Origin: Streptococcus pluranimalium
Lineage (GTDB): Bacteria > Bacillota > Bacilli > Lactobacillales > Streptococcaceae
NCBI RefSeq assembly: GCF_002953735.1
Contig: NZ_CP025536.1
Coordinates: forward strand, 1,804,001-1,868,000
Reading direction: 5' to 3'
DNA length: 64,000 nt
The position numbers were made by a program, and so were the translations under genes. Below are positions 1 to 64,000 of the stretch, one piece after another; position 1 is the first letter of the stretch, and the number at the start of each line of letters is the position of its first letter. Below the pieces are notes generated by a model, which did not search any database, was not told the DNA's origin, and was given only the letters and a program-made list of their open reading frames with translations.

Positions 1-330
1 CACCAAAACGGCTGTTGACGTCACAGGTAAAGCCAAAGCTTGCAAACTAGACACACCAACCAAGTCGATTTTGAGACTGTAAGCCAAGGTTTTAGCTGTC
101 GCTACTGCTACACGAAGACCTGTATAAGAACCAGGTCCTTGCGCCACGGCGATACGCTCCAAGTCAGACGGCTGCCAGCCAACTTGCTGCATCAGAAAAT
201 CAATTATTGGCATCAAGCTGATACTGTGATTTTTCTTAACCGTCAGACAAGTCTCCGCCTGTAAGTGTTCATCTTCCAAAAGGGCTACCGACAAGGTCTG
301 GTTTGAGGTATCAAATGCTAAAACTTTCAT
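1..330 (-). CDS. tsaB: TsaB, tRNA threonylcarbamoyladenosine biosynthesis protein (partial, 3' end outside window)
   Basis: The minus-strand frame is open from an ATG at 330-328 to the window edge, giving the first 110 residues. It starts MKVLAFDTSNQTLSVALLED and carries the family motif AQGPGSYTGLR around residues 66-76, typical of the ASKHA-fold TsaB. In bacteria TsaB is a non-catalytic partner of TsaD and TsaE in making the t6A modification at position 37 of ANN-decoding tRNAs. An AGGAAGTT stretch just upstream can serve as ribosome-binding site. It is divergent from rpoY-rnjA. The C-terminal half is not visible, so intactness cannot be judged. Confidence 0.9.
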   Translation of the reverse strand, partial: MKVLAFDTSNQTLSVALLEDEHLQAETCLTVKKNHSISLMPIIDFLMQQVGWQPSDLERIAVAQGPGSYTGLRVAVATAKTLAYSLKIDLVGVSSLQALALPVTSTAVLV

Positions 331-414
331 GAGAACTTCCTTCTTGTTTCACTATTTCAATATTATATCATATTTGCAAATAGCCTAGTCTAACAAAGTT
401 TTCTCGTCAATGTT

Positions 415-443
415 TTTACTATACCCTGTCTTTATGGTATAAT
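415..443 (+). promoter_or_regulatory. Promoter of rpoY-rnjA
   Basis: TTTACT (415-420), a 17-bp spacer and TATAAT (438-443) preceded by TGG, which gives an extended -10 (TGnTATAAT). Transcription would start near 450 and leave a leader of about 115 nt before rpoY. Confidence 0.7.
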
Positions 444-502
444 TTAAGATAATTGTAACGATATCACGGTTAACGCATGATGCAGAAATGATCACATTGA
501 GT

Positions 503-532
503 CAACCTAACCAAACAGGTTGTCTTCTTTTA
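503..532 (+). promoter_or_regulatory. Terminator-like hairpin in the rpoY leader
   Basis: CAACCT (503-508) can pair with AGGTTG (517-522), and a pyrimidine-rich, T-rich tract (TCTTCTTTTATT) follows. It lies between the promoter and the rpoY start, so it may attenuate the operon. The stem is only 6 bp, so this is tentative. Confidence 0.35.
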
Positions 533-566
533 TTGTCAGCGATTAACCAAACCAGAAAGGAATTTT

Positions 567-797
567 ATGATCTACAAAGTTTTCTATCAAGAAACAAAAG
601 AACGTAACCCACGTCGTGAAACAACACAAGCTCTTTATGTTGACATCGATGCTACAGAAGAGTTGGAAGGACGTATCAAGGCTCGTAAACTCATTGAAGA
701 AAATACAGCTTTCAACATTGAGCATATCGAACTCCTATCAGACAAACACCTTGACTACGAAAAAGAAAAAGGCGTTTTCGAACTCACCACATTTTAA
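567..797 (+). CDS. rpoY: RNA polymerase epsilon subunit RpoY
   Basis: This is a 76-residue acidic protein starting [20 protein letters not shown], the usual length and N-terminus of the Firmicute YkzG/RpoY family (DUF1447). RpoY binds core RNA polymerase as the small epsilon subunit. The ATG follows AAAGGAATTTT. It lies 47 bp before rnjA on the same strand, the standard arrangement in streptococci and bacilli, and the two are very probably co-transcribed from the promoter at 415-443. Confidence 0.93.
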
Positions 798-813
798 TCC
801 AAACTAGAATAGA

Positions 814-847
814 AAGGACTGGCGCTAAAAGACGCCAAGAAACTATG
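814..847 (+). promoter_or_regulatory. Hairpin-bridged ribosome-binding site of rnjA
   Basis: The only good Shine-Dalgarno (AAGGA, 814-818) is 26 nt from the ATG at 845, too far for normal initiation. Between them TGGCG (820-824) can pair with CGCCA (833-837). If the hairpin folds, the effective spacing falls to about 8 nt. No alternative in-frame start codon lies between 800 and 845. Confidence 0.55.
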
Positions 848-2542
848 TCAAATATCAATCTAAAACCCGAAGAAGTTGGGGTCTACGCGATTGGTGGTTT
901 GGGAGAAATCGGAAAAAATACCTACGGGATTGAGTACCAAGATGAGATTATCATCGTTGATGCTGGTATTAAATTCCCAGAAGACGATTTGTTAGGGATT
1001 GACTATGTTATCCCTGACTATTCCTATATCGTTGAAAACATTGACCGTGTCAAAGCATTGGTCATCACCCATGGTCATGAGGACCATATCGGTGGTATTC
1101 CCTTCCTCCTTAAACAAGCCAATATCCCTATTTACGCTGGACCTCTTGCTCTTGCCCTCATCCGTGGCAAACTTGAAGAACATGGTCTTTTAAGAGATGC
1201 TAAACTTTTTGAAATCAATCATAACACTGAATTGACGTTTAAAAACCTTAGCGTTACCTTCTTCCGTACTACCCACTCTATTCCAGAGCCTTTAGGGATT
1301 GTTATCCACACTCCTCAAGGGAAAATTGTTTGTACCGGGGACTTTAAGTTCGACTTTACGCCAGTTGGTGAACCAGCTGACCTCCACCGTATGGCAGCTC
1401 TTGGAGAAGAGGGGGTTCTTTGCCTTCTCTCTGACTCTACCAACGCAGAAGTCCCTACTTTCACCAACTCAGAAAAAGTAGTCGGACAGTCCATCATGAA
1501 ACTCATTGAAGGTATTGAAGGACGTATCATTTTTGCTTCCTTTGCCTCAAACATCTTCCGTTTACAACAAGCTGCGGAAGCGGCTGTTAAAACAGGACGT
1601 AAAATTGTCGTTTTTGGGCGCTCAATGGAGAAAGCTATTGTCAATGGGGTTGAGCTTGGTTATATCAAGGTGCCAAAAGGGACTATTATTGAACCAAGCG
1701 AGATGAAAAATTACCACGCTAGCGAAATCCTCATTATGTGTACTGGTTCTCAAGGAGAGCCAATGGCAGCCTTAGCACGTATCGCTAATGGTATGCACCG
1801 TCAAGTAACCTTGCAACCTGGCGATACTGTTATCTTCTCATCAAGCCCAATCCCTGGTAACACCACAAGTGTTAATAAATTAATCAATACTATCCAAGAA
1901 GCTGGTGTTGAAGTTGTCCATGGTAAAATTAACAACATCCATACATCTGGACACGGTGGTCAACAAGAGCAGAAACTCATGCTTCGCTTGATAAAACCAA
2001 AATACTTCATGCCCGTCCATGGTGAGTATCGTATGCAAAAAGTCCATGCTGGACTTGCTATCGATACTGGCGTTCCTAAAAATAACATTTTTATCATGGA
2101 AAATGGTGACGTTTTAGCCTTAACAAAGGACTCCGCTCGTCGTGCTGGTCACTTCAACGCTCAAGACATCTACGTTGATGGTAATGGAATCGGTGATATC
2201 GGTGCTGCTGTTCTTCGCGATCGTAAAGATTTATCAGAAGATGGGGTTGTCCTTGCTGTCGCAACTGTTGATTTCAAGTCAAAAATGATTCTTGCCGGTC
2301 CAGATATCCTCAGTCGAGGCTTCATCTACATGCGTGAATCTGGTGACCTTATCCGTGAATGCCAACGTGTCTTGTTCAACGCTATTCGTATTGCTCTTAA
2401 AAATAAAGATGCTAGCATTCAGTCTGTCAATGGTGCTATTGTCAATGCTATTCGTCCTTTCCTCTACGAAAAGACAGAGCGTGAACCAATCATCATTCCA
2501 ATGGTCTTGACACCAGACAAAGAGAATAACAATAATAAATAA
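845..2542 (+). CDS. rnjA: Ribonuclease J1
   Basis: This is a 565-residue metallo-beta-lactamase/beta-CASP nuclease. The zinc motif HGHEDH sits at residues 76-81. Further family motifs are [14 protein letters not shown] and, in the C-terminal half, HTSGHGG and MPVHGEYR. RNase J1 has endonuclease and 5'-3' exonuclease activity and is a main mRNA decay and processing enzyme in Gram-positive bacteria. The start [10 protein letters not shown] is the conserved streptococcal N-terminus. It is second in the rpoY-rnjA operon and is followed by a terminator. Confidence 0.97.
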
Positions 2543-2547
2543 ACCTA

Positions 2548-2576
2548 AATCAGTTAGCTAGGCTAGCTGATTTTTA
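2548..2576 (+). terminator. Terminator after rnjA
   Basis: Inverted repeat AATCAGTTAGC / GCTAGCTGATT followed by a T-run, starting six bases after the rnjA stop. Confidence 0.75.
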
Positions 2577-2635
2577 TATACTTCAAATACCTTAAACAAT
2601 ACCATCCAAAACCTAATCAGGTTAGCATTAAGAAG

Positions 2636-2665
2636 CATCAAAAAAAGCTAGACAAAATCTAGCTT
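2636..2665 (-). terminator. Terminator of the CHAP gene
   Basis: AAGCTAGA (2645-2652) pairs with TCTAGCTT (2658-2665) around a 5-nt loop. Read on the minus strand the hairpin is followed by a run of T, so it would end transcripts from the CHAP gene about 120 bp upstream. Confidence 0.65.
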
Positions 2666-2786
2666 TCTATTATTAAACAATATCTATCAAGTAAAACTAC
2701 CGTTACTCACTATATGGAATGATTCAGAGAATAAAGTTAACCATCACTCTCTTCAATAATTGAGGTGTTTAGAGTGGCAACTAACA

Positions 2787-3332
2787 TCAAGCATTAGGAT
2801 AGATGTAAGATACCATACCTGGTGTATCGCTTGCTAGTGGATTGAACCAACCACGATAATTTCCAATCGCTTGATTGCCATTATAATTAGCTTCCATTAC
2901 TTGAATCTGGCCATCTGCAGCCACATCCGTTACATAAGCCACATGTCCGTATCTACCATCAGTCCAGACTATCAAAGCACCAACTTGAGGTGTTGTTCCA
3001 GTAGCAAAACCTGCTGCTACTGCACTAGCAGTCCAGTCACCACCATTCCCCCAGTAACTACCAGCCCAAGGGGCTAAAACCTTGGCCCCCCAGGTGCATT
3101 GACCGACTGGATAACCATTTGAACTAATATTCGATACTGCTACTTGACTGATTGAAGGCTGACTTGGCCATGTCGTGTCCTGATAAAAATTGCCGTAACT
3201 ATTATAACTATAGTTGTCGTTATAAGAATAGTTTGAACTATATTGATCAGCACTTACGGTGTCATTCGCCATTAAAGTTAAAGCAGAAACAGCTGTAAAA
3301 CCGAAAGTTGCTATAAGTGTTTTTGATGTCAT
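2787..3332 (-). CDS. Secreted CHAP-domain protein, putative peptidoglycan amidase/endopeptidase
   Basis: This 181-residue protein has a signal peptide (residues 1-28, ending in VSA before DQ), a low-complexity Ser/Tyr/Asn-rich linker (30-60) and a C-terminal CHAP domain from about residue 72. The catalytic Cys is C79 in GQCTWGA and the His is H130 in [12 protein letters not shown] enzymes cut peptidoglycan cross-bridges or the N-acetylmuramoyl-L-alanine bond. Streptococcal relatives (PcsB/GbpB-type tails and small Cse-like proteins) take part in cell separation. The small size and lack of a coiled coil separate it from PcsB itself. It is monocistronic, and the exact bond cut cannot be told from sequence. 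Confidence 0.85.
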
Positions 3333-3979
3333 ATTAAATACTTCCTTTCATTGTCAGACCTGTATATCATATCGAAGAAATATAACAAGCCATTAACGGC
3401 AACATGACATTCATCACACTTGAATTGCAAATAAGCTTTCTTTAAGTTTTCTAACCTTCTTTTCTTATTAATGTAGCATCAGCTATCTTATTCTTTTAAC
3501 ATCAAAGACCTAAAAACAAGTCACACATAAAACCTTGTAAACTTCATTCTTCCCTTACTCTCAAACGATTAAAACGGTTCAATCCTTAAATATCATCTCC
3601 ACCTTTTTGTGTAATACAGACCGGTGATCGAGTGTTTTCACATCTTTTCGATTAATGTTTTCAGTTAATTGACATCGCTACAAAACTAGTTAACTTCTGA
3701 AAGTTATCCTCAACTTGCTAATCAATATCCTTCAAGCTAACTCGTTTTCTAGCTATTAAGTTCTTAGAAGGAAAAGACTGAGCGATGACTTAGGACAACT
3801 GAAGAATGTCATAACCTCAGAAAGACAAAAACATCGGAAAGTCCAAAATAAAAGTTAACGTTAGCATGTTTAGATATCAAAAAATTGGTCAAAATGATAT
3901 CTGGAGGGTCTTTTTATGTTGGCTTAAATGGCTTTATTGAGCCTATTGTAACTCTTTGCAATCTTATTTGTGTCATTGG
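3333..3979. other. Non-coding stretch between the CHAP gene and glnA
   Basis: No credible gene is seen in about 650 bp. It holds the CHAP promoter region, and a 7-bp inverted repeat, GATATCA (3873-3879) with TGATATC (3895-3901), of unknown role. Confidence 0.5.
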
Positions 3980-4016
3980 ATAAGAAAAGACAAACATCAA
4001 AAATGACGTTTGTCTT
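3980..4016 (-). terminator. Terminator of glnRA
   Basis: AAGACAAAC (3987-3995) pairs with GTTTGTCTT (4008-4016). On the minus strand a T-rich tail follows. It lies 29 bp after the glnA stop. Confidence 0.8.
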
Positions 4017-4044
4017 CATTGTGAATCATTCAATTGAACGCTTT

Positions 4045-5391
4045 TTAATAAAGATCTAAATAATTCTCGATCTCCCATTGAGAAACAAAGGTTGCATAAC
4101 TTGCCCATTCCAGACGTTTTGCTTCTACAAAATTGGTTGTAATATGCTCTCCAAGAGCTTCTTTTACCACATCATCTTCCAACAAAGCCTTAATAGCATT
4201 ATGAAGTGTTGAAGGAAGATCTGTAATTCCTGCTTCCTTACGCTCATCTGCAGACATAGCATAAATATTTGACTCAACAGGTGCTGGTGCTTCAATTTTA
4301 TTTTTCACACCATCAAGACCTGCTTCAAGAAGGACAGCCATAGCAAGATAAGGATTTGCAGTCGGGTCAACAGAACGTAATTCTAACCGAGTACTCATAC
4401 CACGAGATGCTGGTACGCGAATCAACGGTGAACGATTTCGACCAGCCCAAGCGATATAAACAGGTGCCTCATAGCCAGGTACCAATCGTTTATAAGAATT
4501 AACCGTTGGGTTCATAATAGCAGTATAGTTATAAGCATGCTTCATTAAACCACCAAGGAAATGATAGGCTGTTTGAGAAAGCTGCATACCATTTTTATCC
4601 TCTGGATCAAAGAAGGCATTATTGCCATCCTTATCAAAGAGAGACATATTACAATGCATACCAGACCCAGCGATACCATATTTAGGTTTCGCCATAAATG
4701 TTGCATACAGACCATGTTTACGAGCAATGGTTTTGACAACTAATTTAAATATCTGGATATTATCGCAAGCTTCAAGAACCTCACCGTATTTAAAATCAAT
4801 CTCATGCTGACCGACAGCCACCTCGTGATGGCTGGCTTCTACTTCAAAGCCCATCTCTGTTAAAACATTAACAATTTCACGACGTGTATTATCAGCTAAA
4901 TCAGTCGGTGCTAAATCAAAATAGCCACCCTTGTCATTAACATCAAGAGTTGGTTCACCCTTGTCATTAAGTTTAAAAAGGAAAAACTCTGGCTCAGGTC
5001 CCAAGTTAAATGATTTAAAACCAGCTTCTTCCATATGTTTTAGAGAACGTTTAAGGTTTCCACGAGGGTCACCTGCAAAAGGCTCTCCTTCTGGCGTATA
5101 AATATCGCAAATCAAACCGGCAACAGCACCATTTTCATCTCCCCAAGGGAAAACAGTCCAAGTGTCAAGGTCAGGGTATAAATACATATCTGACTCATTA
5201 ATACGGACAAAGCCTTCAATGGAAGAGCCATCAAACATTGCTTTATTCGACAAGACTTTTTCAATCTGTTCATCTGTTGCTGGGATTTCAACATTTTTCA
5301 TTGTCCCCAAGATGTCTGTAAACATTAAGCGTAAAAATGTAACATTCTTATCTTTGATATCTTGTTTGATATCAGCTACTGTAAGTGCCAT
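4045..5391 (-). CDS. glnA: Glutamine synthetase type I
   Basis: This is a 448-residue GS-I with an N-terminal beta-grasp domain ([19 protein letters not shown] at ~55) and the ATP/metal-binding catalytic domain ([57 protein letters not shown]). It makes glutamine from glutamate and ammonia. The length and lack of an adenylylation loop fit the GS-I-alpha form of Firmicutes, controlled by feedback inhibition and GlnR rather than by adenylylation. It lies 29 bp downstream of glnR in one operon, under the GlnR box at 5863-5879. Confidence 0.97.
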
Positions 5392-5420
5392 TTGATCTCC
5401 TTTTAAGAATATGGGCAGTT

Positions 5421-5807
5421 TTATTTACGTACTATACCAGTTTGTAAATGATTGAAATGTGATGAAGGATTTTGAAATCCACCTTGATTAAGGAGTTCGT
5501 CATGAAGGATTCGACGAACATCAGCATCAGTCAATGTTTTCCTTTTAGACTGCTTAGCTTCTTGGCGCTCTGCATACTCATGCTTAATAGCAGCAATATT
5601 TAGACCTTCATCAATAAAATCTTTGATTTCCAATAGACGATCCATATCATTTAAAGAATACATCCGCCTATTTCCTGGGGTTCTTTCTGGATTTATCAAA
5701 TCTTGATCTTCATAATAACGAATCTGCCTAGCTGTTAATTCCGTCAGTTTCATAACAGTGCCAATTGGAAAAACAGCCATGGTTCGTCTTAATTCTTTAC
5801 CTTTCAT
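5421..5807 (-). CDS. glnR: GlnR, MerR-family nitrogen repressor
   Basis: This 128-residue protein has the MerR-type winged helix near the N-terminus ([20 protein letters not shown], then [20 protein letters not shown]). GlnR represses glnRA and other nitrogen genes when glutamine is abundant, and its DNA binding is stimulated by feedback-inhibited glutamine synthetase. The short C-terminal tail is where glutamine synthetase acts in Bacillus. The start MKGKELRR follows an AGGAGG-like site and matches streptococcal homologues. It is first in the glnRA operon and is autoregulated through the upstream operator. Confidence 0.95.
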
Positions 5808-5826
5808 ACGACCTCCTTTCTTTTAC

Positions 5827-5855
5827 ATTATATTCTGAAAATTCAAAGCTGTCAA
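5827..5855 (-). promoter_or_regulatory. glnRA promoter
   Basis: On the minus strand there is a perfect TTGACA (5855-5850), a 17-bp spacer and a perfect TATAAT (5832-5827). This is one of the strongest consensus promoters in the window. Confidence 0.9.
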
Positions 5856-5862
5856 GCCCTTA

Positions 5863-5879
5863 TGTTACTTTTTCTAACA
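5863..5879 (-). promoter_or_regulatory. GlnR operator
   Basis: TGTTA-CTTTTTC-TAACA is an exact match to the GlnR box TGTNA-N7-TNACA. It sits directly upstream of the -35 of the glnRA promoter. Confidence 0.92.
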
Positions 5880-5917
5880 TCTAAAAGAGTTGCCAAAGAA
5901 TAAGAAAGTACTCTGAT

Positions 5918-5948
5918 TAATAAAAAAGAGTTCGTCTTCGCTCTTTTG
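5918..5948 (-). terminator. Terminator for the two membrane-protein genes
   Basis: AAAAGAG pairs with CTCTTTT around a 10-nt loop, with a T-run on the minus strand. It lies about 310 bp after the stop of the gene ending at 6258, so the assignment is tentative. The rest of 5880-6257 holds only an open frame without a start (see findings). Confidence 0.5.
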
Positions 5949-6046
5949 ATTTAAAGCTCAGACCTGAAACTCTTAATTGAATAGATTTTGACATTTACTT
6001 CGCAAGGTTTATCTCCCGCTCGAAAGCTTCATCCAACTCTTTTTAA

Positions 6047-6235
6047 CCCAACCTCACACAGCATAAAAGAGCTAGAAAATCTCTTGCGGCTGCAGATATA
6101 ATACTTCACTTTTTTTACTTATCTAGAGCTCAAACTGTAAAACATGAACAACAAACCATTCAACCACTGCATTTAGAGGCTTATTACAATGAACTGCATA
6201 TAGCAAGAATGGCGTTTATGACCATACTCGCTTAA
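6047..6235 (+). pseudogene. Open frame without start, possible gene remnant
   Basis: A 62-codon open frame without a start codon encodes KSLAAADIILHFFYLSRAQT followed by about 30 more protein-like residues. No family recognised. It lies in the gap between glnR and the FUSC-like gene, on the opposite strand. May be chance. Confidence 0.2.
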
Positions 6236-6257
6236 CTATTATTTTTCGATACTAGAG

Positions 6258-6773
6258 TCACTTTTTTACGAGCCATTCACGGACTTTGTCAACATCAGCA
6301 TTCACTAAAATAGCTACAAAAACACCGATAAAGGTTTCAAAAATCCTAGAAAATACATATAAAATCGTATCACCTTGAGGAATCGATAAGGTAATAATCA
6401 ATAAGGCAGCTACCCCGCCGATAATACCTGGTTTATTATCACAAGCGACATTGACCATAATAGTTAGCATGGTTAAAATAGGAACAAAGACCAGCATAAC
6501 CCATGCTCCACCACCTAGTAACTCCCGCAAAAGATAATAAATCAAAGCACAAATACCACCGACAGAATTACCAAAAATTCGTGACATACCAAACGAAAAA
6601 CTTTTATCAAAATCTTCTCTTAAACTAAAAACAGCCGTTAGAGAAGCAATCTGAAGACCTTTCCAGCCCAAGGCTAGAAATAAAGATAAGACCAAAAAAA
6701 CAGCAAGCCCCGTTTTAAAAGTTCGCATCCCTAAGCGAAATTTCTTAGGATCAAAACGATAATTTTTTAACAT
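6258..6773 (-). CDS. FUSC/aromatic-acid-exporter-like membrane protein
   Basis: This 171-residue protein has about four membrane helices (roughly 20-37, 65-85, 88-110 and 113-162) and a short basic N-terminus (MLKNYRFDPKKFRLGMRTFKT). The pattern RTFKTGLAVFLVL at the start and the N-terminal LREDFDKSF segment resemble the ArAE_1/DUF939 (YqjA/YgaE-like) family of small Firmicute membrane proteins. No C-terminal cytoplasmic domain is present, so it is the short form. It lies 12 bp after the next membrane-protein gene, probably in the same transcript. Substrate unknown. Confidence 0.65.
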   Translation of the reverse strand: MLKNYRFDPKKFRLGMRTFKTGLAVFLVLSLFLALGWKGLQIASLTAVFSLREDFDKSFSFGMSRIFGNSVGGICALIYYLLRELLGGGAWVMLVFVPILTMLTIMVNVACDNKPGIIGGVAALLIITLSIPQGDTILYVFSRIFETFIGVFVAILVNADVDKVREWLVKK

Positions 6774-6785
6774 AAAACTATTTTA

Positions 6786-7295
6786 TCATGAAGCATTGGA
6801 TTTGTGGGATAAATAGGCTAAATAATAAGTTTGTAGCAGATAAAAAACCACTAGAGCAAGAATAGCTAGATATTTCAGAACAGGATTTACATCAAAATCT
6901 GCTACACCATTTTCATGGATCGATTCTAAATACCAAAGAAGATAAATATTCCAAAGAACAAATGGACTCGATAGATGGAAAATCCACTTCCAATTTGTTG
7001 TTAAAACATCTTTAGTCCATAAATGAAGAAGAAGAAAAGGAATGATATTTGGTAAAGTCACTAAACCAACAGTCATTGCAATAACGATAATCCAAATGCT
7101 TTGAATCATATAAAAATAGTAAAACCCAACAGCATAAAGAAGCAATAAAAGCTGAAGTACTTTTAATATATTATTATAGCTTGTCAAAAAACTTCCAATT
7201 TTTTGGGAAACACTTAGTCTCACCAAACAAAAAGAAAGGCTATAGCATACAATATGTAAAAGCAAAAACGGTATAGCTGTTAAAATAATGTCCAT
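6786..7295 (-). CDS. Uncharacterised multi-pass membrane protein
   Basis: This 169-residue, very hydrophobic protein has five likely membrane helices (about 4-26, 42-62, 66-92, 105-125 and 137-160) and a short polar tail. No family was recognised. Its ATG follows AGGTGAAAA and lies only eight bases past the pgk terminator, so it may be expressed by read-through from pgk. It is coupled to the FUSC-like gene 12 bp downstream. Confidence 0.6.
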   Translation of the reverse strand: MDIILTAIPFLLLHIVCYSLSFCLVRLSVSQKIGSFLTSYNNILKVLQLLLLLYAVGFYYFYMIQSIWIIVIAMTVGLVTLPNIIPFLLLHLWTKDVLTTNWKWIFHLSSPFVLWNIYLLWYLESIHENGVADFDVNPVLKYLAILALVVFYLLQTYYLAYLSHKSNAS

Positions 7296-7302
7296 TTTTC
7301 AC

Positions 7303-7327
7303 CTAAAAAAACAGGGCAAAGCCCTGC
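7303..7327 (-). terminator. Terminator of pgk
   Basis: CAGGGC (7312-7317) - AAA - GCCCTG (7321-7326), followed on the minus strand by seven T. Confidence 0.85.
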
Positions 7328-7337
7328 TTAATCATTC

Positions 7338-8534
7338 TTATTTTTCAGTAAGGGCATCAAGTCCTGGAAGTACTTTACCTTCAAGGAGTTCCATTGACGC
7401 ACCACCACCTGTTGAGATCCATGAGAATTTATCTGCACGGCCAAGGTTGATTGCTGCAGCAGCTGAGTCACCACCACCGATAATTGATTTCACGCCTGGT
7501 TGTTTAACAATAGCGTCCATCACACCGATTGTACCAGCTTGGAAGTCAGGGTTTTCAAAGACACCCATAGGACCATTCCAAACAACTGTTTTAGCGCCTT
7601 CAAGAGCTGCTTCAAATTTAGCAATTGATTTAGGACCGATGTCAAGACCAAGGAAACCTTCAGAAACTGCTTCACCTTCAGTATCACGTACTTCAGTATA
7701 GTCTGCAAAAGCGTTAGCTTCTTTTGAGTCAACTGGCAAAATCAACTTACCGTTTGATTTTTCAAGCAATTCTTTAGCAACATCAAGTTTGTCTTCTTCA
7801 ACAAGTGAGTTACCAATTTCGATACCTTGAGCTTTGTAGAATGTATATGTCATTCCACCACCGATAAGAACTTTATCAGCTTTATCAAGAAGGTTTTCGA
7901 TAACACCGATTTTATCTGAAACTTTTGAACCACCAAGGATAGCTACGAATGGACGTTCTGGAGTTTCGACTGCCTCTTGGATGTAGGCAATTTCGTTTTC
8001 AAGAAGGTAACCAGCAACAGCTTTATCAACGTTAGCTGAGATACCTACGTTTGAAGCGTGCGCACGGTGAGCTGTACCGAAGGCATCGTTAACGAAGATA
8101 CCATCACCAAGTGATGCCCAGTATTGACCAAGTTCAGGATCGTTTTTAGATTCTTTCTTACCGTCAACATCTTCAAAGCGAGTATTTTCAACAAGAAGAA
8201 CTTGTCCATCTTCAAGAGCGTTGATAGCTTCTTCTAATTCAGCTCCACGAGTAGCTCCTGGGAAAGCAACATCTTGTCCAAGTTTTTCAGCAAGTGCTTT
8301 AGCAACTGGTGCCAATGATTTGCCGTCTTTATCTGCTTCTTCTTTGACACGTCCAAGGTGAGAGAAAAGGATCGCACGTCCACCCTCTTCAACAATGTGT
8401 TTGATTGTTGGAAGAGCTGCAGTAATACGGTTATCGTTTGTGATAACGCCATCTTTCAAAGGAACATTGAAGTCAACGCGAACGAGGACTTTTTTACCTT
8501 TTAATTCAACATCTTTAAGCGTTAATTTAGCCAT
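7338..8534 (-). CDS. pgk: Phosphoglycerate kinase
   Basis: This 398-residue enzyme matches the family in full length. The substrate-binding N-terminal domain has RVDFNVPL (residues ~20-27) and HLGR (~59-62). The nucleotide-binding C-terminal domain has [12 protein letters not shown] and the C-terminal GGGDSAAA and [13 protein letters not shown]. It transfers phosphate from 1,3-bisphosphoglycerate to ADP in glycolysis. It is monocistronic with its own promoter and a strong terminator. In this genome it is separated from gap by about 2.5 kb of reductase and regulator genes. Confidence 0.97.
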
Positions 8535-8567
8535 TAGTAAGACTCCTTATTAATTTTTATAGGAACT

Positions 8568-8576
8568 ATTATATCA
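8568..8576 (-). promoter_or_regulatory. Extended -10 promoter of pgk
   Basis: TGATATAAT on the minus strand (TGnTATAAT). No good -35 lies 17 bp upstream, as is usual for extended -10 promoters. Confidence 0.6.
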
Positions 8577-8682
8577 TAATTCTCCTCAGAAACCTATGAT
8601 ATGAAAATAATAAATTAATTGTTTCACATTTTTGAACGATGCTTTCATAGGATTATGTCGGTAACAACTTAACACTCAACAT

Positions 8683-8714
8683 AAAAAGAAAGAAACCTGT
8701 CAGAGACAGATTTC
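8683..8714 (-). terminator. Terminator of the aldo/keto reductase gene
   Basis: GAAACCTGTC (8692-8701) pairs with GACAGATTTC (8705-8714) apart from one position, and a T-rich tail follows on the minus strand. Confidence 0.75.
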
Positions 8715-8724
8715 CAAGCTATTT

Positions 8725-9561
8725 TTAAAATTCTACTGAATCCGGATCTTTCTGACCAACAACACCTTGCACCTTATCTAATTTATCTTCATCTTCATCA
8801 GATAAAACAAAATCAAAAATCTCTAAATTAGAAGTGATATTTTTAGGGGTCACTGATTTCGGAAGGGGTAAAAATTCTTTTTGCAGTGACCAGCGCAATG
8901 CCACTTGAGCGACAGTTTTTCCATATTTTTCTGCCAATTGATTAGCTAAATCATTGCTAAAAATAGATCCTGTTCCTAATGGGCTGTAGGCTTCAAGAAG
9001 GATATCATGTTTGCGACAAAATGCAACGAGATCATCCTGTGAACAACCTGGCGCCAAGAGAATTTGGTTAACCATCGGTTTGATTTCTGCTGTTTCAAAA
9101 AGTGCTTCCAAATGATGTTCCATAAAATTTGACACACCTATCGCACGGATTTTCCCAGCTTTATAATATTCTTCCATAGCTTTCCATGTTCCCGCATTAG
9201 CTTCTCGCCAATTATCACGAAAGGCCTTTGGATTTGGCCAATGAATCAAAAGAAGGTCTAGATAAGACACACCTAATTTTTTAAGTGATTCTTCAATCGA
9301 CGCTTTTGCCAAATCATAGCTATGGTTACTATTCCATACCTTCGTCGTTAAGAAGATATCTTTACGAGAAATACCACTATCAGCAATCGCTCTACCAACG
9401 CTCTCTTCATTCTTATAAGCTTGCGCAGTGTCAATGTGAGTATATCCTTCCTTCAAAGCATGACTCACAGCCTGATAGGCTTCATCACCATCAGGAATTT
9501 GCCAAGTTCCAAAACCAAGTTTCGGAATAGTTACACCATTAGATAAAGTATATGTTTCCAT
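8725..9561 (-). CDS. Aldo/keto reductase
   Basis: This 278-residue NADPH-dependent oxidoreductase is a TIM barrel. The full catalytic tetrad is visible as D44, Y49 (HIDTAQAYKNE), K74 (TTKVW) and H107 (LLIHWPNP). The C-terminal cofactor motif is PLPKSVTPKNI. Closest in style to the 2,5-diketo-D-gluconate reductase/YvgN (AKR5) group, which reduces methylglyoxal and other small aldehydes. It is preceded at 70 bp by a GntR-family regulator on the same strand, so the two may form an operon. Substrate not determinable. Confidence 0.9.
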   Translation of the reverse strand: METYTLSNGVTIPKLGFGTWQIPDGDEAYQAVSHALKEGYTHIDTAQAYKNEESVGRAIADSGISRKDIFLTTKVWNSNHSYDLAKASIEESLKKLGVSYLDLLLIHWPNPKAFRDNWREANAGTWKAMEEYYKAGKIRAIGVSNFMEHHLEALFETAEIKPMVNQILLAPGCSQDDLVAFCRKHDILLEAYSPLGTGSIFSNDLANQLAEKYGKTVAQVALRWSLQKEFLPLPKSVTPKNITSNLEIFDFVLSDEDEDKLDKVQGVVGQKDPDSVEF

Positions 9562-9631
9562 AAATGACTCCTTTATGATTTTTTGGCAGAATGAATCAAA
9601 TAAGCTTGACTAAAGACAGTCTCAATGACGA

Positions 9632-10348
9632 TTATTGTTTAAAAAGAACTGTCTCAAAATCAAACATCTCTGGTAAATGACGAGAAATTGAATACTCAAA
9701 TACTTTACAATTGTCTAGACTAACAACTTGCTCAACCTGCATCAGAAAGTCAGTCTCTTTCAACTCCATTTTTTCTGCTTCAAGCTCATCTGGTCGGATA
9801 CCGGTAACTTTAACAAAAGCACTGTGGATCTTACGCCCAAGCTCATCGGTAATATACTGATAAATAGAACTTTCTAAGTGATCACGTTTTAAGTGAGGTA
9901 TCACATCTAAAGGCATATAGGTATATTCTATAATGCTTGGTTTTTTATCAATATAACGCAATCGGATAATTTTATAAGCAAAATCATCTTCATTAATCGA
10001 TAATTTTTCTGCTAACTGACTATCTACTCTAATCACATCAAAAGCAAGAACTTCTGTATCCAACTTGTCACCATAGTCTTCAGTAGCTCCATTCAAAGTA
10101 TAAACATGAGGCTTCTGTACAGACTTCCAGTCGCGCACAAACGTCCCAGAACCCCTGCGACGAATAAGATAACCTTCTACTACGAGCATATCTAAGGCAC
10201 GCTTTAAAGTCATTAAACTCACACCAAACTCTTTGGCCAATGTCTTACCATCTGGTAAGCTAGCATTAACTGGATAAAAACCCTCTCTGATACTTTGACG
10301 AATTTCTTTAGCAATTTGTAAATATTTTGGTTCAATATGTCCGATAAT
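9632..10348 (-). CDS. GntR-family transcriptional regulator with UTRA domain (probable ATT start)
   Basis: This is a HutC/FarR-type GntR regulator with an N-terminal winged helix (EPKYLQIAKEIRQSI, LAKEFGVSLMTLKRALDML, GYLIRRRGSGTFV) and a C-terminal UTRA ligand domain with the family's IIEYTYMPLDV strand. The first conventional start codon in frame is a TTG at 10240, which would delete helix 1. The reading frame for helix 1 is intact up to 10348 but contains no ATG, GTG or TTG before an in-frame stop. An ATT at 10348-10346 lies six bases after an AGGTGG Shine-Dalgarno and restores a 238-residue protein of normal length, so it is proposed as the start. It is probably an autoregulator of itself and the downstream reductase. 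Confidence 0.75.
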   Translation of the reverse strand: MIGHIEPKYLQIAKEIRQSIREGFYPVNASLPDGKTLAKEFGVSLMTLKRALDMLVVEGYLIRRRGSGTFVRDWKSVQKPHVYTLNGATEDYGDKLDTEVLAFDVIRVDSQLAEKLSINEDDFAYKIIRLRYIDKKPSIIEYTYMPLDVIPHLKRDHLESSIYQYITDELGRKIHSAFVKVTGIRPDELEAEKMELKETDFLMQVEQVVSLDNCKVFEYSISRHLPEMFDFETVLFKQ

Positions 10349-10770
10349 CGGTCACCACCTCTTCAATAAATATAGCATTTATAAACGAAAAAGTCTAGTC
10401 TTTTTAAAAATCAACTATTTTGACTAACTTTCTCCTTATATCTTAACACAATCCTTTTGATTCCGAAAATTAAACCTATTAAACTTACTATAAAAAAACT
10501 AAGAAACTAGGGATTCTAGCCATTTGATAACATACCAGAACCTTGTATGATACGCAGTTATAACAAGAACAAAATCCACCTCTAAAAACTATACTGCTAA
10601 TTTACAGTATCTATTAAAGTTAATGTGGAAAGCGTAATCCTTTAAATAACTTTGGGAACAAACATATTATCTGCCTTATCAGAGGCTAAGATGAGTAATT
10701 TTCATTAACCAACTTATCGTTAAAGAAGTCATCTTACTTCAGCACTATTTATTGACACCCTAGTACATGA
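10349..10770. other. Non-coding stretch upstream of the GntR gene
   Basis: AT-rich, no gene seen. It should hold the promoter of the GntR gene. Nothing else was recognised before the BOX-like repeat. Confidence 0.4.
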
Positions 10771-10874
10771 ATACTCATTGAAAATCAAAATCTGACGTTG
10801 TCAAGTTTACTTTGATGGACTTTAGTTCTATCTGCGGCGCCTTGTGTAGGCAGATTTTTATTTTCTTCGAGTAT
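10771..10874. repeat. BOX-like intergenic repeat
   Basis: A 104-bp element bounded by ATACTCATTGAAAAT (10771-10785) and ATTTTCTTCGAGTAT (10860-10874), imperfect inverted copies of each other. These are the known ends of pneumococcal BOX elements. Inside it has AGTTCTATCTGC and a GGCGCCTTG segment as in BOX modules. It is short, as a single boxA-boxC form would be. Confidence 0.6.
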
Positions 10875-10933
10875 AAACTATCCTACTGTCACATTAAAAA
10901 CTAGGAAGTAAGCTTGCAAGGATAACTTTAGAT

Positions 10934-10962
10934 ATAAAAAAGAGAAGACCAAGAAGGTCTTC
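10934..10962 (-). terminator. Terminator of gap
   Basis: GAAGACC (10944-10950) - AAGAA - GGTCTTC (10956-10962), with a T-run on the minus strand, about 90 bp after the gap stop. Confidence 0.85.
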
Positions 10963-11054
10963 CCTAATATATTAGCTGAAAGCTAAATGATTACTGGGCA
11001 ATTACATCAGAACTGAAAGAGCCCTTTTCTTGCTTTTTATTGATTAGTAATCAA

Positions 11055-12065
11055 TTATTTAGCAATTTTTGCGAAGTACTCAAGAGTACGAACAAGTTGT
11101 GAAGTGTATGACATTTCGTTGTCGTACCATGAAACAACTTTAACCAATTGCTCACCATCAACTTCAAGAACTTTAGTTTGAGTAGCATCAAACAATGAAC
11201 CAAATGACATACCAATGATATCTGAAGAAACGATTTGATCTTCTGTGTAACCATAAGAATCGTTAGCTGCAGCTTTCATAGCAGCGTTAACTTCTTCTAC
11301 AGATACGTTTTTAGAAAGAGTTGCAACCAATTCAGTTACAGAACCTGTTGGAACTGGAACACGTTGTGCAGCACCATCAAGTTTACCATTAAGTTCTGGA
11401 ATTACAAGACCGATAGCTTTTGCAGCACCTGTTGAGTTAGGTACAATATTAGCTGCAGCTGCACGAGCACGACGAAGGTCACCACCGCGGTGTGGTCCGT
11501 CAAGAACCATTTGGTCTCCTGTGTAACCGTGGATAGTTGTCATAAGACCTTTTTCTACACCAAAGTTATCGTGAAGAGCTTTTGCCATTGGAGCAAGACA
11601 GTTTGTAGTACATGAAGCACCTGAGATAACTGTTTCAGTTCCATCAAGAATATCGTGGTTAGTGTTGAAAACAACTGTTTTAACATCATTTCCACCAGGA
11701 GCAGTGATAACAACTTTTTTAGCACCATTTTCATGGATGTGTTGCTCTGCTGCTGATTTAGAAGCAAAGAATCCTGTAGCTTCAAGAACGATTTCTACAC
11801 CGTCAGCAGCCCAGTCAATGTTTCCTGGCTCACGCTCAGCAGAAACTTTAATGAATTTACCGTTAACTTCAAATCCACCATCTTTAACTTCAACAGTACC
11901 ATCGAAACGGCCTTGTGTTGTATCATATTTCAAAAGGTGAGCAAGCATGTTTGGATCTGTAAGGTCGTTGATGCGTGCAACTTCAACACCTTCTACATTT
12001 TGGATACGACGGAATGCAAGACGACCGATACGACCGAAACCGTTAATACCAACTTTAACTGTCAT
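11055..12065 (-). CDS. gap: Glyceraldehyde-3-phosphate dehydrogenase (type I, NAD-dependent)
   Basis: This 336-residue protein has the Rossmann motif INGFGRIGR at residues 7-15 and the catalytic Cys C152 in SGASCTTNC. The phosphate-binding and catalytic-domain motifs HGYTGDQ and RVPVPTGSV are present, and the C-terminus reads [16 protein letters not shown]. The start is the ATG at 12065 ([12 protein letters not shown]), placed after AGGAGG; an in-frame ATG further upstream at 12092 has no family support. It converts glyceraldehyde-3-phosphate to 1,3-bisphosphoglycerate and, in streptococci, is also found on the cell surface. It has its own promoter at 12177-12205. Confidence 0.97.
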
Positions 12066-12176
12066 TTGTGATTTCCTCCTTATGAAAATCAATAAATAAT
12101 TCTACTAGGGAATACCCCTATACCTATTGTGAAAATATTAACTAATATATCTATCAGCTAACCTTTCAACACCAAT

Positions 12177-12205
12177 ATTATATAATAATTTCCTTAAACT
12201 TGCAA
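12177..12205 (-). promoter_or_regulatory. gap promoter
   Basis: TTGCAA (12205-12200), a 17-bp spacer and a perfect TATAAT (12182-12177) on the minus strand. The leader to the ATG is about 105 nt. Confidence 0.75.
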
Positions 12206-12319
12206 ATCCTAAATATTTTCTGTAAAACAAATGGGACATCACTCCTATTAGCGTTTAAAATAGAAATTTTCACACCTAAAGCTAGTAAGAAGTGAGCTAA
12301 CACTTTTAAAAATAGAAAA

Positions 12320-12361
12320 TAGCTTAGAATGATATTACCATAAAGTGTTGATTCTAAGCTA
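12320..12361. repeat. Inverted repeat upstream of the gap promoter
   Basis: TAGCTTAGAAT (12320-12330) is the perfect inverse of ATTCTAAGCTA (12351-12361), with a 20-bp centre. Its role is unknown; it could be an operator or the end of an RNA. Confidence 0.45.
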
Positions 12362-12455
12362 ATTCCCATTGTTTAATTGTTATCAATAAGGTTAAACTGA
12401 GTTTTACTAAGCAGGATCTTACTAAACTATCATTCAATAAGGAATCGGCAAAGAA

Positions 12456-12721
12456 CCTAAAAAGAGAGTGGAACAAAATCGTTTTCTCTTCAGATGATTT
12501 CACTACTTCCACCGAACAACTAAATAAGTCGCTTCCTTGGTTGTTTGAACTTAGAAATTAGAGAAGTAAAGCTTCCTTAATTTATTCGAGCTGTAAAAGC
12601 TAATGATGTCCGCACCTTAGAGAGATTTGTATCTCACATTTTCCACCTTCAAGGCTTATATTGAAGCGCTCATACTGCATCTCGCTAAGTACCTAAAAAG
12701 GCAAGGACTTTTGTCCTTACC
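12456..12721 (-). repeat. Dispersed non-coding repeat, copy A
   Basis: Read on the minus strand this begins with the fusA terminator hairpin. It contains a core (about 12659 down to 12590) that closely matches 42813-42893, including TATAAGCCTT, GTGC.G..ATCAT.AGCTTTTACA, and ends with CCACTCTC like the other copy. Copy B is at 42539-43020. Confidence 0.6.
12695..12721 (-). terminator. Terminator of fusA
   Basis: GGCAAGGAC (12700-12708) - TTTT - GTCCTTACC (12713-12721), followed by a T-run on the minus strand. Confidence 0.8.
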
Positions 12722-12763
12722 TCCTTCAATACAGGAAATACTTTCAAGTATCTCTATTAGTTA

Positions 12764-14842
12764 TTATTCACCAGAATTTTTTTTGATGATTTCTTCTTGA
12801 ACTGACTTAGGAACATCTTCATAGTGGTCGAATACCATCATGAATGTACCGCGTCCTTGAGTTGCAGAACGAAGAGTTGTTGCGTAACCAAACATTTCAG
12901 CAAGTGGAACGAAGGCACGAACGATTTGGCTGTTACCATGAGCTTCCATACCATCAACACGTCCACGACGAGCTGTAACGTGTCCCATAACATCTCCAAG
13001 ATTTTCTTCTGGAACTGTTACAGTAACAAGCATCATTGGCTCAAGGATAGCAGGTTGTGCTGATTTAGCAGCTTCTTTAAGAGCAAGTGAAGCAGCAATC
13101 TTGAAGGCTGTTTCAGATGAATCGACATCGTGGTATGAACCATCGTAAAGCTTAGCTTTAACGTCAACCAATGGGTAACCAGCAAGAACACCATTTTCCA
13201 TAGATTCTACAAGACCTTTTTCAACGGCTGGGATGAATTCACGTGGAACCACACCACCGACGATTGCGTTCTCAAATTCGAATCCTTTACCTTCTTCGTT
13301 TGGCGTAAATTCAATCCAAACGTCACCGAATTGTCCTTTACCACCAGATTGGCGTTTGAAGAATCCACGAGCTTGAGTCGAAGCGCGGAATGTTTCACGG
13401 TAAGATACCTGAGGAGCACCGACGTTTGCTTCAACTTTGAATTCACGCTTCATACGGTCAACAAGGACATCAAGGTGAAGCTCACCCATACCTGCGATGA
13501 CTGTTTCACCAGTTTCAACGTTTGTTTCAACGCGGAATGTTGGATCTTCTTCAGCAAGTTTTTGAAGGGCAATACCCATTTTGTCTTGGTCAGCTTTAGA
13601 CTTAGGCTCAACCATCAATTGGATAACTGGTTCTGGAACATTGATTGACTCAAGAATAACTTTTGCTTTCTCATCAGTCAATGAGTCACCAGTTGTTGTA
13701 TCTTTCAAACCAACGGCAGCTGCGATATCACCGGCGTAAACTGTTTCAATCTCTTGACGGCTATTAGCGTGCATTTGAAGGATACGTCCGATACGCTCAC
13801 GTTTACCTTTTGAAGTATTCATAACGTATGAACCTGAGTTAAGAACACCAGAGTAAACACGGAAGAATGTCAAACGACCTACAAATGGGTCAGTCATGAT
13901 CTTGAAGGCAAGAGCTGCAAATGGCTCTTCATCAGATGCTGGACGTTCTTCTTCAGCGTCAGTATCAGGGTTTGTACCTTTGATTGCAGGGATATCAAGT
14001 GGGCTTGGAAGGTAATCAATAACCGCATCAAGCATCAATTGAACACCTTTGTTTTTGAAGGCAGAACCACAAAGAACTGGGAAGAATTCAACATTGATTG
14101 TAGCCTTACGGATACCTTCCATCAATTCTTCGTTAGTGATTTCTTCACCTTCAAGGTATTTCATCATCAAGTCTTCGTCAGTTTCAGCAACGGCTTCAAC
14201 CAATTTTTCACGGTACTCTTCAGCTTGTTCAAGGTATTCAGCTGGGATATCTTCTTCAAGAATATCTGTACCAAGGTCATTAGTATAGATTTCAGCTTTC
14301 ATCTTGATCAAGTCGATGATTCCTCGGAAATCATCTTCTGAGCCGATTGGCAATTGAATTGGGTGAGCGTTAGCTTGAAGACGGTCATGGAGTGTGCTTA
14401 CTGAGTAAAGGAAGTCTGCACCGATTTTGTCCATTTTGTTAGCAAAAACGATACGAGGAACGCCGTATTCAGTTGCTTGACGCCAAACTGTTTCAGTTTG
14501 AGGTTCTACACCTGATTGAGCATCAAGAACAGTTACCGCACCATCAAGTACGCGGAGTGAACGTTGTACTTCAATAGTGAAGTCAACGTGCCCTGGTGTA
14601 TCAATGATATTAACGCGGTGGCCATCCCATTGTGCAGTTGTCGCAGCAGATGTGATTGTGATACCACGTTCTTGCTCTTGCTCCATCCAGTCCATTTGTG
14701 AAGCACCTTCGTGTGTTTCACCGATTTTGTGGATCTTACCAGTGTAGTAAAGAATACGCTCAGTTGTTGTTGTTTTACCTGCATCAACGTGAGCCATGAT
14801 ACCGATATTACGAGTTTTTTCTAGTGAAAATTCGCGAGCCAT
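12764..14842 (-). CDS. fusA: Elongation factor G
   Basis: This is a 692-residue translational GTPase. It has the G1 motif [15 protein letters not shown] (residues 17-31), switch motifs RGITI and DTPGHVD, and NKMDKIGA (G4). Domains II-V follow, with the domain [18 protein letters not shown] segment and a C-terminal [13 protein letters not shown]. It catalyses ribosomal translocation and, with RRF, ribosome recycling. It follows rpsL-rpsG but is separated from rpsG by 231 bp that hold a terminator and its own extended -10 promoter. Confidence 0.98.
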
Positions 14843-14877
14843 TAGGTTTCTCCTATAAAAATTTATTTTACTTAGTC

Positions 14878-14886
14878 ATTATAACA
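14878..14886 (-). promoter_or_regulatory. Extended -10 promoter of fusA
   Basis: TGTTATAAT on the minus strand, 36 bp before the fusA ATG and just after the terminator at 14893-14922. The -35 is poor. Confidence 0.5.
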
Positions 14887-14892
14887 CTATTT

Positions 14893-14922
14893 AAGAAAAA
14901 CGGATAGGCAGGACCTACCCGT
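14893..14922 (-). terminator. Terminator between rpsG and fusA
   Basis: ACGGATAGG (14900-14908) and CCTACCCGT (14914-14922) form a stem with one G-U pair around a 5-nt loop, followed by TTTTTC on the minus strand. Probably partial, allowing some read-through into fusA. Confidence 0.7.
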
Positions 14923-15073
14923 TAGTAGTGTTTATTTGTTGAACTTCCAATCCGAAAGATTCTATCATACTTGGCTTTGCTTCATATGTTAGTTAACATT
15001 ACTCATCTAATACAATGATACAGAATAAAATTCTTGATATCTATATAGCAAGCTACGCCACTGTACTTTAATC

Positions 15074-15544
15074 TTACCAGCGGAAGTGAGCGAAAGCACG
15101 GTTGGCTTCTGCCATTTTGTGTGTGTCTTCACGTTTTTTAACTGATGCGCCAGTATTGTTAGCTGCATCCATGATTTCTTTTGAAAGACGGTCTTTCATA
15201 GTGTGCTCACCACGGGCACGTGATGCATTAACCAACCAACGTAGACCAAGTGTCACACGACGTTCTGGACGAACTTCAACTGGGACTTGGTAGTTTGAAC
15301 CACCAACACGACGTGCACGTACTTCAAGTACTGGCATGATGTTATCCATAGCTGTTTCAAACACTTCAAGAGCATCTGTTCCAGTAGTTTCTTTAATTTC
15401 TGCAAAAGCATCGTATACAATTGATGCTGCAGTACCACGTTTACCATCAAGCATTACACGGTTGATAAGACGTGTCACAATTTTTGAATTGTATAATGGA
15501 TCTGGCAATACTTCGCGTTTTGGCGCTCTATTTTTACGACTCAT
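15074..15544 (-). CDS. rpsG: 30S ribosomal protein S7
   Basis: This is 156 residues, starting [20 protein letters not shown], with the S7 signature region ([21 protein letters not shown]), the [19 protein letters not shown] beta-hairpin and the C-terminal [21 protein letters not shown]7 nucleates assembly of the 30S head by binding the 3' major domain of 16S rRNA. It lies 20 bp downstream of rpsL in the same operon. Confidence 0.98.
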
Positions 15545-15564
15545 TTTCTCTTATCCCCCTTCTA

Positions 15565-15978
15565 TTATCCTTTAGGACGTTTAGCACCGTATTTTGAACG
15601 GCCTTGTTTACGATCTGCAACACCTGCTGTATCAAGTGCACCACGAACGATGTGGTAACGTACCCCTGGAAGGTCTTTTACACGTCCACCACGGATAAGA
15701 ACAACACTGTGCTCTTGCAAGTTGTGGCCGATACCTGGGATGTATGCAGTTACTTCGATAAGGTTACTCAAACGTACACGAGCGAATTTACGAAGGGCTG
15801 AGTTAGGTTTTTTAGGTGTCATTGTTCCAACACGAGTCGCAACACCACGTTTTTGTGGAGCAGACAATTTAGTGTGAACTTTTTTATGACTGTTGTAACC
15901 AATATTCAAAGCAGGTGAATCTGATTTTTCAACTTTAGATTTACGTGGTTTACGTACCAACTGGTTAATTGTAGGCAT
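15565..15978 (-). CDS. rpsL: 30S ribosomal protein S12
   Basis: This 137-residue protein has the conserved [11 protein letters not shown] (54-64) and [15 protein letters not shown] (95-109) motifs. The lysines linked to streptomycin sensitivity (K56 region and K101) are the wild-type ones. An insertion at about residues 27-40 ([14 protein letters not shown]) is the usual Firmicute form. S12 monitors decoding in the A site. It is first in rpsL-rpsG, transcribed from the promoter at 16120-16148. Confidence 0.98.
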
Positions 15979-16119
15979 CTACATTTCTCCTGTAAAAATT
16001 TTATTTTTGGCTGAATAGAACGATTGGTGACATCTTCTATTCTGTGTGTACTTTTGCAACATTTGTCAGCACGTCTCTGTACACTTTTGAGAGACCAAAA
16101 GTAAAAAGTACCGTTTATT

Positions 16120-16148
16120 ATAATAACACATTTGTAATTCTCAGTCAA
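16120..16148 (-). promoter_or_regulatory. rpsL promoter
   Basis: TTGACT (16148-16143), a 17-bp spacer and TATTAT (16125-16120) with a TGT just upstream (extended -10). The leader is about 135 nt and can form GAATAGA/TTCTATTC pairing near the start codon, a possible site for translational control. Confidence 0.75.
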
Positions 16149-16363
16149 TTGATTTCTCTTAAATTATTTTTTGACGTCATGCTAAAAGTAAGCCCTAGCT
16201 TCCTCTCAATCTAAAAGCTGCTCAGAGACGGGAAAATAAGATAGACCTCCATCTGGGACAAGTTCGATACTTATATAATCATAATGAAAAAAATACCCCA
16301 AAAAGCTGTCACTCACCTAATCTTTTAGCTTATAAACTGTAATACCAACCATCAAAACTAGGC

Positions 16364-16602
16364 TCATTTCAGAATGGAAATTCTCTCAAAGTAATTGATT
16401 TCAATTGGCTCTAAAATACAGATCTCAGGCAGTTTATCCTTACTCTTATCAGTATCTATGAAAACAGAACTTACTTTAAGGAGTCATCAAATTTTTTTTG
16501 CTTCCATTCAACCTCGATAATATCTTCCTCAAATCGAACATCAGTCGATAATTCTAAAATATTAGCAACCCAAAGATAGAAATCTAGCTTTTCAACTATC
16601 AA
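16364..16602 (-). pseudogene. Frameshifted remnant of a small unidentified gene
   Basis: On the minus strand a frame from a TTG at 16602 encodes LIVEKLDFYLWVANILELST and on to a stop at 16471. Just before that stop the next frame continues with SSVFIDTDKSKDKLPEICIL and ends at 16364. Joined at about 16475 the two give roughly 79 residues of normal protein composition. A single-base indel explains the break. No family recognised. It sits directly after the surface-protein terminator. Confidence 0.4.
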
Positions 16603-16634
16603 AAAAGAGAAGATCAAGATAGTCTTCTCTTTTT
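16601..16634 (-). terminator. Terminator of the surface-protein gene
   Basis: AAAAAGAGAAGA pairs perfectly with TCTTCTCTTTTT around a 9-nt loop. It has T-runs on both strands. Confidence 0.85.
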
Positions 16635-16659
16635 GAATATTCAATGACAAGTTATCACT

Positions 16660-19314
16660 TTATTTGTAGCGTTTTTTTGAAAGAGCCATCGCTGCTAACG
16701 TAACCATTGTTGCTCCGGCTACTACTGTTGTCGCTACTACTTTATCACTAGTAGGTTCAGACTCAACAGCTGTTGCCATTGATTTGGAAGATGATGTCTT
16801 TGTTAAAGCTGTTTTTTGCTGCTTTGTTTCCTCGCTGACATCTGATTTAACCACCATTTTTTCTGATTGAGATGACACATTTTGTAACCCTAGAGAACTA
16901 AAGTTCTCAAGAGGCATACGATCACTTACTACAGAAGCTAGTTGTCCAACTTTTGCAGGATGAGTCACCTGTTTTTCTATTGTTGTTAGAGATGCTAGCT
17001 CTCGTACAATTTGATGTGATGAAGACGAACCTTCTGAACGTTCTACAATGTTTAAACGACTTGCTGATGAAGAATTCGAGGTATTAGATTGAGTCTCAGA
17101 TATCGTTGAAAATACTGCATCACTATTACCGTGATCATTTTCAGCAATAAGCGTTTCGAGCAACAATTTAGAATTAAGTAGATTTTCTTTAGCGCTATCA
17201 TAACCTTTAGCAGCTGTAGCCAAATCATCTTTTAATAATTGCAATGCTTTAACATTGACTTCTAAATTCACCGTTGCAACTTGAAGCTTAGTCTTCAGAT
17301 TTCGAACATTAGCTTCTGTACGTGACACAAGTTCTGGATCACTATATTTTTGTAGATTTTTCGTTAATTGCGCAATCCTATCCTTTAATGCTGAAATCTT
17401 AGCCTTAGATTCAACGGCTGCTGCTTGTAGAACTTGATATTTTTTAAGTTCTTTTGTCAAATTATCCTGAGCAATAACTTTTTCTTGAAGACGAATCGCA
17501 TTGACCTGTTTGGCTTCTTCAAGTTGAGTCATTAACTTAGTCTTATTAGCCGCTAATTGAGTTTTTAATTTAGACAAGTTACGATAATTATCGCGTGCAC
17601 CTGCCAATTGCTGATTTAGAGATTTCAACTTATCTTTAGCACGAACAACCAAGGTAGATGATGCTACTGTAGAACCTTGAGCTTTTAAACGACCAATTTC
17701 TGATTGAATAGTCGCCATTGCTGCTTGTACAGCTGAAATTTTAGCGCTATTATCTACTGTTTTTACAGCAGTTAATGATGCAGTGCTGAAACGAGCGCTT
17801 CTAACATTTGCTGAAGGTATAACATAGATATGTTGAGCATCAGTAGTTGAAGATACTCCTAGATAATACGGACCATTATTGCTATTTTGCAACAAGCTGA
17901 TTGTGTGACCATAGTTTGAAGTCACATCATTAAATAGCATGTAAACAATGGAATTATAGAAATAATTTTTTAATTGATCAACTGTTCTAGCATTCCCAAA
18001 GAAACCTAAACTTTCATATCCACGATTATCAGAATAGGCTAATCCAACACTTTGGGCATTATGTCCTATAATACTTGAACTGTGAGGATTTGACATACGA
18101 CCAAAGCCTGTCCGACGATAGTCGCTTGCAATTGCTGCCGCAAATTCTTGAGCTGTTTTTGTAACAGTTAAAGTAGTCAAACCTAACTGGCTACGAACTT
18201 CATTTAAAAGCTCTCCTGTAAATTGAGCCAGCTCATTTTGAACAGCTGTTGTTAAGTTATTTGGGTCAATATATCTAGTTCGATCTGCTGCAATAGATTT
18301 ATAGGAGTTAACACCAGTACCATTATATGACACTCCATATACTGATGATTGAACACCAGATTCAATTCTACCTTTTAACCTTGAAACTGAAGTATTGTAT
18401 CCAGCTGAAAAGGTCCAACCACTATTTTCAATATCCTTAAGAGCAGGATAAACAATTGTTTTATAGGTTGATGGCAAAACAATTTTATTAGAACCAGTAA
18501 CCGACGGCGCTTTAATAACCGTCTTATCTGCTTTGAGTTTATTCAACTCAGATTGTTTTTGTGATAATTCTTCTTGCTTCGATGCTAGCTTTTTAGCAAG
18601 CTCTGCTTTTGCAGTAGCTGTTGCAGATGTTACAGCTTTTTCAGCAGCAGAAACTTCACGTTCTAAACGACTAACTTCTGATTTTGCATTTGCTAAGTCA
18701 GTGGAAACTTTTTCTGGAGAATTAACCAATGACGTTAATTCATCAACTTTAGCTGCTGCCTCTGATGCTGAACGACTTGCTTCTGAAGCAACAGCACTTG
18801 CTGATGCTACTGTATTAGACTGTGAATCAGCAACCGATTGATTAGTGATATTAACAACTGATTCAGAGGTATAAGTCTCTTTAACAGAAGATAGTTCTGA
18901 GGTCAATTCTGAGATGTGCTCAGATGAACCTTCAGATTTGATAGCAATGGCTTCTGAATGCTCCGCAATGGCACTAACCAACTGTTCTTCGAGAGTTGCA
19001 ACTTCAGATGTTGATAACTCGACTTCTTCAGATTGAGACGTCAGTTGACTTTCTTTTGTTGAAAAAACTTCACTTGCACTATCCGCATCAGCTTGTGCAT
19101 TAACAACTAGGGCATTCGCTTCTGCAATCGTTGTTGGTACAACTTCAACCGTTGATGACGCCGTAGCTGACGGTTCAGTCGGTATAGGAGCAACAGTCAC
19201 TTCGTCAGCTTGTACTGTCCCTTGGTTTGCCAAACCAAAACCAAGTAAAGCAATGGTTGAAGTCGCTGCAAGCTTACCTGAATTCTTCCTTACTAATTTT
19301 AATTTTTTTAACAT
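16660..19314 (-). CDS. Large coiled-coil surface protein with CAP/SCP-like domain (SEC10/PgrA type)
   Basis: This is an 884-residue secreted protein. Order: a signal peptide (about 1-37, with KLAATSTIALLGFGLANQG and cleavage near VQADE); a Ser/Thr/Glu-rich coiled coil (~60-270); a globular CAP/SCP-like domain (~355-525, with LNEVRSQLGL, MSNPHSSSIIGHN and NYGHTISLL); a second coiled coil (~545-720); a Ser/Thr-rich stalk; and a C-terminal hydrophobic segment ending ALSKKRYK. The layout resembles SEC10/PgrA surface-exclusion-type streptococcal proteins. No LPxTG motif is found before the C-terminal hydrophobic segment, so sortase anchoring is doubtful; the tail may act as a membrane anchor. It is monocistronic with its own terminator. 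Adhesion or matrix binding is an inference only. Confidence 0.8.
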   Translation of the reverse strand: MLKKLKLVRKNSGKLAATSTIALLGFGLANQGTVQADEVTVAPIPTEPSATASSTVEVVPTTIAEANALVVNAQADADSASEVFSTKESQLTSQSEEVELSTSEVATLEEQLVSAIAEHSEAIAIKSEGSSEHISELTSELSSVKETYTSESVVNITNQSVADSQSNTVASASAVASEASRSASEAAAKVDELTSLVNSPEKVSTDLANAKSEVSRLEREVSAAEKAVTSATATAKAELAKKLASKQEELSQKQSELNKLKADKTVIKAPSVTGSNKIVLPSTYKTIVYPALKDIENSGWTFSAGYNTSVSRLKGRIESGVQSSVYGVSYNGTGVNSYKSIAADRTRYIDPNNLTTAVQNELAQFTGELLNEVRSQLGLTTLTVTKTAQEFAAAIASDYRRTGFGRMSNPHSSSIIGHNAQSVGLAYSDNRGYESLGFFGNARTVDQLKNYFYNSIVYMLFNDVTSNYGHTISLLQNSNNGPYYLGVSSTTDAQHIYVIPSANVRSARFSTASLTAVKTVDNSAKISAVQAAMATIQSEIGRLKAQGSTVASSTLVVRAKDKLKSLNQQLAGARDNYRNLSKLKTQLAANKTKLMTQLEEAKQVNAIRLQEKVIAQDNLTKELKKYQVLQAAAVESKAKISALKDRIAQLTKNLQKYSDPELVSRTEANVRNLKTKLQVATVNLEVNVKALQLLKDDLATAAKGYDSAKENLLNSKLLLETLIAENDHGNSDAVFSTISETQSNTSNSSSASRLNIVERSEGSSSSHQIVRELASLTTIEKQVTHPAKVGQLASVVSDRMPLENFSSLGLQNVSSQSEKMVVKSDVSEETKQQKTALTKTSSSKSMATAVESEPTSDKVVATTVVAGATMVTLAAMALSKKRYK

Positions 19315-19350
19315 AAATTCCCACTCATTAATTTCATTTTCTTTTCTAAT

Positions 19351-19382
19351 GAGTACTCTCTTTCAGTAGCAAGAGAGTATTC
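19351..19382 (-). other. Leader hairpin before the surface-protein gene
   Basis: GAGTACTCTCTT (19351-19362) pairs with AAGAGAGTATTC (19371-19382), 12 bp with one G-U. No T-run follows on the minus strand, so it is more likely a stabilising 5'-UTR hairpin than a terminator. Confidence 0.5.
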
Positions 19383-19398
19383 AATCAGCTTATAAATA

Positions 19399-19440
19399 AT
19401 AACACATGAATATTGCAATTCTGTAACATTCATGTGTTAT
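19399..19440 (-). promoter_or_regulatory. 13-bp palindrome between purR and the surface-protein gene
   Basis: ATAACACATGAAT (19399-19411) is the perfect inverse of ATTCATGTGTTAT (19428-19440). It lies just after the purR stop and could end purR transcription. It also overlaps TGTTATTAT and TTGCAA, candidate promoter elements of the surface-protein gene, so it may be an operator. Confidence 0.55.
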
Positions 19441-19458
19441 TTATATAATCAATGTTTT

Positions 19459-20271
19459 CTAATCAAAAATATTTCCTGTCTCTACGCTGACTTGACTGTT
19501 TTTAACATCCAACTCAGAAACTTTTAATAATGATTTATAAGAAACATCCATTTTTTCTGTCTTAGCATTCTCTGCAAAAACAGCAACACCTACCAACTCA
19601 CTGTCAAATTCATCTAACAGCCCCATCATACCTGTTACGGTACCACCACCTTTTAAAAAGTCATCTACGATAAGAACGCGACTGCCAGGTTTTAAACTGC
19701 GTTTTGATAAGAACATCTTTTCAATACGATCTGATGAGCCACTGACATAGTTGACTGAAACGGTCGAACCTTCGGTAATTTTTAAATCACGACGAACAAT
19801 AACAAAAGGTACATTAAGCACATTAGCAACCGCATTGGCTAAAGGAACTCCTTTTGTTGCGACAGTCATGACAGCATCAATTTTTTCGCCTTTGAAAGCA
19901 TTAGCTATAATCCGACCGACATTTTGTAAAATAGCTGGCGTACTCAAGAGATCCGTCAAATAAAGATAGCCACCAGGTAAGATACGATCACTTTCAGACA
20001 GTTTATCACACAAATCCTCTACAATTGCTAGAGCTTCTTCTTTTGCTATGCTCGGAGTAAAAATGACTCCCCCACTTGCACCTGTAACCGTTTCAATTTC
20101 ACCAATGTGTCTTTCTTCAAAAGCTTTTTTAATAATCGCAATATCTTCTGAAATAGAAGATTTAGCTGCTTCATATTGGCTTGCAAAAGTGTTTAGATTT
20201 GTTAATTGATAAGGATTGTTAATAAGATAATTAGAAATGACAACCATTCGCTCACTACGTCTTAACTTCAT
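19459..20271 (-). CDS. purR: PurR, purine operon repressor
   Basis: This 270-residue protein has an N-terminal winged-helix domain (~1-75, RRSERMVVISNYLINNPYQL) and a C-terminal type I phosphoribosyltransferase-like domain with the PRPP-loop VLIVDDFLKGGGT (~199-211). Family members bind PurBoxes and release DNA on binding PRPP. The length and both domains match Gram-positive PurR. It stands alone between yhaM and the surface-protein gene. Confidence 0.95.
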   Translation of the reverse strand: MKLRRSERMVVISNYLINNPYQLTNLNTFASQYEAAKSSISEDIAIIKKAFEERHIGEIETVTGASGGVIFTPSIAKEEALAIVEDLCDKLSESDRILPGGYLYLTDLLSTPAILQNVGRIIANAFKGEKIDAVMTVATKGVPLANAVANVLNVPFVIVRRDLKITEGSTVSVNYVSGSSDRIEKMFLSKRSLKPGSRVLIVDDFLKGGGTVTGMMGLLDEFDSELVGVAVFAENAKTEKMDVSYKSLLKVSELDVKNSQVSVETGNIFD

Positions 20272-20469
20272 GATGTTTACTCCTTTGAATTTTGTGACGA
20301 AACAGTAGACCCATATTACTAAGGATTACACGACAAATAAATCATTCCTAATTAATTAATTTCATATCCCTGTTTTATCACTTATACTTTAGCCATTATA
20401 GCATAAAGTAAAGAAAAAGCGAACATTATGATAAAACAATGCCCACTTTTCTATATTTTTCTTTATCAT

Positions 20470-21408
20470 TTACAGTTTTGGTTTGTAAAATGAACGATTA
20501 TCTAAGGCAAATAGGCGTGCCGTCATCTCACCTTCACCAATGCGACTAAGAGCTGTAGTCATCATCATCATTTCAGCATCAATATTGTCAATCATATGGA
20601 TAATTTCAGCTTCCATGATTTTAGGACGAACAGGACTACCATATTCTAAAAGACCATGATGACTAAGAACAATATGACGGAGTACTGTTACTTCCTCTCT
20701 AGTATCATCAATGTTTAATTCTGTAATGACTTTTGTGATTTCTTCATCAATAAGAGCGATATGTCCAATCAAATTACCACGAACCGTGTACTCTGTATTG
20801 TCTGGTCCCGATAATTCGATAACCTTAGCTAAGTCATGAAGCATAATCCCTGCGAACAAAAGACTCTTATTGAGCTCAGGGTAAATATCACCGATAGCAT
20901 CTGCCAAACGAACCATCGTAGCAGTATGGTAAGCTAACCCAGACTCAAAAGCATGGTGATTGGTTTTAGCAGCAGGATAAGTAAAGAACTCCTGGTGGTA
21001 TTTCCGATAGAGGGCCCGCACAATGCGCTGCCAAGTAGCGTTTTCAATTTTAAAGACCATCTGTTCTAAGTATTCTTTAACATCAGCGACATTGACAGGT
21101 GGTTTTTCTTTGAAATCTGCTGGATCATTCGGTTCACCATCTCCTGGTAAGCGAAGTTTGATTTGATTCACTTGGGGCGTGTTATTATAAACTTCTCGGC
21201 GTCCTTCCATATGAACTACTTTCCCCGCTGTAAAAGTCTCAACATTGTGTGATTGAGCATCCCAAAGATTGCCAGAAATTTCTCCTGAATCATCTTGGAA
21301 AGTCATCGCAAGAAAATCTTTACCTGCTCTCGTTTTACGTAATTCTGCTTTTTTGATGAGATAAAATCCTTCAAAAAGCTCATCTTTTTTCATTTGATTA
21401 ATTTTCAT
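20470..21408 (-). CDS. yhaM: YhaM, 3'-5' exoribonuclease
   Basis: This 312-residue protein has an N-terminal OB-fold (~20-90, LAMTFQDDSGEISGNLWDA) and an HD domain (~150-290) with the metal ligands HTATMVRLADAI and LHDLAK. YhaM shortens RNA 3' tails in Gram-positive bacteria. It overlaps the end of rmuC by 11 bp, so the two are translationally coupled. MKKDELFEG five codons later is an alternative start. Confidence 0.92.
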   Translation of the reverse strand: MKINQMKKDELFEGFYLIKKAELRKTRAGKDFLAMTFQDDSGEISGNLWDAQSHNVETFTAGKVVHMEGRREVYNNTPQVNQIKLRLPGDGEPNDPADFKEKPPVNVADVKEYLEQMVFKIENATWQRIVRALYRKYHQEFFTYPAAKTNHHAFESGLAYHTATMVRLADAIGDIYPELNKSLLFAGIMLHDLAKVIELSGPDNTEYTVRGNLIGHIALIDEEITKVITELNIDDTREEVTVLRHIVLSHHGLLEYGSPVRPKIMEAEIIHMIDNIDAEMMMMTTALSRIGEGEMTARLFALDNRSFYKPKL

Positions 21409-22672
21409 AGGAATCCTCGTCTTCTAAGGGGGAAATGCCCAAAAGATTAGTTGTCGCACTATCTTGGTAGGTCTCAATGGTTTCTAGAGCACGTCTAATG
21501 GAATTAGTGCGTGTGGTTAACAGACTATCGACCGTCTTACTTGCAGTTGATAATTGCTTCTGCGCTCTGACCAGCATATTACCAAATTTATCAAACTCCA
21601 GTTTGACATTACCCAAAACCTTGCTGATATCATCCGCATTTTTTTGGATATTAAGTGTTCTAAAGCCAACTGATAAAGAGTTTAAAAGTGCTGACATAGT
21701 AGATGGACCAGCAACGACAATATTTTCATCTCTCCTTAGACTATCAAAGAAGGCTGATTGGCGAACCACTTCAGCATAAAGACCTTCAGTCGGCAGAAAG
21801 AGCACACCGAAATTTGTGGTTTCAGGCGGCTTAATATATTTTTGATTGATGTCTTTTGCAAAACGTTTGATACTAGTCAGAAGAGCCTTACGGTATCGTT
21901 CAACCTCTTCCCTATCACCACTCTCGTAGGCATCTTCCAGTCTATAATAATCCTCTAAAGGAAATTTAGAGTCGATTGGGAGATAAACGTAGTCACCCTG
22001 ACTAGCCCCAGGCATCTTGATGGCGTATTCAACGCGTTCAGATGAACCAGGAACCGTTGCATATTCTCGTTCGTATTGACTCTCTGTCAAAATATCTTCG
22101 ATGATCTGACCCAATTGAAGCTCTCCAAGAATACCACGTGTTTTGGTATTAGAAAGAACTTTATTAAGTGTCCCAACATCTTGTGCGACTGTTTTCATCT
22201 CACCAAGACCCTGATTAACAGACTCAAGTTGCTTAGACACACTATCAAACGACGCCTGTAAACGAGTTTGCAAGGTTTTTTCCAACTTTTCTTCAACCGT
22301 CAAACGCATCTGCTCCAAACGTTTTTCGTTAGACTCTTGCATCGTTTTAACAGCATCTGTCAGTTGTTGATTAATTATTTCCAAGCGTTGATCAGAGCGG
22401 TCTCGACTATCTGACAAATTTTGATGTAAAACATCTCGGATATCAGTCAACTGTTGGTAAATATCTGTCTGTAGGCGATTTACATCTTGACTAATTGCCA
22501 AGCGTTGATCATTGGTTGAACTGGTTAACTGATAAGATACTTGTTCAGAGAGATTGTCAGCATGTTCCTCTAATTGGTCTTTGAGACTAGCTTCTATATT
22601 GATCAGCTTGCGGTATAAAAAGAAAGTTAGCCCGAGGCTAGCAATCAAAAACAATATCATAAGCGTCTGCAT
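21398..22672 (-). CDS. rmuC: RmuC-family DNA recombination protein
   Basis: This 424-residue protein has one N-terminal membrane helix (~2-20), a long coiled coil (~30-150) and the C-terminal RmuC nuclease-like domain (TRGILGELQLGQIIEDIL, YLPIDSKFPLEDY, LFLPTEGLYAEV). RmuC limits recombination at inverted repeats in E. coli; the biochemical activity is unproven. The start chosen is the ATG at 22672 (MQTLMILF), five bases after GGAG, rather than an ATG six codons upstream without a site. It overlaps yhaM and lies 14 bp after thiN. Confidence 0.92.
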   Translation of the reverse strand: MQTLMILFLIASLGLTFFLYRKLINIEASLKDQLEEHADNLSEQVSYQLTSSTNDQRLAISQDVNRLQTDIYQQLTDIRDVLHQNLSDSRDRSDQRLEIINQQLTDAVKTMQESNEKRLEQMRLTVEEKLEKTLQTRLQASFDSVSKQLESVNQGLGEMKTVAQDVGTLNKVLSNTKTRGILGELQLGQIIEDILTESQYEREYATVPGSSERVEYAIKMPGASQGDYVYLPIDSKFPLEDYYRLEDAYESGDREEVERYRKALLTSIKRFAKDINQKYIKPPETTNFGVLFLPTEGLYAEVVRQSAFFDSLRRDENIVVAGPSTMSALLNSLSVGFRTLNIQKNADDISKVLGNVKLEFDKFGNMLVRAQKQLSTASKTVDSLLTTRTNSIRRALETIETYQDSATTNLLGISPLEDEDSYEN

Positions 22673-22686
22673 CGTGGCTCCTTTCT

Positions 22687-23313
22687 TCAATCCTTGCTCT
22701 CTATAACGATGACATATCCCGATGGAACCGTTAGGCTAATAGGTTTTCCAACAGCTTCATTGCTAGAGTATATTTTTTTCTTAAAATAATTCGCCGCAGT
22801 GAGTTCATACTTAGCACCCAAGATAGTGAGCTCCGTTTCTTCATCTGTCATAAAAGCCAAATAGTCCATCTCTGGATGAGCTCTAAAAGTATGCTCCCCA
22901 GCTGGAAAATAAGAAATAACATTAGTCTCATTAGCCAAATGAATCTGACTCATAAACGGTTGAAGCTCAGGGTCACTCGGAAGAAAAACATTGGATAGAA
23001 AATGGTCAATACGGCCACCAAAGGCTCCAAATATCGTTGCCTGCGCTAGCGGATAAGCTTTAAATAGCAGTTTCAAGGCTAACTCCGTATCCGTATCATC
23101 TTTTTCTGTGGGCGACTGGTGAATAATCGCACCAGACGATTTAAGTTTTGCTAGTTCGTCTGAAGAAATAGAATCAAAGTCACCTACAGCCCAATCCAGT
23201 GCGAAGCCATTTTCCAAAAGTCTCAAAGCACCACGATCAATCCCAATGTAGACATCAAAATCACCCTTCGGTGGACTGTAATCGCCACCGGCTAGAAGTG
23301 CTACTTTAGTCAT
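22687..23313 (-). CDS. thiN: Thiamine pyrophosphokinase
   Basis: This 208-residue protein starts MTKVALLAGGDYSPPKGDFD and has the family motifs GIDRGALRLL, AVGDFDSIS, EKDDTDTELAL and FGAFGGRIDHFLSN. It makes thiamine diphosphate from thiamine and ATP. It overlaps rpe by 8 bp in the rsgA-rpe-thiN-rmuC-yhaM string typical of streptococci. Confidence 0.95.
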   Translation of the reverse strand: MTKVALLAGGDYSPPKGDFDVYIGIDRGALRLLENGFALDWAVGDFDSISSDELAKLKSSGAIIHQSPTEKDDTDTELALKLLFKAYPLAQATIFGAFGGRIDHFLSNVFLPSDPELQPFMSQIHLANETNVISYFPAGEHTFRAHPEMDYLAFMTDEETELTILGAKYELTAANYFKKKIYSSNEAVGKPISLTVPSGYVIVIESKD

Positions 23314-23968
23314 TTAAGGCCACGCGCAAGGTTTCCACTTGAGACACCAAATCTTGTGCTTTGAAGAGGTAAGAACCTGCAACAAAAACATTAGCACCAG
23401 CATCCGCACAAGCTTTAATGGTCTTATTGTCAACCCCACCATCTACTTCGATATCAAAGTGCAATCCTTTTTCTTGACGCAGTTGGGCAACCTTAGTCAC
23501 TTTTTCCAAACATTCTGGAATGAAGGCTTGTCCACCAAAACCTGGATTAACGGTCATAATCAAGACTTGATCGACCAAATCCAAAACAGGAATAAGATTC
23601 TCAACAGGCGTCCCTGGATTGATAACGACGCCAGCTTTCATGCCAGCAGCCTTGATTTTTTGAAGCGCACCATGAATATGTAGTGTGCTCTCCGTATGAA
23701 TGGTCATGATATCCGCACCAGCCTGAGCATAGGCATCAACGAATCGTTCAGGATTAACCACCATGAGATGAACATCAAAAACTAATTTACTGTGTTTACG
23801 CATACTAGCCACAACATCAGCACCAAAACTGATGTTTGGCACAAACTGACCATCCATAATGTCAATATGAACGTACTCAGCGCTTGTTTCTTCGATGCGC
23901 TTTAGTTCAGAAGCAAAATTGGCATAATCAGCAGCTAAAATAGATGGAGCGATTTTTTGGTTTGACAT
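23306..23968 (-). CDS. rpe: Ribulose-phosphate 3-epimerase
   Basis: This 220-residue TIM-barrel enzyme begins IAPSILAADYANF. The metal and catalytic residues are seen in HIDIMDGQFVPN (~36-47), FDVHLMV (~68-74) and VDGGVD (~177-182), with the MTVNPGFGGQ loop. It interconverts ribulose-5-phosphate and xylulose-5-phosphate. It is adjacent to rsgA (6-bp gap) and thiN (overlap). Confidence 0.97.
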   Translation of the reverse strand: MSNQKIAPSILAADYANFASELKRIEETSAEYVHIDIMDGQFVPNISFGADVVASMRKHSKLVFDVHLMVVNPERFVDAYAQAGADIMTIHTESTLHIHGALQKIKAAGMKAGVVINPGTPVENLIPVLDLVDQVLIMTVNPGFGGQAFIPECLEKVTKVAQLRQEKGLHFDIEVDGGVDNKTIKACADAGANVFVAGSYLFKAQDLVSQVETLRVALND

Positions 23969-23974
23969 GGTAGC

Positions 23975-24847
23975 CTACTTTCTTTTGATGACTTTTGCGT
24001 ATGTTTCGCGGCGATTTTCGATTTCACTGAGGAATTGCAGGTAATTATCATAACGAGATTGCCAGATTTCACCGTTTTCAAGCGCTTCTTTAACACCACA
24101 TGACGGTTCATGAGTGTGACTACAGGACCGGAATTTACAAAAATGACTAGCTTTGCGGATTTCTGGGAAGGATTCACTCAGATCTTCAACAGTTTTTACT
24201 TCATAATCTAGCGATGAAAATCCTGGCGTATCTGCGATTTTTCCACCATGGACATTGTAAAAACTGACTGCACGCGTCGTATGACGACCACGTCCCAGAC
24301 TATCTGATATCTCACCCGTTTCAAGAGCCAACTCTGGAGCAATCCTATTGAGTAAGGTTGATTTTCCAACACCAGTCTGACCCATAAAGACGGTGACTTT
24401 ATCGTTTAGCATAGGGAGAAGCGCCTCTTGTGTGGTCACAAAGTCATAACCAATATCTCGATATTTAGCGGCTACTGCTTCAATCTCAGATTGAGTGTCC
24501 AGTAAATCCATCTTGGAAATATAGACAACTGGTTGGATAGACTTATGCTCTAGCAAAACTAAAAAACGATCCAAAAGATTGGCATTAAAATCTGGCTCTT
24601 TAGCCGACATAATGACCACCGCTTGATCGATATTGACAATAGGAGGACGAACAAGACTGTTATGACGGTCATAAATCTTTAAAATATAACCTTCAGAATG
24701 ATCCTCTGCGGAGAAATCCACAAAATCTCCTACATAGGGGGTCTGACCTTTTTTTCTAAAATTGCCTCTAGCTCTGGTTTGATAGACTTGGCCGTCACAT
24801 TCTACATAGTAAAATCCTGCCAAGGCTTTGATAATTCTTCCTTGCAA
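23975..24847 (-). CDS. rsgA: RsgA, ribosome small subunit-dependent GTPase
   Basis: This 290-residue protein has an N-terminal OB-fold and a circularly permuted GTPase with motifs in the order G4 (ISKMDLLD), G1 (GQTGVGKS) and G3 (DTPGFSS). The C-terminal zinc knuckle is C-x5-C-x-H-x5-C ([14 protein letters not shown]). It checks late 30S subunit maturation. It is first in the rsgA-rpe-thiN-rmuC-yhaM string. In many streptococci rsmA lies directly upstream, whereas here accessory genes separate them. Confidence 0.97.
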
Positions 24848-24929
24848 ATGAACTCCTTAGTAATTCAAGATATGCCTATTATACCAGAATTATCCTCAAT
24901 CTTCAGCCACTAATCTCCTTTTCAAATCT

Positions 24930-25271
24930 CTAGGATAACAGACTTAGTATTTGATGCCCCAAAAGAGTCACAATTTGAAAACTTAAGCCACAATAGAGAC
25001 AAACTAGGCATACTTTTTTGAATTTACTAATCTTGTCATAAGGAATATGACAGATAATAATAAAGGCGCCAAAAATAGTTAAAAAGCGTAGCATTTGACA
25101 AAGATAGTCTACTGCTAGCCAATGGGCAAGTGGAAGCAAGAGCAAAGCCCACAGATAGATAAATTTAAAGCGGCGTACCCACCCACCTTTTCGACTGGTT
25201 TCCGTCATCAAAGCAAAGCAAGAAATTGTAGCCGAGACTGATATCAAACATGATAATATGTGCATAATCAT
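24930..25271 (-). CDS. Small uncharacterised membrane protein
   Basis: This 113-residue protein has three or four predicted membrane helices (about 5-22, 38-58, 62-77 and 85-110) and a short basic loop (SRKGGWVRRFKF). No family was recognised. It lies 82 bp upstream of rsgA on the same strand and is not part of the conserved operon. A candidate TTGACA is seen upstream near 25320-25325 on the minus strand. Confidence 0.55.
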   Translation of the reverse strand: MIMHILSCLISVSATISCFALMTETSRKGGWVRRFKFIYLWALLLLPLAHWLAVDYLCQMLRFLTIFGAFIIICHIPYDKISKFKKVCLVCLYCGLSFQIVTLLGHQILSLLS

Positions 25272-25410
25272 TCCTTATTTTTTCTTCTTACTGATTTATT
25301 CGAAAAAAATATGGAAAAGTGTCAAAAAAGATCATTTTTTTGATAATGGACCTTATCATTACACTCAGAAACTAACGAAGAGTTTTCTGAAAATAAAACG
25401 ATATAAACAT

Positions 25411-25445
25411 TAAAAAACACCTAAAGCGAAGTGCTTCAGGTGTTT
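25411..25445 (-). terminator. Terminator of the solute-binding lipoprotein gene
   Basis: AACACCT (25416-25422) pairs with AGGTGTT (25438-25444), with an inner AAGC/GCTT pairing and a T-run on the minus strand. Confidence 0.8.
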
Positions 25446-25547
25446 GGGAGATTTTGGACCTTGCTGTAAAACTGAGATAAAGAATCTAAAAGATAATCGT
25501 TACCATTTCATTTTACTCAAGGAGACTTTTTATGTCTATTTTTAAAC

Positions 25548-26381
25548 TTAGTTTGTTGGTACTTTCAATGCTGATTTAGCTGGAATGTAGCCTTTGCTAC
25601 CAAGGTATTCTTCAGCTAAATCACCCAGCGTACCATCTGCTTGAAGTTCTTTGATGCGCTTATTCACAAATTTTTGAAGATCATCTTCACCATCAGCGAA
25701 AATAAAGTAGATGTAAGGTTTTTCTTTAGCATCAATCTCAATAGTCTTAAGATTATCTAACCCTTGTGATTCAATGATACTGTTAACTGTTGGTGCATCA
25801 AATAATTTGAAATCTGTCTTACCTTCATTAAGACCACGAAGTGTCTGTGTAATGTCTTCACTTGAGAACTTCAACTCAACGGGATTATCAGAATGCTTTT
25901 TATTAAACTCTTCCAATTGTGTTACCGTTGATGTTCCTTGAACAACTTGTGTGGTGTGACCAGCAATATCATCATAAGTCTTGATGTCACTGTCTTTTGG
26001 CACTGCCAATACTGCTGGTGTTGTCCCTGTTGGGTAAGAATAAAGGTATTTTGAAGCACGCTCTTCTGAGAATGACAAGTTATTACCACTCATTTGGTAT
26101 TTTCCTGCATCAAGTCCTGTGAAGATTGAAGACCAAGCAATTTTTTTGAAACTAACTTTATATTCATCTGAATCTTTGAAGACTTCACGCGCTAATTCAA
26201 CGTCAAACCCTGTTAATTCTCCATCTTTTTCATAAGAGAATGGAGCTGTTGTACCGACTGTCGCAAAGACTACTTCTTCTTTTCCAGATTTTTCTTTTGA
26301 AGCATCTGATGAACATGCTGCTAAAACAAGACCTGATACCAAAGCAAGGCCAGTTACAGCTAAAACTTTTTTCAATTTCAT
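25548..26381 (-). CDS. Amino-acid ABC transporter substrate-binding lipoprotein (orphan)
   Basis: This 277-residue precursor has a lipoprotein signal with lipobox LAAC (Cys at about residue 22) and a family 3 solute-binding fold (FSYEKDGELTGFDVELAREVF, QVVQGTSTV, EGKTDFKLFDAP). Similar streptococcal proteins bind cystine, glutamine or other polar amino acids. The start is the ATG at 26381 after AAGGAG; an ATG 13 codons further up would add a non-signal-like extension. No permease or ATPase gene is adjacent, so it must work with components encoded elsewhere. It has its own terminator. Confidence 0.85.
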   Translation of the reverse strand: MKLKKVLAVTGLALVSGLVLAACSSDASKEKSGKEEVVFATVGTTAPFSYEKDGELTGFDVELAREVFKDSDEYKVSFKKIAWSSIFTGLDAGKYQMSGNNLSFSEERASKYLYSYPTGTTPAVLAVPKDSDIKTYDDIAGHTTQVVQGTSTVTQLEEFNKKHSDNPVELKFSSEDITQTLRGLNEGKTDFKLFDAPTVNSIIESQGLDNLKTIEIDAKEKPYIYFIFADGEDDLQKFVNKRIKELQADGTLGDLAEEYLGSKGYIPAKSALKVPTN

Positions 26382-26514
26382 GTTAAAACTCCTTAAACTA
26401 ATACTTTTTGATAAACTCAAAAATATTTAGATTTATTATATCACTAATTGATCTTTTCACTGAACGATTAGCTATACCAATTCATTATCGTGCGATAGGC
26501 AAAAGCTATCACAG

Positions 26515-26543
26515 AAAGCAAAACCCTAGCTCAATAACTAGGG
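26515..26543 (-). terminator. Terminator of the acetyltransferase gene
   Basis: CCCTAG (26524-26529) and CTAGGG (26538-26543) with an 8-nt loop, followed by TTTTGCTTT on the minus strand. Confidence 0.7.
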
Positions 26544-26549
26544 AATCAT

Positions 26550-27116
26550 CTATTTTAGAGAGTCACTGTGTAAGTTCTTAACATAGACAGCCTTATCAAT
26601 CCACTCGCCGTCTTCAAACATAAACTGCTCTCGAATAACTTCGAGACGAAAGCCCAGTTTTTCAAGAAGTTGCCGTGACGGGTCATTTCCCAAGGAAACA
26701 TGAGCTTCAACTCGGTGAAAATCTAAGCAAGGATACAAATGCCCAATCAAAGCAGACAATGCTTCACTAGCATAACCTTGACGCCATTCTTGATTATGAA
26801 TAAAGTAGCCCAATTCACACCAGTTCATGTTAGCACGCGCCAGTGTCACGATGTCAATCATCCCAAGATGTCTACCCGATTGAGTGAATATCGCTACAAT
26901 ATATTGCTCATCATTATCGGCTAGTTGACGATGTCTGAGCACTAACTCTTCAAACCAAGTTTTAGTGCAAGGTATCATATCTATGTAGCCATCGTCATAG
27001 GCTGATTGTGACGGTTTACGATCACTATAAGCTTGGTACCACACCTCGTAATCATCAAATGTGAGCGGTCGAATCACCAAACGGTCCGTCTGTATATTCA
27101 GTGTCGAAAAATTCAT
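26550..27116 (-). CDS. GNAT-family N-acetyltransferase (RimJ/RimL-like)
   Basis: This 188-residue protein starts with LQTDRLVIRPLTFDD-like sequence, has the acetyl-CoA loop region ELGYFIHNQEWRQGYASEAL (~110-130) and ends its fold with RQLLEKLGFRLEVIREQFM. The family includes ribosomal-protein N-terminal acetyltransferases and small-molecule acetyltransferases. The substrate cannot be told. Single gene, divergent from the VIT-like gene. Confidence 0.85.
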   Translation of the reverse strand: MNFSTLNIQTDRLVIRPLTFDDYEVWYQAYSDRKPSQSAYDDGYIDMIPCTKTWFEELVLRHRQLADNDEQYIVAIFTQSGRHLGMIDIVTLARANMNWCELGYFIHNQEWRQGYASEALSALIGHLYPCLDFHRVEAHVSLGNDPSRQLLEKLGFRLEVIREQFMFEDGEWIDKAVYVKNLHSDSLK

Positions 27117-27329
27117 CTAAACACCATCTTTCTATTTTGAATGGAGATTGTCCTTCATCAGCATACGGTTAATAAGATTCTTCATAGCTATCACAACCTT
27201 TCTGCTCATTTGTAAATAATTTTAACAGATTGTTCCACAACAAACAATCAAGCTATCCAACCCTTGTCTTTTACCTTGTAAAAATGAGATAATAACATCA
27301 GACAATGAGAATAGAGAAAGGATTAGGAC

Positions 27330-27824
27330 ATGACCATTACCAAATACGCTAAATCTATTACTTATGGTGGTTTAGATGGTATCATCACCACTTTTGCTGT
27401 TGTCGCTGGAGCTATCGGTGGAAAGCTTGGTGTGACAGCCATCATTATCCTTGGTTTTTCAAACCTCTTGGCAGATGGATTTTCTATGGCGGCAGGCGAC
27501 TATCTCAGTTCAACGACAGAGGATGGCACTAATTCAAAACAAGCTCTAAAAAATGCCCTGATGACCTTACTTTCCTTTAATCTTTTTGGCCTCGTTCCAC
27601 TACTTGCTTATCTATTCTTGATTAAAATCGCTACTTTTACAGACCAAATCACTCTGATTTTGGCTAGTGTCCTTGTTTCCCTAGCCCTTATCGCTCTCGG
27701 CTGGGTTAAGGCAACTATCACTGGTCAATCCAAGAAAGTTGAAATCCTACGAACCTTACTTGTTGGCATTATTGCAGCTGGTGTCGCCTATGGAATCGGG
27801 CAACTCTTAGGTGGACTTGTCTAG
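27330..27824 (+). CDS. VIT1/CCC1-family metal transporter, short form
   Basis: This 164-residue protein has the family signatures YGGLDGIITTFAVVAGA (~12-28) and LLADGFSMAAGDYLSS (~46-61) and five likely membrane helices. Full-length VIT/CCC1 Fe2+/Mn2+ transporters are about 230 residues and carry a cytoplasmic metal-binding loop between helices 2 and 3. Here helix 2 is followed almost at once (TTEDGTNSKQALKNA) by helix 3, so that domain is missing. ATG follows AAAGGATTAGGAC. It is the only plus-strand gene in this part, with a shared terminator. Confidence 0.85.
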   Translation: MTITKYAKSITYGGLDGIITTFAVVAGAIGGKLGVTAIIILGFSNLLADGFSMAAGDYLSSTTEDGTNSKQALKNALMTLLSFNLFGLVPLLAYLFLIKIATFTDQITLILASVLVSLALIALGWVKATITGQSKKVEILRTLLVGIIAAGVAYGIGQLLGGLV

Positions 27825-27840
27825 TCCCTTTATACTATCA

Positions 27841-27874
27841 AAAAGACCTCTGTATCAAGCAAAGGTCTCTTTTT
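27841..27874 (+). terminator. Convergent terminator between the VIT-like gene and rsmA
   Basis: AAAGACC and GGTCTCTTT form the stem, with a T-run on the plus strand and an A-run on the other side so that it could serve both convergent genes. Confidence 0.75.
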
Positions 27875-27875
27875 C

Positions 27876-28751
27876 TTATGGTAATCCTACCTCTTTAAGG
27901 GCGTCCGCTAAACGGCCAAAGTCTGCGATGGAGAGGGCTTCTCCACGAAGATTTGGTTTTAGCTCCGCCTTTTCTAAAGCCATTTCCAACTTCACTTTGA
28001 CATCTTCTGTTTTGCCAAAACGGTTGGTCAGATTGTTCCAGAGGGTCTTACGTCTATGGACAAAACTAGCTTTTGAAACGTCAAACAAGAAATCCTCGTC
28101 CTGCACTTGGACCAAAGGATTTTCCCGACGAACCATCTTAAGAATAGCCGAATCAACGTTAGGTGCTGGCACAAAGACCGTGCGAGGCACGATGAAAGCC
28201 ACCTTGGCAGTCATGTAATACTGGACAGCGATAGAGAGACTACCGTAAGCTTTGGTATTTGGCTCAGCAGAAATGCGATCAGCAACCTCTTTTTGCATCA
28301 TAACCACAAACTCCGTGAAAGGAATCTTGCTCTCAATCAGGTGCATGAGGATAGGGGTCGTGATGTAGTAAGGGAGGTTAGCCACCACCTTGATGGGTAG
28401 GTCGGGATTCTTAAACTTCTGAATCTCCGTCTGCAAATCAGCTTTGAGGACATCCTGATTGATGACTTGGACGTTGTCAAAATCGCGAAGCGTATCAGCC
28501 AAAATCGGCACCAGACGGTCGTCGATTTCAAAGGCCATGACCTCAGCAGCATTCTCAGCCAAAAACTCCGTCAAGGCACCGATACCAGGACCGATTTCGA
28601 TGACATTAACGTTCTTGTCAATCTCCGCCGTGTCAACAATCTTCTGCAAAATATTAGTGTCGGTCAAAAAGTTCTGACCGAATGATTTCTTAAAGGTAAA
28701 ACCGTGACGCTCAAGGACAGCCTTTGTCACGGAGTAGTCTGCAATTCTCAT
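27876..28751 (-). CDS. rsmA: 16S rRNA dimethyladenosine transferase RsmA (KsgA)
   Basis: This 291-residue methyltransferase has the N-terminal [14 protein letters not shown] motif [17 protein letters not shown] (~50-66) and catalytic [10 protein letters not shown] (~123-132). It dimethylates two adjacent adenines in the 3' hairpin of 16S rRNA. It follows the HD hydrolase gene by 11 bp in the tatD-rnmV-HD-rsmA string. Its local GC is visibly higher than its neighbours. Confidence 0.97.
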
Positions 28752-28762
28752 GTGTTTTCTTT

Positions 28763-29359
28763 CTATTTGTCTAAATACAACCCCTTATCAAGGCTCTTAT
28801 CCATCATATCTAAGACCCAAGCCCATAGAGTAGGACTTTCTTTTTCAATAAATGATTTCTTAGATAAGACTTGTGTTTTGGTTAATTGATCAGAATTGTC
28901 ATTTTTCTTAGTAATCAAGAGGTGATTCATCAAAGGAGCGATAGCATCAATACATCGTGCATAGCGAGCTTCTGGGGAATCCCCTTGTTCAAACTCTGTC
29001 CATAAAGTTAAATAGTGATCTCCTTGTTCTTTTGGCAACAAGAAAAAGGTTAATGTAACAGACCGTAATTCTCTTTCATAAGAAGTCGATTTTCCAACCT
29101 CATCAAAAGCTGAGGTATCTCCCGCACCAATTTCTCCGATATCATGAACAAGAAGCATGGTCATCACTTTAGTCATATCCAAAGATTCAGCAAAATACTC
29201 CTGCAAGGTCATTGCCATTAGAGCGAGTTGCCAAGAATGCTCAGCTGAATTTTCAAATCGGCCATCCAGCGTTTGGTTTTGTCGACATACGGTTTTTAAC
29301 TTTTTCAATTCATTGAAAAACTCCCATTGTCTTTCAAGATTGTTTTTACGATTCTCCAT
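28763..29359 (-). CDS. HD-domain hydrolase (YfbR/HDDC2-like)
   Basis: This 198-residue protein has the HD metal ligands in [11 protein letters not shown] (~39-49) and [13 protein letters not shown] (~69-81). YfbR/HDDC2-type enzymes are 5'-deoxynucleotidases, and the spacing of motifs fits that group. It overlaps rnmV by 14 bp and precedes rsmA by 11 bp, so it is translated as part of the operon. Substrate is inferred from the family only. Confidence 0.85.
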
Positions 29360-29915
29360 ATTCCCCCATCACTTGCTTAACCTCTTCCAAGGTCACTCCA
29401 AAGAGTTCTAATCGTTTGAGGAGTTGTTTTCCATTGCTATAACCAATGCGGAGCTGTTTACCTAGATATTCACGACGCTGGCGGCTATCAGCTCCCATAA
29501 GGAGGCAGAGGCGTATCAAATCTGACTTGGTAATATCAAAATTATCTTCGTCATCAAAGTGCTGGGTAACTTTGGATAGAGCCTTATCTAAGTCTTCAAA
29601 GCTAGCATGCTCAACACCAAGAGAACGGCCTTTGGTTTTGGATTTAGGTGCAGCTTCGTCACGATTGAGAAAGGCGTGACGTACCGTCGGGATAGCATCC
29701 ATGATGATACGGCGAATGCGTTCCCCACTATGATCTGGGTCTGTGAAGACAATGACACCACGTAAGTCATGTAACCTTTCGATACGTTCCAAATCATCAT
29801 CGGAGATAGCGGAACCTCTTGTTTCATAGGTATCAACGTCGTAGAAGCGTTGAAGGTTGGCGGTGTCGTCCTTGCCTTCGACGACCAGAACTTCTTGTAT
29901 TTTGATTTTTTCCAT
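29346..29915 (-). CDS. rnmV: Ribonuclease M5
   Basis: This 189-residue protein has a Toprim domain (VLVVEGKDDTANL at ~9-21, IVFTDPDHSGERIR at ~55-68) and the C-terminal RNase M5 domain (LGVEHASFEDL, LLMGADSRQRREYLG). It matures 5S rRNA by cutting both strands of the precursor stem. Between tatD and rsmA, its standard place. Confidence 0.96.
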   Translation of the reverse strand: MEKIKIQEVLVVEGKDDTANLQRFYDVDTYETRGSAISDDDLERIERLHDLRGVIVFTDPDHSGERIRRIIMDAIPTVRHAFLNRDEAAPKSKTKGRSLGVEHASFEDLDKALSKVTQHFDDEDNFDITKSDLIRLCLLMGADSRQRREYLGKQLRIGYSNGKQLLKRLELFGVTLEEVKQVMGEYGES

Positions 29916-29927
29916 AATTCCTTTTTT

Positions 29928-30059
29928 GAACTGAGGTTTAAGTGGTAGGGTCGGCAGCAGCTAGCGAGCTATCTCATGCCTAAACTCAGAGCCTTGGTCT
30001 CTGAGTTTCCCCTGACCAGTAGCGCTACTACTGGTCTTTTTACCACGGCACCTCAGTTC
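29928..30059. repeat. Branched palindromic element between tatD and rnmV
   Basis: Outer arms GAACTGAGGT (29928-29937) and ACCTCAGTTC (30050-30059) pair perfectly, and GTGGTA (29942-29947) pairs with TACCAC (30041-30046). Inside are two perfect hairpins: AAACTCAGAG / CTCTGAGTTT (29982-30008) and GACCAGTAG / CTACTGGTC (30014-30036), plus a weaker TAGC/GCTA one near 29962. It would fold into a multi-branched structure in either strand. Confidence 0.7.
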
Positions 30060-30083
30060 GAGTATGACTCGCTTCGCTCGTCT

Positions 30084-30857
30084 CTATTCACCTATCCTAA
30101 ACAGTCGTTTAGCATTTGCTGTTGTTGCTTGTGCGACTTCTTCTACACTAATACCTCGTAATTCAGCGATTTTTTCGACCACATAGCGGGTATAGGCAGT
30201 TTTGTTTTCTTTCCCACGTTTTGGTACTGGAGCTAGGTATGGGGCATCGGTTTCGACAAGGATTTTATCCAATGGTAATTGCTGCGCTGCTTCTTGGATA
30301 TCGGTTGCTTTTTTAAAGGTAACAACACCTGAAAATGAAATCATCATGCCTAAATCAACAAACTTTTGAGCCTCTTCTAGCGAACCAGAAAAAGAATGCA
30401 TGATTCCTCCACGTGGACCAAGGCCGGCTTCCTTAATGACTTGGTAGGTATCCTCAAGGGCGTCCCGAGTATGAACCACAAAAGGCAAATCCAAATCTTT
30501 TGAAAGAGCTATTTGACGTTTAAAAACCTCGATTTGAACCTCTTTAGGATCCTCCATCCAGTGATAATCCAGACCAATCTCACCGAGAGCAATTACTTTG
30601 TCATGCTTGAGCACTTTTTGAAGGTAGGCTTCGACCTCATCATTATATGAACCTGCTTCAGTGGGATGCCAACCCAGTGTTAAGTAAACTTCTGGGTGCT
30701 GGTCTGCAATCTCCAAAGCTCTCTCGATGGTCTCGCGATCAAAACCAACCACATTATGCTTGGTAACGCCCACTTCACGCGCCAAGATTAATTCTTCTTC
30801 AACTGTTTCTGTAAAATTAGCCACATTTAAGTGGGTATGTGTATCAAAGATTTCCAT
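30084..30857 (-). CDS. tatD: TatD-family hydrolase/DNase
   Basis: This is a 257-residue metal-dependent TIM barrel. It has FDTHTHLN at residues 4-11, GEIGLDYHW (~93-101), PFVVHTRDA (~125-133), HSFSGS and VETDAPYLAP (~203-212), all the expected metal ligands. The family has 3'-5' exonuclease activity. It heads the tatD-rnmV-HD-rsmA string and is divergent from ruvB. Confidence 0.93.
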   Translation of the reverse strand: MEIFDTHTHLNVANFTETVEEELILAREVGVTKHNVVGFDRETIERALEIADQHPEVYLTLGWHPTEAGSYNDEVEAYLQKVLKHDKVIALGEIGLDYHWMEDPKEVQIEVFKRQIALSKDLDLPFVVHTRDALEDTYQVIKEAGLGPRGGIMHSFSGSLEEAQKFVDLGMMISFSGVVTFKKATDIQEAAQQLPLDKILVETDAPYLAPVPKRGKENKTAYTRYVVEKIAELRGISVEEVAQATTANAKRLFRIGE

Positions 30858-30956
30858 AGAAATATTATAACATAGCTAAACGACATCAGTTTGAAATATG
30901 CTAAATCGTTTATAACTTCCTTTGCCTCTCCTCTTCTTTAATGGTAAAATAGCTTC

Positions 30957-31958
30957 ATGACAAGAATTTTAGACAAGGATTTAATGGGTGATGAGGAGCT
31001 GGTTGAACGCACTCTCCGCCCACAATATTTTAGAGAATATATTGGACAAGACAAGGTCAAGGAACAGCTAGAGATTTTCATCAAGGCTGCTAAAATGCGT
31101 GATGAAGCCCTTGACCATGTTCTTCTTTTTGGACCTCCAGGTCTCGGTAAAACAACCATGGCTTTTGTTATCGCTAACGAACTAGGCGTCAACCTCAAGC
31201 AGACTTCTGGACCTGCTATTGAGAAAGCTGGTGATCTGGTCGCTATTCTCAACGAACTTGAACCAGGCGACGTCCTCTTCATCGATGAGATTCATCGTAT
31301 GCCAATGGCTGTGGAGGAAGTCCTCTATTCTGCCATGGAGGATTTCTACATTGACATCATGATTGGAGCCGGTGAAACCAGCCGTAGTGTCCACTTGGAC
31401 TTGCCGCCATTCACCCTTATCGGTGCCACTACCCGCGCTGGTATGTTGTCCAATCCTTTGCGAGCTCGTTTCGGGATAAACGGACACATGGAGTATTATG
31501 AGTTAGCTGACCTCACAGAGGTTGTTGAGCGTACTGCCGACATCTTTGAAATGGAGATAACGCACGAAGCTGCCATTGAGTTGGCTAAACGAAGTCGCGG
31601 GACCCCCCGTATCGCCAACCGACTCTTAAAACGTGTCCGTGATTTCGCCCAAATCATGGGAGACGGTATCATTGACGATAAAATCACAGACAAGGCTCTT
31701 ACCATGCTGGATGTTGATCATGAAGGTCTGGATTATGTGGACCAAAAAATCCTCAAAACCATGATTGAGATGTATAACGGTGGTCCAGTTGGTTTAGGAA
31801 CCCTATCCGTCAACATTGCAGAAGAACGCGAAACTGTTGAGGACATGTACGAGCCTTACCTCATTCAAAAAGGCTTCCTCATGCGTACCAGGACAGGACG
31901 TGTAGCAACCGCAAAAGCTTATGAACATTTAGGATACGAGCGTTTTGAAGAAAATTAG
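30957..31958 (+). CDS. ruvB: RuvB, Holliday junction branch-migration helicase
   Basis: This 333-residue AAA+ ATPase has Walker [10 protein letters not shown] (~60-68), Walker B LFIDEIHR (~106-113), sensor I GATTRAG and the arginine-finger region LRARFGI. The C-terminal winged helix ends [18 protein letters not shown]. It drives RuvA-bound Holliday junctions. ruvA is not in the window, as is common in streptococci where they are not adjacent. Confidence 0.97.
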
Positions 31959-31994
31959 AAGAGCCTCATTCCAAGCTCGATTTTAGGATATTAA

Positions 31995-32132
31995 GATGTA
32001 AAACGAGCAAGATGCAGATCATTCTTTCTGTCTTTTGTTCGTTTTATTGACGGGTCAGAGCATCTAGCATATCATTGGGAACAACTGGTCGATTTACTCA
32101 TTCCTAGACTGATTCATTTTCCGAAACACTAA
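31995..32132 (+). pseudogene. Possible gene fragment after ruvB
   Basis: An open frame without a start codon reads FVRFIDGSEHLAYHWEQLV and on to IPRLIHFPKH before a stop at 32130. It looks protein-like but matches no family I recognise. It may be the 3' end of a deleted gene, or chance. Confidence 0.25.
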
Positions 32133-32145
32133 TTAAGGAGATTAC

Positions 32146-33495
32146 ATGCAAGATTTAACCAAAGGGAGTCCTATCAAGGTCATCCTTCTTTTTACCATTC
32201 CTCTACTAATTGGGAGCTTTTTCCAATTAGCTTATAATTTCGCTGACAGTATGATTGTGGGACAAACACTTGGAAAAGAAGCATTTGCTAGCGTAGGAGC
32301 CACTGGTAGCCTTACCTTTCTTATCCTTGGTTTTGCTCAAGGATTAACCGCAGGCTTAACCATCGTGACAGCACAAAAATTTGGCGCTAAAGACGATGAC
32401 GGCATCCGACAAAGTTTCGTTCACGGTATCTTTTATTCACTGGTGACAAGTATCGTGTTGACGGCGCTAGCTCTGATCTTTCTTCGACCTAGCCTTGAAC
32501 TGATGCAAACTCCTGACAATCTCATTGATCATGCCCAACGTTTCTTGACTGCTATTTATGGGGGTATGATTTTCACCATTTTCTTCAACTACCTCTCAAA
32601 CGTTTTGAGGAGTCTGGGAAATTCAAAAACACCTTTGATTGCCTTAATTATCGCCAGTATTATCAACGTCATTTTAGACTTCGTCTTTATCCTCAACTTC
32701 CATATGGGCGTCTTTGGTGCTGGATTGGCTACTATTATTGCGCAAGCTTTTTCTGTAGTATATCTTGCTATTTATATTTACCGAAAAGTTCCCTATTTTC
32801 ATATGCATTTGTCGGATTGGCGCTTAAATCACGAGAACCTCAAAAAACACGCGCAATTAGGATTCCCTATGGGATTTCAATCTAGTATCATTGCTATTGG
32901 TGCTATTATCCTCCAAATCAGTTTGAATCAACTGGGAACGGATGCCATTGCAGCCCAAGCTATCGCTAGTAAAACCGATCAGTTAGCCATGTTACCAATG
33001 ATTAACTTAGGGCTAGCCATGTCAACATTTACTGCCCAAAACTATGGAGCTAAAGAATACAAGCGTATTTTACAAGGACTTTACCGCACCATTTTTATTG
33101 CGATTTTATGGGCTATCTTCTTTGCAACGATTCTTATTTTCTTTAACCGTTTCTTCAGTGGGCTCTTCCTTTCAGATGGTAGTCAAGCCGTTTACAATCT
33201 TGCTTTATCTTACTATGTGATTAACGGTGTTCTATATTGGATTCTTTCCATTCTCTTTGTGACGCGAAGCTTCATTCAGGGACTAGGAAAAGGTTTAGTA
33301 CCAACTCTAGCAGGGATTATGGAACTCGTCATGCGTGCAGGTATTGCGACTGTCGGCTCTATCTACTTTGGTTTTAGCGGTATCGCTGCCTCCAATCCTG
33401 CAGCATGGATTGGAGCCCTTCTTGTTCTGCTACCAAGTACCTTTATCATGCGCAAACGCCTGAAAGCACAAGCCAATGCCCCTAAGGCGATATAA
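32146..33495 (+). CDS. MATE-family efflux transporter
   Basis: This 449-residue protein has 12 predicted membrane helices in two homologous halves and the MATE N-terminus MQDLTKGSPIKVILLFTIPL. It has QLAYNFADSMIVGQTLG (~27-43) and the mid-protein QLGFPMGFQSSIIAIG. MATE pumps export cationic drugs or metabolites using a Na+ or H+ gradient. Start preceded by AAGGAG. Single gene with its own terminator. Confidence 0.9.
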   Translation: MQDLTKGSPIKVILLFTIPLLIGSFFQLAYNFADSMIVGQTLGKEAFASVGATGSLTFLILGFAQGLTAGLTIVTAQKFGAKDDDGIRQSFVHGIFYSLVTSIVLTALALIFLRPSLELMQTPDNLIDHAQRFLTAIYGGMIFTIFFNYLSNVLRSLGNSKTPLIALIIASIINVILDFVFILNFHMGVFGAGLATIIAQAFSVVYLAIYIYRKVPYFHMHLSDWRLNHENLKKHAQLGFPMGFQSSIIAIGAIILQISLNQLGTDAIAAQAIASKTDQLAMLPMINLGLAMSTFTAQNYGAKEYKRILQGLYRTIFIAILWAIFFATILIFFNRFFSGLFLSDGSQAVYNLALSYYVINGVLYWILSILFVTRSFIQGLGKGLVPTLAGIMELVMRAGIATVGSIYFGFSGIAASNPAAWIGALLVLLPSTFIMRKRLKAQANAPKAI

Positions 33496-33509
33496 GAAAG
33501 CATACAAAA

Positions 33510-33543
33510 AACCAGAAGTCTCGAGCACTTCTGGTTTTCTTTT
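33510..33543 (+). terminator. Terminator of the MATE gene (convergent with rpmH)
   Basis: AACCAGAAGT (33510-33519) pairs perfectly with ACTTCTGGTT (33526-33535) and TTCTTTT follows. The A-run on the left side lets it serve rpmH as well. Confidence 0.85.
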
Positions 33544-33561
33544 ATTATCACTTGTTAGCGA

Positions 33562-33696
33562 TTAAGCTGACAAGACTTTACGCCCTTTACGACGACGGCT
33601 TGCGAGCACGCGACGTCCATTTTTTGTAGACATACGGTGACGGAATCCGTGTTTACGTTGACGACGAATTTTACTTGGTTGATAAGTACGTTTCAC
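33562..33696 (-). CDS. rpmH: 50S ribosomal protein L34
   Basis: This is a 44-residue highly basic protein with a GTG start, reading [20 protein letters not shown] and ending RKGRKVLSA, the full conserved L34. The GTG follows AGGAGG. In many bacteria rpmH is next to rnpA; here about 3 kb carrying a LytTR pair and khpB-yidC lies between them. Confidence 0.97.
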
Positions 33697-33772
33697 AATG
33701 AATACCTCCTCATAGATTTTCGTATTCGTTTAGCCGGCTATTTGTGATATCAGTTACTAAACATACCATACT

Positions 33773-33801
33773 AGTTTACAGAAATTAGCAATCCTTGTCA
33801 A
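33773..33801 (-). promoter_or_regulatory. rpmH promoter
   Basis: Perfect TTGACA (33801-33796), a 17-bp spacer and TAAACT (33778-33773) on the minus strand. The -35 overlaps the stop codon of the upstream DUF3021 gene. Confidence 0.8.
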
Positions 33802-34193
33802 GATTTATTTTCTTTATTCCTGAGTTTTTGGTTGATTTTAGAGACACTGTCTTTATTTTGCCAAGCAAAATATAAAACAATCAACCCATAGATAACCAGA
33901 AACTGGATAGTCCCACCTATCACATAACCAAACTCCAAAGGTAACCAAGAATTATAAAGCAACATCCCCATCACTAGTACGTAGACCGCCAATAAGTTTA
34001 AAGTATTTTTTGTGGCATCAGACCACTTAGGGTGTTCATGAATCAGTCCTGAAATCCCCATAAGGCCGCTAGCTAACCAATCAACAATTACGTTTTCCCA
34101 AGTTGGTTCAAAGCCATAAGCTAAAAGCGATACGATATATAAAAACGATCCGATACCTACACCCATCATAAAATAACGCACTATTTTTTTCAT
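33798..34193 (-). CDS. DUF3021-family membrane protein, partner of a LytTR regulator
   Basis: This 131-residue protein has four predicted membrane helices (about 8-26, 35-50, 66-84 and 90-112) and a charged tail (DSVSKINQKLRNKENKS). It fits DUF3021, which typically sits next to a LytTR-only regulator. In S. mutans, LytTR regulator/membrane-inhibitor pairs (HdrRM, BrsRM) work so that the membrane protein holds the regulator inactive. The gene lies 11 bp after the LytTR gene and is surely co-transcribed. The role of inhibitor is inferred by analogy. Confidence 0.75.
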   Translation of the reverse strand: MKKIVRYFMMGVGIGSFLYIVSLLAYGFEPTWENVIVDWLASGLMGISGLIHEHPKWSDATKNTLNLLAVYVLVMGMLLYNSWLPLEFGYVIGGTIQFLVIYGLIVLYFAWQNKDSVSKINQKLRNKENKS

Positions 34194-34204
34194 TTTCTTC
34201 TCCT

Positions 34205-34654
34205 CTAAATGCCTAATCGTTTTTCCAAAGCTTTTAAATAACGTCTGCTAACAGTGACTTTCAAACCACCTTTTAAAAAGGCGGTCATGTTACCAGAAAA
34301 TGACGCTTCCATCCGTTCTAAATGGCTGATGTTAATCAGACTTTGCTTGGAAACTTGAATCATGTCTCTATCCCCTAGCTTTTCCTTCAACTGGTAGAGC
34401 CTTTGACGAGTCCTGACTTTTCTCGTTTTCTCGTAGATAAGCAGATAATCTCCGTCGACTTCTACAGCTGAGATATCAGCAATTTTTAAAATCAGAATAT
34501 CATCACTTGTTTTTATGGTGATTAAATCCTTCCTATTAGCTTGGTAGGCTTCGATGTAGCTCACAAACTCTGCGACTTCTTGGTCATAGCTCCCATTTTG
34601 AATGATGACTGACAATTCGTCAACAGCTTGTTGCTGAAATTCCCATTTCACCAT
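34205..34654 (-). CDS. LytTR-domain DNA-binding regulator without receiver domain
   Basis: This 149-residue protein has a ~55-residue N-terminal segment and a LytTR domain (~50-149: DILILKIADISAVEVDGDYL, TRQRLYQLKEKL, VSKQSLINISHL, VTVSRRYLKALEKRL). It has no phosphoacceptor domain, so it is not a classical response regulator. The start is taken as the ATG at 34654, five bases after GAGG; two GTG codons just upstream are also in frame. It forms an operon with the DUF3021 gene, behind two direct repeats 21 bp apart (34729-34757) that look like its own binding sites. Confidence 0.85.
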   Translation of the reverse strand: MVKWEFQQQAVDELSVIIQNGSYDQEVAEFVSYIEAYQANRKDLITIKTSDDILILKIADISAVEVDGDYLLIYEKTRKVRTRQRLYQLKEKLGDRDMIQVSKQSLINISHLERMEASFSGNMTAFLKGGLKVTVSRRYLKALEKRLGI

Positions 34655-34688
34655 CACCACCTCATTTCTTATCTTTCTTTATGGTTTT

Positions 34689-34717
34689 ATGATATCAAAT
34701 CCTTCTTAGTTTGTGAC
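34689..34717 (-). promoter_or_regulatory. Promoter of the LytTR-DUF3021 operon
   Basis: TATCAT (34694-34689) with a weak -35 GTCACA (34717-34712) at 17 bp. The weak -35 with repeats directly upstream is typical of activator-dependent promoters. Confidence 0.5.
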
Positions 34718-34728
34718 AGGTTCTTGGA

Positions 34729-34757
34729 TAAGTGGTTAAAAAGAACCTCTAAGTGGT
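34729..34757 (-). promoter_or_regulatory. Direct repeats, likely LytTR binding sites
   Basis: TAAGTGGT occurs at 34729-34736 and again at 34750-34757, offset exactly 21 bp (two helical turns), the spacing of LytTR-type sites. They end 11 bp upstream of the -35, as expected for autoactivation. Confidence 0.65.
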
Positions 34758-34761
34758 CAGA

Positions 34762-34795
34762 AACAATAAAAAAGAAGCTAAATAAGCTAGCTTCT
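34762..34795 (-). terminator. Terminator of khpB
   Basis: AGAAGCTA (34773-34780) pairs with TAGCTTCT (34788-34795), followed by a T-run on the minus strand, right after the khpB stop. Confidence 0.8.
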
Positions 34796-34799
34796 ATGA

Positions 34800-35855
34800 T
34801 TAATCTTCTGATAAAGTCACTACCACGTAGCGATTAGGATCATCACCCTCTGAATAAGACGATACGCCTTCGATTTGCGAAATGGTTTTATGAACCGTTT
34901 TGCGTTCACTGTTACTCATTGGATCCATATCAAATGACTCTCCTGATTTCAAAACACGGTCAGCAATTTTATGCGTAAAGTCAATTAAGGTTTCCGTGCG
35001 GTGTTCAACATAGTCATGAACATTAATGGATACGGAATAATGGCGTGAATAACGGTCATGCAAATAATTCTGCGCTAACAATTGAAGTGATTTCAACACT
35101 TTGCCGTGGTAACCAATCACACGACCAGGTTCTGTTGTCTCAATTTGTAACTTGATTCGACGTCGACTAGTCTGCGTGTCAATACTTGCTTCCACGTCCA
35201 TCTCATCAATGACATTCTGAACATAGGCTGTCACCTGTCTTGCAGCTTCTTCTAATTCCGCAACCAACTCTGGTGATGACACATTATCATCAGCTGAAAA
35301 TTCTTTGGCAACGAATTGATCGAAAGTCTCTTCATCAGAAACCTGTGCCGCTGTATCAGAAATTTCTTTATCAACACTTGGTTGTTCTTCAATAATCAGC
35401 AGCCCTTCAGATTCTTCTGTTACACGAACTTCTGCTTCGGAAGATACTTCTGACGGCTGGATTTCAACACTATCTGCGGACTCGCTTGGAGTGACTATCG
35501 CTTCTTCAATCACTGTTTTTGTATCGGTCACCTCTGGATCCAGAACAGTTGACTGAGAAGGCTCTGAAACTTCTTGGGAATCAGTCGATTCTGCCACTAA
35601 TGCTTTGTCATCTAATTCAGCGGTCGATTTTGGACGTTCCTTGAAAATACTAGTGACACTGCTGGCTTTTTTATCAGATGCTTGAGCGTCTTCTATGCTA
35701 GAAACTTCGACTTGAGCAGGTTTTTTACCAAAACCTAAAAAGCCTTTTTTCTCCTTGGAAATGACCTTGATACGTGCTTTTAAACGAGGGATTCCGAGCT
35801 GATTCAAACCAGTCTCTATCGCTTCTTCTACGTTTTTACCTGTAAATATAGCCAT
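34800..35855 (-). CDS. khpB: KhpB (Jag), KH/R3H RNA-binding protein
   Basis: This 351-residue protein has an N-terminal Jag_N domain (1-50, MAIFTGKNVEEAIETGLNQL, KKGFLGFGKKPA), an acidic disordered linker (~60-200), a KH domain with the loop IGYHGKVLKSLQLLAQ (~245-260) and a C-terminal R3H domain (~285-351, NSERKTVHKTISQ). In streptococci it pairs with KhpA, binds RNA and influences cell elongation. It follows yidC by 15 bp in rnpA-yidC-khpB. Confidence 0.95.
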   Translation of the reverse strand: MAIFTGKNVEEAIETGLNQLGIPRLKARIKVISKEKKGFLGFGKKPAQVEVSSIEDAQASDKKASSVTSIFKERPKSTAELDDKALVAESTDSQEVSEPSQSTVLDPEVTDTKTVIEEAIVTPSESADSVEIQPSEVSSEAEVRVTEESEGLLIIEEQPSVDKEISDTAAQVSDEETFDQFVAKEFSADDNVSSPELVAELEEAARQVTAYVQNVIDEMDVEASIDTQTSRRRIKLQIETTEPGRVIGYHGKVLKSLQLLAQNYLHDRYSRHYSVSINVHDYVEHRTETLIDFTHKIADRVLKSGESFDMDPMSNSERKTVHKTISQIEGVSSYSEGDDPNRYVVVTLSED

Positions 35856-35870
35856 TTTCTTTCTCCTTTA

Positions 35871-36674
35871 TTACTTTCTACGCGCTTTTTTCTTAGCTCG
35901 TCTAATTTTCGCCAAACGTTCTCTCTCTTCTTCTTCCAAACGTTTACGTTCTGCAATGATTTTGAAAGGATTATTTAAGAGAAGAATTTGACCAACTTGA
36001 AAAGCATTTGACACTGTCCAATAAAGGGCAATACCACTAGCCAAGTTAGCCCCCATCACTAAAATCAAAATCGGCATGAGGTAGGTCATCATAGTCAAGG
36101 TGATATTTGACTCTTTAGCAGCCTTATTAGTCAACCAGGTTGATAAGAAAGTAAAGAAGGCAGCGAGAATTGGCAAGATAAAGTAAGGATCTCTCTCAGC
36201 TAGGTTGACCCAGAGGAAATGACCTTCTTTTAGGAAAGCAACGCGGCTCAATGCTTGATACAAAGCCATCAAAATAGGTAATTGAACCACTAATGGCAAT
36301 AAGGAAGCATATGGATTAACATCATACTTTTTATAGAGCGCCTGGCTTTCTTCTGCCAATTTCACACGGTTTTCAGCTCCAGGATACTGACGTTGTAACT
36401 CACGTAATTCTGGCTGTAACTCTTGCATTTTTTGACTTGATTTGAGTTGCATGTGATACAGCGGCATCAAAATCAAGCGAATCAAGAGGGTAAAGAGTAC
36501 AATACCTAGACCGATTGAGCCACCAAAACCAAGGAAACGAATGATTTCTGCAAAAAGATAGATCAACTGGCTCCAAAAACCATTTGACGATTTGGTAACT
36601 TCACTGGTGCCACAAGCTGTTAACAAGATAAGAGCTAGTCCACCCATTCCTAAGAGTTTAAATTTCTTTTTCAC
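35871..36674 (-). CDS. yidC: Membrane protein insertase YidC (YidC1/OxaA-type lipoprotein)
   Basis: This 267-residue precursor starts at a GTG (36674) seven bases after AAGGA. The lipobox is LLTAC with Cys 21, as in Gram-positive YidC1. The insertase core has five membrane helices and the family's [15 protein letters not shown] cytoplasmic coiled coil, ending in a basic tail ([16 protein letters not shown]). It inserts membrane proteins alone or with SecYEG. It overlaps the end of rnpA by 17 bp; an earlier ATG would overlap more and add non-signal residues. Confidence 0.94.
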
Positions 36675-37029
36675 TACTTTGTCCTTCTTCAAATAATTCT
36701 GCAATTTTTAGTACATGTATGAGATTAGATTTCATATCTTGGTAGCTTAACTCTTCCACACCTTTACGAGCGATGATAACAAAGTCTTGATGACGCAGAC
36801 CTGAGTCTAACTCCATCACAATATGTCTCAATCGCCTCTTGATAAGGTTACGTGTCACAGCATTACCAAGCTTTTTACTCACCGATAAGCCCAGGCGATA
36901 ATGTGGCTGCTCTTTTTCCAAACGATAGACAACAAACTTCCGATTGGCACAGCTTTTCCCCTTGCTAAAGATGGCTTGAAAATCCTTCTCACTTTTAACA
37001 CGATATGATTTTTTCAAAGTGATCTCCAA
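36658..37029 (-). CDS. rnpA: Ribonuclease P protein component
   Basis: This is a 123-residue basic protein with the RNR motif at [25 protein letters not shown] (~46-70), which binds the catalytic RNA. It helps RNase P trim the 5' ends of tRNAs. Promoter at 37047-37055. It lies upstream of yidC-khpB; rpmH is not adjacent here. Confidence 0.96.
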
Positions 37030-37046
37030 ATATCTGTATTCTCCCT

Positions 37047-37055
37047 ATTATATCA
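37047..37055 (-). promoter_or_regulatory. Extended -10 promoter of rnpA-yidC-khpB
   Basis: TGATATAAT on the minus strand, 18 bp before the rnpA ATG. No good -35. Confidence 0.55.
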
Positions 37056-37105
37056 AAAAAACATCAAAAAAGCCAAAAGCCTTGCGACTATTGACTTTAG
37101 AGCGA

Positions 37106-38491
37106 TTATGACAATAAATCTGTTTTTGCTTTTTCAATCTGCCACAGAACCTGATCAAATCCTGTTCCACCAAGGGATTGACGTCTGGCAACAGCCTGAT
37201 GACTATCCAGAACCTCATAGACATCGGCCTCAATCAAATCTGATTGAACCTTATAGTCCTCCAAAGGCACATCCTGAAGGTAAATCCCTTTTTTGGTGCA
37301 TTCCAAGACCATATGTCCGACAATGGCATGTGCTTCACGGAATGGCAAGCCTTTAGCCGCTAAATAGTCCGCAAGCTCAGTTGCATTTGAGAAATCTTTG
37401 GTCGTTGACGTTTCCATAAGGTCTTTATTAACCGTCATGGTTTCCAACATACCAGCCATGATTTTTAGGGAAACGGTGACAGTATCAACTGTATCGAACA
37501 TACCTTCCTTGTCCTCTTGTAAATCCTTATTATAAGCCAAGGGAAGAGATTTCATAACCGTCAGTAAACCTAGTAAATCACCGTATACACGACCTGTTTT
37601 GCCTCTGATCAATTCTGCCATATCAGGATTTTTCTTTTGAGGCATGATAGATGACCCTGTTGAAAAAGTATCTGACAAGGTCACAAATTGGTACTCATGT
37701 GAACACCAATTGATGATTTCCTCACAAAAACGGCTAAGATGCATCATGAGGATAGAGCTATTACTTAAAAATTCCAAAATAAAATCACGATCAGACACAG
37801 CGTCTAAAGAATTCGCATAAGGCGCTGAAAAACCAAGCAAGTCACTAGTCAGGTAACGATCAATTGGAAAGGTCGTACCAGCTAAGGCAGCTGCTCCAAG
37901 AGGTGAGACATCCGTATGCTGGAGATTGAAGGTGAACCGTTCACTATCTCTCGTAAACATCTGATAATAGGCCATCAAGTGATGCCCAAAAGAAATTGGC
38001 TGAGCATGTTGTAAGTGTGTATAACCCGGCATAATGGTTTCTACATGCTCTTCAGCCAAGGCAACTAAAACCTGACGTAAGTCTTTCAAGAGCGACACGA
38101 TGGTGTGTAATTGCTCTTTCAAATAGAGATGCATATCTGTCGCAACCTGATCATTTCTAGAGCGTGCGGTATGGAGTTTACCAGCAACCGGACCAATTTT
38201 TTGCGTCAACAGACTCTCCATGTTCATGTGGATATCTTCGTTAGAAATATCAAAGTTGAGAGTACCTGCTTCAAGTTCAGATAGCAACTCCATCAACCCT
38301 GTTTTTATGGTAAAAGACTCTTCGTGGCTAATAATTCCTGTTTCACCCAGCATGGTCACATGGGCAATTGAGCCTTCTAAGTCCTGTTTTGCCATTTTTT
38401 GGTCAAATCCGATAGAAGCGCCAAAGGCTTCTACCCATTCCGCTACTTGAGCCTCAAAACGGCCACCCCATAATTTTTGATTTCCAACCAT
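37106..38491 (-). CDS. argH: Argininosuccinate lyase
   Basis: This 461-residue fumarase/aspartase-superfamily enzyme starts [10 protein letters not shown]. It has the three superfamily regions, including [30 protein letters not shown] and the signature [12 protein letters not shown] (~280-291). It cleaves argininosuccinate to arginine and fumarate. It lies 9 bp after argG, one operon. Confidence 0.97.
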
Positions 38492-38500
38492 AATAACTCC

Positions 38501-39691
38501 TTAATCTTTATTGACCTGAGCATTAACTTGGGTTGGTAAGCCCCAAAGTTTGATAAAGCCTACTGCTGCTTCTTGGTCAAAACTATCTGCACTTGTGTAA
38601 GTTGCCAAATCTTCGTCGTAAAGTGAATTATCTGATTTTCTAGCCACAACTTGGGCATGACCTTTGTATAATTTCACTTTTGCTGTTCCGTTAACTACTT
38701 TTTGCGTTTCAGCAATGTAAGCTTGTAAAGCTTTTGTCGCTGGGCTAAACCAAAGAGCATTATAGACAAGATTAGCAAATTCATTTTCTAAAATAGGTTT
38801 AAAATGTGAGACTTCACGTGTCAATGTCAAATCTTCAATTTCCATGTGAGCGGCAAGAAGGGTAATAGCTCCTGGGCACTCATAAATTTCTCTTGATTTG
38901 ATACCAACCAAACGGTTTTCAACGTGGTCAATACGTCCAACACCATGTTTACCTGCAATAACATTGAGCTTTTGAATCAATTTTGCTAGGCTGAGTTCTT
39001 CACCATTGACTGCAACAGGTTTACCAGCTACGAAAGTGATATCCACAAATTCCGGTTGGTCTGGTGCTTCTTCAGGAGAATTGGTAATCCCAAAAGCTTC
39101 TTCTGGCGCTTGATTCCAAGGATTTTCCAAAACACCACACTCATTAGCACGCCCCCAAAGGTTTTGGTCAATAGAGTAAGGGTTATCCAAGTCTGCTGGA
39201 ACTGGCACGTCATTTTCTTTGGCATAGGCAATCTCTTCTTCGCGAGACCATTGCCATTCTCTGACAGGGGCGACCACTTTCAATTCTGGATCGAGAGCTG
39301 CAATAGCCACTTCAAAACGAACTTGGTCGTTCCCTTTTCCGGTACATCCGTGCGCAATTGTTGTTGCTCCGGTTTCATGAGCTAACTCTACCAATTTTTT
39401 AGAAATCAAAGGACGACTAAGCGCTGATACCAATGGGTATTTTTGTTCATAGAAGGCATGTGCTTGAAGTGCTGGAAGCACATAGTCATTGGCAAATTCT
39501 TCTTTCACATCGATGACGTAAGATTCAACCGCACCAACTTTAAGGGCCTTATCGTGAATAAAATCCAAATCTTTTCCTTCACCAACATCCATACAAACTG
39601 CTACGACATCATAGTCTTTTTTAAGCCAGACAATGGCTACTGATGTATCAAGTCCACCCGAGTAAGCTAAAACAATTTTTTCTTTAGTCAT
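38501..39691 (-). CDS. argG: Argininosuccinate synthase
   Basis: This 396-residue ATP-dependent ligase has the P-loop [12 protein letters not shown] (~9-20), CMDVGEG and [14 protein letters not shown] (~115-128). It joins citrulline and aspartate. The start is the ATG at 39691 ([13 protein letters not shown]) after GGAG. It forms argGH with the lyase and has a strong promoter with an ARG-box-like sequence. Confidence 0.97.
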
Positions 39692-39704
39692 AATTCGTCT
39701 CCAT

Positions 39705-39720
39705 TTTTGCATATTTATGT
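39705..39720 (-). promoter_or_regulatory. ARG-box-like sequence before argG
   Basis: ACATAAATATGCAAAA on the minus strand resembles one half of the ArgR/AhrC box (AT-rich with ATGCAA). A second TATGCATTAATATA lies over the -10. Suggests arginine repression. Confidence 0.45.
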
Positions 39721-39730
39721 CACGTTCTAT

Positions 39731-39759
39731 ATATTAATGCATATAAGAGCATTTGTCAA
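39731..39759 (-). promoter_or_regulatory. argGH promoter
   Basis: Perfect TTGACA (39759-39754), a 17-bp spacer and TAATAT (39736-39731) on the minus strand. Confidence 0.8.
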
Positions 39760-39847
39760 GAAAAATTGTATTTTTATTTATTTTTTTGTTAAAATTGCAT
39801 AATTAAACTTCGTGTGAGATAAAAACAGTTGAATACCTCTGTCGAGA

Positions 39848-39903
39848 GCATAAAAAAATGGTTCAAAGAATCAACCTTCGGTCTTATCTTTGAACCATTT
39901 TTA
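39848..39903 (-). terminator. Terminator of tig
   Basis: AAATGGTTCAAAGA and TCTTTGAACCATTT form a 14-bp perfect stem, with T-runs on both sides. It ends tig on the minus strand. Confidence 0.85.
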
Positions 39904-39919
39904 GTTATTATTGAAATAA

Positions 39920-41203
39920 TTATTTCACTTTAACTGAGCTAGTGATTACTTCGATTGCTTTCTTCATAGCAATGTCGTGTTGAAGCATTTCTGGTGAAAG
40001 AAGTGAACGTACTTGCTCTGCATCCATGTTGTATTCAGCTGCAAGATCAGTGATTTCTTTTTCAACTTCTTCTTCTGAAGCTTCAAAACCTTCTGCTTTA
40101 GCGATAGCTTCGATAACAAGGTTCGTTTTAACACGTTTATCAGCGTCAGCTTCGTATTGTTTGTGAAGATCTTCTTCGCTTGTGCCTGTCAATTGGAAGT
40201 ACATCTCTGGTGAGATACCTTGACGTTGCATGTTGCCCATGAATTCGTTCATAGCACGGTGAACTTCGTCGTGTACCATTTCTTCTGGCAATTCAACGAT
40301 TTCAGCGTTTTCAACAGCAAGCTCAATAGCAGCACCTTCAACAGCATCGTCATAAGCGATTTCTTTAGCTGCTTCAAGTTCTTTGCGGTATTTTGCTTTC
40401 AACTCATCAAGTGTTTCAACTTCTTCGTCGATGTCTTTTGCAAGTTCATCGTCAAGTTCTGGAACTTCTTTAGTTTTAACTTCATGAACTGTTGTTGCAA
40501 AGACTGCGTCTTTACCTGCAAGGTCTTCTGCTTGGTAATCTTCTGGGAAAGTAACTTTAACTTCAACTTCGTCACCAGCTTTTGAACCAACAAGTTGGTC
40601 TTCAAATCCTGGAATGAATTGACCTGAACCAAGTTCAAGTGAGAAGTTATCGCCTTTACCACCGTCAAATTCAACGCCATCTACTGAACCAACAAAGTCG
40701 ATAACAACTGTGTCGCCATTTTCAGCTGCCTCTTCTTTGATAACAAGCTCAGCAAGGTTTTTACGTTCGCGTTCGATTTTTTCAGTCACTTCATCTTCTG
40801 AAACTTCTTTAGAAGCGTCAACTGAAACTTCAAGGTCTTTGTAGTCGCCAAGTTTAACTTCTGGTTTTGTCACAACTTCAGCAGTGATTTCCCAGTCTTG
40901 ACCTTTTTCCATTGATTTCACATCAACTTTTGGTTGAGCCACAACATCAAGTCCAAGTTCAGCAATAGCTGCTTCGTATGCTTCTGGCAAGATAGCGTTC
41001 AAAGCATCTTCGTAAAGTGCTTCCTCACCAAAACGTTGGTTGAAGATAGCGCGAGGCATGTGTCCTTTACGGAAACCTGGTGCATTCAAATCTTTTTTAA
41101 CTTTGTTAAAAGCTTGATCAAGAGCTGGTTTGATTTTATCTTGACCGATTGTGAATGTTACAACACCACGGTTAGTTGATTTGTTTTCAAATGATGTAGA
41201 CAT
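39920..41203 (-). CDS. tig: Trigger factor
   Basis: This 427-residue ribosome-associated chaperone has the ribosome-binding signature GFRKGHMPR (~43-51), a FKBP-type PPIase domain (~160-245, [25 protein letters not shown]) and the helical C-terminal chaperone domain. It binds nascent chains near protein L23. Single gene with its own terminator; divergent from the MscS gene. Confidence 0.97.
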
Positions 41204-41378
41204 TAAGTCATTTCTCCTTAAAAATTTATAATACAGCTTAGTTTACCATATTTACCATTTTTTTTAAAGTTTTTTGTCAGTTTTCTCTTGAAAATCAAGG
41301 GATTAGAAGAAAGTAAATAGTAAGAGCTTTCTCTCAATATGAAATGATTTTTATAACTTTTTTTGATAAACTACTTCT

Positions 41379-42215
41379 ATGACTTATATTGAAAATTATT
41401 GGAATAAACTCCATATCGAAACTATTGCAGAAAATATCATCTCGAAGACTGTCTCGTTAATTTTACTACTAGTGCTCTTTTTCCTAGCTAAAAAGATTTT
41501 TGACATGCTTTTTACCAAGGCTATCGAACGCTCTATTGCCTTCACCAAACAGAGTCCTATGAGAAAGCGTACCATGACTAAACTCCTTCATAACGTCATG
41601 AATTATGCCCTCTATTTCTTACTAATTTACTGGATTTTAAGTATTTTAGGGATTCCAGTCTCTAGCCTCCTAGCTGGTGCTGGGATTGCTGGTGTTGCTG
41701 TTGGTCTTGGGGCACAAGGATTTTTATCCGACATGGTCAATGGTTTCTTCATCCTTTTTGAAAATCAGCTAGAAGTTGATGAAGTCGTTGAGGTTGGTGA
41801 CGTTTCTGGTACAGTTGCAAGCGTTGGAATTCGAACAACTCAGATTATCGGCTTTGATGGTACCTTACATTTTGTACCTAACCGCAATATCAGTACTGTT
41901 AGCAATCAATCGCGTGGTAATATGCGTGCTCAAGTTGACATACCAATTTATGCCCATACAGAACTTGAGAAGGTGATTGAAATTGTCAAATCCGTCAATG
42001 ACAATAAGGTTCCGCAATATCCTGAAATTGTTAACAATCCAGATATTATCGGCGCTATTACCAACACCAATAATCAACTTGTTTTCCGCGTCAATATCTT
42101 CGTGCAAAATGGGAAACAATATACTATTGGGCCAAAATTCTTCAGGTTCTATCAGAAAGCCTTACTAAAAGAGGGTATTCAGTTACCAACCGTGACACCT
42201 ATCGGACACCAGTAA
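41379..42215 (+). CDS. MscS-family small-conductance mechanosensitive channel
   Basis: This 278-residue protein has three membrane helices (about 23-43, 68-90 and 93-125). Helix 3 is rich in Gly/Ala (LLAGAGIAGVAVGLGAQGFLSD), the pore-lining signature. The beta domain follows (VEVGDVSGTVASVGIRTTQI) and then the C-terminal alpha/beta domain. It opens on membrane tension to release solutes on osmotic downshock. Single gene. Confidence 0.92.
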   Translation: MTYIENYWNKLHIETIAENIISKTVSLILLLVLFFLAKKIFDMLFTKAIERSIAFTKQSPMRKRTMTKLLHNVMNYALYFLLIYWILSILGIPVSSLLAGAGIAGVAVGLGAQGFLSDMVNGFFILFENQLEVDEVVEVGDVSGTVASVGIRTTQIIGFDGTLHFVPNRNISTVSNQSRGNMRAQVDIPIYAHTELEKVIEIVKSVNDNKVPQYPEIVNNPDIIGAITNTNNQLVFRVNIFVQNGKQYTIGPKFFRFYQKALLKEGIQLPTVTPIGHQ

Positions 42216-42538
42216 CACTCTATAATAATCTAATAAGTAAGAACTGGACATCAAAATTAATCTCGCTGTATAGCATCACATATTAGACGGGAGAAAGACT
42301 TAGCCATTGATATCTTTTAGTATTTCTCCTAGACAACTAACTACTTTTAGACTGTCAAATGGATTTTCCGCTCGCGTGATACATTCCCAAGGGAATGCTC
42401 CTAGATTATCTTCTATCTGTATCCTCAAAAAGCCTGCTAGAACTCATCGTATAAGCCAGACTTTTCTCACTATCAACCTACTCTAACTGCGAGTGTTAGG
42501 CGGAGAATCAATGGAAAATATTTTAAAATAAAACATGT
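42216..42538. other. Non-coding stretch after the MscS gene
   Basis: No gene is seen. A short ATTCCC/GGGAAT palindrome lies near 42385; otherwise unremarkable. Confidence 0.4.
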
Positions 42539-42565
42539 GGCAGGGACAAAAGTCCTTGCCTTTTT
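42539..42565 (+). terminator. Terminator hairpin at the start of repeat copy B
   Basis: GGCAGGGAC and GTCCTTGCC pair (one G-U) around AAAA, followed by TTTTT. It lies about 320 bp after the MscS gene and may be that gene's terminator. Confidence 0.7.
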
Positions 42566-43020
42566 AGTTATCGTCAAATAAATTCACTTTTGGACAAGTA
42601 ACTGAGACGTAGACAGCTCAACCGTTTAATGAACCGTTTGAGGTGGGAGCTAAGATAAGAAAAACCTACCCCCATCAGGGGCTGCAAGTTGAAATCTCAA
42701 AGCCTTATGAGGACGTTCTCATATCTGAGTCTAGAAATCAAAAAGCGGAGAGTGCTAAAGTTAATTCAAAAGACTATATTTGCTCAACTAAGCAGGGGTG
42801 AGTGCCTAAAGACCTATAAGCCTTAAAGGTAGGAAATCATGAGGCACAAAGCAACACTACTCTCTAATGTGCTGGTATCATCAGCTTTTACACCCCTAAT
42901 CTTACTTCCTCAAATTCCAACCCCAATAGTCACTACCCTAACTATTTGAACTGTCCGAACCTAGGAGTGAGGGGAAAATCGAAGGCTTCGAGTTAGCAAT
43001 TTTTCTCCCACTCTCGTTTT
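42539..43020 (+). repeat. Dispersed non-coding repeat, copy B
   Basis: It starts with hairpin GGCAGGGAC-AAAA-GTCCTTGCC-TTTTT (42539-42565), nearly identical to the fusA terminator. It contains the core 42813-42893 shared with copy A, and ends with GAGTGAGGGGAAAA (42965 on) pairing with TTTTTCTCCCACTC (to 43013), a large imperfect palindrome with an inner CGAAG/CTTCG hairpin. No open frame of note inside. Confidence 0.6.
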
Positions 43021-43146
43021 ATACTGCTCAGATTTCAACAGACAGTTTAACAGTTAAGTTCTTGCTTATCCTCTTGATTGAGCAAGAGTTCTCTTTGTTT
43101 TTAATTTTTAGAAAATTATAAGTTTTAAAATAGTAAGTTGTTATAG

Positions 43147-43175
43147 TTGACTAATTTTATAAGATAAAATAAACT
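43147..43175 (+). promoter_or_regulatory. Promoter of the MFS transporter gene
   Basis: TTGACT (43147-43152), a 17-bp spacer and TAAACT (43170-43175). The start near 43182 would give a leader of about 250 nt. Confidence 0.65.
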
Positions 43176-43311
43176 TATGATTACACAAATGAATGCGCTT
43201 TCTTTTTTGTGAACTTTTACGCTTTCTATCTTCCTTTAACTATGACTAATTTCTTTAAAAGGCCTATAAAGAATCAAAAATGTCTAGCTTTTGATAGATT
43301 GATATCATTAC

Positions 43312-43430
43312 TAATTTCCTAAGAGAATAAAATCAGACGATGCCATAGCATGATTATCTACAACAAATCGTAACGATGAGCTATCCGTGTAGTGCTCTAA
43401 GGAAATTATATCATTAGAAAAGGAAATCAT
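43312..43430 (+). promoter_or_regulatory. Structured leader with Shine-Dalgarno mimic before the MFS gene
   Basis: TAATTTCCTAAGAG (43312-43325) pairs with CTCTAAGGAAATTA (43395-43408) with one mismatch. Inside are hairpins ATGC-CATA-GCAT (43340-43351), CTACA/TGTAG (43358-43392) and ATCG-TAA-CGAT (43367-43377). The same 5' arm (ATTTCCT) can instead pair with the true Shine-Dalgarno AGGAAAT (43421-43427). This is a possible translational switch. Confidence 0.5.
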
Positions 43431-44639
43431 ATGTCCAATACCAATGTTTCGACCAAAACTGGTCTCATTATGTTTTTCACATTAGTTCTGGCTTACATTA
43501 CATTTGCAGCCAGCTGGGTCGGAGGTTCAAATCTCAGTGCTGAAATTACAAATCACTACTTTGGCGGTCCAGTATCACCTGTTATCAGCCAGGTTGTCAA
43601 CTATACCATAACTATTGCTCGAGCCATTGCTAATTTCTTAGCCGCTTATTTTCTCATTAAACTGGGTATCAAAAGAGCTTCAACCTTGGCTTTTATCTTG
43701 CTGTTATTTTCTTTAGTTGCTGTTTGGATGCCTAATTATTGGTTCTATATCATAGCGCGTATGTTTATGGCTCTAGGTGGCTCTATGATTATGGTTTATA
43801 TGAATCCTCTGGTTGTTCGCTTTATCCAACCCAAGTACAAGCTCATGGTTTCATCACTTATTACAGCAACCTATAATATCGGAGCTTTCTTTGTTGCGGT
43901 TGCTTTTCTCTTTTTCGCAGATGCTATGAAGGCAGATTGGCGCATTACTTTAACCATCATCGGTTTGGTTTCTGCTAGTATGTTTCTGATTTGGATGTTT
44001 AAAGCCAAAGATTTTGATACAAGAGGCAATGCTGCTAATCATGCCGAACACTACAGTTATAGCATAGCTATCAAAGATCCTTTTATTTGGCGATTTTCTG
44101 TCGGCTTTGGCTGCTTCTTATTTTTATACGTCATGAGCTTAACAAGCCTTCCTTCAACTCTTGCTAGTGCTTTTAGTAACAATGGTTTTCAAGCAGGCCT
44201 CATGTTGCTTGCTGTCTCCGGCGGGGGAATGGTAGCGACACTGATCATGATGAAACTCCCTCTTAACAGACCTCGAAAACCTTATTTAGTTGTTATGGGA
44301 ATCAGCGCTATTTTAGTGACACAAGCAGGACTATTTATCGTTCCAAGTTCACCAATTCTCGCTTATGCGTTATTCTTTATCACTGGGCTACTTATTTTTC
44401 TACAATATCCTGTTTTTCTTAACTTGCCACATGAACTTCCTGATATGAATCCGCAAAAAGCAACCTTGATGTTTGGAATTATCTGGGCTCTTACTTATGG
44501 CTTATATACCATCTTAACCTTCGTCTGGAGTTTAGTTCTCGCTAACTTTGGACTTAACCTAGCCCACCTCTTCTATGCTTTGATGACAGCTGTCTATGTC
44601 TTGTCTATCTTCACTTTACCAGAAACTTATCGTTACTAA
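43431..44639 (+). CDS. Major facilitator superfamily transporter
   Basis: This 402-residue protein has 12 predicted membrane helices and the MFS-type loop after helix 2 (LIKLGIKRASTLAFILL). The style is of CynX/NarK-like or oligosaccharide-independent anion transporters, but no substrate motif is clear. The ATG follows AAAGGAAATCAT. It is a single gene with a long structured leader and a strong terminator. The leader suggests control by a signal, perhaps the substrate. Confidence 0.85.
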   Translation: MSNTNVSTKTGLIMFFTLVLAYITFAASWVGGSNLSAEITNHYFGGPVSPVISQVVNYTITIARAIANFLAAYFLIKLGIKRASTLAFILLLFSLVAVWMPNYWFYIIARMFMALGGSMIMVYMNPLVVRFIQPKYKLMVSSLITATYNIGAFFVAVAFLFFADAMKADWRITLTIIGLVSASMFLIWMFKAKDFDTRGNAANHAEHYSYSIAIKDPFIWRFSVGFGCFLFLYVMSLTSLPSTLASAFSNNGFQAGLMLLAVSGGGMVATLIMMKLPLNRPRKPYLVVMGISAILVTQAGLFIVPSSPILAYALFFITGLLIFLQYPVFLNLPHELPDMNPQKATLMFGIIWALTYGLYTILTFVWSLVLANFGLNLAHLFYALMTAVYVLSIFTLPETYRY

Positions 44640-44725
44640 ATAACTATCAACTCGCACTTACCCTAGTAGCTTTCTTGTCCATTTTTCTTCGCAGGTATGA
44701 AAGAAACTAGCGGTCATATAATCAA

Positions 44726-44762
44726 AAAGATAACTTGAGAAGACAATCAAGTTATCTTTTTA
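44726..44762 (+). terminator. Bidirectional terminator after the MFS gene
   Basis: AAAAGATAACTTGA pairs perfectly with TCAAGTTATCTTTT, with T-runs on both strands; it serves both convergent genes. Confidence 0.85.
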
Positions 44763-44772
44763 TAATTTGTTA

Positions 44773-45336
44773 CTAATATTTTCGAATAGGATCTTCTAAA
44801 TACTGACCACGCGCGCCACCAATAAGTTTTGGGCGACTAGCAAGAGCGGTAACGTGAGCTCCGCCTAATTCTCTTTGAATGGGTTTCAATGGGACTTGAA
44901 CCCGCTTAACATGCATACCGATCGAAGTATCACCGATATCAAGTCCGGCATGAGCCACAATTTCTTCCACCTCGACAGGATCTTTCATAAACTTAAAGGC
45001 TGCTAGCTGCCCACTACCACCAGCATGAAGAGACGGCAAGACATTGACTATTTCTAAATCTTTTTGTAGGGCGTATTCTCGTTCAACAACAAGGGCACGA
45101 TTAAGATGTTCACACCCTTGAACGGCTAACTCAATCCCTGATTTCCCTAATTCATCGAGGATGACTTTAACAATAATTTCCCCGATTTCTTGGCTGGAAT
45201 TTTGACCAATACTCCCCCCTAAAACTTCACTTGATGACAAGCCTAATACGAATAACTGCCCTTTTTGAATGGCAGATCTGTCGATAATATCCATCACTAT
45301 TTTTTGTGTGTCTTCAGCTAGCGTTTTAATATCCAT
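44773..45336 (-). CDS. UPF0340/TIGR01440 family protein
   Basis: This 187-residue protein matches the family along its length ([60 protein letters not shown] end). Members are widespread in Firmicutes and have no established function. It is third in truA-pdxK-ECF-UPF0340, so it may be linked to vitamin salvage, which is only an inference from position. Confidence 0.85.
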
Positions 45337-45368
45337 GAGCTTACCTTTCTAAATTGTCGTTATGAGGG

Positions 45369-45839
45369 CTACTTTCGAAGATTTAGTTTGATAATAGCTT
45401 TATAGAGAATATATCCCAAGCCCATACCAAAGCAGTTTTGAAAGATATTCCCAAAAATACCTGCCCAAGCCGCACCAAGTCCATAACCCAGTAATAAAGC
45501 AGCCAAGAAGTACCACCCTACCATGAAAAGGCTGGCGAGAATCAAGCCTATGAGACGCTTTTTGCCGTTCCAACCACCAAAGAAGCCTTGTGTTCCATGC
45601 GCAATCAAGCTATGAATCATATACTGAGGATAACCTAGAAGCATGTCTATGAGAAAGCCTGATAAACCACCCACGACAGCACCAGCTTTTGAACCCAAAT
45701 AAAAGGCTGTAAAATAAATACCGGCATCAAGCAGGGTTAAAAAACCCGTTGGTGTGGGGATGTGAATGTAGGCTAAGACAACACTAAGTGCTGTTAAAAT
45801 AGCCAAGAGGGCTAATTGACGAATATTAGTCTGTTTCAT
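45369..45839 (-). CDS. ECF transporter S component, probably for a pyridoxine/HMP-type vitamin
   Basis: This 156-residue protein has five to six membrane helices and the S-component N-terminus (RQLALLAILTALSVVLAYIHI) with the short alanine-rich helix that docks on EcfT. It overlaps the kinase gene by 14 bp. Such kinase-coupled S components import vitamin B6 or hydroxymethylpyrimidine. The shared EcfA/EcfT module is not in this window. Confidence 0.8.
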   Translation of the reverse strand: MKQTNIRQLALLAILTALSVVLAYIHIPTPTGFLTLLDAGIYFTAFYLGSKAGAVVGGLSGFLIDMLLGYPQYMIHSLIAHGTQGFFGGWNGKKRLIGLILASLFMVGWYFLAALLLGYGLGAAWAGIFGNIFQNCFGMGLGYILYKAIIKLNLRK

Positions 45840-46593
45840 ATTGTGTCACTCCATAATCATTTGAATGTGCGATAGACTGGTAAACAAAATCCTTTGCCGC
45901 CTGACTACTTTGTCTAATGGTCCGGTCTTTAGCTAGTCCACTAGCTATAGCTGAAGCAAAAGTACATCCTGCCCCTTGATTATTGCGATCAAGAAGGGAT
46001 GACTGTAAGAAATCCACCTGACCGTCTTCTCTTAATAAAACATCGAAGGCTTGGTCTCCTTCTAGTCTTGCACCACCTTTGATAACAACTGATTTGGCAC
46101 CCATTTGCTGCAAGACTCTAGCAGCATTTCCCATCTCTTCCAAGTTAGAAATGCTCTGTCCAGATAGGAGTTCTGCTTCTTTGAGATTGGGGGTGATGAT
46201 GGTCGCATAGGGAAAGAGCTCTTGCAATTCTTGACTCATTTGAGCGACTTCTTGGTCAGCATTTTCCTTAAAAACTAGAACTGGATCTAGAACCACAGGA
46301 ACTTGTGGTCGTTTTTGAATAAAGACTTTGACAGCCCTAGCTATCTGAGGCGTTGGTAAGAGACCAATTTTAATGGCTGAAAAAGGAATACCTTTTAAGC
46401 TATCCAGCTGTTTTTGAAAGAGATTATCATCTGTTGGAAAAATTTCAAAACCATCATCAGTTATTGCTGTCATGCAGGTTTGAGCCAAAAAGCCATAGAG
46501 CTTATGGGCTGAAAAAGTTGCTAAGTCAGCTTGAAAGCCACCACCACTTAAAATATCATTGCCCGCTATGGTCAGAATATAAGGTGTCTTCAT
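45826..46593 (-). CDS. Pyridoxine/hydroxymethylpyrimidine kinase (ThiD/PdxK family)
   Basis: This 255-residue ribokinase-fold enzyme has the N-terminal [15 protein letters not shown] (~10-24), substrate strand [20 protein letters not shown] (~134-143) and the anion-hole region [16 protein letters not shown] (~204-219). In other ThiD/PdxK enzymes the last motif reads GTGDTF or GAGCTF, and the C variant here is typical of the PdxK-like subgroup. It phosphorylates pyridoxal/pyridoxine or HMP, and the two cannot be separated by sequence. It overlaps truA by 38 bp, with AAGGAG inside truA. Confidence 0.85.
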
Positions 46594-47332
46594 ATGTTAT
46601 CTCCTTAAGATAGAGTCCGTTTCCTGCTGCCGTTGGTCCAGCTAAATCGCGATTTTTTGATGCTAAAACTGTCTTAATCTGACTAACTGGCATGCGACCA
46701 TTTCCGATTTTCAATAGCGTTCCCACCATGTTTCGCACCTGTTTATACAAGAAGCCATTTCCCGAAAAGGTAAACACTAAAAGGCCTGTTTTAGCATCTA
46801 CTTCCAGACTTGCTTGGGTGATGGTCCTAACTTTGTTTTCAACAGCTGTTCCTGATGCTGTAAATCCTGTAAAATCATGGGTTCCTACCAAATCTTTGAT
46901 AGCCTCCTGCATAGAAGTTAGATCCAGAGGATAAGGAAAGGCTGTCGCGTAATGTCGCATCATTGGATTCTTAGGACGTCCAGTATCTACTAGAAATTCA
47001 TAGGTTTTACGATGTTTATTGTACCGAGCATGAAAGTCATCTGAAACAATGGCTATATCAACAATATCAATATCATCAGGACACTGAGTATCCAAACCAA
47101 AACGTAGTTTTTCAACATCACGCGCCTGAGGTAAGTCAAAATGAATCACCTGCCCATAAGCATGGACGCCAGCATCCGTTCGTCCTGCACCATGGATGGT
47201 AACAGGTTTGCCACTATTTAATCGTAAAAGAGTCTTCTCAATTTCCTCTTGAACAGTTCTAGCCCCAGGTTGTCTTTGAAAACCTGAAAAAAGCGTACCG
47301 TCATAAGAAATAATTGCTTTGTATCGTGTCAT
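46556..47332 (-). CDS. truA: tRNA pseudouridine synthase A
   Basis: This 258-residue enzyme has [21 protein letters not shown] at its start and the catalytic Asp in GRTDAGVHA (~51-59), plus [13 protein letters not shown] (~205-217). It makes pseudouridine at positions 38-40 of the anticodon stem-loop. It heads the operon with the vitamin kinase and transporter. Confidence 0.97.
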
Positions 47333-47457
47333 GAAACTGATTATAGCAAACTTTCAGCATTTCTCAAAATGAAGGTAATACATCCTCTATTCTAAGTGAA
47401 AATATGACTTTCTTTTTTGTGATATAATCAATAAGAGAGCGATTTCAGGAGGGTGTG

Positions 47458-47910
47458 ATGAGAAAATCTGTTAACGTGATTCTAATAGTTCAAACTATCT
47501 TGTTTTATAGTAGCTTCTTCATTGATTTTGAGATATTATTCCCAACTCACTGGGCGACACTGGTCTCCTTGATTATCAATCCCATACTATCACTAATTGG
47601 GCTTATTCCAGCTATTTGGTTTAAACGCTGGCTAGCTACACTAGGCCTTATTTTATACTTTTTGTCATTTCCAATTGGGATGATAGCTGGGTATGCTCTA
47701 CAAGCTTTCTCCAATGGTTGGGATATCACAAGTCAATCTCTTTACATCCTTTTAGGGCTATGGTTAGTGACTATTATCATAGCTATTATGGCTTTGATAA
47801 GTTTTCAAAAAAATCGAAATAAATTGGATTTGGTCACCTTTGGGATGATCTATCTACCACCATTGCTTACACTTGTAATATTATCCATTGTTTTCGCTAG
47901 ACAATTTTAG
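47458..47910 (+). CDS. Uncharacterised membrane protein
   Basis: This 150-residue protein has five likely membrane helices (about 5-22, 30-52, 56-82, 90-116 and 125-148) and no recognised family. The ATG at 47458 follows GGAGG by five bases and overlaps a GTG at 47455. Monocistronic, divergent from truA. Confidence 0.55.
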   Translation: MRKSVNVILIVQTILFYSSFFIDFEILFPTHWATLVSLIINPILSLIGLIPAIWFKRWLATLGLILYFLSFPIGMIAGYALQAFSNGWDITSQSLYILLGLWLVTIIIAIMALISFQKNRNKLDLVTFGMIYLPPLLTLVILSIVFARQF

Positions 47911-47955
47911 TATCTTAAAAAATCACTGCATCATCTCCAGTTAAACGTGGATTAT

Positions 47956-48723
47956 TTATTTAAATTGTTCGATCGCAAAGCCTAAAGCGATATAGGCAAT
48001 CCTATCTTTTGTCTCTAGGTCGGCGTCATTACCGAGCGTTCGCTCATCCCAAACTTCCGCATCCAGATTATCCGCTGAATAGAAAAATTGGAAGTGGTTG
48101 ATGTCTCGGAAATCAGCTAAAGCTGCGATGGCAGAGCATTCCATATCGACACAAATAGCTCCTTGGCGTTTACGCCTTGCCATCTTATCAGCTGTTTCTC
48201 GGTAAATCCCATCAGTCGTCCAGACCTTTCCTTCGGTATAAGAAACATTTTGACGGTCTAAAAATGCCTTAAAATCTTCATGAAAATCCTGGTTAACCGC
48301 AATCTCATCGCTAGGAGATGCATAATGAAAACTAGTTCCCTCATCACGCAGTGCAGCCCTTGGAATGATAATAGACGTCTCTGCAATACTACTATCAAGA
48401 ACACCGCAGGTGCCAAAGACGACTAAGTTTTTCATGCCCATCACAATTAAATCTTCGAGAACGGCAACACAACCAGCAGCACCAACATAAGAATTGAAAA
48501 AACCAATTTTGTGACCGTCAAAGTCTATCTCGTAAATGGGGATATCCAGATTAGCGACACTCGTTGTCACCAAATGCTTATGAGGTAGCTCCTTTAAAAT
48601 CCTCCCAAAGGTCCCTCTGGCGAAGCAAGTCACTACTGTCTCAGGAAAAGCTTCGATTGGCTCATTGACCATCTCCGGATTGATAATTGCATGGGAATTG
48701 GTATCAAATTCTTCAAGTAACAT
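47956..48723 (-). CDS. Nucleoside phosphorylase (uridine phosphorylase-like)
   Basis: This is a 255-residue PNP/UDP-family protein. Phosphate/nucleoside-binding motifs are GAAGCVAVLEDLI (~81-93), VVFGTCGVLD (~98-107) and the purine/pyrimidine-site VDMECSAIAALA (~188-199). It would split nucleosides using phosphate for salvage. Base specificity is not determinable. It is separated from dnaJ by a terminator. Confidence 0.85.
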   Translation of the reverse strand: MLLEEFDTNSHAIINPEMVNEPIEAFPETVVTCFARGTFGRILKELPHKHLVTTSVANLDIPIYEIDFDGHKIGFFNSYVGAAGCVAVLEDLIVMGMKNLVVFGTCGVLDSSIAETSIIIPRAALRDEGTSFHYASPSDEIAVNQDFHEDFKAFLDRQNVSYTEGKVWTTDGIYRETADKMARRKRQGAICVDMECSAIAALADFRDINHFQFFYSADNLDAEVWDERTLGNDADLETKDRIAYIALGFAIEQFK

Positions 48724-48791
48724 AGGCGAGGCTCCTTAGAAAAGTTTAAAATAGTTTAACACAATTCTCTAAGATTGCAAGGTTAGACAAC

Positions 48792-48840
48792 AAAAACATC
48801 TCGACTATTAGTGCTTTCACTAACGTTCGAGATGTTTTTT
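48792..48840 (-). terminator. Terminator of dnaJ
   Basis: AACATCTCGA and TCGAGATGTT form the stem, with an inner TTAGTG/CACTAA pairing; T-runs on both strands. Confidence 0.85.
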
Positions 48841-48848
48841 ATCAACTA

Positions 48849-49988
48849 TTAAAATTCTTCAATAGCATCTTTGACCTTGTCAAAGAAACCTTTTTTCTTT
48901 TGGGGGTGAACTTTTTCGCCACCTGCTTCAGCAAAGGCACGAAGCGCCTCTTTTTGAGCGTCGTTAAGTTTCGTTGGCGTCACGATATTGATGGTCACGT
49001 GTTGATCACCTTGCCCGTTACCACGAAGACGAGGAGCCCCTTTTCCTTTCAAACGGAAGGTCTTACCAGTTTGGGTTCCGGCTGGGATGGTCAATTCGAC
49101 GTCACCATGTACGGTTGGAATATCAACCACATCACCGAGCGCAGCTTGAACAAAGCTGACATTCATATTGTAGTAAATGGTTGCTCCTTCACGTTCAAAT
49201 TTATCGCTCTTCATGACATTGATGATAACGAAAAGATCACCATAAGGACCACCATTATGACCTGCTTCTCCTTGACCCTGGAGACGGATTTGTTGACCAG
49301 TCTCAACGCCGGCTGGAATTTTGACATCAACCTTATGATTTTCTTTTTCATGACCCGTTCCGTGACAAGTTGTACATGGGTCTTTAATTTCTTGACCTGT
49401 TCCATGACAGACATCACAGGTTACTTGGCGACGCATCATACCAAGTGGTGTTTGGGTATCAACATTGATGACACCTTGTCCATGACAGCGACCACAAGTG
49501 ACAGGGTGGCTACCAGGTTTAGCACCATTACCACCACAAGTATGGCAAGTCGCTTCACGACTATAGGTAACCTCTTTTTCAGCACCAAAAATGGCTTCTT
49601 CAAACTTGAGGTTAACACGGTATTGAAGATCATCACCTTGTCGAGGTGCATTAGGATTTCGACTAGCACCACCGCCACCAAAGAAACTTGAGAAGATGTC
49701 TTCGAAACCGCCGAAGCCACCGCCATCGAAGCCACCAAAGCCACCAGCACCGCCGCCGAAACCACCTTGTGCGCCTGCTGCACCGTATTGGTCATAGGCT
49801 GCCCGTTTTTGGCTATCACTTAAGGTTTCGTAAGCTTCCTGAACATCCTTATATTTTTGTTCAGCGCCAGCTTCCTTGTTGATGTCTGGGTGATACTTTT
49901 TAGACATCTTACGATAAGCTTTTTTAATCTCGTCCTGAGAGGCATCTTTAGAAACCCCCAGACGATCATAGAATTCAGTATTGTTCAT
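48849..49988 (-). CDS. dnaJ: Chaperone DnaJ
   Basis: This 379-residue co-chaperone has the J-domain with HPD in [10 protein letters not shown] (~33), a Gly/Phe-rich region (~75-115) and four zinc-finger repeats ([32 protein letters not shown]). It stimulates DnaK ATPase and delivers clients. The start is ATG 49988 ([11 protein letters not shown]), as in other streptococci. Oddly, no clear Shine-Dalgarno precedes it, and the frame stays open for 30 more codons upstream. In most streptococci dnaJ follows dnaK closely; here a DJ-1-like gene lies between. Confidence 0.96.
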
Positions 49989-50295
49989 AATTAAGATACA
50001 AAGGGCGTTAAGAAAACCGTATGAAAACAGGAAACTACCACCATGTGTGAAACACACTAGGAAGTTTATCTTTTTCACTAGGTTTTTAGCCTGTGTTCGA
50101 ATAAACGAACTTGTATTCCTTTCTGTAATTTCATCTCAAAGAAAAATAGGAAATCCGATGCAGATACTTTACATATCTAAGAGGTATTTCTCTTTTTTCA
50201 AAGAGTCGTAAGCGCGATCTTTTCAATTCATTTGTGAATAAAATACTTCTAAAAGTCATATTCAATCAAGAACACTTACATTCCCTTCTGTGACA
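49989..50295. other. Gap between dnaJ and the DJ-1-like gene
   Basis: About 300 bp with no gene. On the minus strand TTGATT followed at 17-18 bp by TATTTT (near 50230-50260) may be a dnaJ promoter. No CIRCE element is seen here. Confidence 0.4.
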
Positions 50296-50928
50296 TTAAA
50301 CATTTTTTTCAAAGTCTTCCTTAAATTCAGCGAATTCAATTTCTGATAATGTAAATATGATGTCTGATTTTTGATAGGAGTCTTTTTCCCTAAAAAATCC
50401 AGAAGCATCACTAACTAGATGTAATTCCTCTAAAACAACCCTTGCAAACTCTTGGTGGGCGAAACCAATGGCAGTGACAATATTCTTATCCTTTGTCACC
50501 GGATGAGCTTTAAAATTATCTATTTTTAGAAAATCAAAATAATTGAAAAAGTTTTGCCAAATACCACCAGTGTAACAAACGTCTTCTAACAACCCTGCTT
50601 TTGCTAATAGCAGCGGCGCCGAGGAAATAGCTGCTATCAATAGGGAGCTATTTTTTAAAGTCTTTAAAAAAGTAATCAGTCTATCATCATAAAGTGCTTC
50701 TTTAAAATCAATCATTCCTGGTAAAATGATACAAGAATAATCATCTAAATTAACATCATCTATCAATTTTGTAGGAAGTGTGTCCAGACCGTCCTCTGAA
50801 ACAACAACTTGATTTTTCGAAGCGATATAATCTATTTTTACTCCATAGTGTAAAACTAAAGTGCTAGTCAAAGTAGTTATTTCATAGAGGGAATAATTCG
50901 GGTATAACAAGCAAGCAACCTTCTTCAT
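50296..50928 (-). CDS. DJ-1/PfpI-family protein lacking the nucleophile Cys
   Basis: This 210-residue protein has a DJ-1-like fold (MKKVACLLYPNYSLYEITTL, YSCIILPGM, LLIAAISSAPLLLAKAG). The nucleophile elbow, normally A-I-C, reads A-I-S-S (S102), so the reactive Cys of Hsp31/DJ-1/PfpI proteins is missing. ThiJ/PfpI members are glyoxalases, chaperones, proteases or regulators, and this one is unlikely to have Cys-dependent activity. The start is the ATG at 50928 after AGGAGG. It is inserted between dnaK and dnaJ behind two terminators, so it may have its own weak promoter. Confidence 0.8.
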   Translation of the reverse strand: MKKVACLLYPNYSLYEITTLTSTLVLHYGVKIDYIASKNQVVVSEDGLDTLPTKLIDDVNLDDYSCIILPGMIDFKEALYDDRLITFLKTLKNSSLLIAAISSAPLLLAKAGLLEDVCYTGGIWQNFFNYFDFLKIDNFKAHPVTKDKNIVTAIGFAHQEFARVVLEELHLVSDASGFFREKDSYQKSDIIFTLSEIEFAEFKEDFEKNV

Positions 50929-50943
50929 AACGACCTCCTTAGC

Positions 50944-50972
50944 CAAAAACAGAGGCTGGGTTGCAACCTCTG
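50944..50972 (-). terminator. Second terminator after dnaK
   Basis: CAGAGG (50950-50955) pairs with CCTCTG (50967-50972), followed by TTTTT on the minus strand. It lies directly before the Shine-Dalgarno of the DJ-1-like gene. Confidence 0.75.
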
Positions 50973-51039
50973 AGTTTGTACTTTATTGTCAACATCATTT
51001 ACGACGTGAGATTTTCAAAGCGATATTTTTCAGCTCGTG

Positions 51040-51064
51040 GGCTAAAAACGTTCACTGAACGTTT

Positions 51065-51066
<2 letters not shown>
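51040..51066 (-). terminator. Terminator overlapping the dnaK stop
   Basis: AAAAACGTTCA (51044-51054) and TGAACGTTTTT (51056-51066) form an 11-bp perfect palindrome; the T-rich arm follows on the minus strand. Confidence 0.75.
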
Positions 51067-52906
<1,840 letters not shown>

Positions 52907-52924
52907 TTATTTGCTTTTCTTTGT

Positions 52925-52997
52925 GATACTCTTCTTAAGTAGTGCGGATGCTAGTAACCGCCTACGGCGTTTCATAGTTACTACGGCGAAGAGTATC
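52925..52997. repeat. Nested palindrome between grpE and dnaK
   Basis: GATACTCTTC (52925-52934) pairs with GAAGAGTATC (52988-52997), TAGTAAC (52952-52958) with GTTACTA (52977-52983), and CGCC with GGCG (52959-52969) around TAC. Together they form one long extended hairpin in the 215-bp gap, with no T-run. Possibly an mRNA processing or stability element between grpE and dnaK. Confidence 0.65.
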
Positions 52998-53103
52998 GGT
53001 AAGGCTCACTTCGTTCGCTTCATTGCTGACGCTATAAAGGAGATTTTTTTATCAATTTTCATAGTTTATTGTCATTTCGGACAATTTACGAACTGTTATT
53101 TAG

Positions 53104-53649
53104 TTAGTTGTAAACTACCACCATTGCTGGTCTCAAGAGACGGTCATGCAATGTGTAGCCTTTTTGGAAGACTTCTGCAATCGTATCTGCTGGGTGGTCG
53201 TCATCTGCTGGAAGGGTTTGAACTGCCATGTGAAGGTTGTGGTCGAAGCTTTCAACGTCAACTTCTTCAACACCTTCTTCTTTAAGGGCTTGGATGAGGC
53301 TATCACGCGTCATTTCAAGTCCTTTTTTAACATCTTCTGTCAACCCTTCAACAGCAAGGGCACGTTCCAAGTTATCTAAACTTGGCAAGATTTTTTTAGC
53401 CAAGTCTTGTGAACGGTAACGTTGCAAACTTTGACGTTCTTCGTTGGCGCGGCGTTGGATGTTTTGCATCTCTGCGTGAGCACGAAGGTATTTGTTTTCA
53501 AACTCGTCAGCACGTTCATTGGCTAAGTCTAATTCTGATTTTTCAGGAGCCTCTTCTGACTCAACGGTTTCGTCAACAATTTCTTCAGTGACTGTTTCAT
53601 TATCAATCGTTTCATCAACGACTTCTTCATTTTTAATATCTTCTGACAC
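53104..53649 (-). CDS. grpE: GrpE, nucleotide exchange factor for DnaK
   Basis: This 181-residue protein has an acidic N-terminus ([20 protein letters not shown]), the long dimeric helix (~45-95, [18 protein letters not shown]) and the C-terminal beta domain ending [19 protein letters not shown], the GrpE signature. It starts with GTG after GAGGTGACAAA. Lies 24 bp after hrcA. Confidence 0.97.
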
Positions 53650-53673
53650 TTTGTCACCTCTTCTATTTATACT

Positions 53674-54708
53674 TTAATTCACTTCGTAGTGATTACCACT
53701 TAAATAACGATAGTAGTCAGCTAACTTCAAGGCTAGAACTCGGCTGACTACATTAATCAGACTAATCATCCGTCGGTAATCCATTTCAACAGGTCCAATC
53801 ACACTCAAGAGTGCGAAGCCTCGATAAGGAATCAAGAACTGATGTCTAATGACGGTTAGATTAGCAAGAGCGGGTTCCCTACTATCTGCCACTTGGATAG
53901 TGGTCGGCTCTTTCTCAGATAAACTGCTACGCATTTCCATAGCAACCTTGGCCTCATTATCCAGAAACTGATACGTCGGCAGATCTGCATAAGTTAGAGC
54001 ATTGACCTTACCTGAAATCAGGATAGTTTCACGGAACAGCCCTTGGAAAATATAATCAAACAGATCCAAAATGTTATCCGTAATCGTAAAATACTTGTGA
54101 ATAACCTGAGGCACTTCTGTCAATAATTTATAGTGAATATCCAAGACTGCTTTACCAAGGAAACGTTCGTTAACCAGGTTTTTCAAGGTTTCCAAATCCT
54201 TGGACAAGAAATTCTTGGGAATAGCGAACTGAACTGTCACTGGCTTAGAATCATCTAGCATCATGACAGCTAAGGCGTCATGATTGGACAGCTGCACTAA
54301 CTCAAAATTGGTCAAGCGTTGATGCTTCGGCTCAACATCCAAGATGACAGATGTGTAACCTGTCAAATCTGCTAACAGTTGACTGGCCGTTGCAAAGATA
54401 TCCTCAAGACGAAAAGCTTCATAATCAAAAGCCTTAATGACCTGATAAACATCTTGCTCATCAATACTATCTAATGCCAATGAGTTTTGAACAAAATACT
54501 GGAAACCAGCTTTACTCGGTAAACGACCACTTGAAGTGTGAGCCTTTTCCAAAAATCCAAGTTTTTCCAGTTTAGCCATTTCATTACGAATGGTTGCTGA
54601 ACTAGAATCTATAGCAGTTTGCAAAGCTTTGGAGCCAATAGGCTCATGCGTTTGGGTAAACATATCAATGATTAAATTTAAGATATCGTTTTGTCTAGGT
54701 GTAATCAT
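53674..54708 (-). CDS. hrcA: HrcA, heat-inducible repressor
   Basis: This 344-residue repressor starts [17 protein letters not shown] with a winged helix ([28 protein letters not shown]) and a GAF-like C-terminal domain. It binds CIRCE elements with the help of GroE. The start is the ATG at 54708 after GGAGGGAGG. It heads hrcA-grpE-dnaK and is preceded by two CIRCE elements. Confidence 0.97.
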
Positions 54709-54726
54709 AGAACCTCCCTCCACGCC

Positions 54727-54753
54727 TTAGCACTCTTTATCCATGAATGCTAA
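54727..54753 (-). promoter_or_regulatory. CIRCE operator 1 (proximal to hrcA)
   Basis: TTAGCACTC-N9-GAATGCTAA, the CIRCE consensus with one mismatch in the right arm, between the -10 and the hrcA start. Confidence 0.92.
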
Positions 54754-54765
54754 TTTATGTTTCTA

Positions 54766-54793
54766 ATTATACACCTCTCCTAGCGTAAGTCAA
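54766..54793 (-). promoter_or_regulatory. hrcA operon promoter
   Basis: TTGACT (54793-54788), a 16-bp spacer and TATAAT (54771-54766), lying between the two CIRCE elements. Confidence 0.85.
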
Positions 54794-54810
54794 GCGAAAA
54801 ACTCAAAAAA

Positions 54811-54837
54811 TTAGCACTCTTTATCCATGAGTGCTAA
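54811..54837 (-). promoter_or_regulatory. CIRCE operator 2 (distal)
   Basis: TTAGCACTC-N9-GAGTGCTAA, a perfect CIRCE, identical in its spacer to operator 1. It overlaps the TAG stop of the upstream glucosaminidase gene (54834-54836). Confidence 0.95.
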
Positions 54838-55430
54838 TCAATCTGTTTATCATATTTTTCTAAATCATATTCTTTAATGATACGTTCAAGTTGATTGGCA
54901 TAATCATCATCTTGAGTGTAATCGTAGCGGTAAAAAGCTTGGGCTGCAACACTAATGCTAGAAGCGGTTGCTAGGATCTTATATAAATTTTTATTGGCTA
55001 GACTACCATCTTTTAAGCCTGCTAAATAAATCTCCAAAGCATGATTCCAAGATGGGTAAATAGCATAGTCTCTTTCGACCTCGCTAATATTACCCTCGTT
55101 ACGTTCCATGTTACTTAAACGGATACTATCCTCGCCTGGTTTGGCAGGGATAGCAAATAAATTATTATACTTGGCAGCTAGTAAATTCTGACCAAAATTA
55201 GAGTCATAAGCTGCTTGGGCAATCAAAACTGACGGTCTAATCCCATAATAAGTTGATAACTCTTGCACATCAGGAGCAATTTTTTCAATAAAGCGATCAT
55301 TATCCAAGCCTGTAGCCACTTTTTTCTCAGCTGATAAACTTCCGTAGTTCAAAGCTAATGGTAAGATACCAATCAATATAAAAGCAATTGCAAGACCAAT
55401 AAAAAATGAAAATTTAAACCGTCGTCTCAC
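54834..55430 (-). CDS. Membrane-anchored glucosaminidase-domain protein
   Basis: This 198-residue protein has an N-terminal membrane helix (~8-30) and a FlgJ/Atl-type glucosaminidase domain (~45-190, TYYGIRPSVLIAQAAYDSNFG, YNNLFAIPA, YRYDYTQDDDYA). The catalytic Glu of the family (AQAALES) is Asp here (D76), so activity is uncertain. It overlaps the LdcB-like gene by 4 bp. Its stop lies inside a CIRCE element. Confidence 0.75.
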   Translation of the reverse strand: MRRRFKFSFFIGLAIAFILIGILPLALNYGSLSAEKKVATGLDNDRFIEKIAPDVQELSTYYGIRPSVLIAQAAYDSNFGQNLLAAKYNNLFAIPAKPGEDSIRLSNMERNEGNISEVERDYAIYPSWNHALEIYLAGLKDGSLANKNLYKILATASSISVAAQAFYRYDYTQDDDYANQLERIIKEYDLEKYDKQID

Positions 55431-56224
55431 TCTCTCTCCTCCAACTGCTCAGTATATTCTTCTAAAGTTAAACCATGATCGGTCATATAACGCGCTGACG
55501 CTTTACCAACATATCTAAAATGCCAATCTTCATAACCTACTCCTGTGAAATCCGTCTTTCCATCAGGAAAGCGAAGTACAAAACCATAGTCAGGTGCCAT
55601 TTGATGAATTTCTGACATAGTAGATTTATCTGCCTGATTTAAAGCATCCACAGTACTTAGATCAATAGCCAATCCAGTTTGATGTTCACTGGCTCCACCC
55701 GGTTGAGAGTAGGTTTTGACTAATTTCTCAGCTTCTTCTTCACTCAAACTAGGATTAGCAGCCTTTTCTTGGTCTATGTAGGATTGGAATAATTCTTTCT
55801 GATAGGCTACACTTCGGTAACCAGAAATCAAATGGAAAGCCGGGTCAACTTCTTGAGCAGCCTTTAGAAAATCCCTAACATTTTCAGCAATCCGTTTATC
55901 CACTGTGATATTATCGACTGCCTCCAACTCGGGGTTTAGCTCTGGCGTCAGGTGTTCACGGTTAACCAAGATTAAACCCCAATCATTCGGTGATACCTTG
56001 GGTAAATCAGATGATTGTGATCTTTCCTTTGAAGTATGATTTTTTTCAGAAACTTGCTTAGTAGGTTTGATGACTGTTTTTCCAGCTGATCGATGGGATA
56101 CCCCTTGACTTCTGTACCAAAATAAGACTCCTACCAAGACCAAAAAAGCAAATCCCAAAATGACCAGGGACTGTTTTCCTAACTTACTTCTCATTCGCGT
56201 CGATAATCTCTCTTCCCTTTTCAC
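55427..56224 (-). CDS. LdcB/VanY-like L,D- or D,D-carboxypeptidase (M15B)
   Basis: This 265-residue protein has an N-terminal membrane anchor (~18-37), a Ser/Lys-rich linker, and an M15B peptidase domain (~120-250) with the zinc motifs SEHQTGLAIDLS and EDWHFRYVG. Streptococcal LdcB removes the D-Ala from peptidoglycan tetrapeptides. It overlaps the phosphatase gene by about 40 bp if the GTG at 56224 is used, or less if an ATG at 56194 is. Together with the glucosaminidase-like gene it forms a cell-wall pair. Confidence 0.85.
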   Translation of the reverse strand: MKREERLSTRMRSKLGKQSLVILGFAFLVLVGVLFWYRSQGVSHRSAGKTVIKPTKQVSEKNHTSKERSQSSDLPKVSPNDWGLILVNREHLTPELNPELEAVDNITVDKRIAENVRDFLKAAQEVDPAFHLISGYRSVAYQKELFQSYIDQEKAANPSLSEEEAEKLVKTYSQPGGASEHQTGLAIDLSTVDALNQADKSTMSEIHQMAPDYGFVLRFPDGKTDFTGVGYEDWHFRYVGKASARYMTDHGLTLEEYTEQLEERE

Positions 56225-56885
56225 GGTAAGATAAATCCGCTACTGTTTCAATCTTAAATTTGCCATCTTTATAAGTCACGACTGAAATACTGCCATTTTC
56301 AATACGTTGTTTTTCTTGATTGTTGTCAATCAACCACATGAAAGTACCAATTGTCATACCGTGACTAACAACAATAGCATTACCGCCACCTTGGGCTTCG
56401 ATTTCTTGTGCCATCGCTTCAAAGCCATCATAAATACGTTTACTTAAAACTTCCCATGGCTCTGCCCAGTTAGCAGTATCAACTTCTACAATACTTTGAG
56501 CAATATCTGGGTAAGGCATTTCGTCTAGGGAACGGCCATCCGCAAAAGCAACCGTTCTTGGAAGAACTCCCTGGAAAAGATCGCCGTCATATCCACCATC
56601 TAGACTACCAAAACACCATTCACGAATGCGTTTGTCCCGTTTATAAGGAAGGCTTTCATTTTCAGTTTCACGAAGGATAATTTCCATGGTCTGCATCGTA
56701 CGACCAGAATCACTTGAAAAAGCTGCTTTGAAAGGAATACCAGCTTCTTTCAAACCAATACCGAGTTCTCTGATGCCTTCTTCACCAAAAGCAGTCAAAG
56801 GAGTATCCGACCACCCTTGAGCGCGACCAATTGTATTAAACATAGTCTTTCCGTGTCTAGCAATATACAATTTCGTTTCTGTCAT
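56184..56885 (-). CDS. Histidine phosphatase family protein (phosphoglycerate mutase-like)
   Basis: This 233-residue protein has the RHG motif in LYIARHGKTMFN (~6-17), the second Arg/Glu region (SDSGRTMQTMEIIL) and the second catalytic His in VVSHGMTIGTF. It is shorter than and different from GpmA, so it is a GpmB/PhoE-like phosphatase of unknown substrate. The start is the ATG at 56885 after GGAGG. First of the three-gene cell-wall string. Confidence 0.85.
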   Translation of the reverse strand: MTETKLYIARHGKTMFNTIGRAQGWSDTPLTAFGEEGIRELGIGLKEAGIPFKAAFSSDSGRTMQTMEIILRETENESLPYKRDKRIREWCFGSLDGGYDGDLFQGVLPRTVAFADGRSLDEMPYPDIAQSIVEVDTANWAEPWEVLSKRIYDGFEAMAQEIEAQGGGNAIVVSHGMTIGTFMWLIDNNQEKQRIENGSISVVTYKDGKFKIETVADLSYREKGREIIDANEK

Positions 56886-56898
56886 GATAACCTCCATT

Positions 56899-56925
56899 CT
56901 AATCTATATTATATCATAAGATTAG
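56899..56925 (-). promoter_or_regulatory. Promoter of the phosphatase operon with flanking inverted repeat
   Basis: TGATATAAT (extended -10; TATAAT at 56913-56908) lies inside the inverted repeat CTAATCT (56899-56905) / AGATTAG (56919-56925). The repeat could be an operator. Confidence 0.5.
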
Positions 56926-57197
56926 TATAAAATGGGAGAGGTACTCCTAGATTTAGCGATCCAGATAGCATGTCAATGCCCATAAAAACTCTCTATCAGT
57001 AGCTAGCTTCCAAAAATCCCTGAATGATGATACACTCTATCGTTGGTCTCCTATTGGGGTCAGGCTATAAAACAACACCATTCTAAAGCCTAGTCTTCTA
57101 CAATATCTCTTGCCATCAAAACAATGGTTTACTCTCTCCTCTGACATCAGTCATTCATATTTCAGTGGGGTTGGTGACTTCAAAACTACTTTACATG

Positions 57198-57229
57198 TCA
57201 AAAAAACCTACCAAGAATGGTAGGTTTTC
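57198..57229 (-). terminator. Terminator of the FasX-like RNA
   Basis: AAAACCTACC (57203-57212) and GGTAGGTTTT (57219-57228), a 10-bp stem with a 6-nt loop and seven T on the minus strand. Confidence 0.9.
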
Positions 57230-57352
57230 AATTTCTAGCTTACTAATAGGAGATTTGAAACTAGAAAGGAGATTAAATTAGGAAGGCGAGGGTGGAGATT
57301 ATTGAGATGTATCGAACAGTCAATATGTTTAAGAGAGTTCCTCGCCTTTACA
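57199..57352 (-). ncRNA. fasX: FasX-like regulatory small RNA (predicted)
   Basis: Directly after the response-regulator gene on the same strand, as fasX follows fasA in S. pyogenes. It has an extended -10 (TGGTAGACT), a strong terminator, and AAGGCGAGG/CCTCGCCTT arms (57283-57291 and 57340-57348) that fold the 5' half. Three copies of AATCTCC in the RNA (57249-57255, 57268-57274, 57294-57300 in plus coordinates as GGAGATT) are complementary to Shine-Dalgarno sites. No protein frame. Ends are predicted; about 150 nt, shorter than the ~205 nt of S. pyogenes FasX. Confidence 0.7.
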
Positions 57353-57358
57353 CTTATT

Positions 57359-57364
57359 AGTCTA
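57359..57364 (-). promoter_or_regulatory. -10 of the FasX-like RNA
   Basis: TAGACT preceded by TGG (extended -10); the -35 region is poor, suggesting a need for an activator. Confidence 0.5.
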
Positions 57365-57392
57365 CCATAATCAGTTTAGTTAACCAGTCATA

Positions 57393-57426
57393 AGTCGTGA
57401 AATGTCGTTTTTTACTCACGAAATGT
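57393..57426 (-). promoter_or_regulatory. Direct repeats, likely response-regulator (LytTR) sites for the small RNA
   Basis: On the minus strand ACATTTCGTGAGT (57426-57414) and ACATTTCACGACT (57405-57393) are direct repeats offset 21 bp, ending next to the -35 position of the small-RNA promoter. The first overlaps the stop codon of the response-regulator gene. Confidence 0.7.
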
Positions 57427-58159
57427 TATTTTCCCATTTTGTGAGTAAAGTTTTCATTTTCAATCGAGAGACTAAGCAGGTTTCTCCATTATCAAAATAA
57501 ACCAGTTGAGAGGATTTATCAACACGACTGATATTATCTAGATTAATCAAAAATGAACGGTGACACTGGTAAAACTTGTCGCTCATTTGTTCAACATCGG
57601 AGATCTTAGCATAAAATTCTAGACGCTCTGTCTTAGTTCTCAAGATAAGTTTATGGGCTGTTTGAGAGGTTTCAAAATAAAGAATATCATGTAAAGGAAC
57701 CTTAATTTGAGCTTTAGAGGATTTATAATCAAAGTAAGATACTTCACTTTGAATGCCTCCTGAAAGACTTGATGTATAAAGAATACAATCACGCACCTGC
57801 TCTTTAAAATCTTCAGGATCCAGCGCCTTATCAATAAAGTCATAGGCAGCTACTTTATATTTAAAACTGATTGGCGCAAATTCTGAATGCGTTGTGACAA
57901 ACACAATAACAGCATTAGGATCTACTTGCCTCAATTCAGAAGCTACTTCCAGCCCTTTTCTTGCTTCATCCTTAATTTCAATATCAAAGAAAAATAACTG
58001 GTGACTCCCTCTTTCTTTAATATTGTCAAGTAAATTTGAAGCCTTGCTATAGGCTTCTAAATGGCGACAGGCAAGATTTTCTTCTTTTAAGATATCTTTG
58101 ATCGTTGCTAACAAACGCTCTTTTTGGTAAAGGTTATCTTCTAAAATAAAGATGTTCAT
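57416..58159 (-). CDS. fasA: FasA-like LytTR response regulator
   Basis: This 247-residue regulator has an N-terminal receiver domain (acidic pocket ED at 7-8, phosphoacceptor D59 in FFFDIEI, Lys in FIDKAL) and a C-terminal LytTR DNA-binding domain (~140-245, ILYFETSQTAHKLILRT, CHRSFLINLDNI). It belongs to the AgrA/ComE/FasA class. It overlaps the upstream kinase gene by 4 bp. Two LytTR-type repeats lie over and after its stop, in front of the FasX-like RNA. Confidence 0.85.
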   Translation of the reverse strand: MNIFILEDNLYQKERLLATIKDILKEENLACRHLEAYSKASNLLDNIKERGSHQLFFFDIEIKDEARKGLEVASELRQVDPNAVIVFVTTHSEFAPISFKYKVAAYDFIDKALDPEDFKEQVRDCILYTSSLSGGIQSEVSYFDYKSSKAQIKVPLHDILYFETSQTAHKLILRTKTERLEFYAKISDVEQMSDKFYQCHRSFLINLDNISRVDKSSQLVYFDNGETCLVSRLKMKTLLTKWENNIS

Positions 58160-59520
58160 GATTCTTGTCTCATTTCTAGGATTTGAGTAAAACTATGCTG
58201 TCCTGTTTTTGTTGATAGCATGGTTTGCGGATAATTTTCTAAAATACGTTGAACATTTGATAAACCAATCCCTCTATTTGGTCCTTTTGTTGAATATCCG
58301 GCATGAAATATTTTTGAGATATCAACACTATTTTTGGTAACGCTATTTTCTACAATCAATAACTGACTGTCTTCTCTCTCAAAAAAAGCAACACTAACAT
58401 GAGGTCTCTTCGCTTCTCTTGCAGCTTCAATGGCATTGTCTAAAAAGACAGATAAAATAATAACCAGATCAAGAGCCCCCATATAAATGTCCGTTATCAC
58501 ATCAGGAATTTCTAAAAAAGCTTCTATATTTTGACTTTGCGCCTCAATCATCTTAGCAGATAGTATGCTCTTTATCGGGGATACTTTAAGATTGACCAGT
58601 CGCCCCAACTCATACTGCGATTGATCAATAGCGACTTGCCTTCCAGCAATCATCCTACCATAAGCATCGCTAATAGCCTTTACATCTCCCTGATCAATCA
58701 AGACACGGAGTTCTTCAAAGGTTCTATCAAACTCATCTTTAAATTGTTGAATATCATTATATAACCATTCGATTTGTTGATTATAATCTTCTAAAGCCTT
58801 AATTTTATCAGCTTGTGCTTTCTTTAGTTTTCGATCCATCTCTATTTTTGTTTCATGATTAATCTCAGATAGCAACCAAAAATAAAACACAACAAATACA
58901 AACACCAATTGTTGACGATACAGCCAAATACCATCCGCCATCGTCAATAGAGGTTCAAAAAATGAACCATCCAATTTAGGTGATATGATTCTGATGATTG
59001 TAGTGCTCGCTAACATAATGTGATAAGTCACTAAAAGAAGGTTAAAAATCCTAGCCAAGAATCGTTTACGAGCCGTCTTTCCATTTTGAATTCTCTGGAA
59101 ATCCAAATCTAAAATTTTATTCAAAAAATAATAAATAGGAAAAACCGCTCCATAACTAATAGATAAAAGCATGGTATTGTTGTTTAAAGCCTCTGGCGTC
59201 AGATCTAATAACGGAGAGATGACATATAAAGCCATCATTCTCGAAAAGATATCAACTGTCACAACTGGGAAGAAACTATAAAAAAGATACTTGGAAAGAT
59301 GCTCTCTAGGATAGTAAAAATAATAGATGCCACAGAAAAGGAGAACACTTAACGAATACCCCAGAAGCTGATAATGATAAACAACGCCTAATAATAAGAT
59401 TGACAAAGGGACAAATAGTCTTTTAGAAATCGTAATGCCGCTAGTATGTGAGAAAATCAACCAGTACATATACCAAATAATCACATAAACTAGTAAATCT
59501 TTAAATGCTACAATACTCAT
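58156..59520 (-). CDS. fasC: FasC-like sensor kinase with intact ATP-binding motifs but no phospho-acceptor His
   Basis: This 454-residue HPK10-type sensor has six to seven membrane helices (residues ~1-220), a coiled dimerisation segment and a C-terminal ATPase domain. The ATP-binding motifs are intact: N-box FLDNAIEAA (N362) and G-box NRGIGLSNV (~416-423). At the H-box, where AgrC/ComD kinases have F-K/R-H-D-Y, this protein reads F-K-D-E-F-D (D262), so it cannot autophosphorylate normally. It overlaps both neighbours by 4 bp. Confidence 0.8.
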   Translation of the reverse strand: MSIVAFKDLLVYVIIWYMYWLIFSHTSGITISKRLFVPLSILLLGVVYHYQLLGYSLSVLLFCGIYYFYYPREHLSKYLFYSFFPVVTVDIFSRMMALYVISPLLDLTPEALNNNTMLLSISYGAVFPIYYFLNKILDLDFQRIQNGKTARKRFLARIFNLLLVTYHIMLASTTIIRIISPKLDGSFFEPLLTMADGIWLYRQQLVFVFVVFYFWLLSEINHETKIEMDRKLKKAQADKIKALEDYNQQIEWLYNDIQQFKDEFDRTFEELRVLIDQGDVKAISDAYGRMIAGRQVAIDQSQYELGRLVNLKVSPIKSILSAKMIEAQSQNIEAFLEIPDVITDIYMGALDLVIILSVFLDNAIEAAREAKRPHVSVAFFEREDSQLLIVENSVTKNSVDISKIFHAGYSTKGPNRGIGLSNVQRILENYPQTMLSTKTGQHSFTQILEMRQES

Positions 59521-60833
59521 ACGACTTCCTCCCTTACTTTTTCAATAATAAGGGTCTCTTTAGATTTGTAAAATCCACTTTCAAAAAGCAGCTGACAATG
59601 TGGATGCGCTTGGAAAATAGCTTGAAGCGTCTGCATCTCTTTGACATCAAGAGCATCATTCAATGTTTGAGTCGCAAAGCAAAGACAGCTTGTTTCTAGA
59701 CGTTCCATTGACGTCGCATAAGAAACACTCACTTCAAAACTACTTTCATTCTGAGTGATTCTTAACTTTAACCAAGGCTTAGGACTAGCTTTCGTTAGTT
59801 TACTAGCCAATCCTAGTAAGAGATGAATCACAAGCACAAAATCTTTTTGCAAGTTTAAAGAATGTGCTGTTATCTCACAAATAGAGGCTGACACATGGAT
59901 CCCTTGGTTCTTGATATCTAACAAATCACGAATTAACATCATTTTAAGGTTATTATCCTTCAAGGGGATTAATTGATAAAGTAAATAATCATCATGTTCC
60001 ATGTTATCACGAGACTTTTTTAAAACGTCTTCATATACCGTTTTGATATCTCCTAGGTTTCCATTATACATACAATCTTTCAAGCTAATCAAGATATTGT
60101 CATAGTCATGCTTAAAAGCTCGAATATTTTCATAAATAGCTTCAAGATGCTGACTATAATGTTCCAAATTTTCCAGATATTGACTTTGCTCTTTTTCCAC
60201 TTCTAATTGATAACTTAGTTGAGCTTGTCGATTAAGTAAAGTCAACATATAAATTAAAAGCATAATGAAAGCCAACAGGGTTAGCTGGTGATAGTTAGCG
60301 ACACTCGATTTTACGTTAAAGAAGATGCCATAATAAACAAGATAATACAGAATAAAGAAGCCATTCATGCTATAAATATAGCTCTGAATACGTTTGTCTG
60401 GCATTTGCAAAATAGCTGGGTAATCAATCCTAAATAGCCTCTTTAAAACCCTATTAGTCGGTAAGACTAGTAGTAGAGCAAACACTATCTCCCAGGCAGA
60501 AAACGGCTTTTGAACGATATCATATTGAAACAATTTTGGGTAAATGAAAAAGGTAACCGTTCTGACAAAAAGATCAACAAAGATAACAGGGAAAGCACTG
60601 TAAAAAAAGTGTCTACAAAGTGTCTTTGCGGAATTCGCCAGTAGAGATAAGCTGAAAAAGGCTAGAAAAAGTGGTAAAAAAGGATTCAAAGGAAATAAGA
60701 GGGCAAAAACGATAGATAATAAAAGAGTAACGAGAAAATAAACACCTTTCAATTTTTTCTGCGTGATATCTTGATATATCAACCAGATTACAGAAAAAGC
60801 AAAGCAGTAAATGTATAACCCAACGCTTTCCAT
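59517..60833 (-). CDS. fasB: FasB-like sensor kinase with phospho-acceptor His but degenerate ATPase domain
   Basis: This 438-residue HPK10-type sensor has about six membrane helices (~1-200), a coiled segment and the H-box FKHDYDNILISL (H242). In the C-terminal part the N-box position reads LGLASKLTKAS in place of LDNAIEAA, and no G-box (GxGL) is present. It is therefore probably not an active ATPase and may act as phospho-acceptor for its partner. It heads the three-gene operon. Confidence 0.8.
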   Translation of the reverse strand: MESVGLYIYCFAFSVIWLIYQDITQKKLKGVYFLVTLLLSIVFALLFPLNPFLPLFLAFFSLSLLANSAKTLCRHFFYSAFPVIFVDLFVRTVTFFIYPKLFQYDIVQKPFSAWEIVFALLLVLPTNRVLKRLFRIDYPAILQMPDKRIQSYIYSMNGFFILYYLVYYGIFFNVKSSVANYHQLTLLAFIMLLIYMLTLLNRQAQLSYQLEVEKEQSQYLENLEHYSQHLEAIYENIRAFKHDYDNILISLKDCMYNGNLGDIKTVYEDVLKKSRDNMEHDDYLLYQLIPLKDNNLKMMLIRDLLDIKNQGIHVSASICEITAHSLNLQKDFVLVIHLLLGLASKLTKASPKPWLKLRITQNESSFEVSVSYATSMERLETSCLCFATQTLNDALDVKEMQTLQAIFQAHPHCQLLFESGFYKSKETLIIEKVREEVV

Positions 60834-60893
60834 CCATCCTCCTTCTAAATATTCTATTCTTTATGATGGTTTTTTGTCATACACAAGAAACAT

Positions 60894-60927
60894 AGAAAAG
60901 AAGAGTCAGGTAAGTCCCGCTCTTCTT
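60894..60927 (-). terminator. Terminator of gltX
   Basis: AAGAAGAG (60898-60905) pairs with CTCTTCTT (60920-60927), with a T-rich tail on the minus strand. Confidence 0.75.
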
Positions 60928-60933
60928 CTGCTA

Positions 60934-62388
60934 TTAAAGACTTTGTAACATATTATTAAGATGTTCAATTGATTTTTCACGTCCCAGTAGGAAAATGGTG
61001 TTTGGCAATTCTGGACCATGCATTTCACCGGAAACGGCGATACGAATCGGCATAAAGAGATTTTTCCCTTTAATGCCCGTTTCTTTTTGAACAGCCTTAA
61101 TCTGCGGGAATATATTTTCTGGTTGGAAATCGTCGTCTGACATAGCTTCTAATTTCGCTTTGAAGGCTTCAAGGACTGTCGGAACTGTCTCACCAGCCAT
61201 GACTTCTTTCTCAGCATCCGTTAATTCTGGGAAGTCTGAGAAGAATAAGTCTGTCAATGGGACAATCTCATCAGCAGCTGTCATTTGTGGTTTATAGAGT
61301 TCCACCAATTTTTCAGCCTTATCAGTCAAACGACCAGCTTCTTCAAGGAATGGTTTGCAAAGTTCAAAGACCTTGTCAAAATCTGCATTCTTGATGTAGT
61401 CGTTGCTCATCCAATCCAATTTCTTCTGATCGAAGGCAGCTGGAGACTTGCTGAGACGATTTTCATCAAAGAGCTTGATCAACTCATCACGTGAGAAGAT
61501 TTCATCTTCTCCACCAGGGTTCCAACCAAGGAGAGCGATAAAGTTAAAAACAGCTTCTGGTAAGTAACCTTTACGACGGTAATCTTCGATAAATTGAAGG
61601 GTATTGGTATCACGTTTTGAGAGTTTTTTACCCGTTTCAGAATTGATGATAAGGGTCATATGACCAAATTCTGGCGCTTCCCAACCAAGGGCTTCATAAA
61701 CCATGAGTTGTTTAGGGGTATTAGCGATGTGGTCATCTCCACGAATGACATGAGAAATCTGCATGTCATGGTCATCCACAACGACAGCAAAATTGTAAGT
61801 TGGGAAGCCATCTTTTTTCTGGATAACCCAGTCACCACCGATGTTGCCACCTTCAAACTCGATATCACCTTTGACCATATCTGTCCATTTGTAGATAGCT
61901 GTCTCATTGACTGCCAAGCGCACCGTTGGAATGATACCTGCTGCTTCGCGTTCTGCGATATAAGCCACTTTTTCATCTTCAGACATGCCCAAGAATTCGT
62001 TGATGTAACGAGGTGTTTCACCAGCTGCTTCTTGACGTTCACGTTCCGCAGCTAATTCTTCTTCTGTCACGTATGATTTATAGGCTTTGCCTTCATCAAG
62101 TAATTGTTGAATATACTTTTGGTAAAGCTCTAAGCGTTCAGACTGACGGTAGTTGTCATGTGTTTCAGGACTTTCATCCCAATCCATCCCTAACCAACGT
62201 AAGTTTTCAAGCTGACTGCGTTCACCATCTTCAACGTGACGTTTACGGTCAGTGTCTTCAATACGGATAATGAAAGTTCCTCCATGGTGACGAGCGTAGA
62301 GGTAGTTGAATAGTGCGGTACGGGCATTACCGATATGTAAAAGACCCGTTGGACTTGGTGCGTAACGCACACGAATATCGTTTGACAT
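60934..62388 (-). CDS. gltX: Glutamate-tRNA ligase
   Basis: This 484-residue class I synthetase has the HIGH motif in [21 protein letters not shown] (~9-29) and KLSKRD (KMSKS-type, ~257). Anticodon-binding domain follows. In Firmicutes lacking GlnRS it also charges tRNA-Gln for later amidation. The start is the ATG at 62388 ([13 protein letters not shown]) after AGGAGA. Next to the Fas-like operon as in S. pyogenes. Confidence 0.97.
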
Positions 62389-62453
62389 GTCTGTCTCCTG
62401 TATTATTGTAATCAATAGCTTTGGGCAAATACTCTTCCTTGCCAATCTATACT

Positions 62454-62462
62454 ATTATAGCA
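62454..62462 (-). promoter_or_regulatory. Extended -10 promoter of gltX
   Basis: TGCTATAAT on the minus strand, about 65 bp before the gltX ATG; -35 weak. Confidence 0.55.
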
Positions 62463-62567
62463 TAAGTCGGCTTTGTCAGCTAAAGAAATGGCGAGGAGTT
62501 TTGTAACAAATTGATATTATACAAGACCCTCTTAATTAGCAAGCTGTTCAGATACTTATCGACAGAA

Positions 62568-62597
62568 CAAAAAGGGTCGAAAGACTTCTCTCAACCC
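62568..62597 (-). terminator. Terminator of the AIM24-family gene
   Basis: GGGTCGA (62574-62580) pairs with TCAACCC (62591-62597), one G-U pair, then TTTTTG on the minus strand. Confidence 0.65.
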
Positions 62598-62608
62598 ATC
62601 ATTTCTGA

Positions 62609-63361
62609 TTAAAACAAATCCAAAACACTATCTATTTTGCCACCATTTCCCTTGCCACCAGTAATGAGATGCCCTCCAATAACTTTGGAGAAGGTTTCAA
62701 TATTCAGACTTTGGACGTAAATCTCCCCATAGCCTCTGAAAGTATTAACGACACCCTCACCCGTACCAATCGATTGTAAAAAGCCATTTTCCAAATGAAT
62801 ATCATAATCCAGACTATCACTCCAGGCAACAACATGAGCATTGTCAATAGTAATGCTATCACCATGAAGCTCCAACTTTTTAACGGAACCAAAAGTATTT
62901 GCTAGGAGTGTTCCCTGACCTTCTGTCGTCATGACAAAAAGACCACCTTGTCCACCAAAGAAGGCACGACCGACTGATTGTCGCTCCATACGGTATTGTG
63001 CGGAGCCATCCAAAGCCAAAAAAGCACCATCATTAAGGCGATATTGCTTTTGACCTAAATCCAAAGCAATCACTTGTCCAGGCATGGAAGGAGCCAAGGC
63101 CAACCTACCATCATTTTCTGTCGAAATGGCTTGGGTAATGAAAAAAGATTCGCCAGAAGTCATGGATCGACCAAGAGCTCCCAACATTCTTCCAAGGCCT
63201 TCTCCCCGTCCATTCAGACGAGTATTTAACTGAACACCCGGTGTATGGTAAACCATACTACCCTGTTGCAAATAGACTGATTCGCCAGCCTCTAGAGCAA
63301 TTTCCACCAGAGGAAACTGCATGTTACTATCAATATGATAAGCCATTCGTTGATCTGTCAT
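62609..63361 (-). CDS. AIM24/TIGR00266 family protein
   Basis: This 250-residue protein is rich in beta strands and glycine-containing turns (EAGESVYLQQGSMVYHTPGV, FFGGQGGLFVMTTEGQGTLL, GTGEGVVNTFRGYGEIYVQS). It matches the bacterial AIM24 family (TIGR00266, DUF124), whose function is unknown. The start is the ATG at 63361 (MTDQRMAYHIDSN) after GGAGG; MAYHIDSN five codons on is possible. Single gene. Confidence 0.85.
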   Translation of the reverse strand: MTDQRMAYHIDSNMQFPLVEIALEAGESVYLQQGSMVYHTPGVQLNTRLNGRGEGLGRMLGALGRSMTSGESFFITQAISTENDGRLALAPSMPGQVIALDLGQKQYRLNDGAFLALDGSAQYRMERQSVGRAFFGGQGGLFVMTTEGQGTLLANTFGSVKKLELHGDSITIDNAHVVAWSDSLDYDIHLENGFLQSIGTGEGVVNTFRGYGEIYVQSLNIETFSKVIGGHLITGGKGNGGKIDSVLDLF

Positions 63362-63495
63362 TTTTTCATCCTCCATTATCCTTATTATGACAGGATATGA
63401 AATCGATAACATCAGTCTTGAGAATGATTTCCAACATGGTAAAACAAGTCTCCAGCAGTTTGAACCCAAACCATCATTACAGTATTGGTAAGCAC

Positions 63496-63522
63496 AGAAA
63501 AAACTAGGTCTCTCAACCTAGC
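63496..63522 (-). terminator. Terminator of the carbonic anhydrase gene
   Basis: CTAGGT (63504-63509) and ACCTAG (63516-63521) around a 6-nt loop, then TTTTTTC on the minus strand. Confidence 0.75.
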
Positions 63523-63535
63523 TTCAATAACTCTC

Positions 63536-64000
63536 TCATTTTACCTCTGTCATTCGACCAGTATCCACATCATAGACAGCACCGTTGATAATAACGTCTT
63601 CTGGGATTAGAGGAGAATCTTTTAACAGTTGCATATCCTCACGGACACTTTCTTCAATATCTGCAAAGGGCAAAAAATCTTTATCTGATACATCAACCCC
63701 CAAATCGTGCTGCAACTGCTCATGAAATTCTGGATTGGTAAAAGTCTGCGCACCACAATCAGTATGGTGGAGCACTACGATTTCTCTTGTTCCAAGCTGC
63801 TGCTGAGAAATAACAAGAGAGCGAATCATATCATCCGTCACACGTCCACCTGCATTACGGAGAATATGTGCATCTCCAAGTGCCAAACCTAAAGCTTGCG
63901 CGACATGAAGGCGAGAATCCATACAAGTAACAATAGCAACCTTCGTCTTAGGCCTAATCGGTAGGTGCTCTTCCCCGTGTAAGGCAACATAGGCTTGATT
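63536..64000 (-). CDS. Beta-carbonic anhydrase (partial, 5' end outside window)
   Basis: The 3' 154 codons are present and the frame is open to the window edge. Zinc ligands are the Cys and Asp/Arg dyad in TCMDSRLH and the His and Cys in HHTDCG. It interconverts CO2 and bicarbonate, supplying bicarbonate for carboxylations such as those feeding arginine, pyrimidine and aspartate synthesis. Internal ATG codons (for example in CMDSR) are not the start, since the metal-binding Cys precedes it. Confidence 0.92.
   Translation of the reverse strand, partial: NQAYVALHGEEHLPIRPKTKVAIVTCMDSRLHVAQALGLALGDAHILRNAGGRVTDDMIRSLVISQQQLGTREIVVLHHTDCGAQTFTNPEFHEQLQHDLGVDVSDKDFLPFADIEESVREDMQLLKDSPLIPEDVIINGAVYDVDTGRMTEVK

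Follow-up and report, generated by a model that had tools for sequence, protein, structure and literature searches.

FasX, the RNA of the FasBCAX system, serves as a model of how an RNA regulates adhesion in Streptococcus pyogenes. Its targets are streptokinase, pilus and fibronectin-binding mRNAs, and it has been described to sequester the ribosome-binding sites (RBS) of several mRNAs via a CU-rich stretch (PMC12675982, PMC4691137, PMC7900414). A ComE-type site is located upstream of the fasX -35 region and, according to unpublished data mentioned by the S. pyogenes authors, FasA acts only at fasX (PMC12675982). Two pairing words of FasX, UCAAUCCCC and UUGUUUUCUCUCUCUC, have been published (PMC4691137). 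Similar ways of working have been described for the csRNAs of the CiaRH system, which are short, bear anti-Shine-Dalgarno words and are encoded by several genes per regulator (PMC4691137, PMC8186281), as well as for LhrC of Listeria monocytogenes, which is under two-component control and prevents the cell-wall adhesin LapB from being translated (PMC4132741).

From the window, i.e., the whole 64,000-nt stretch of Streptococcus pluranimalium DNA analyzed, a small RNA gene of about 153 nt can be deduced on the minus strand (about 57353..57199, with the start set from the -10 hexamer and the end from the terminator). It sits directly 3′ of a gene for a response regulator of the fasA type whose DNA-binding domain is a LytTR domain (57416..58159, minus strand; assigned by protein comparison and domains), following two fas-type kinase genes. 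As in the case of S. pyogenes FasX, the gene is placed after fasA, its promoter is preceded by a ComE-type site, and it encodes CU-rich stretches for pairing. What makes this RNA a FasX is its place, its promoter and its likely mode of action, not its sequence, and we consider it likely that it functions as the FasX of this lineage, repressing several mRNAs, including those of surface proteins, by covering their Shine-Dalgarno sites. A previous sequence-only reading had proposed a FasX-like RNA with anti-Shine-Dalgarno motifs after fasA, which is corroborated by synteny, promoter layout, conserved loops and the RBS statistics given below. Its contrast with S. pyogenes FasX, to which the window RNA was opposed as a multi-target repressor, was overdrawn, as FasX already represses several mRNAs at the RBS (PMC12675982, PMC4691137). 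The differences lie elsewhere: the window RNA is shorter (about 153 versus 205 nt), it bears three copies of AAUCUCC whereas S. pyogenes FasX has one long CU tract and, unlike in S. pyogenes, a second RNA gene (termed FasX2) is present elsewhere in this lineage. The likeness to LhrC is limited to the way of working; the latter belongs to an unrelated locus and regulator, occurs in five homologous copies and employs CUCCC, not AAUCUCC.

The proposed FasA site is a perfect ComE/LytTR-type direct repeat pair, ACATTTCNNGA-N10-ACATTTCNNGA (57395..57426, minus strand), the first half of which overlaps the end of fasA; this feature is additional to the earlier reading. Counted from where the second repeat begins, the distance to the -10 hexamer TAGACT (57359..57364, minus strand), which is TAAACT in three relatives, is 41 nt. 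The extended -10 claimed previously is found insofar as TG precedes TAGACT, but the element is fair rather than strong, and a simple consensus scan picked up neither the promoter of the RNA gene nor its terminator. Within the window, the repeat pair is the sole match at up to three mismatches. Elsewhere in the genome, no pair is free of mismatches, and allowing for up to two adds only the one-mismatch site of FasX2, while the backward control of the pair gave no match genome-wide at up to two mismatches. Among 23 fasA loci with a FasA identity of 51.5% or more, not counting duplicates of the window lineage, the strict-pattern repeat pair is found in 18 and CU-rich tracts in 21, both counts standing without a chance control; no CU-rich tract was found in L037 and L038. 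In the classic fasX loci, defined by the published pairing words and not by a named S. pyogenes sequence (UUGUUUUCUCUCUCUC in 11/14, UCAAUCCCC in 8/14), the corresponding distance to the -10 is 40 nt in 14 of 14 cases. Recurrent one-mismatch repeat hits in classic genomes were discarded, the three examined (L286, L287, and L288) falling in a 385-codon open frame. Through its repeat pair, the RNA gene would be switched on by the fasA-type regulator.

Of the three AAUCUCC motifs, all on the minus strand, copy 1 (57294..57300) is located in the loop of a predicted long-range stem, copy 2 (57268..57274) in a linker and copy 3 (57249..57255) in the loop of a second hairpin with the core arms UUUCUAGUUU and AAGCUAGAAA (57232..57267, minus strand; fold prediction and alignment). 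Copies 1 and 3 are present in four of four sequences and copy 2 in three, being replaced by AAUCUCU in Streptococcus hyovaginalis, resulting in three exact copies in the window RNA, in Streptococcus thoraltensis and in genome G214 and two in S. hyovaginalis. Copy 2 is followed by UUUCU, matching the 3′ end of the 16S rRNA. In line with the earlier reading, the start-to-start spacing of the exact copies is 26 and 19 nt, and 100,000 first-order Markov sequences matching the RNA in composition included none with three copies (mean 0.048). Also the proposed single-strand-prone character of the motifs is reflected in the fold prediction, with an unpaired probability of at least 0.96 for CUCC in all three sites and of 0.92, 0.98, and 0.55 for the preceding U in sites 1, 2, and 3, respectively. 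A further loop near the 5′ end, AACUCUCUU (57331..57339, minus strand), contains AACUCUCU invariantly in all four sequences. The window RNA is, hence, predicted to possess CU-rich, mostly unpaired sites able to cover an RBS. Once transcribed, it would act in trans by offering one CUCUC and three AAUCUCC sites in mostly single-stranded form, and these would pair with GGAGA(UU)-type Shine-Dalgarno sequences, blocking translation of several mRNAs, surface-protein mRNAs presumably among them.

The long-range stem comprises 9 bp, as previously read, with arms at 57340..57348 and 57283..57291 (minus strand; fold prediction and alignment). The claimed rho-independent terminator is represented by a hairpin followed by a T run (57202..57229, minus strand). 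Of the 12 hairpin pairs, five differ in both partners when the species are compared, and no two-sided changes occur outside these five. The fold is strong with the terminator (z = -6.5) as well as without it (z = -3.75). When scoring the model structure in the four sequences, 95.6% of cells were paired compared with 42–54% when the partners were slid, although the alignment of the four RNAs had been fitted to the very structure being scored. Shuffling of the 3′ letters reached the observed values in 29 (cells paired), 38 (two-sided pairs) and 53 (covariation score) of 500 cases, lending weak support. By eye, the long-range stem in S. hyovaginalis is GCGGGG/CCCCGC, which is uncounted because the alignment is gapped there.

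A protein scan of named genomes revealed two related loci, in S. thoraltensis (G179, FasA 85% identical) and S. hyovaginalis (G057, 78%), and these two species, instead of the salivarius group to which the sequence-only reading had pointed, provide the closest named FasA and RNA sequences. The DNA search in 197 genomes of the genus resulted in 12 matches, i.e., the window, the clear relatives in these two species and nine matches of 31–41 nt, five of which are accounted for by the promoter repeats and four are not. The 31-nt matches in G187, G062, and G019 look like chance, as the one examined, L009, is part of a coding region and nearly identical to the two others. An RNA model built from three sequences (window, S. 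thoraltensis, and S. hyovaginalis) matched 7 of 284 Streptococcus genomes, among them these three and G214 at 157–171 bits, with G214 as the sole independent strong match (159 bits). The RNA is conserved in three relatives, bearing 3, 2, and 3 motif copies in G179, G057, and G214, respectively. Weak model matches in G156, G068, and G067 (26–34 bits) were not counted. The one examined, in G156, is located around a hairpin between two metabolic-type genes and shows that about 30 bits prove nothing; consequently, L018 (29.6 bits) and L019 (33.0 bits) were not taken as evidence of descent.

With filters disabled and E values of up to 100 admitted, a profile of the 14 classic RNAs still gave no match to the RNAs of S. 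thoraltensis, S. hyovaginalis or the window, which means that the body of the window RNA is not alignable with the S. pyogenes type. Neither of the two published pairing words occurs in the window RNA. Other fasA lineages have RNA forms of their own, with several CU tracts in G069 and G020 and TCTCTCTCCC twice in G036 and G072. Across fasA lineages, it thus appears from the sequences that place, promoter and CU-rich tracts are constant and the RNA body is not. If true, such replacement of the RNA would explain why FasX sequence searches fail beyond close relatives. In the open-licence papers searched, no description of a FasX for S. thoraltensis, S. hyovaginalis or S. pluranimalium, nor of a second FasX, was encountered; in the relevant part of PMC3675131, the former two species are named only as being without six other RNAs.

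For evaluating potential targets, we turned to LPXTG genes, given that surface adhesins are repressed by FasX in S. pyogenes (PMC12675982); the known FasX target types are compared here only at the class level, i.e., as LPXTG-gene enrichment. The target set consisted of 56 starts, 55 of them usable ones from 61 anchor hits in the four genomes with the fas RNA, together with one of the two YSIRK hits, a YSIRK-only gene. Left out were 656974 and 1104695 (no usable frame) as well as 73747 in the window's genome (G000) and three S. hyovaginalis genes without open frame. Starts were called by a script, and 352 others from the same four genomes served as background. The loops of the window-type RNA pair better with surface-gene starts than with the others (p = 0.0014, also when allowing for the 16S tail), at a mean difference of about 1 kcal/mol, while no difference was found between both sets for pairing with the 16S tail itself (p = 0.28) or with reversed loops (p = 0.50). 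For the individual genomes, the energy p values are 0.07 (G000), 0.19 (G179), 0.001 (G214, with 25 background starts) and 0.71 (G057). The word GGAGA is present at 24/56 surface versus 76/352 other starts (p = 0.0009) and, after merging similar proteins, at 17/38 (p = 0.0023). Split by genome, the counts are 8/12 versus 47/205 (G000), 6/16 versus 12/57 (G179) and 8/18 versus 3/25 (G214); S. hyovaginalis alone shows no effect, neither in energy nor in GGAGA (2/10 versus 14/65).

The sequence-only reading had suggested looking for GGAGATT in start regions. This heptamer is indeed enriched, albeit weakly (5/56 versus 8/352, p = 0.022), and is too weak as sole target word, the signal being carried by the shorter GGAGA. 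Ten motifs were tried at the starts, of which GGAGAAA and GGAGATC were likewise below 0.05, and by eye GGAGATT also precedes ordinary genes (tsf, thrS, and lysA). Two candidate targets in the window's genome rank within the best 2% of its 205 background starts, namely those of two LPXTG proteins, one of 886 residues near conjugation-like genes (AAAGGAGATTGAG-ATG) and one of 949 residues (AAGGAGATTAT-ATG). The relation between the RBS of surface genes and the fas RNA is exploratory and correlative.

As controls, the genomes G032, G060, and G034 were employed, which have no FasA match better than 5e-47, and 45 of their 69 anchor hits were used, best first (17, 17, and 11) and none dropped. Here, GGAGA is not enriched (10/45 versus 48/212, p = 0.59; merged 7/26, p = 0.39). 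Pairing energy with the window loops shows a trend in the direction seen in the fas genomes (p = 0.068, or 0.23 when allowing for the 16S tail, compared with 0.0027 and 0.0024 for the same loops in the fas genomes). Due to the resemblance of this energy trend, GGAGA separates the controls better than energy does. By eye, about seven control starts seem wrongly called, without which GGAGA amounts to 9/38, and about four in the fas set are doubtful. Direct comparison of surface genes in fas and fas-less genomes gives 24/56 versus 10/45 for GGAGA (p = 0.024).

The one-mismatch repeat pair at 827590 in the window's genome precedes FasX2, a predicted CU-rich RNA gene (about 827,590–827,830; L244:1511–1740) unlinked to fas. 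The second half of the pair starts 41 nt before a TATAAT, which is followed by about 163 nt with four CU-rich tracts and a terminator, and by eye the neighbors are a potD-like gene before and a GNAT acetyltransferase-like gene after it. A DNA search of 284 genomes at E ≤ 0.01 gave 18 matches, the strong ones being the window's genome, G179, G057, and G214. The repeat pair and the upstream potD-like gene are kept in G179 and G057. In G214 (L247:1400–1620), FasX2 looks decayed, as its alignment is restricted to the 3′ part and the relaxed pattern detects no repeat pair. The more distant G069 and G020 also possess a second, perfect repeat pair unlinked to fasA, with a -10 at 41 nt and CU-rich tracts; a similar acetyltransferase frame follows downstream and the upstream genes differ (frames by eye). 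The 41-nt spacing from the start of the second repeat is shared by five loci (L244, L246, L248, L269, and L277), and by eye the acetyltransferase-like gene follows FasX2 in four of five genomes, the frame in G179 lying outside those read. The outer stem is kept in S. hyovaginalis through two-sided changes (by eye). The fold of the G020 RNA was not used, as its end had been set at an internal T run and was too short. The four FasX2 loci compared with Rfam were without match at gathering score. The repeat-pair scan covered 22 fasA-positive genomes at up to one mismatch and gave 47 places, of which 16 plus the window's own were examined. As it misses degenerate pairs, such as the one at fasX in G057, FasX2 is claimed in five genomes, without a claim of absence elsewhere.

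Judged from sequence features, FasX2 probably belongs to the same response as the fas RNA, and it is the part most worth testing. That FasX2 is instead controlled by a different LytTR regulator, one of the BlpR/ComE type, appears rather unlikely. The genome does contain a second FasA-like regulator match, which could act on such repeats, and ComE-type-like repeats with similar spacing also precede genes of bacteriocin-type appearance at other loci (by eye). Against this, the -10 spacing matches that of fasX, the two sites of the genome at up to two mismatches are those of the two RNA genes, and the genomes with strong DNA relatives of FasX2, four out of 284, are just the four carriers of the fas RNA, although the repeat scan itself was restricted to fasA-positive genomes. 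With control by FasA, Fas would drive two anti-Shine-Dalgarno RNAs that dampen surface proteins, and FasX2 would represent, in another lineage, a counter-case to FasA acting only at fasX. The loops of FasX2 pair with surface starts at p = 0.044 in fas genomes and 0.94 in controls. Only tentatively, Fas of two related Streptococcus lineages can be viewed as a switch with RNA output, driving two unlinked, fast-evolving anti-Shine-Dalgarno RNAs with fixed promoters and rewritten bodies, surface genes keeping GGAGA and the second RNA decaying in G214. If true, a conserved place and promoter with a replaced RNA and a second gene would constitute a small regulon with traceable evolution; the finding also points to testable targets in little-studied animal streptococci.

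For the window RNA, a FasA-dependent role mainly in stabilizing or otherwise activating one or a few mRNAs, comparable to that of FasX on ska, with the anti-Shine-Dalgarno motifs being secondary, is unlikely. Such a target exists for S. pyogenes FasX and is paired via a separate CU-rich site (PMC12675982, PMC4691137), and TTGACTGTTCGATACATCTCAATAATCTCCA is nearly invariant in the four sequences, beyond the needs of a bare motif. Nevertheless, the published ska-pairing word UCAAUCCCC is missing from the window RNA, and the relation between loops and ribosome sites is class-wide, favoring repression of several mRNAs. Far less probable is a csRNA of the CiaR type, or another generic anti-Shine-Dalgarno RNA, lying beside fasA by chance. 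The csRNAs share short length with the window RNA and have a CCUCCU-type motif (PMC4691137), but differ in promoter and loci, and the ComE-type pair is perfect here. Rfam gave nothing at gathering score in the window, the weak matches below it being discarded. The CiaR repeat, TTTAAG-N5-TTTAAG, is absent from the stretch examined at all four loci. Least probable of all is that the feature is a plus-strand 17-codon gene with ATG at 57307 (57307–57360), since the well-spaced start with good Shine-Dalgarno sequence in GGAGATTATTGAGATG is expected from an anti-Shine-Dalgarno word read on the opposite strand and the 17-codon frame, present also in S. thoraltensis, ends after seven codons from the same ATG in G214, while the scan of this stretch in S. 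hyovaginalis found no Shine-Dalgarno-preceded frame of at least 10 codons ending inside.

The roles of the two kinases (58156–60833) appear to be split. The product of the fasA-adjacent gene (58156..59520, minus strand) has a GHKL ATPase domain and ATPase motifs but an H-box without histidine (FKDEFD), whereas the first gene (59517..60833, minus strand) encodes, by eye, an H-box-like FKHDYDN, and no Pfam domain was found in it. In S. pyogenes, FasC contributes a required histidine and can do without its kinase domain (PMC12675982). Compared with that species, the order of kinase roles may be swapped, which is weakly favored by similarity scores. At L013, L014, and L241, FasA is 78–85% and the two kinases are 42–60% identical to the window proteins, indicating that the sensors evolve faster than the regulator. 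No fas kinase match was obtained in the stretch examined beside fasA in G036 and G072 (L238 and L239). In G193 (L020), by eye, the classic FasX core apparently occurs twice in tandem 3′ of fasA.
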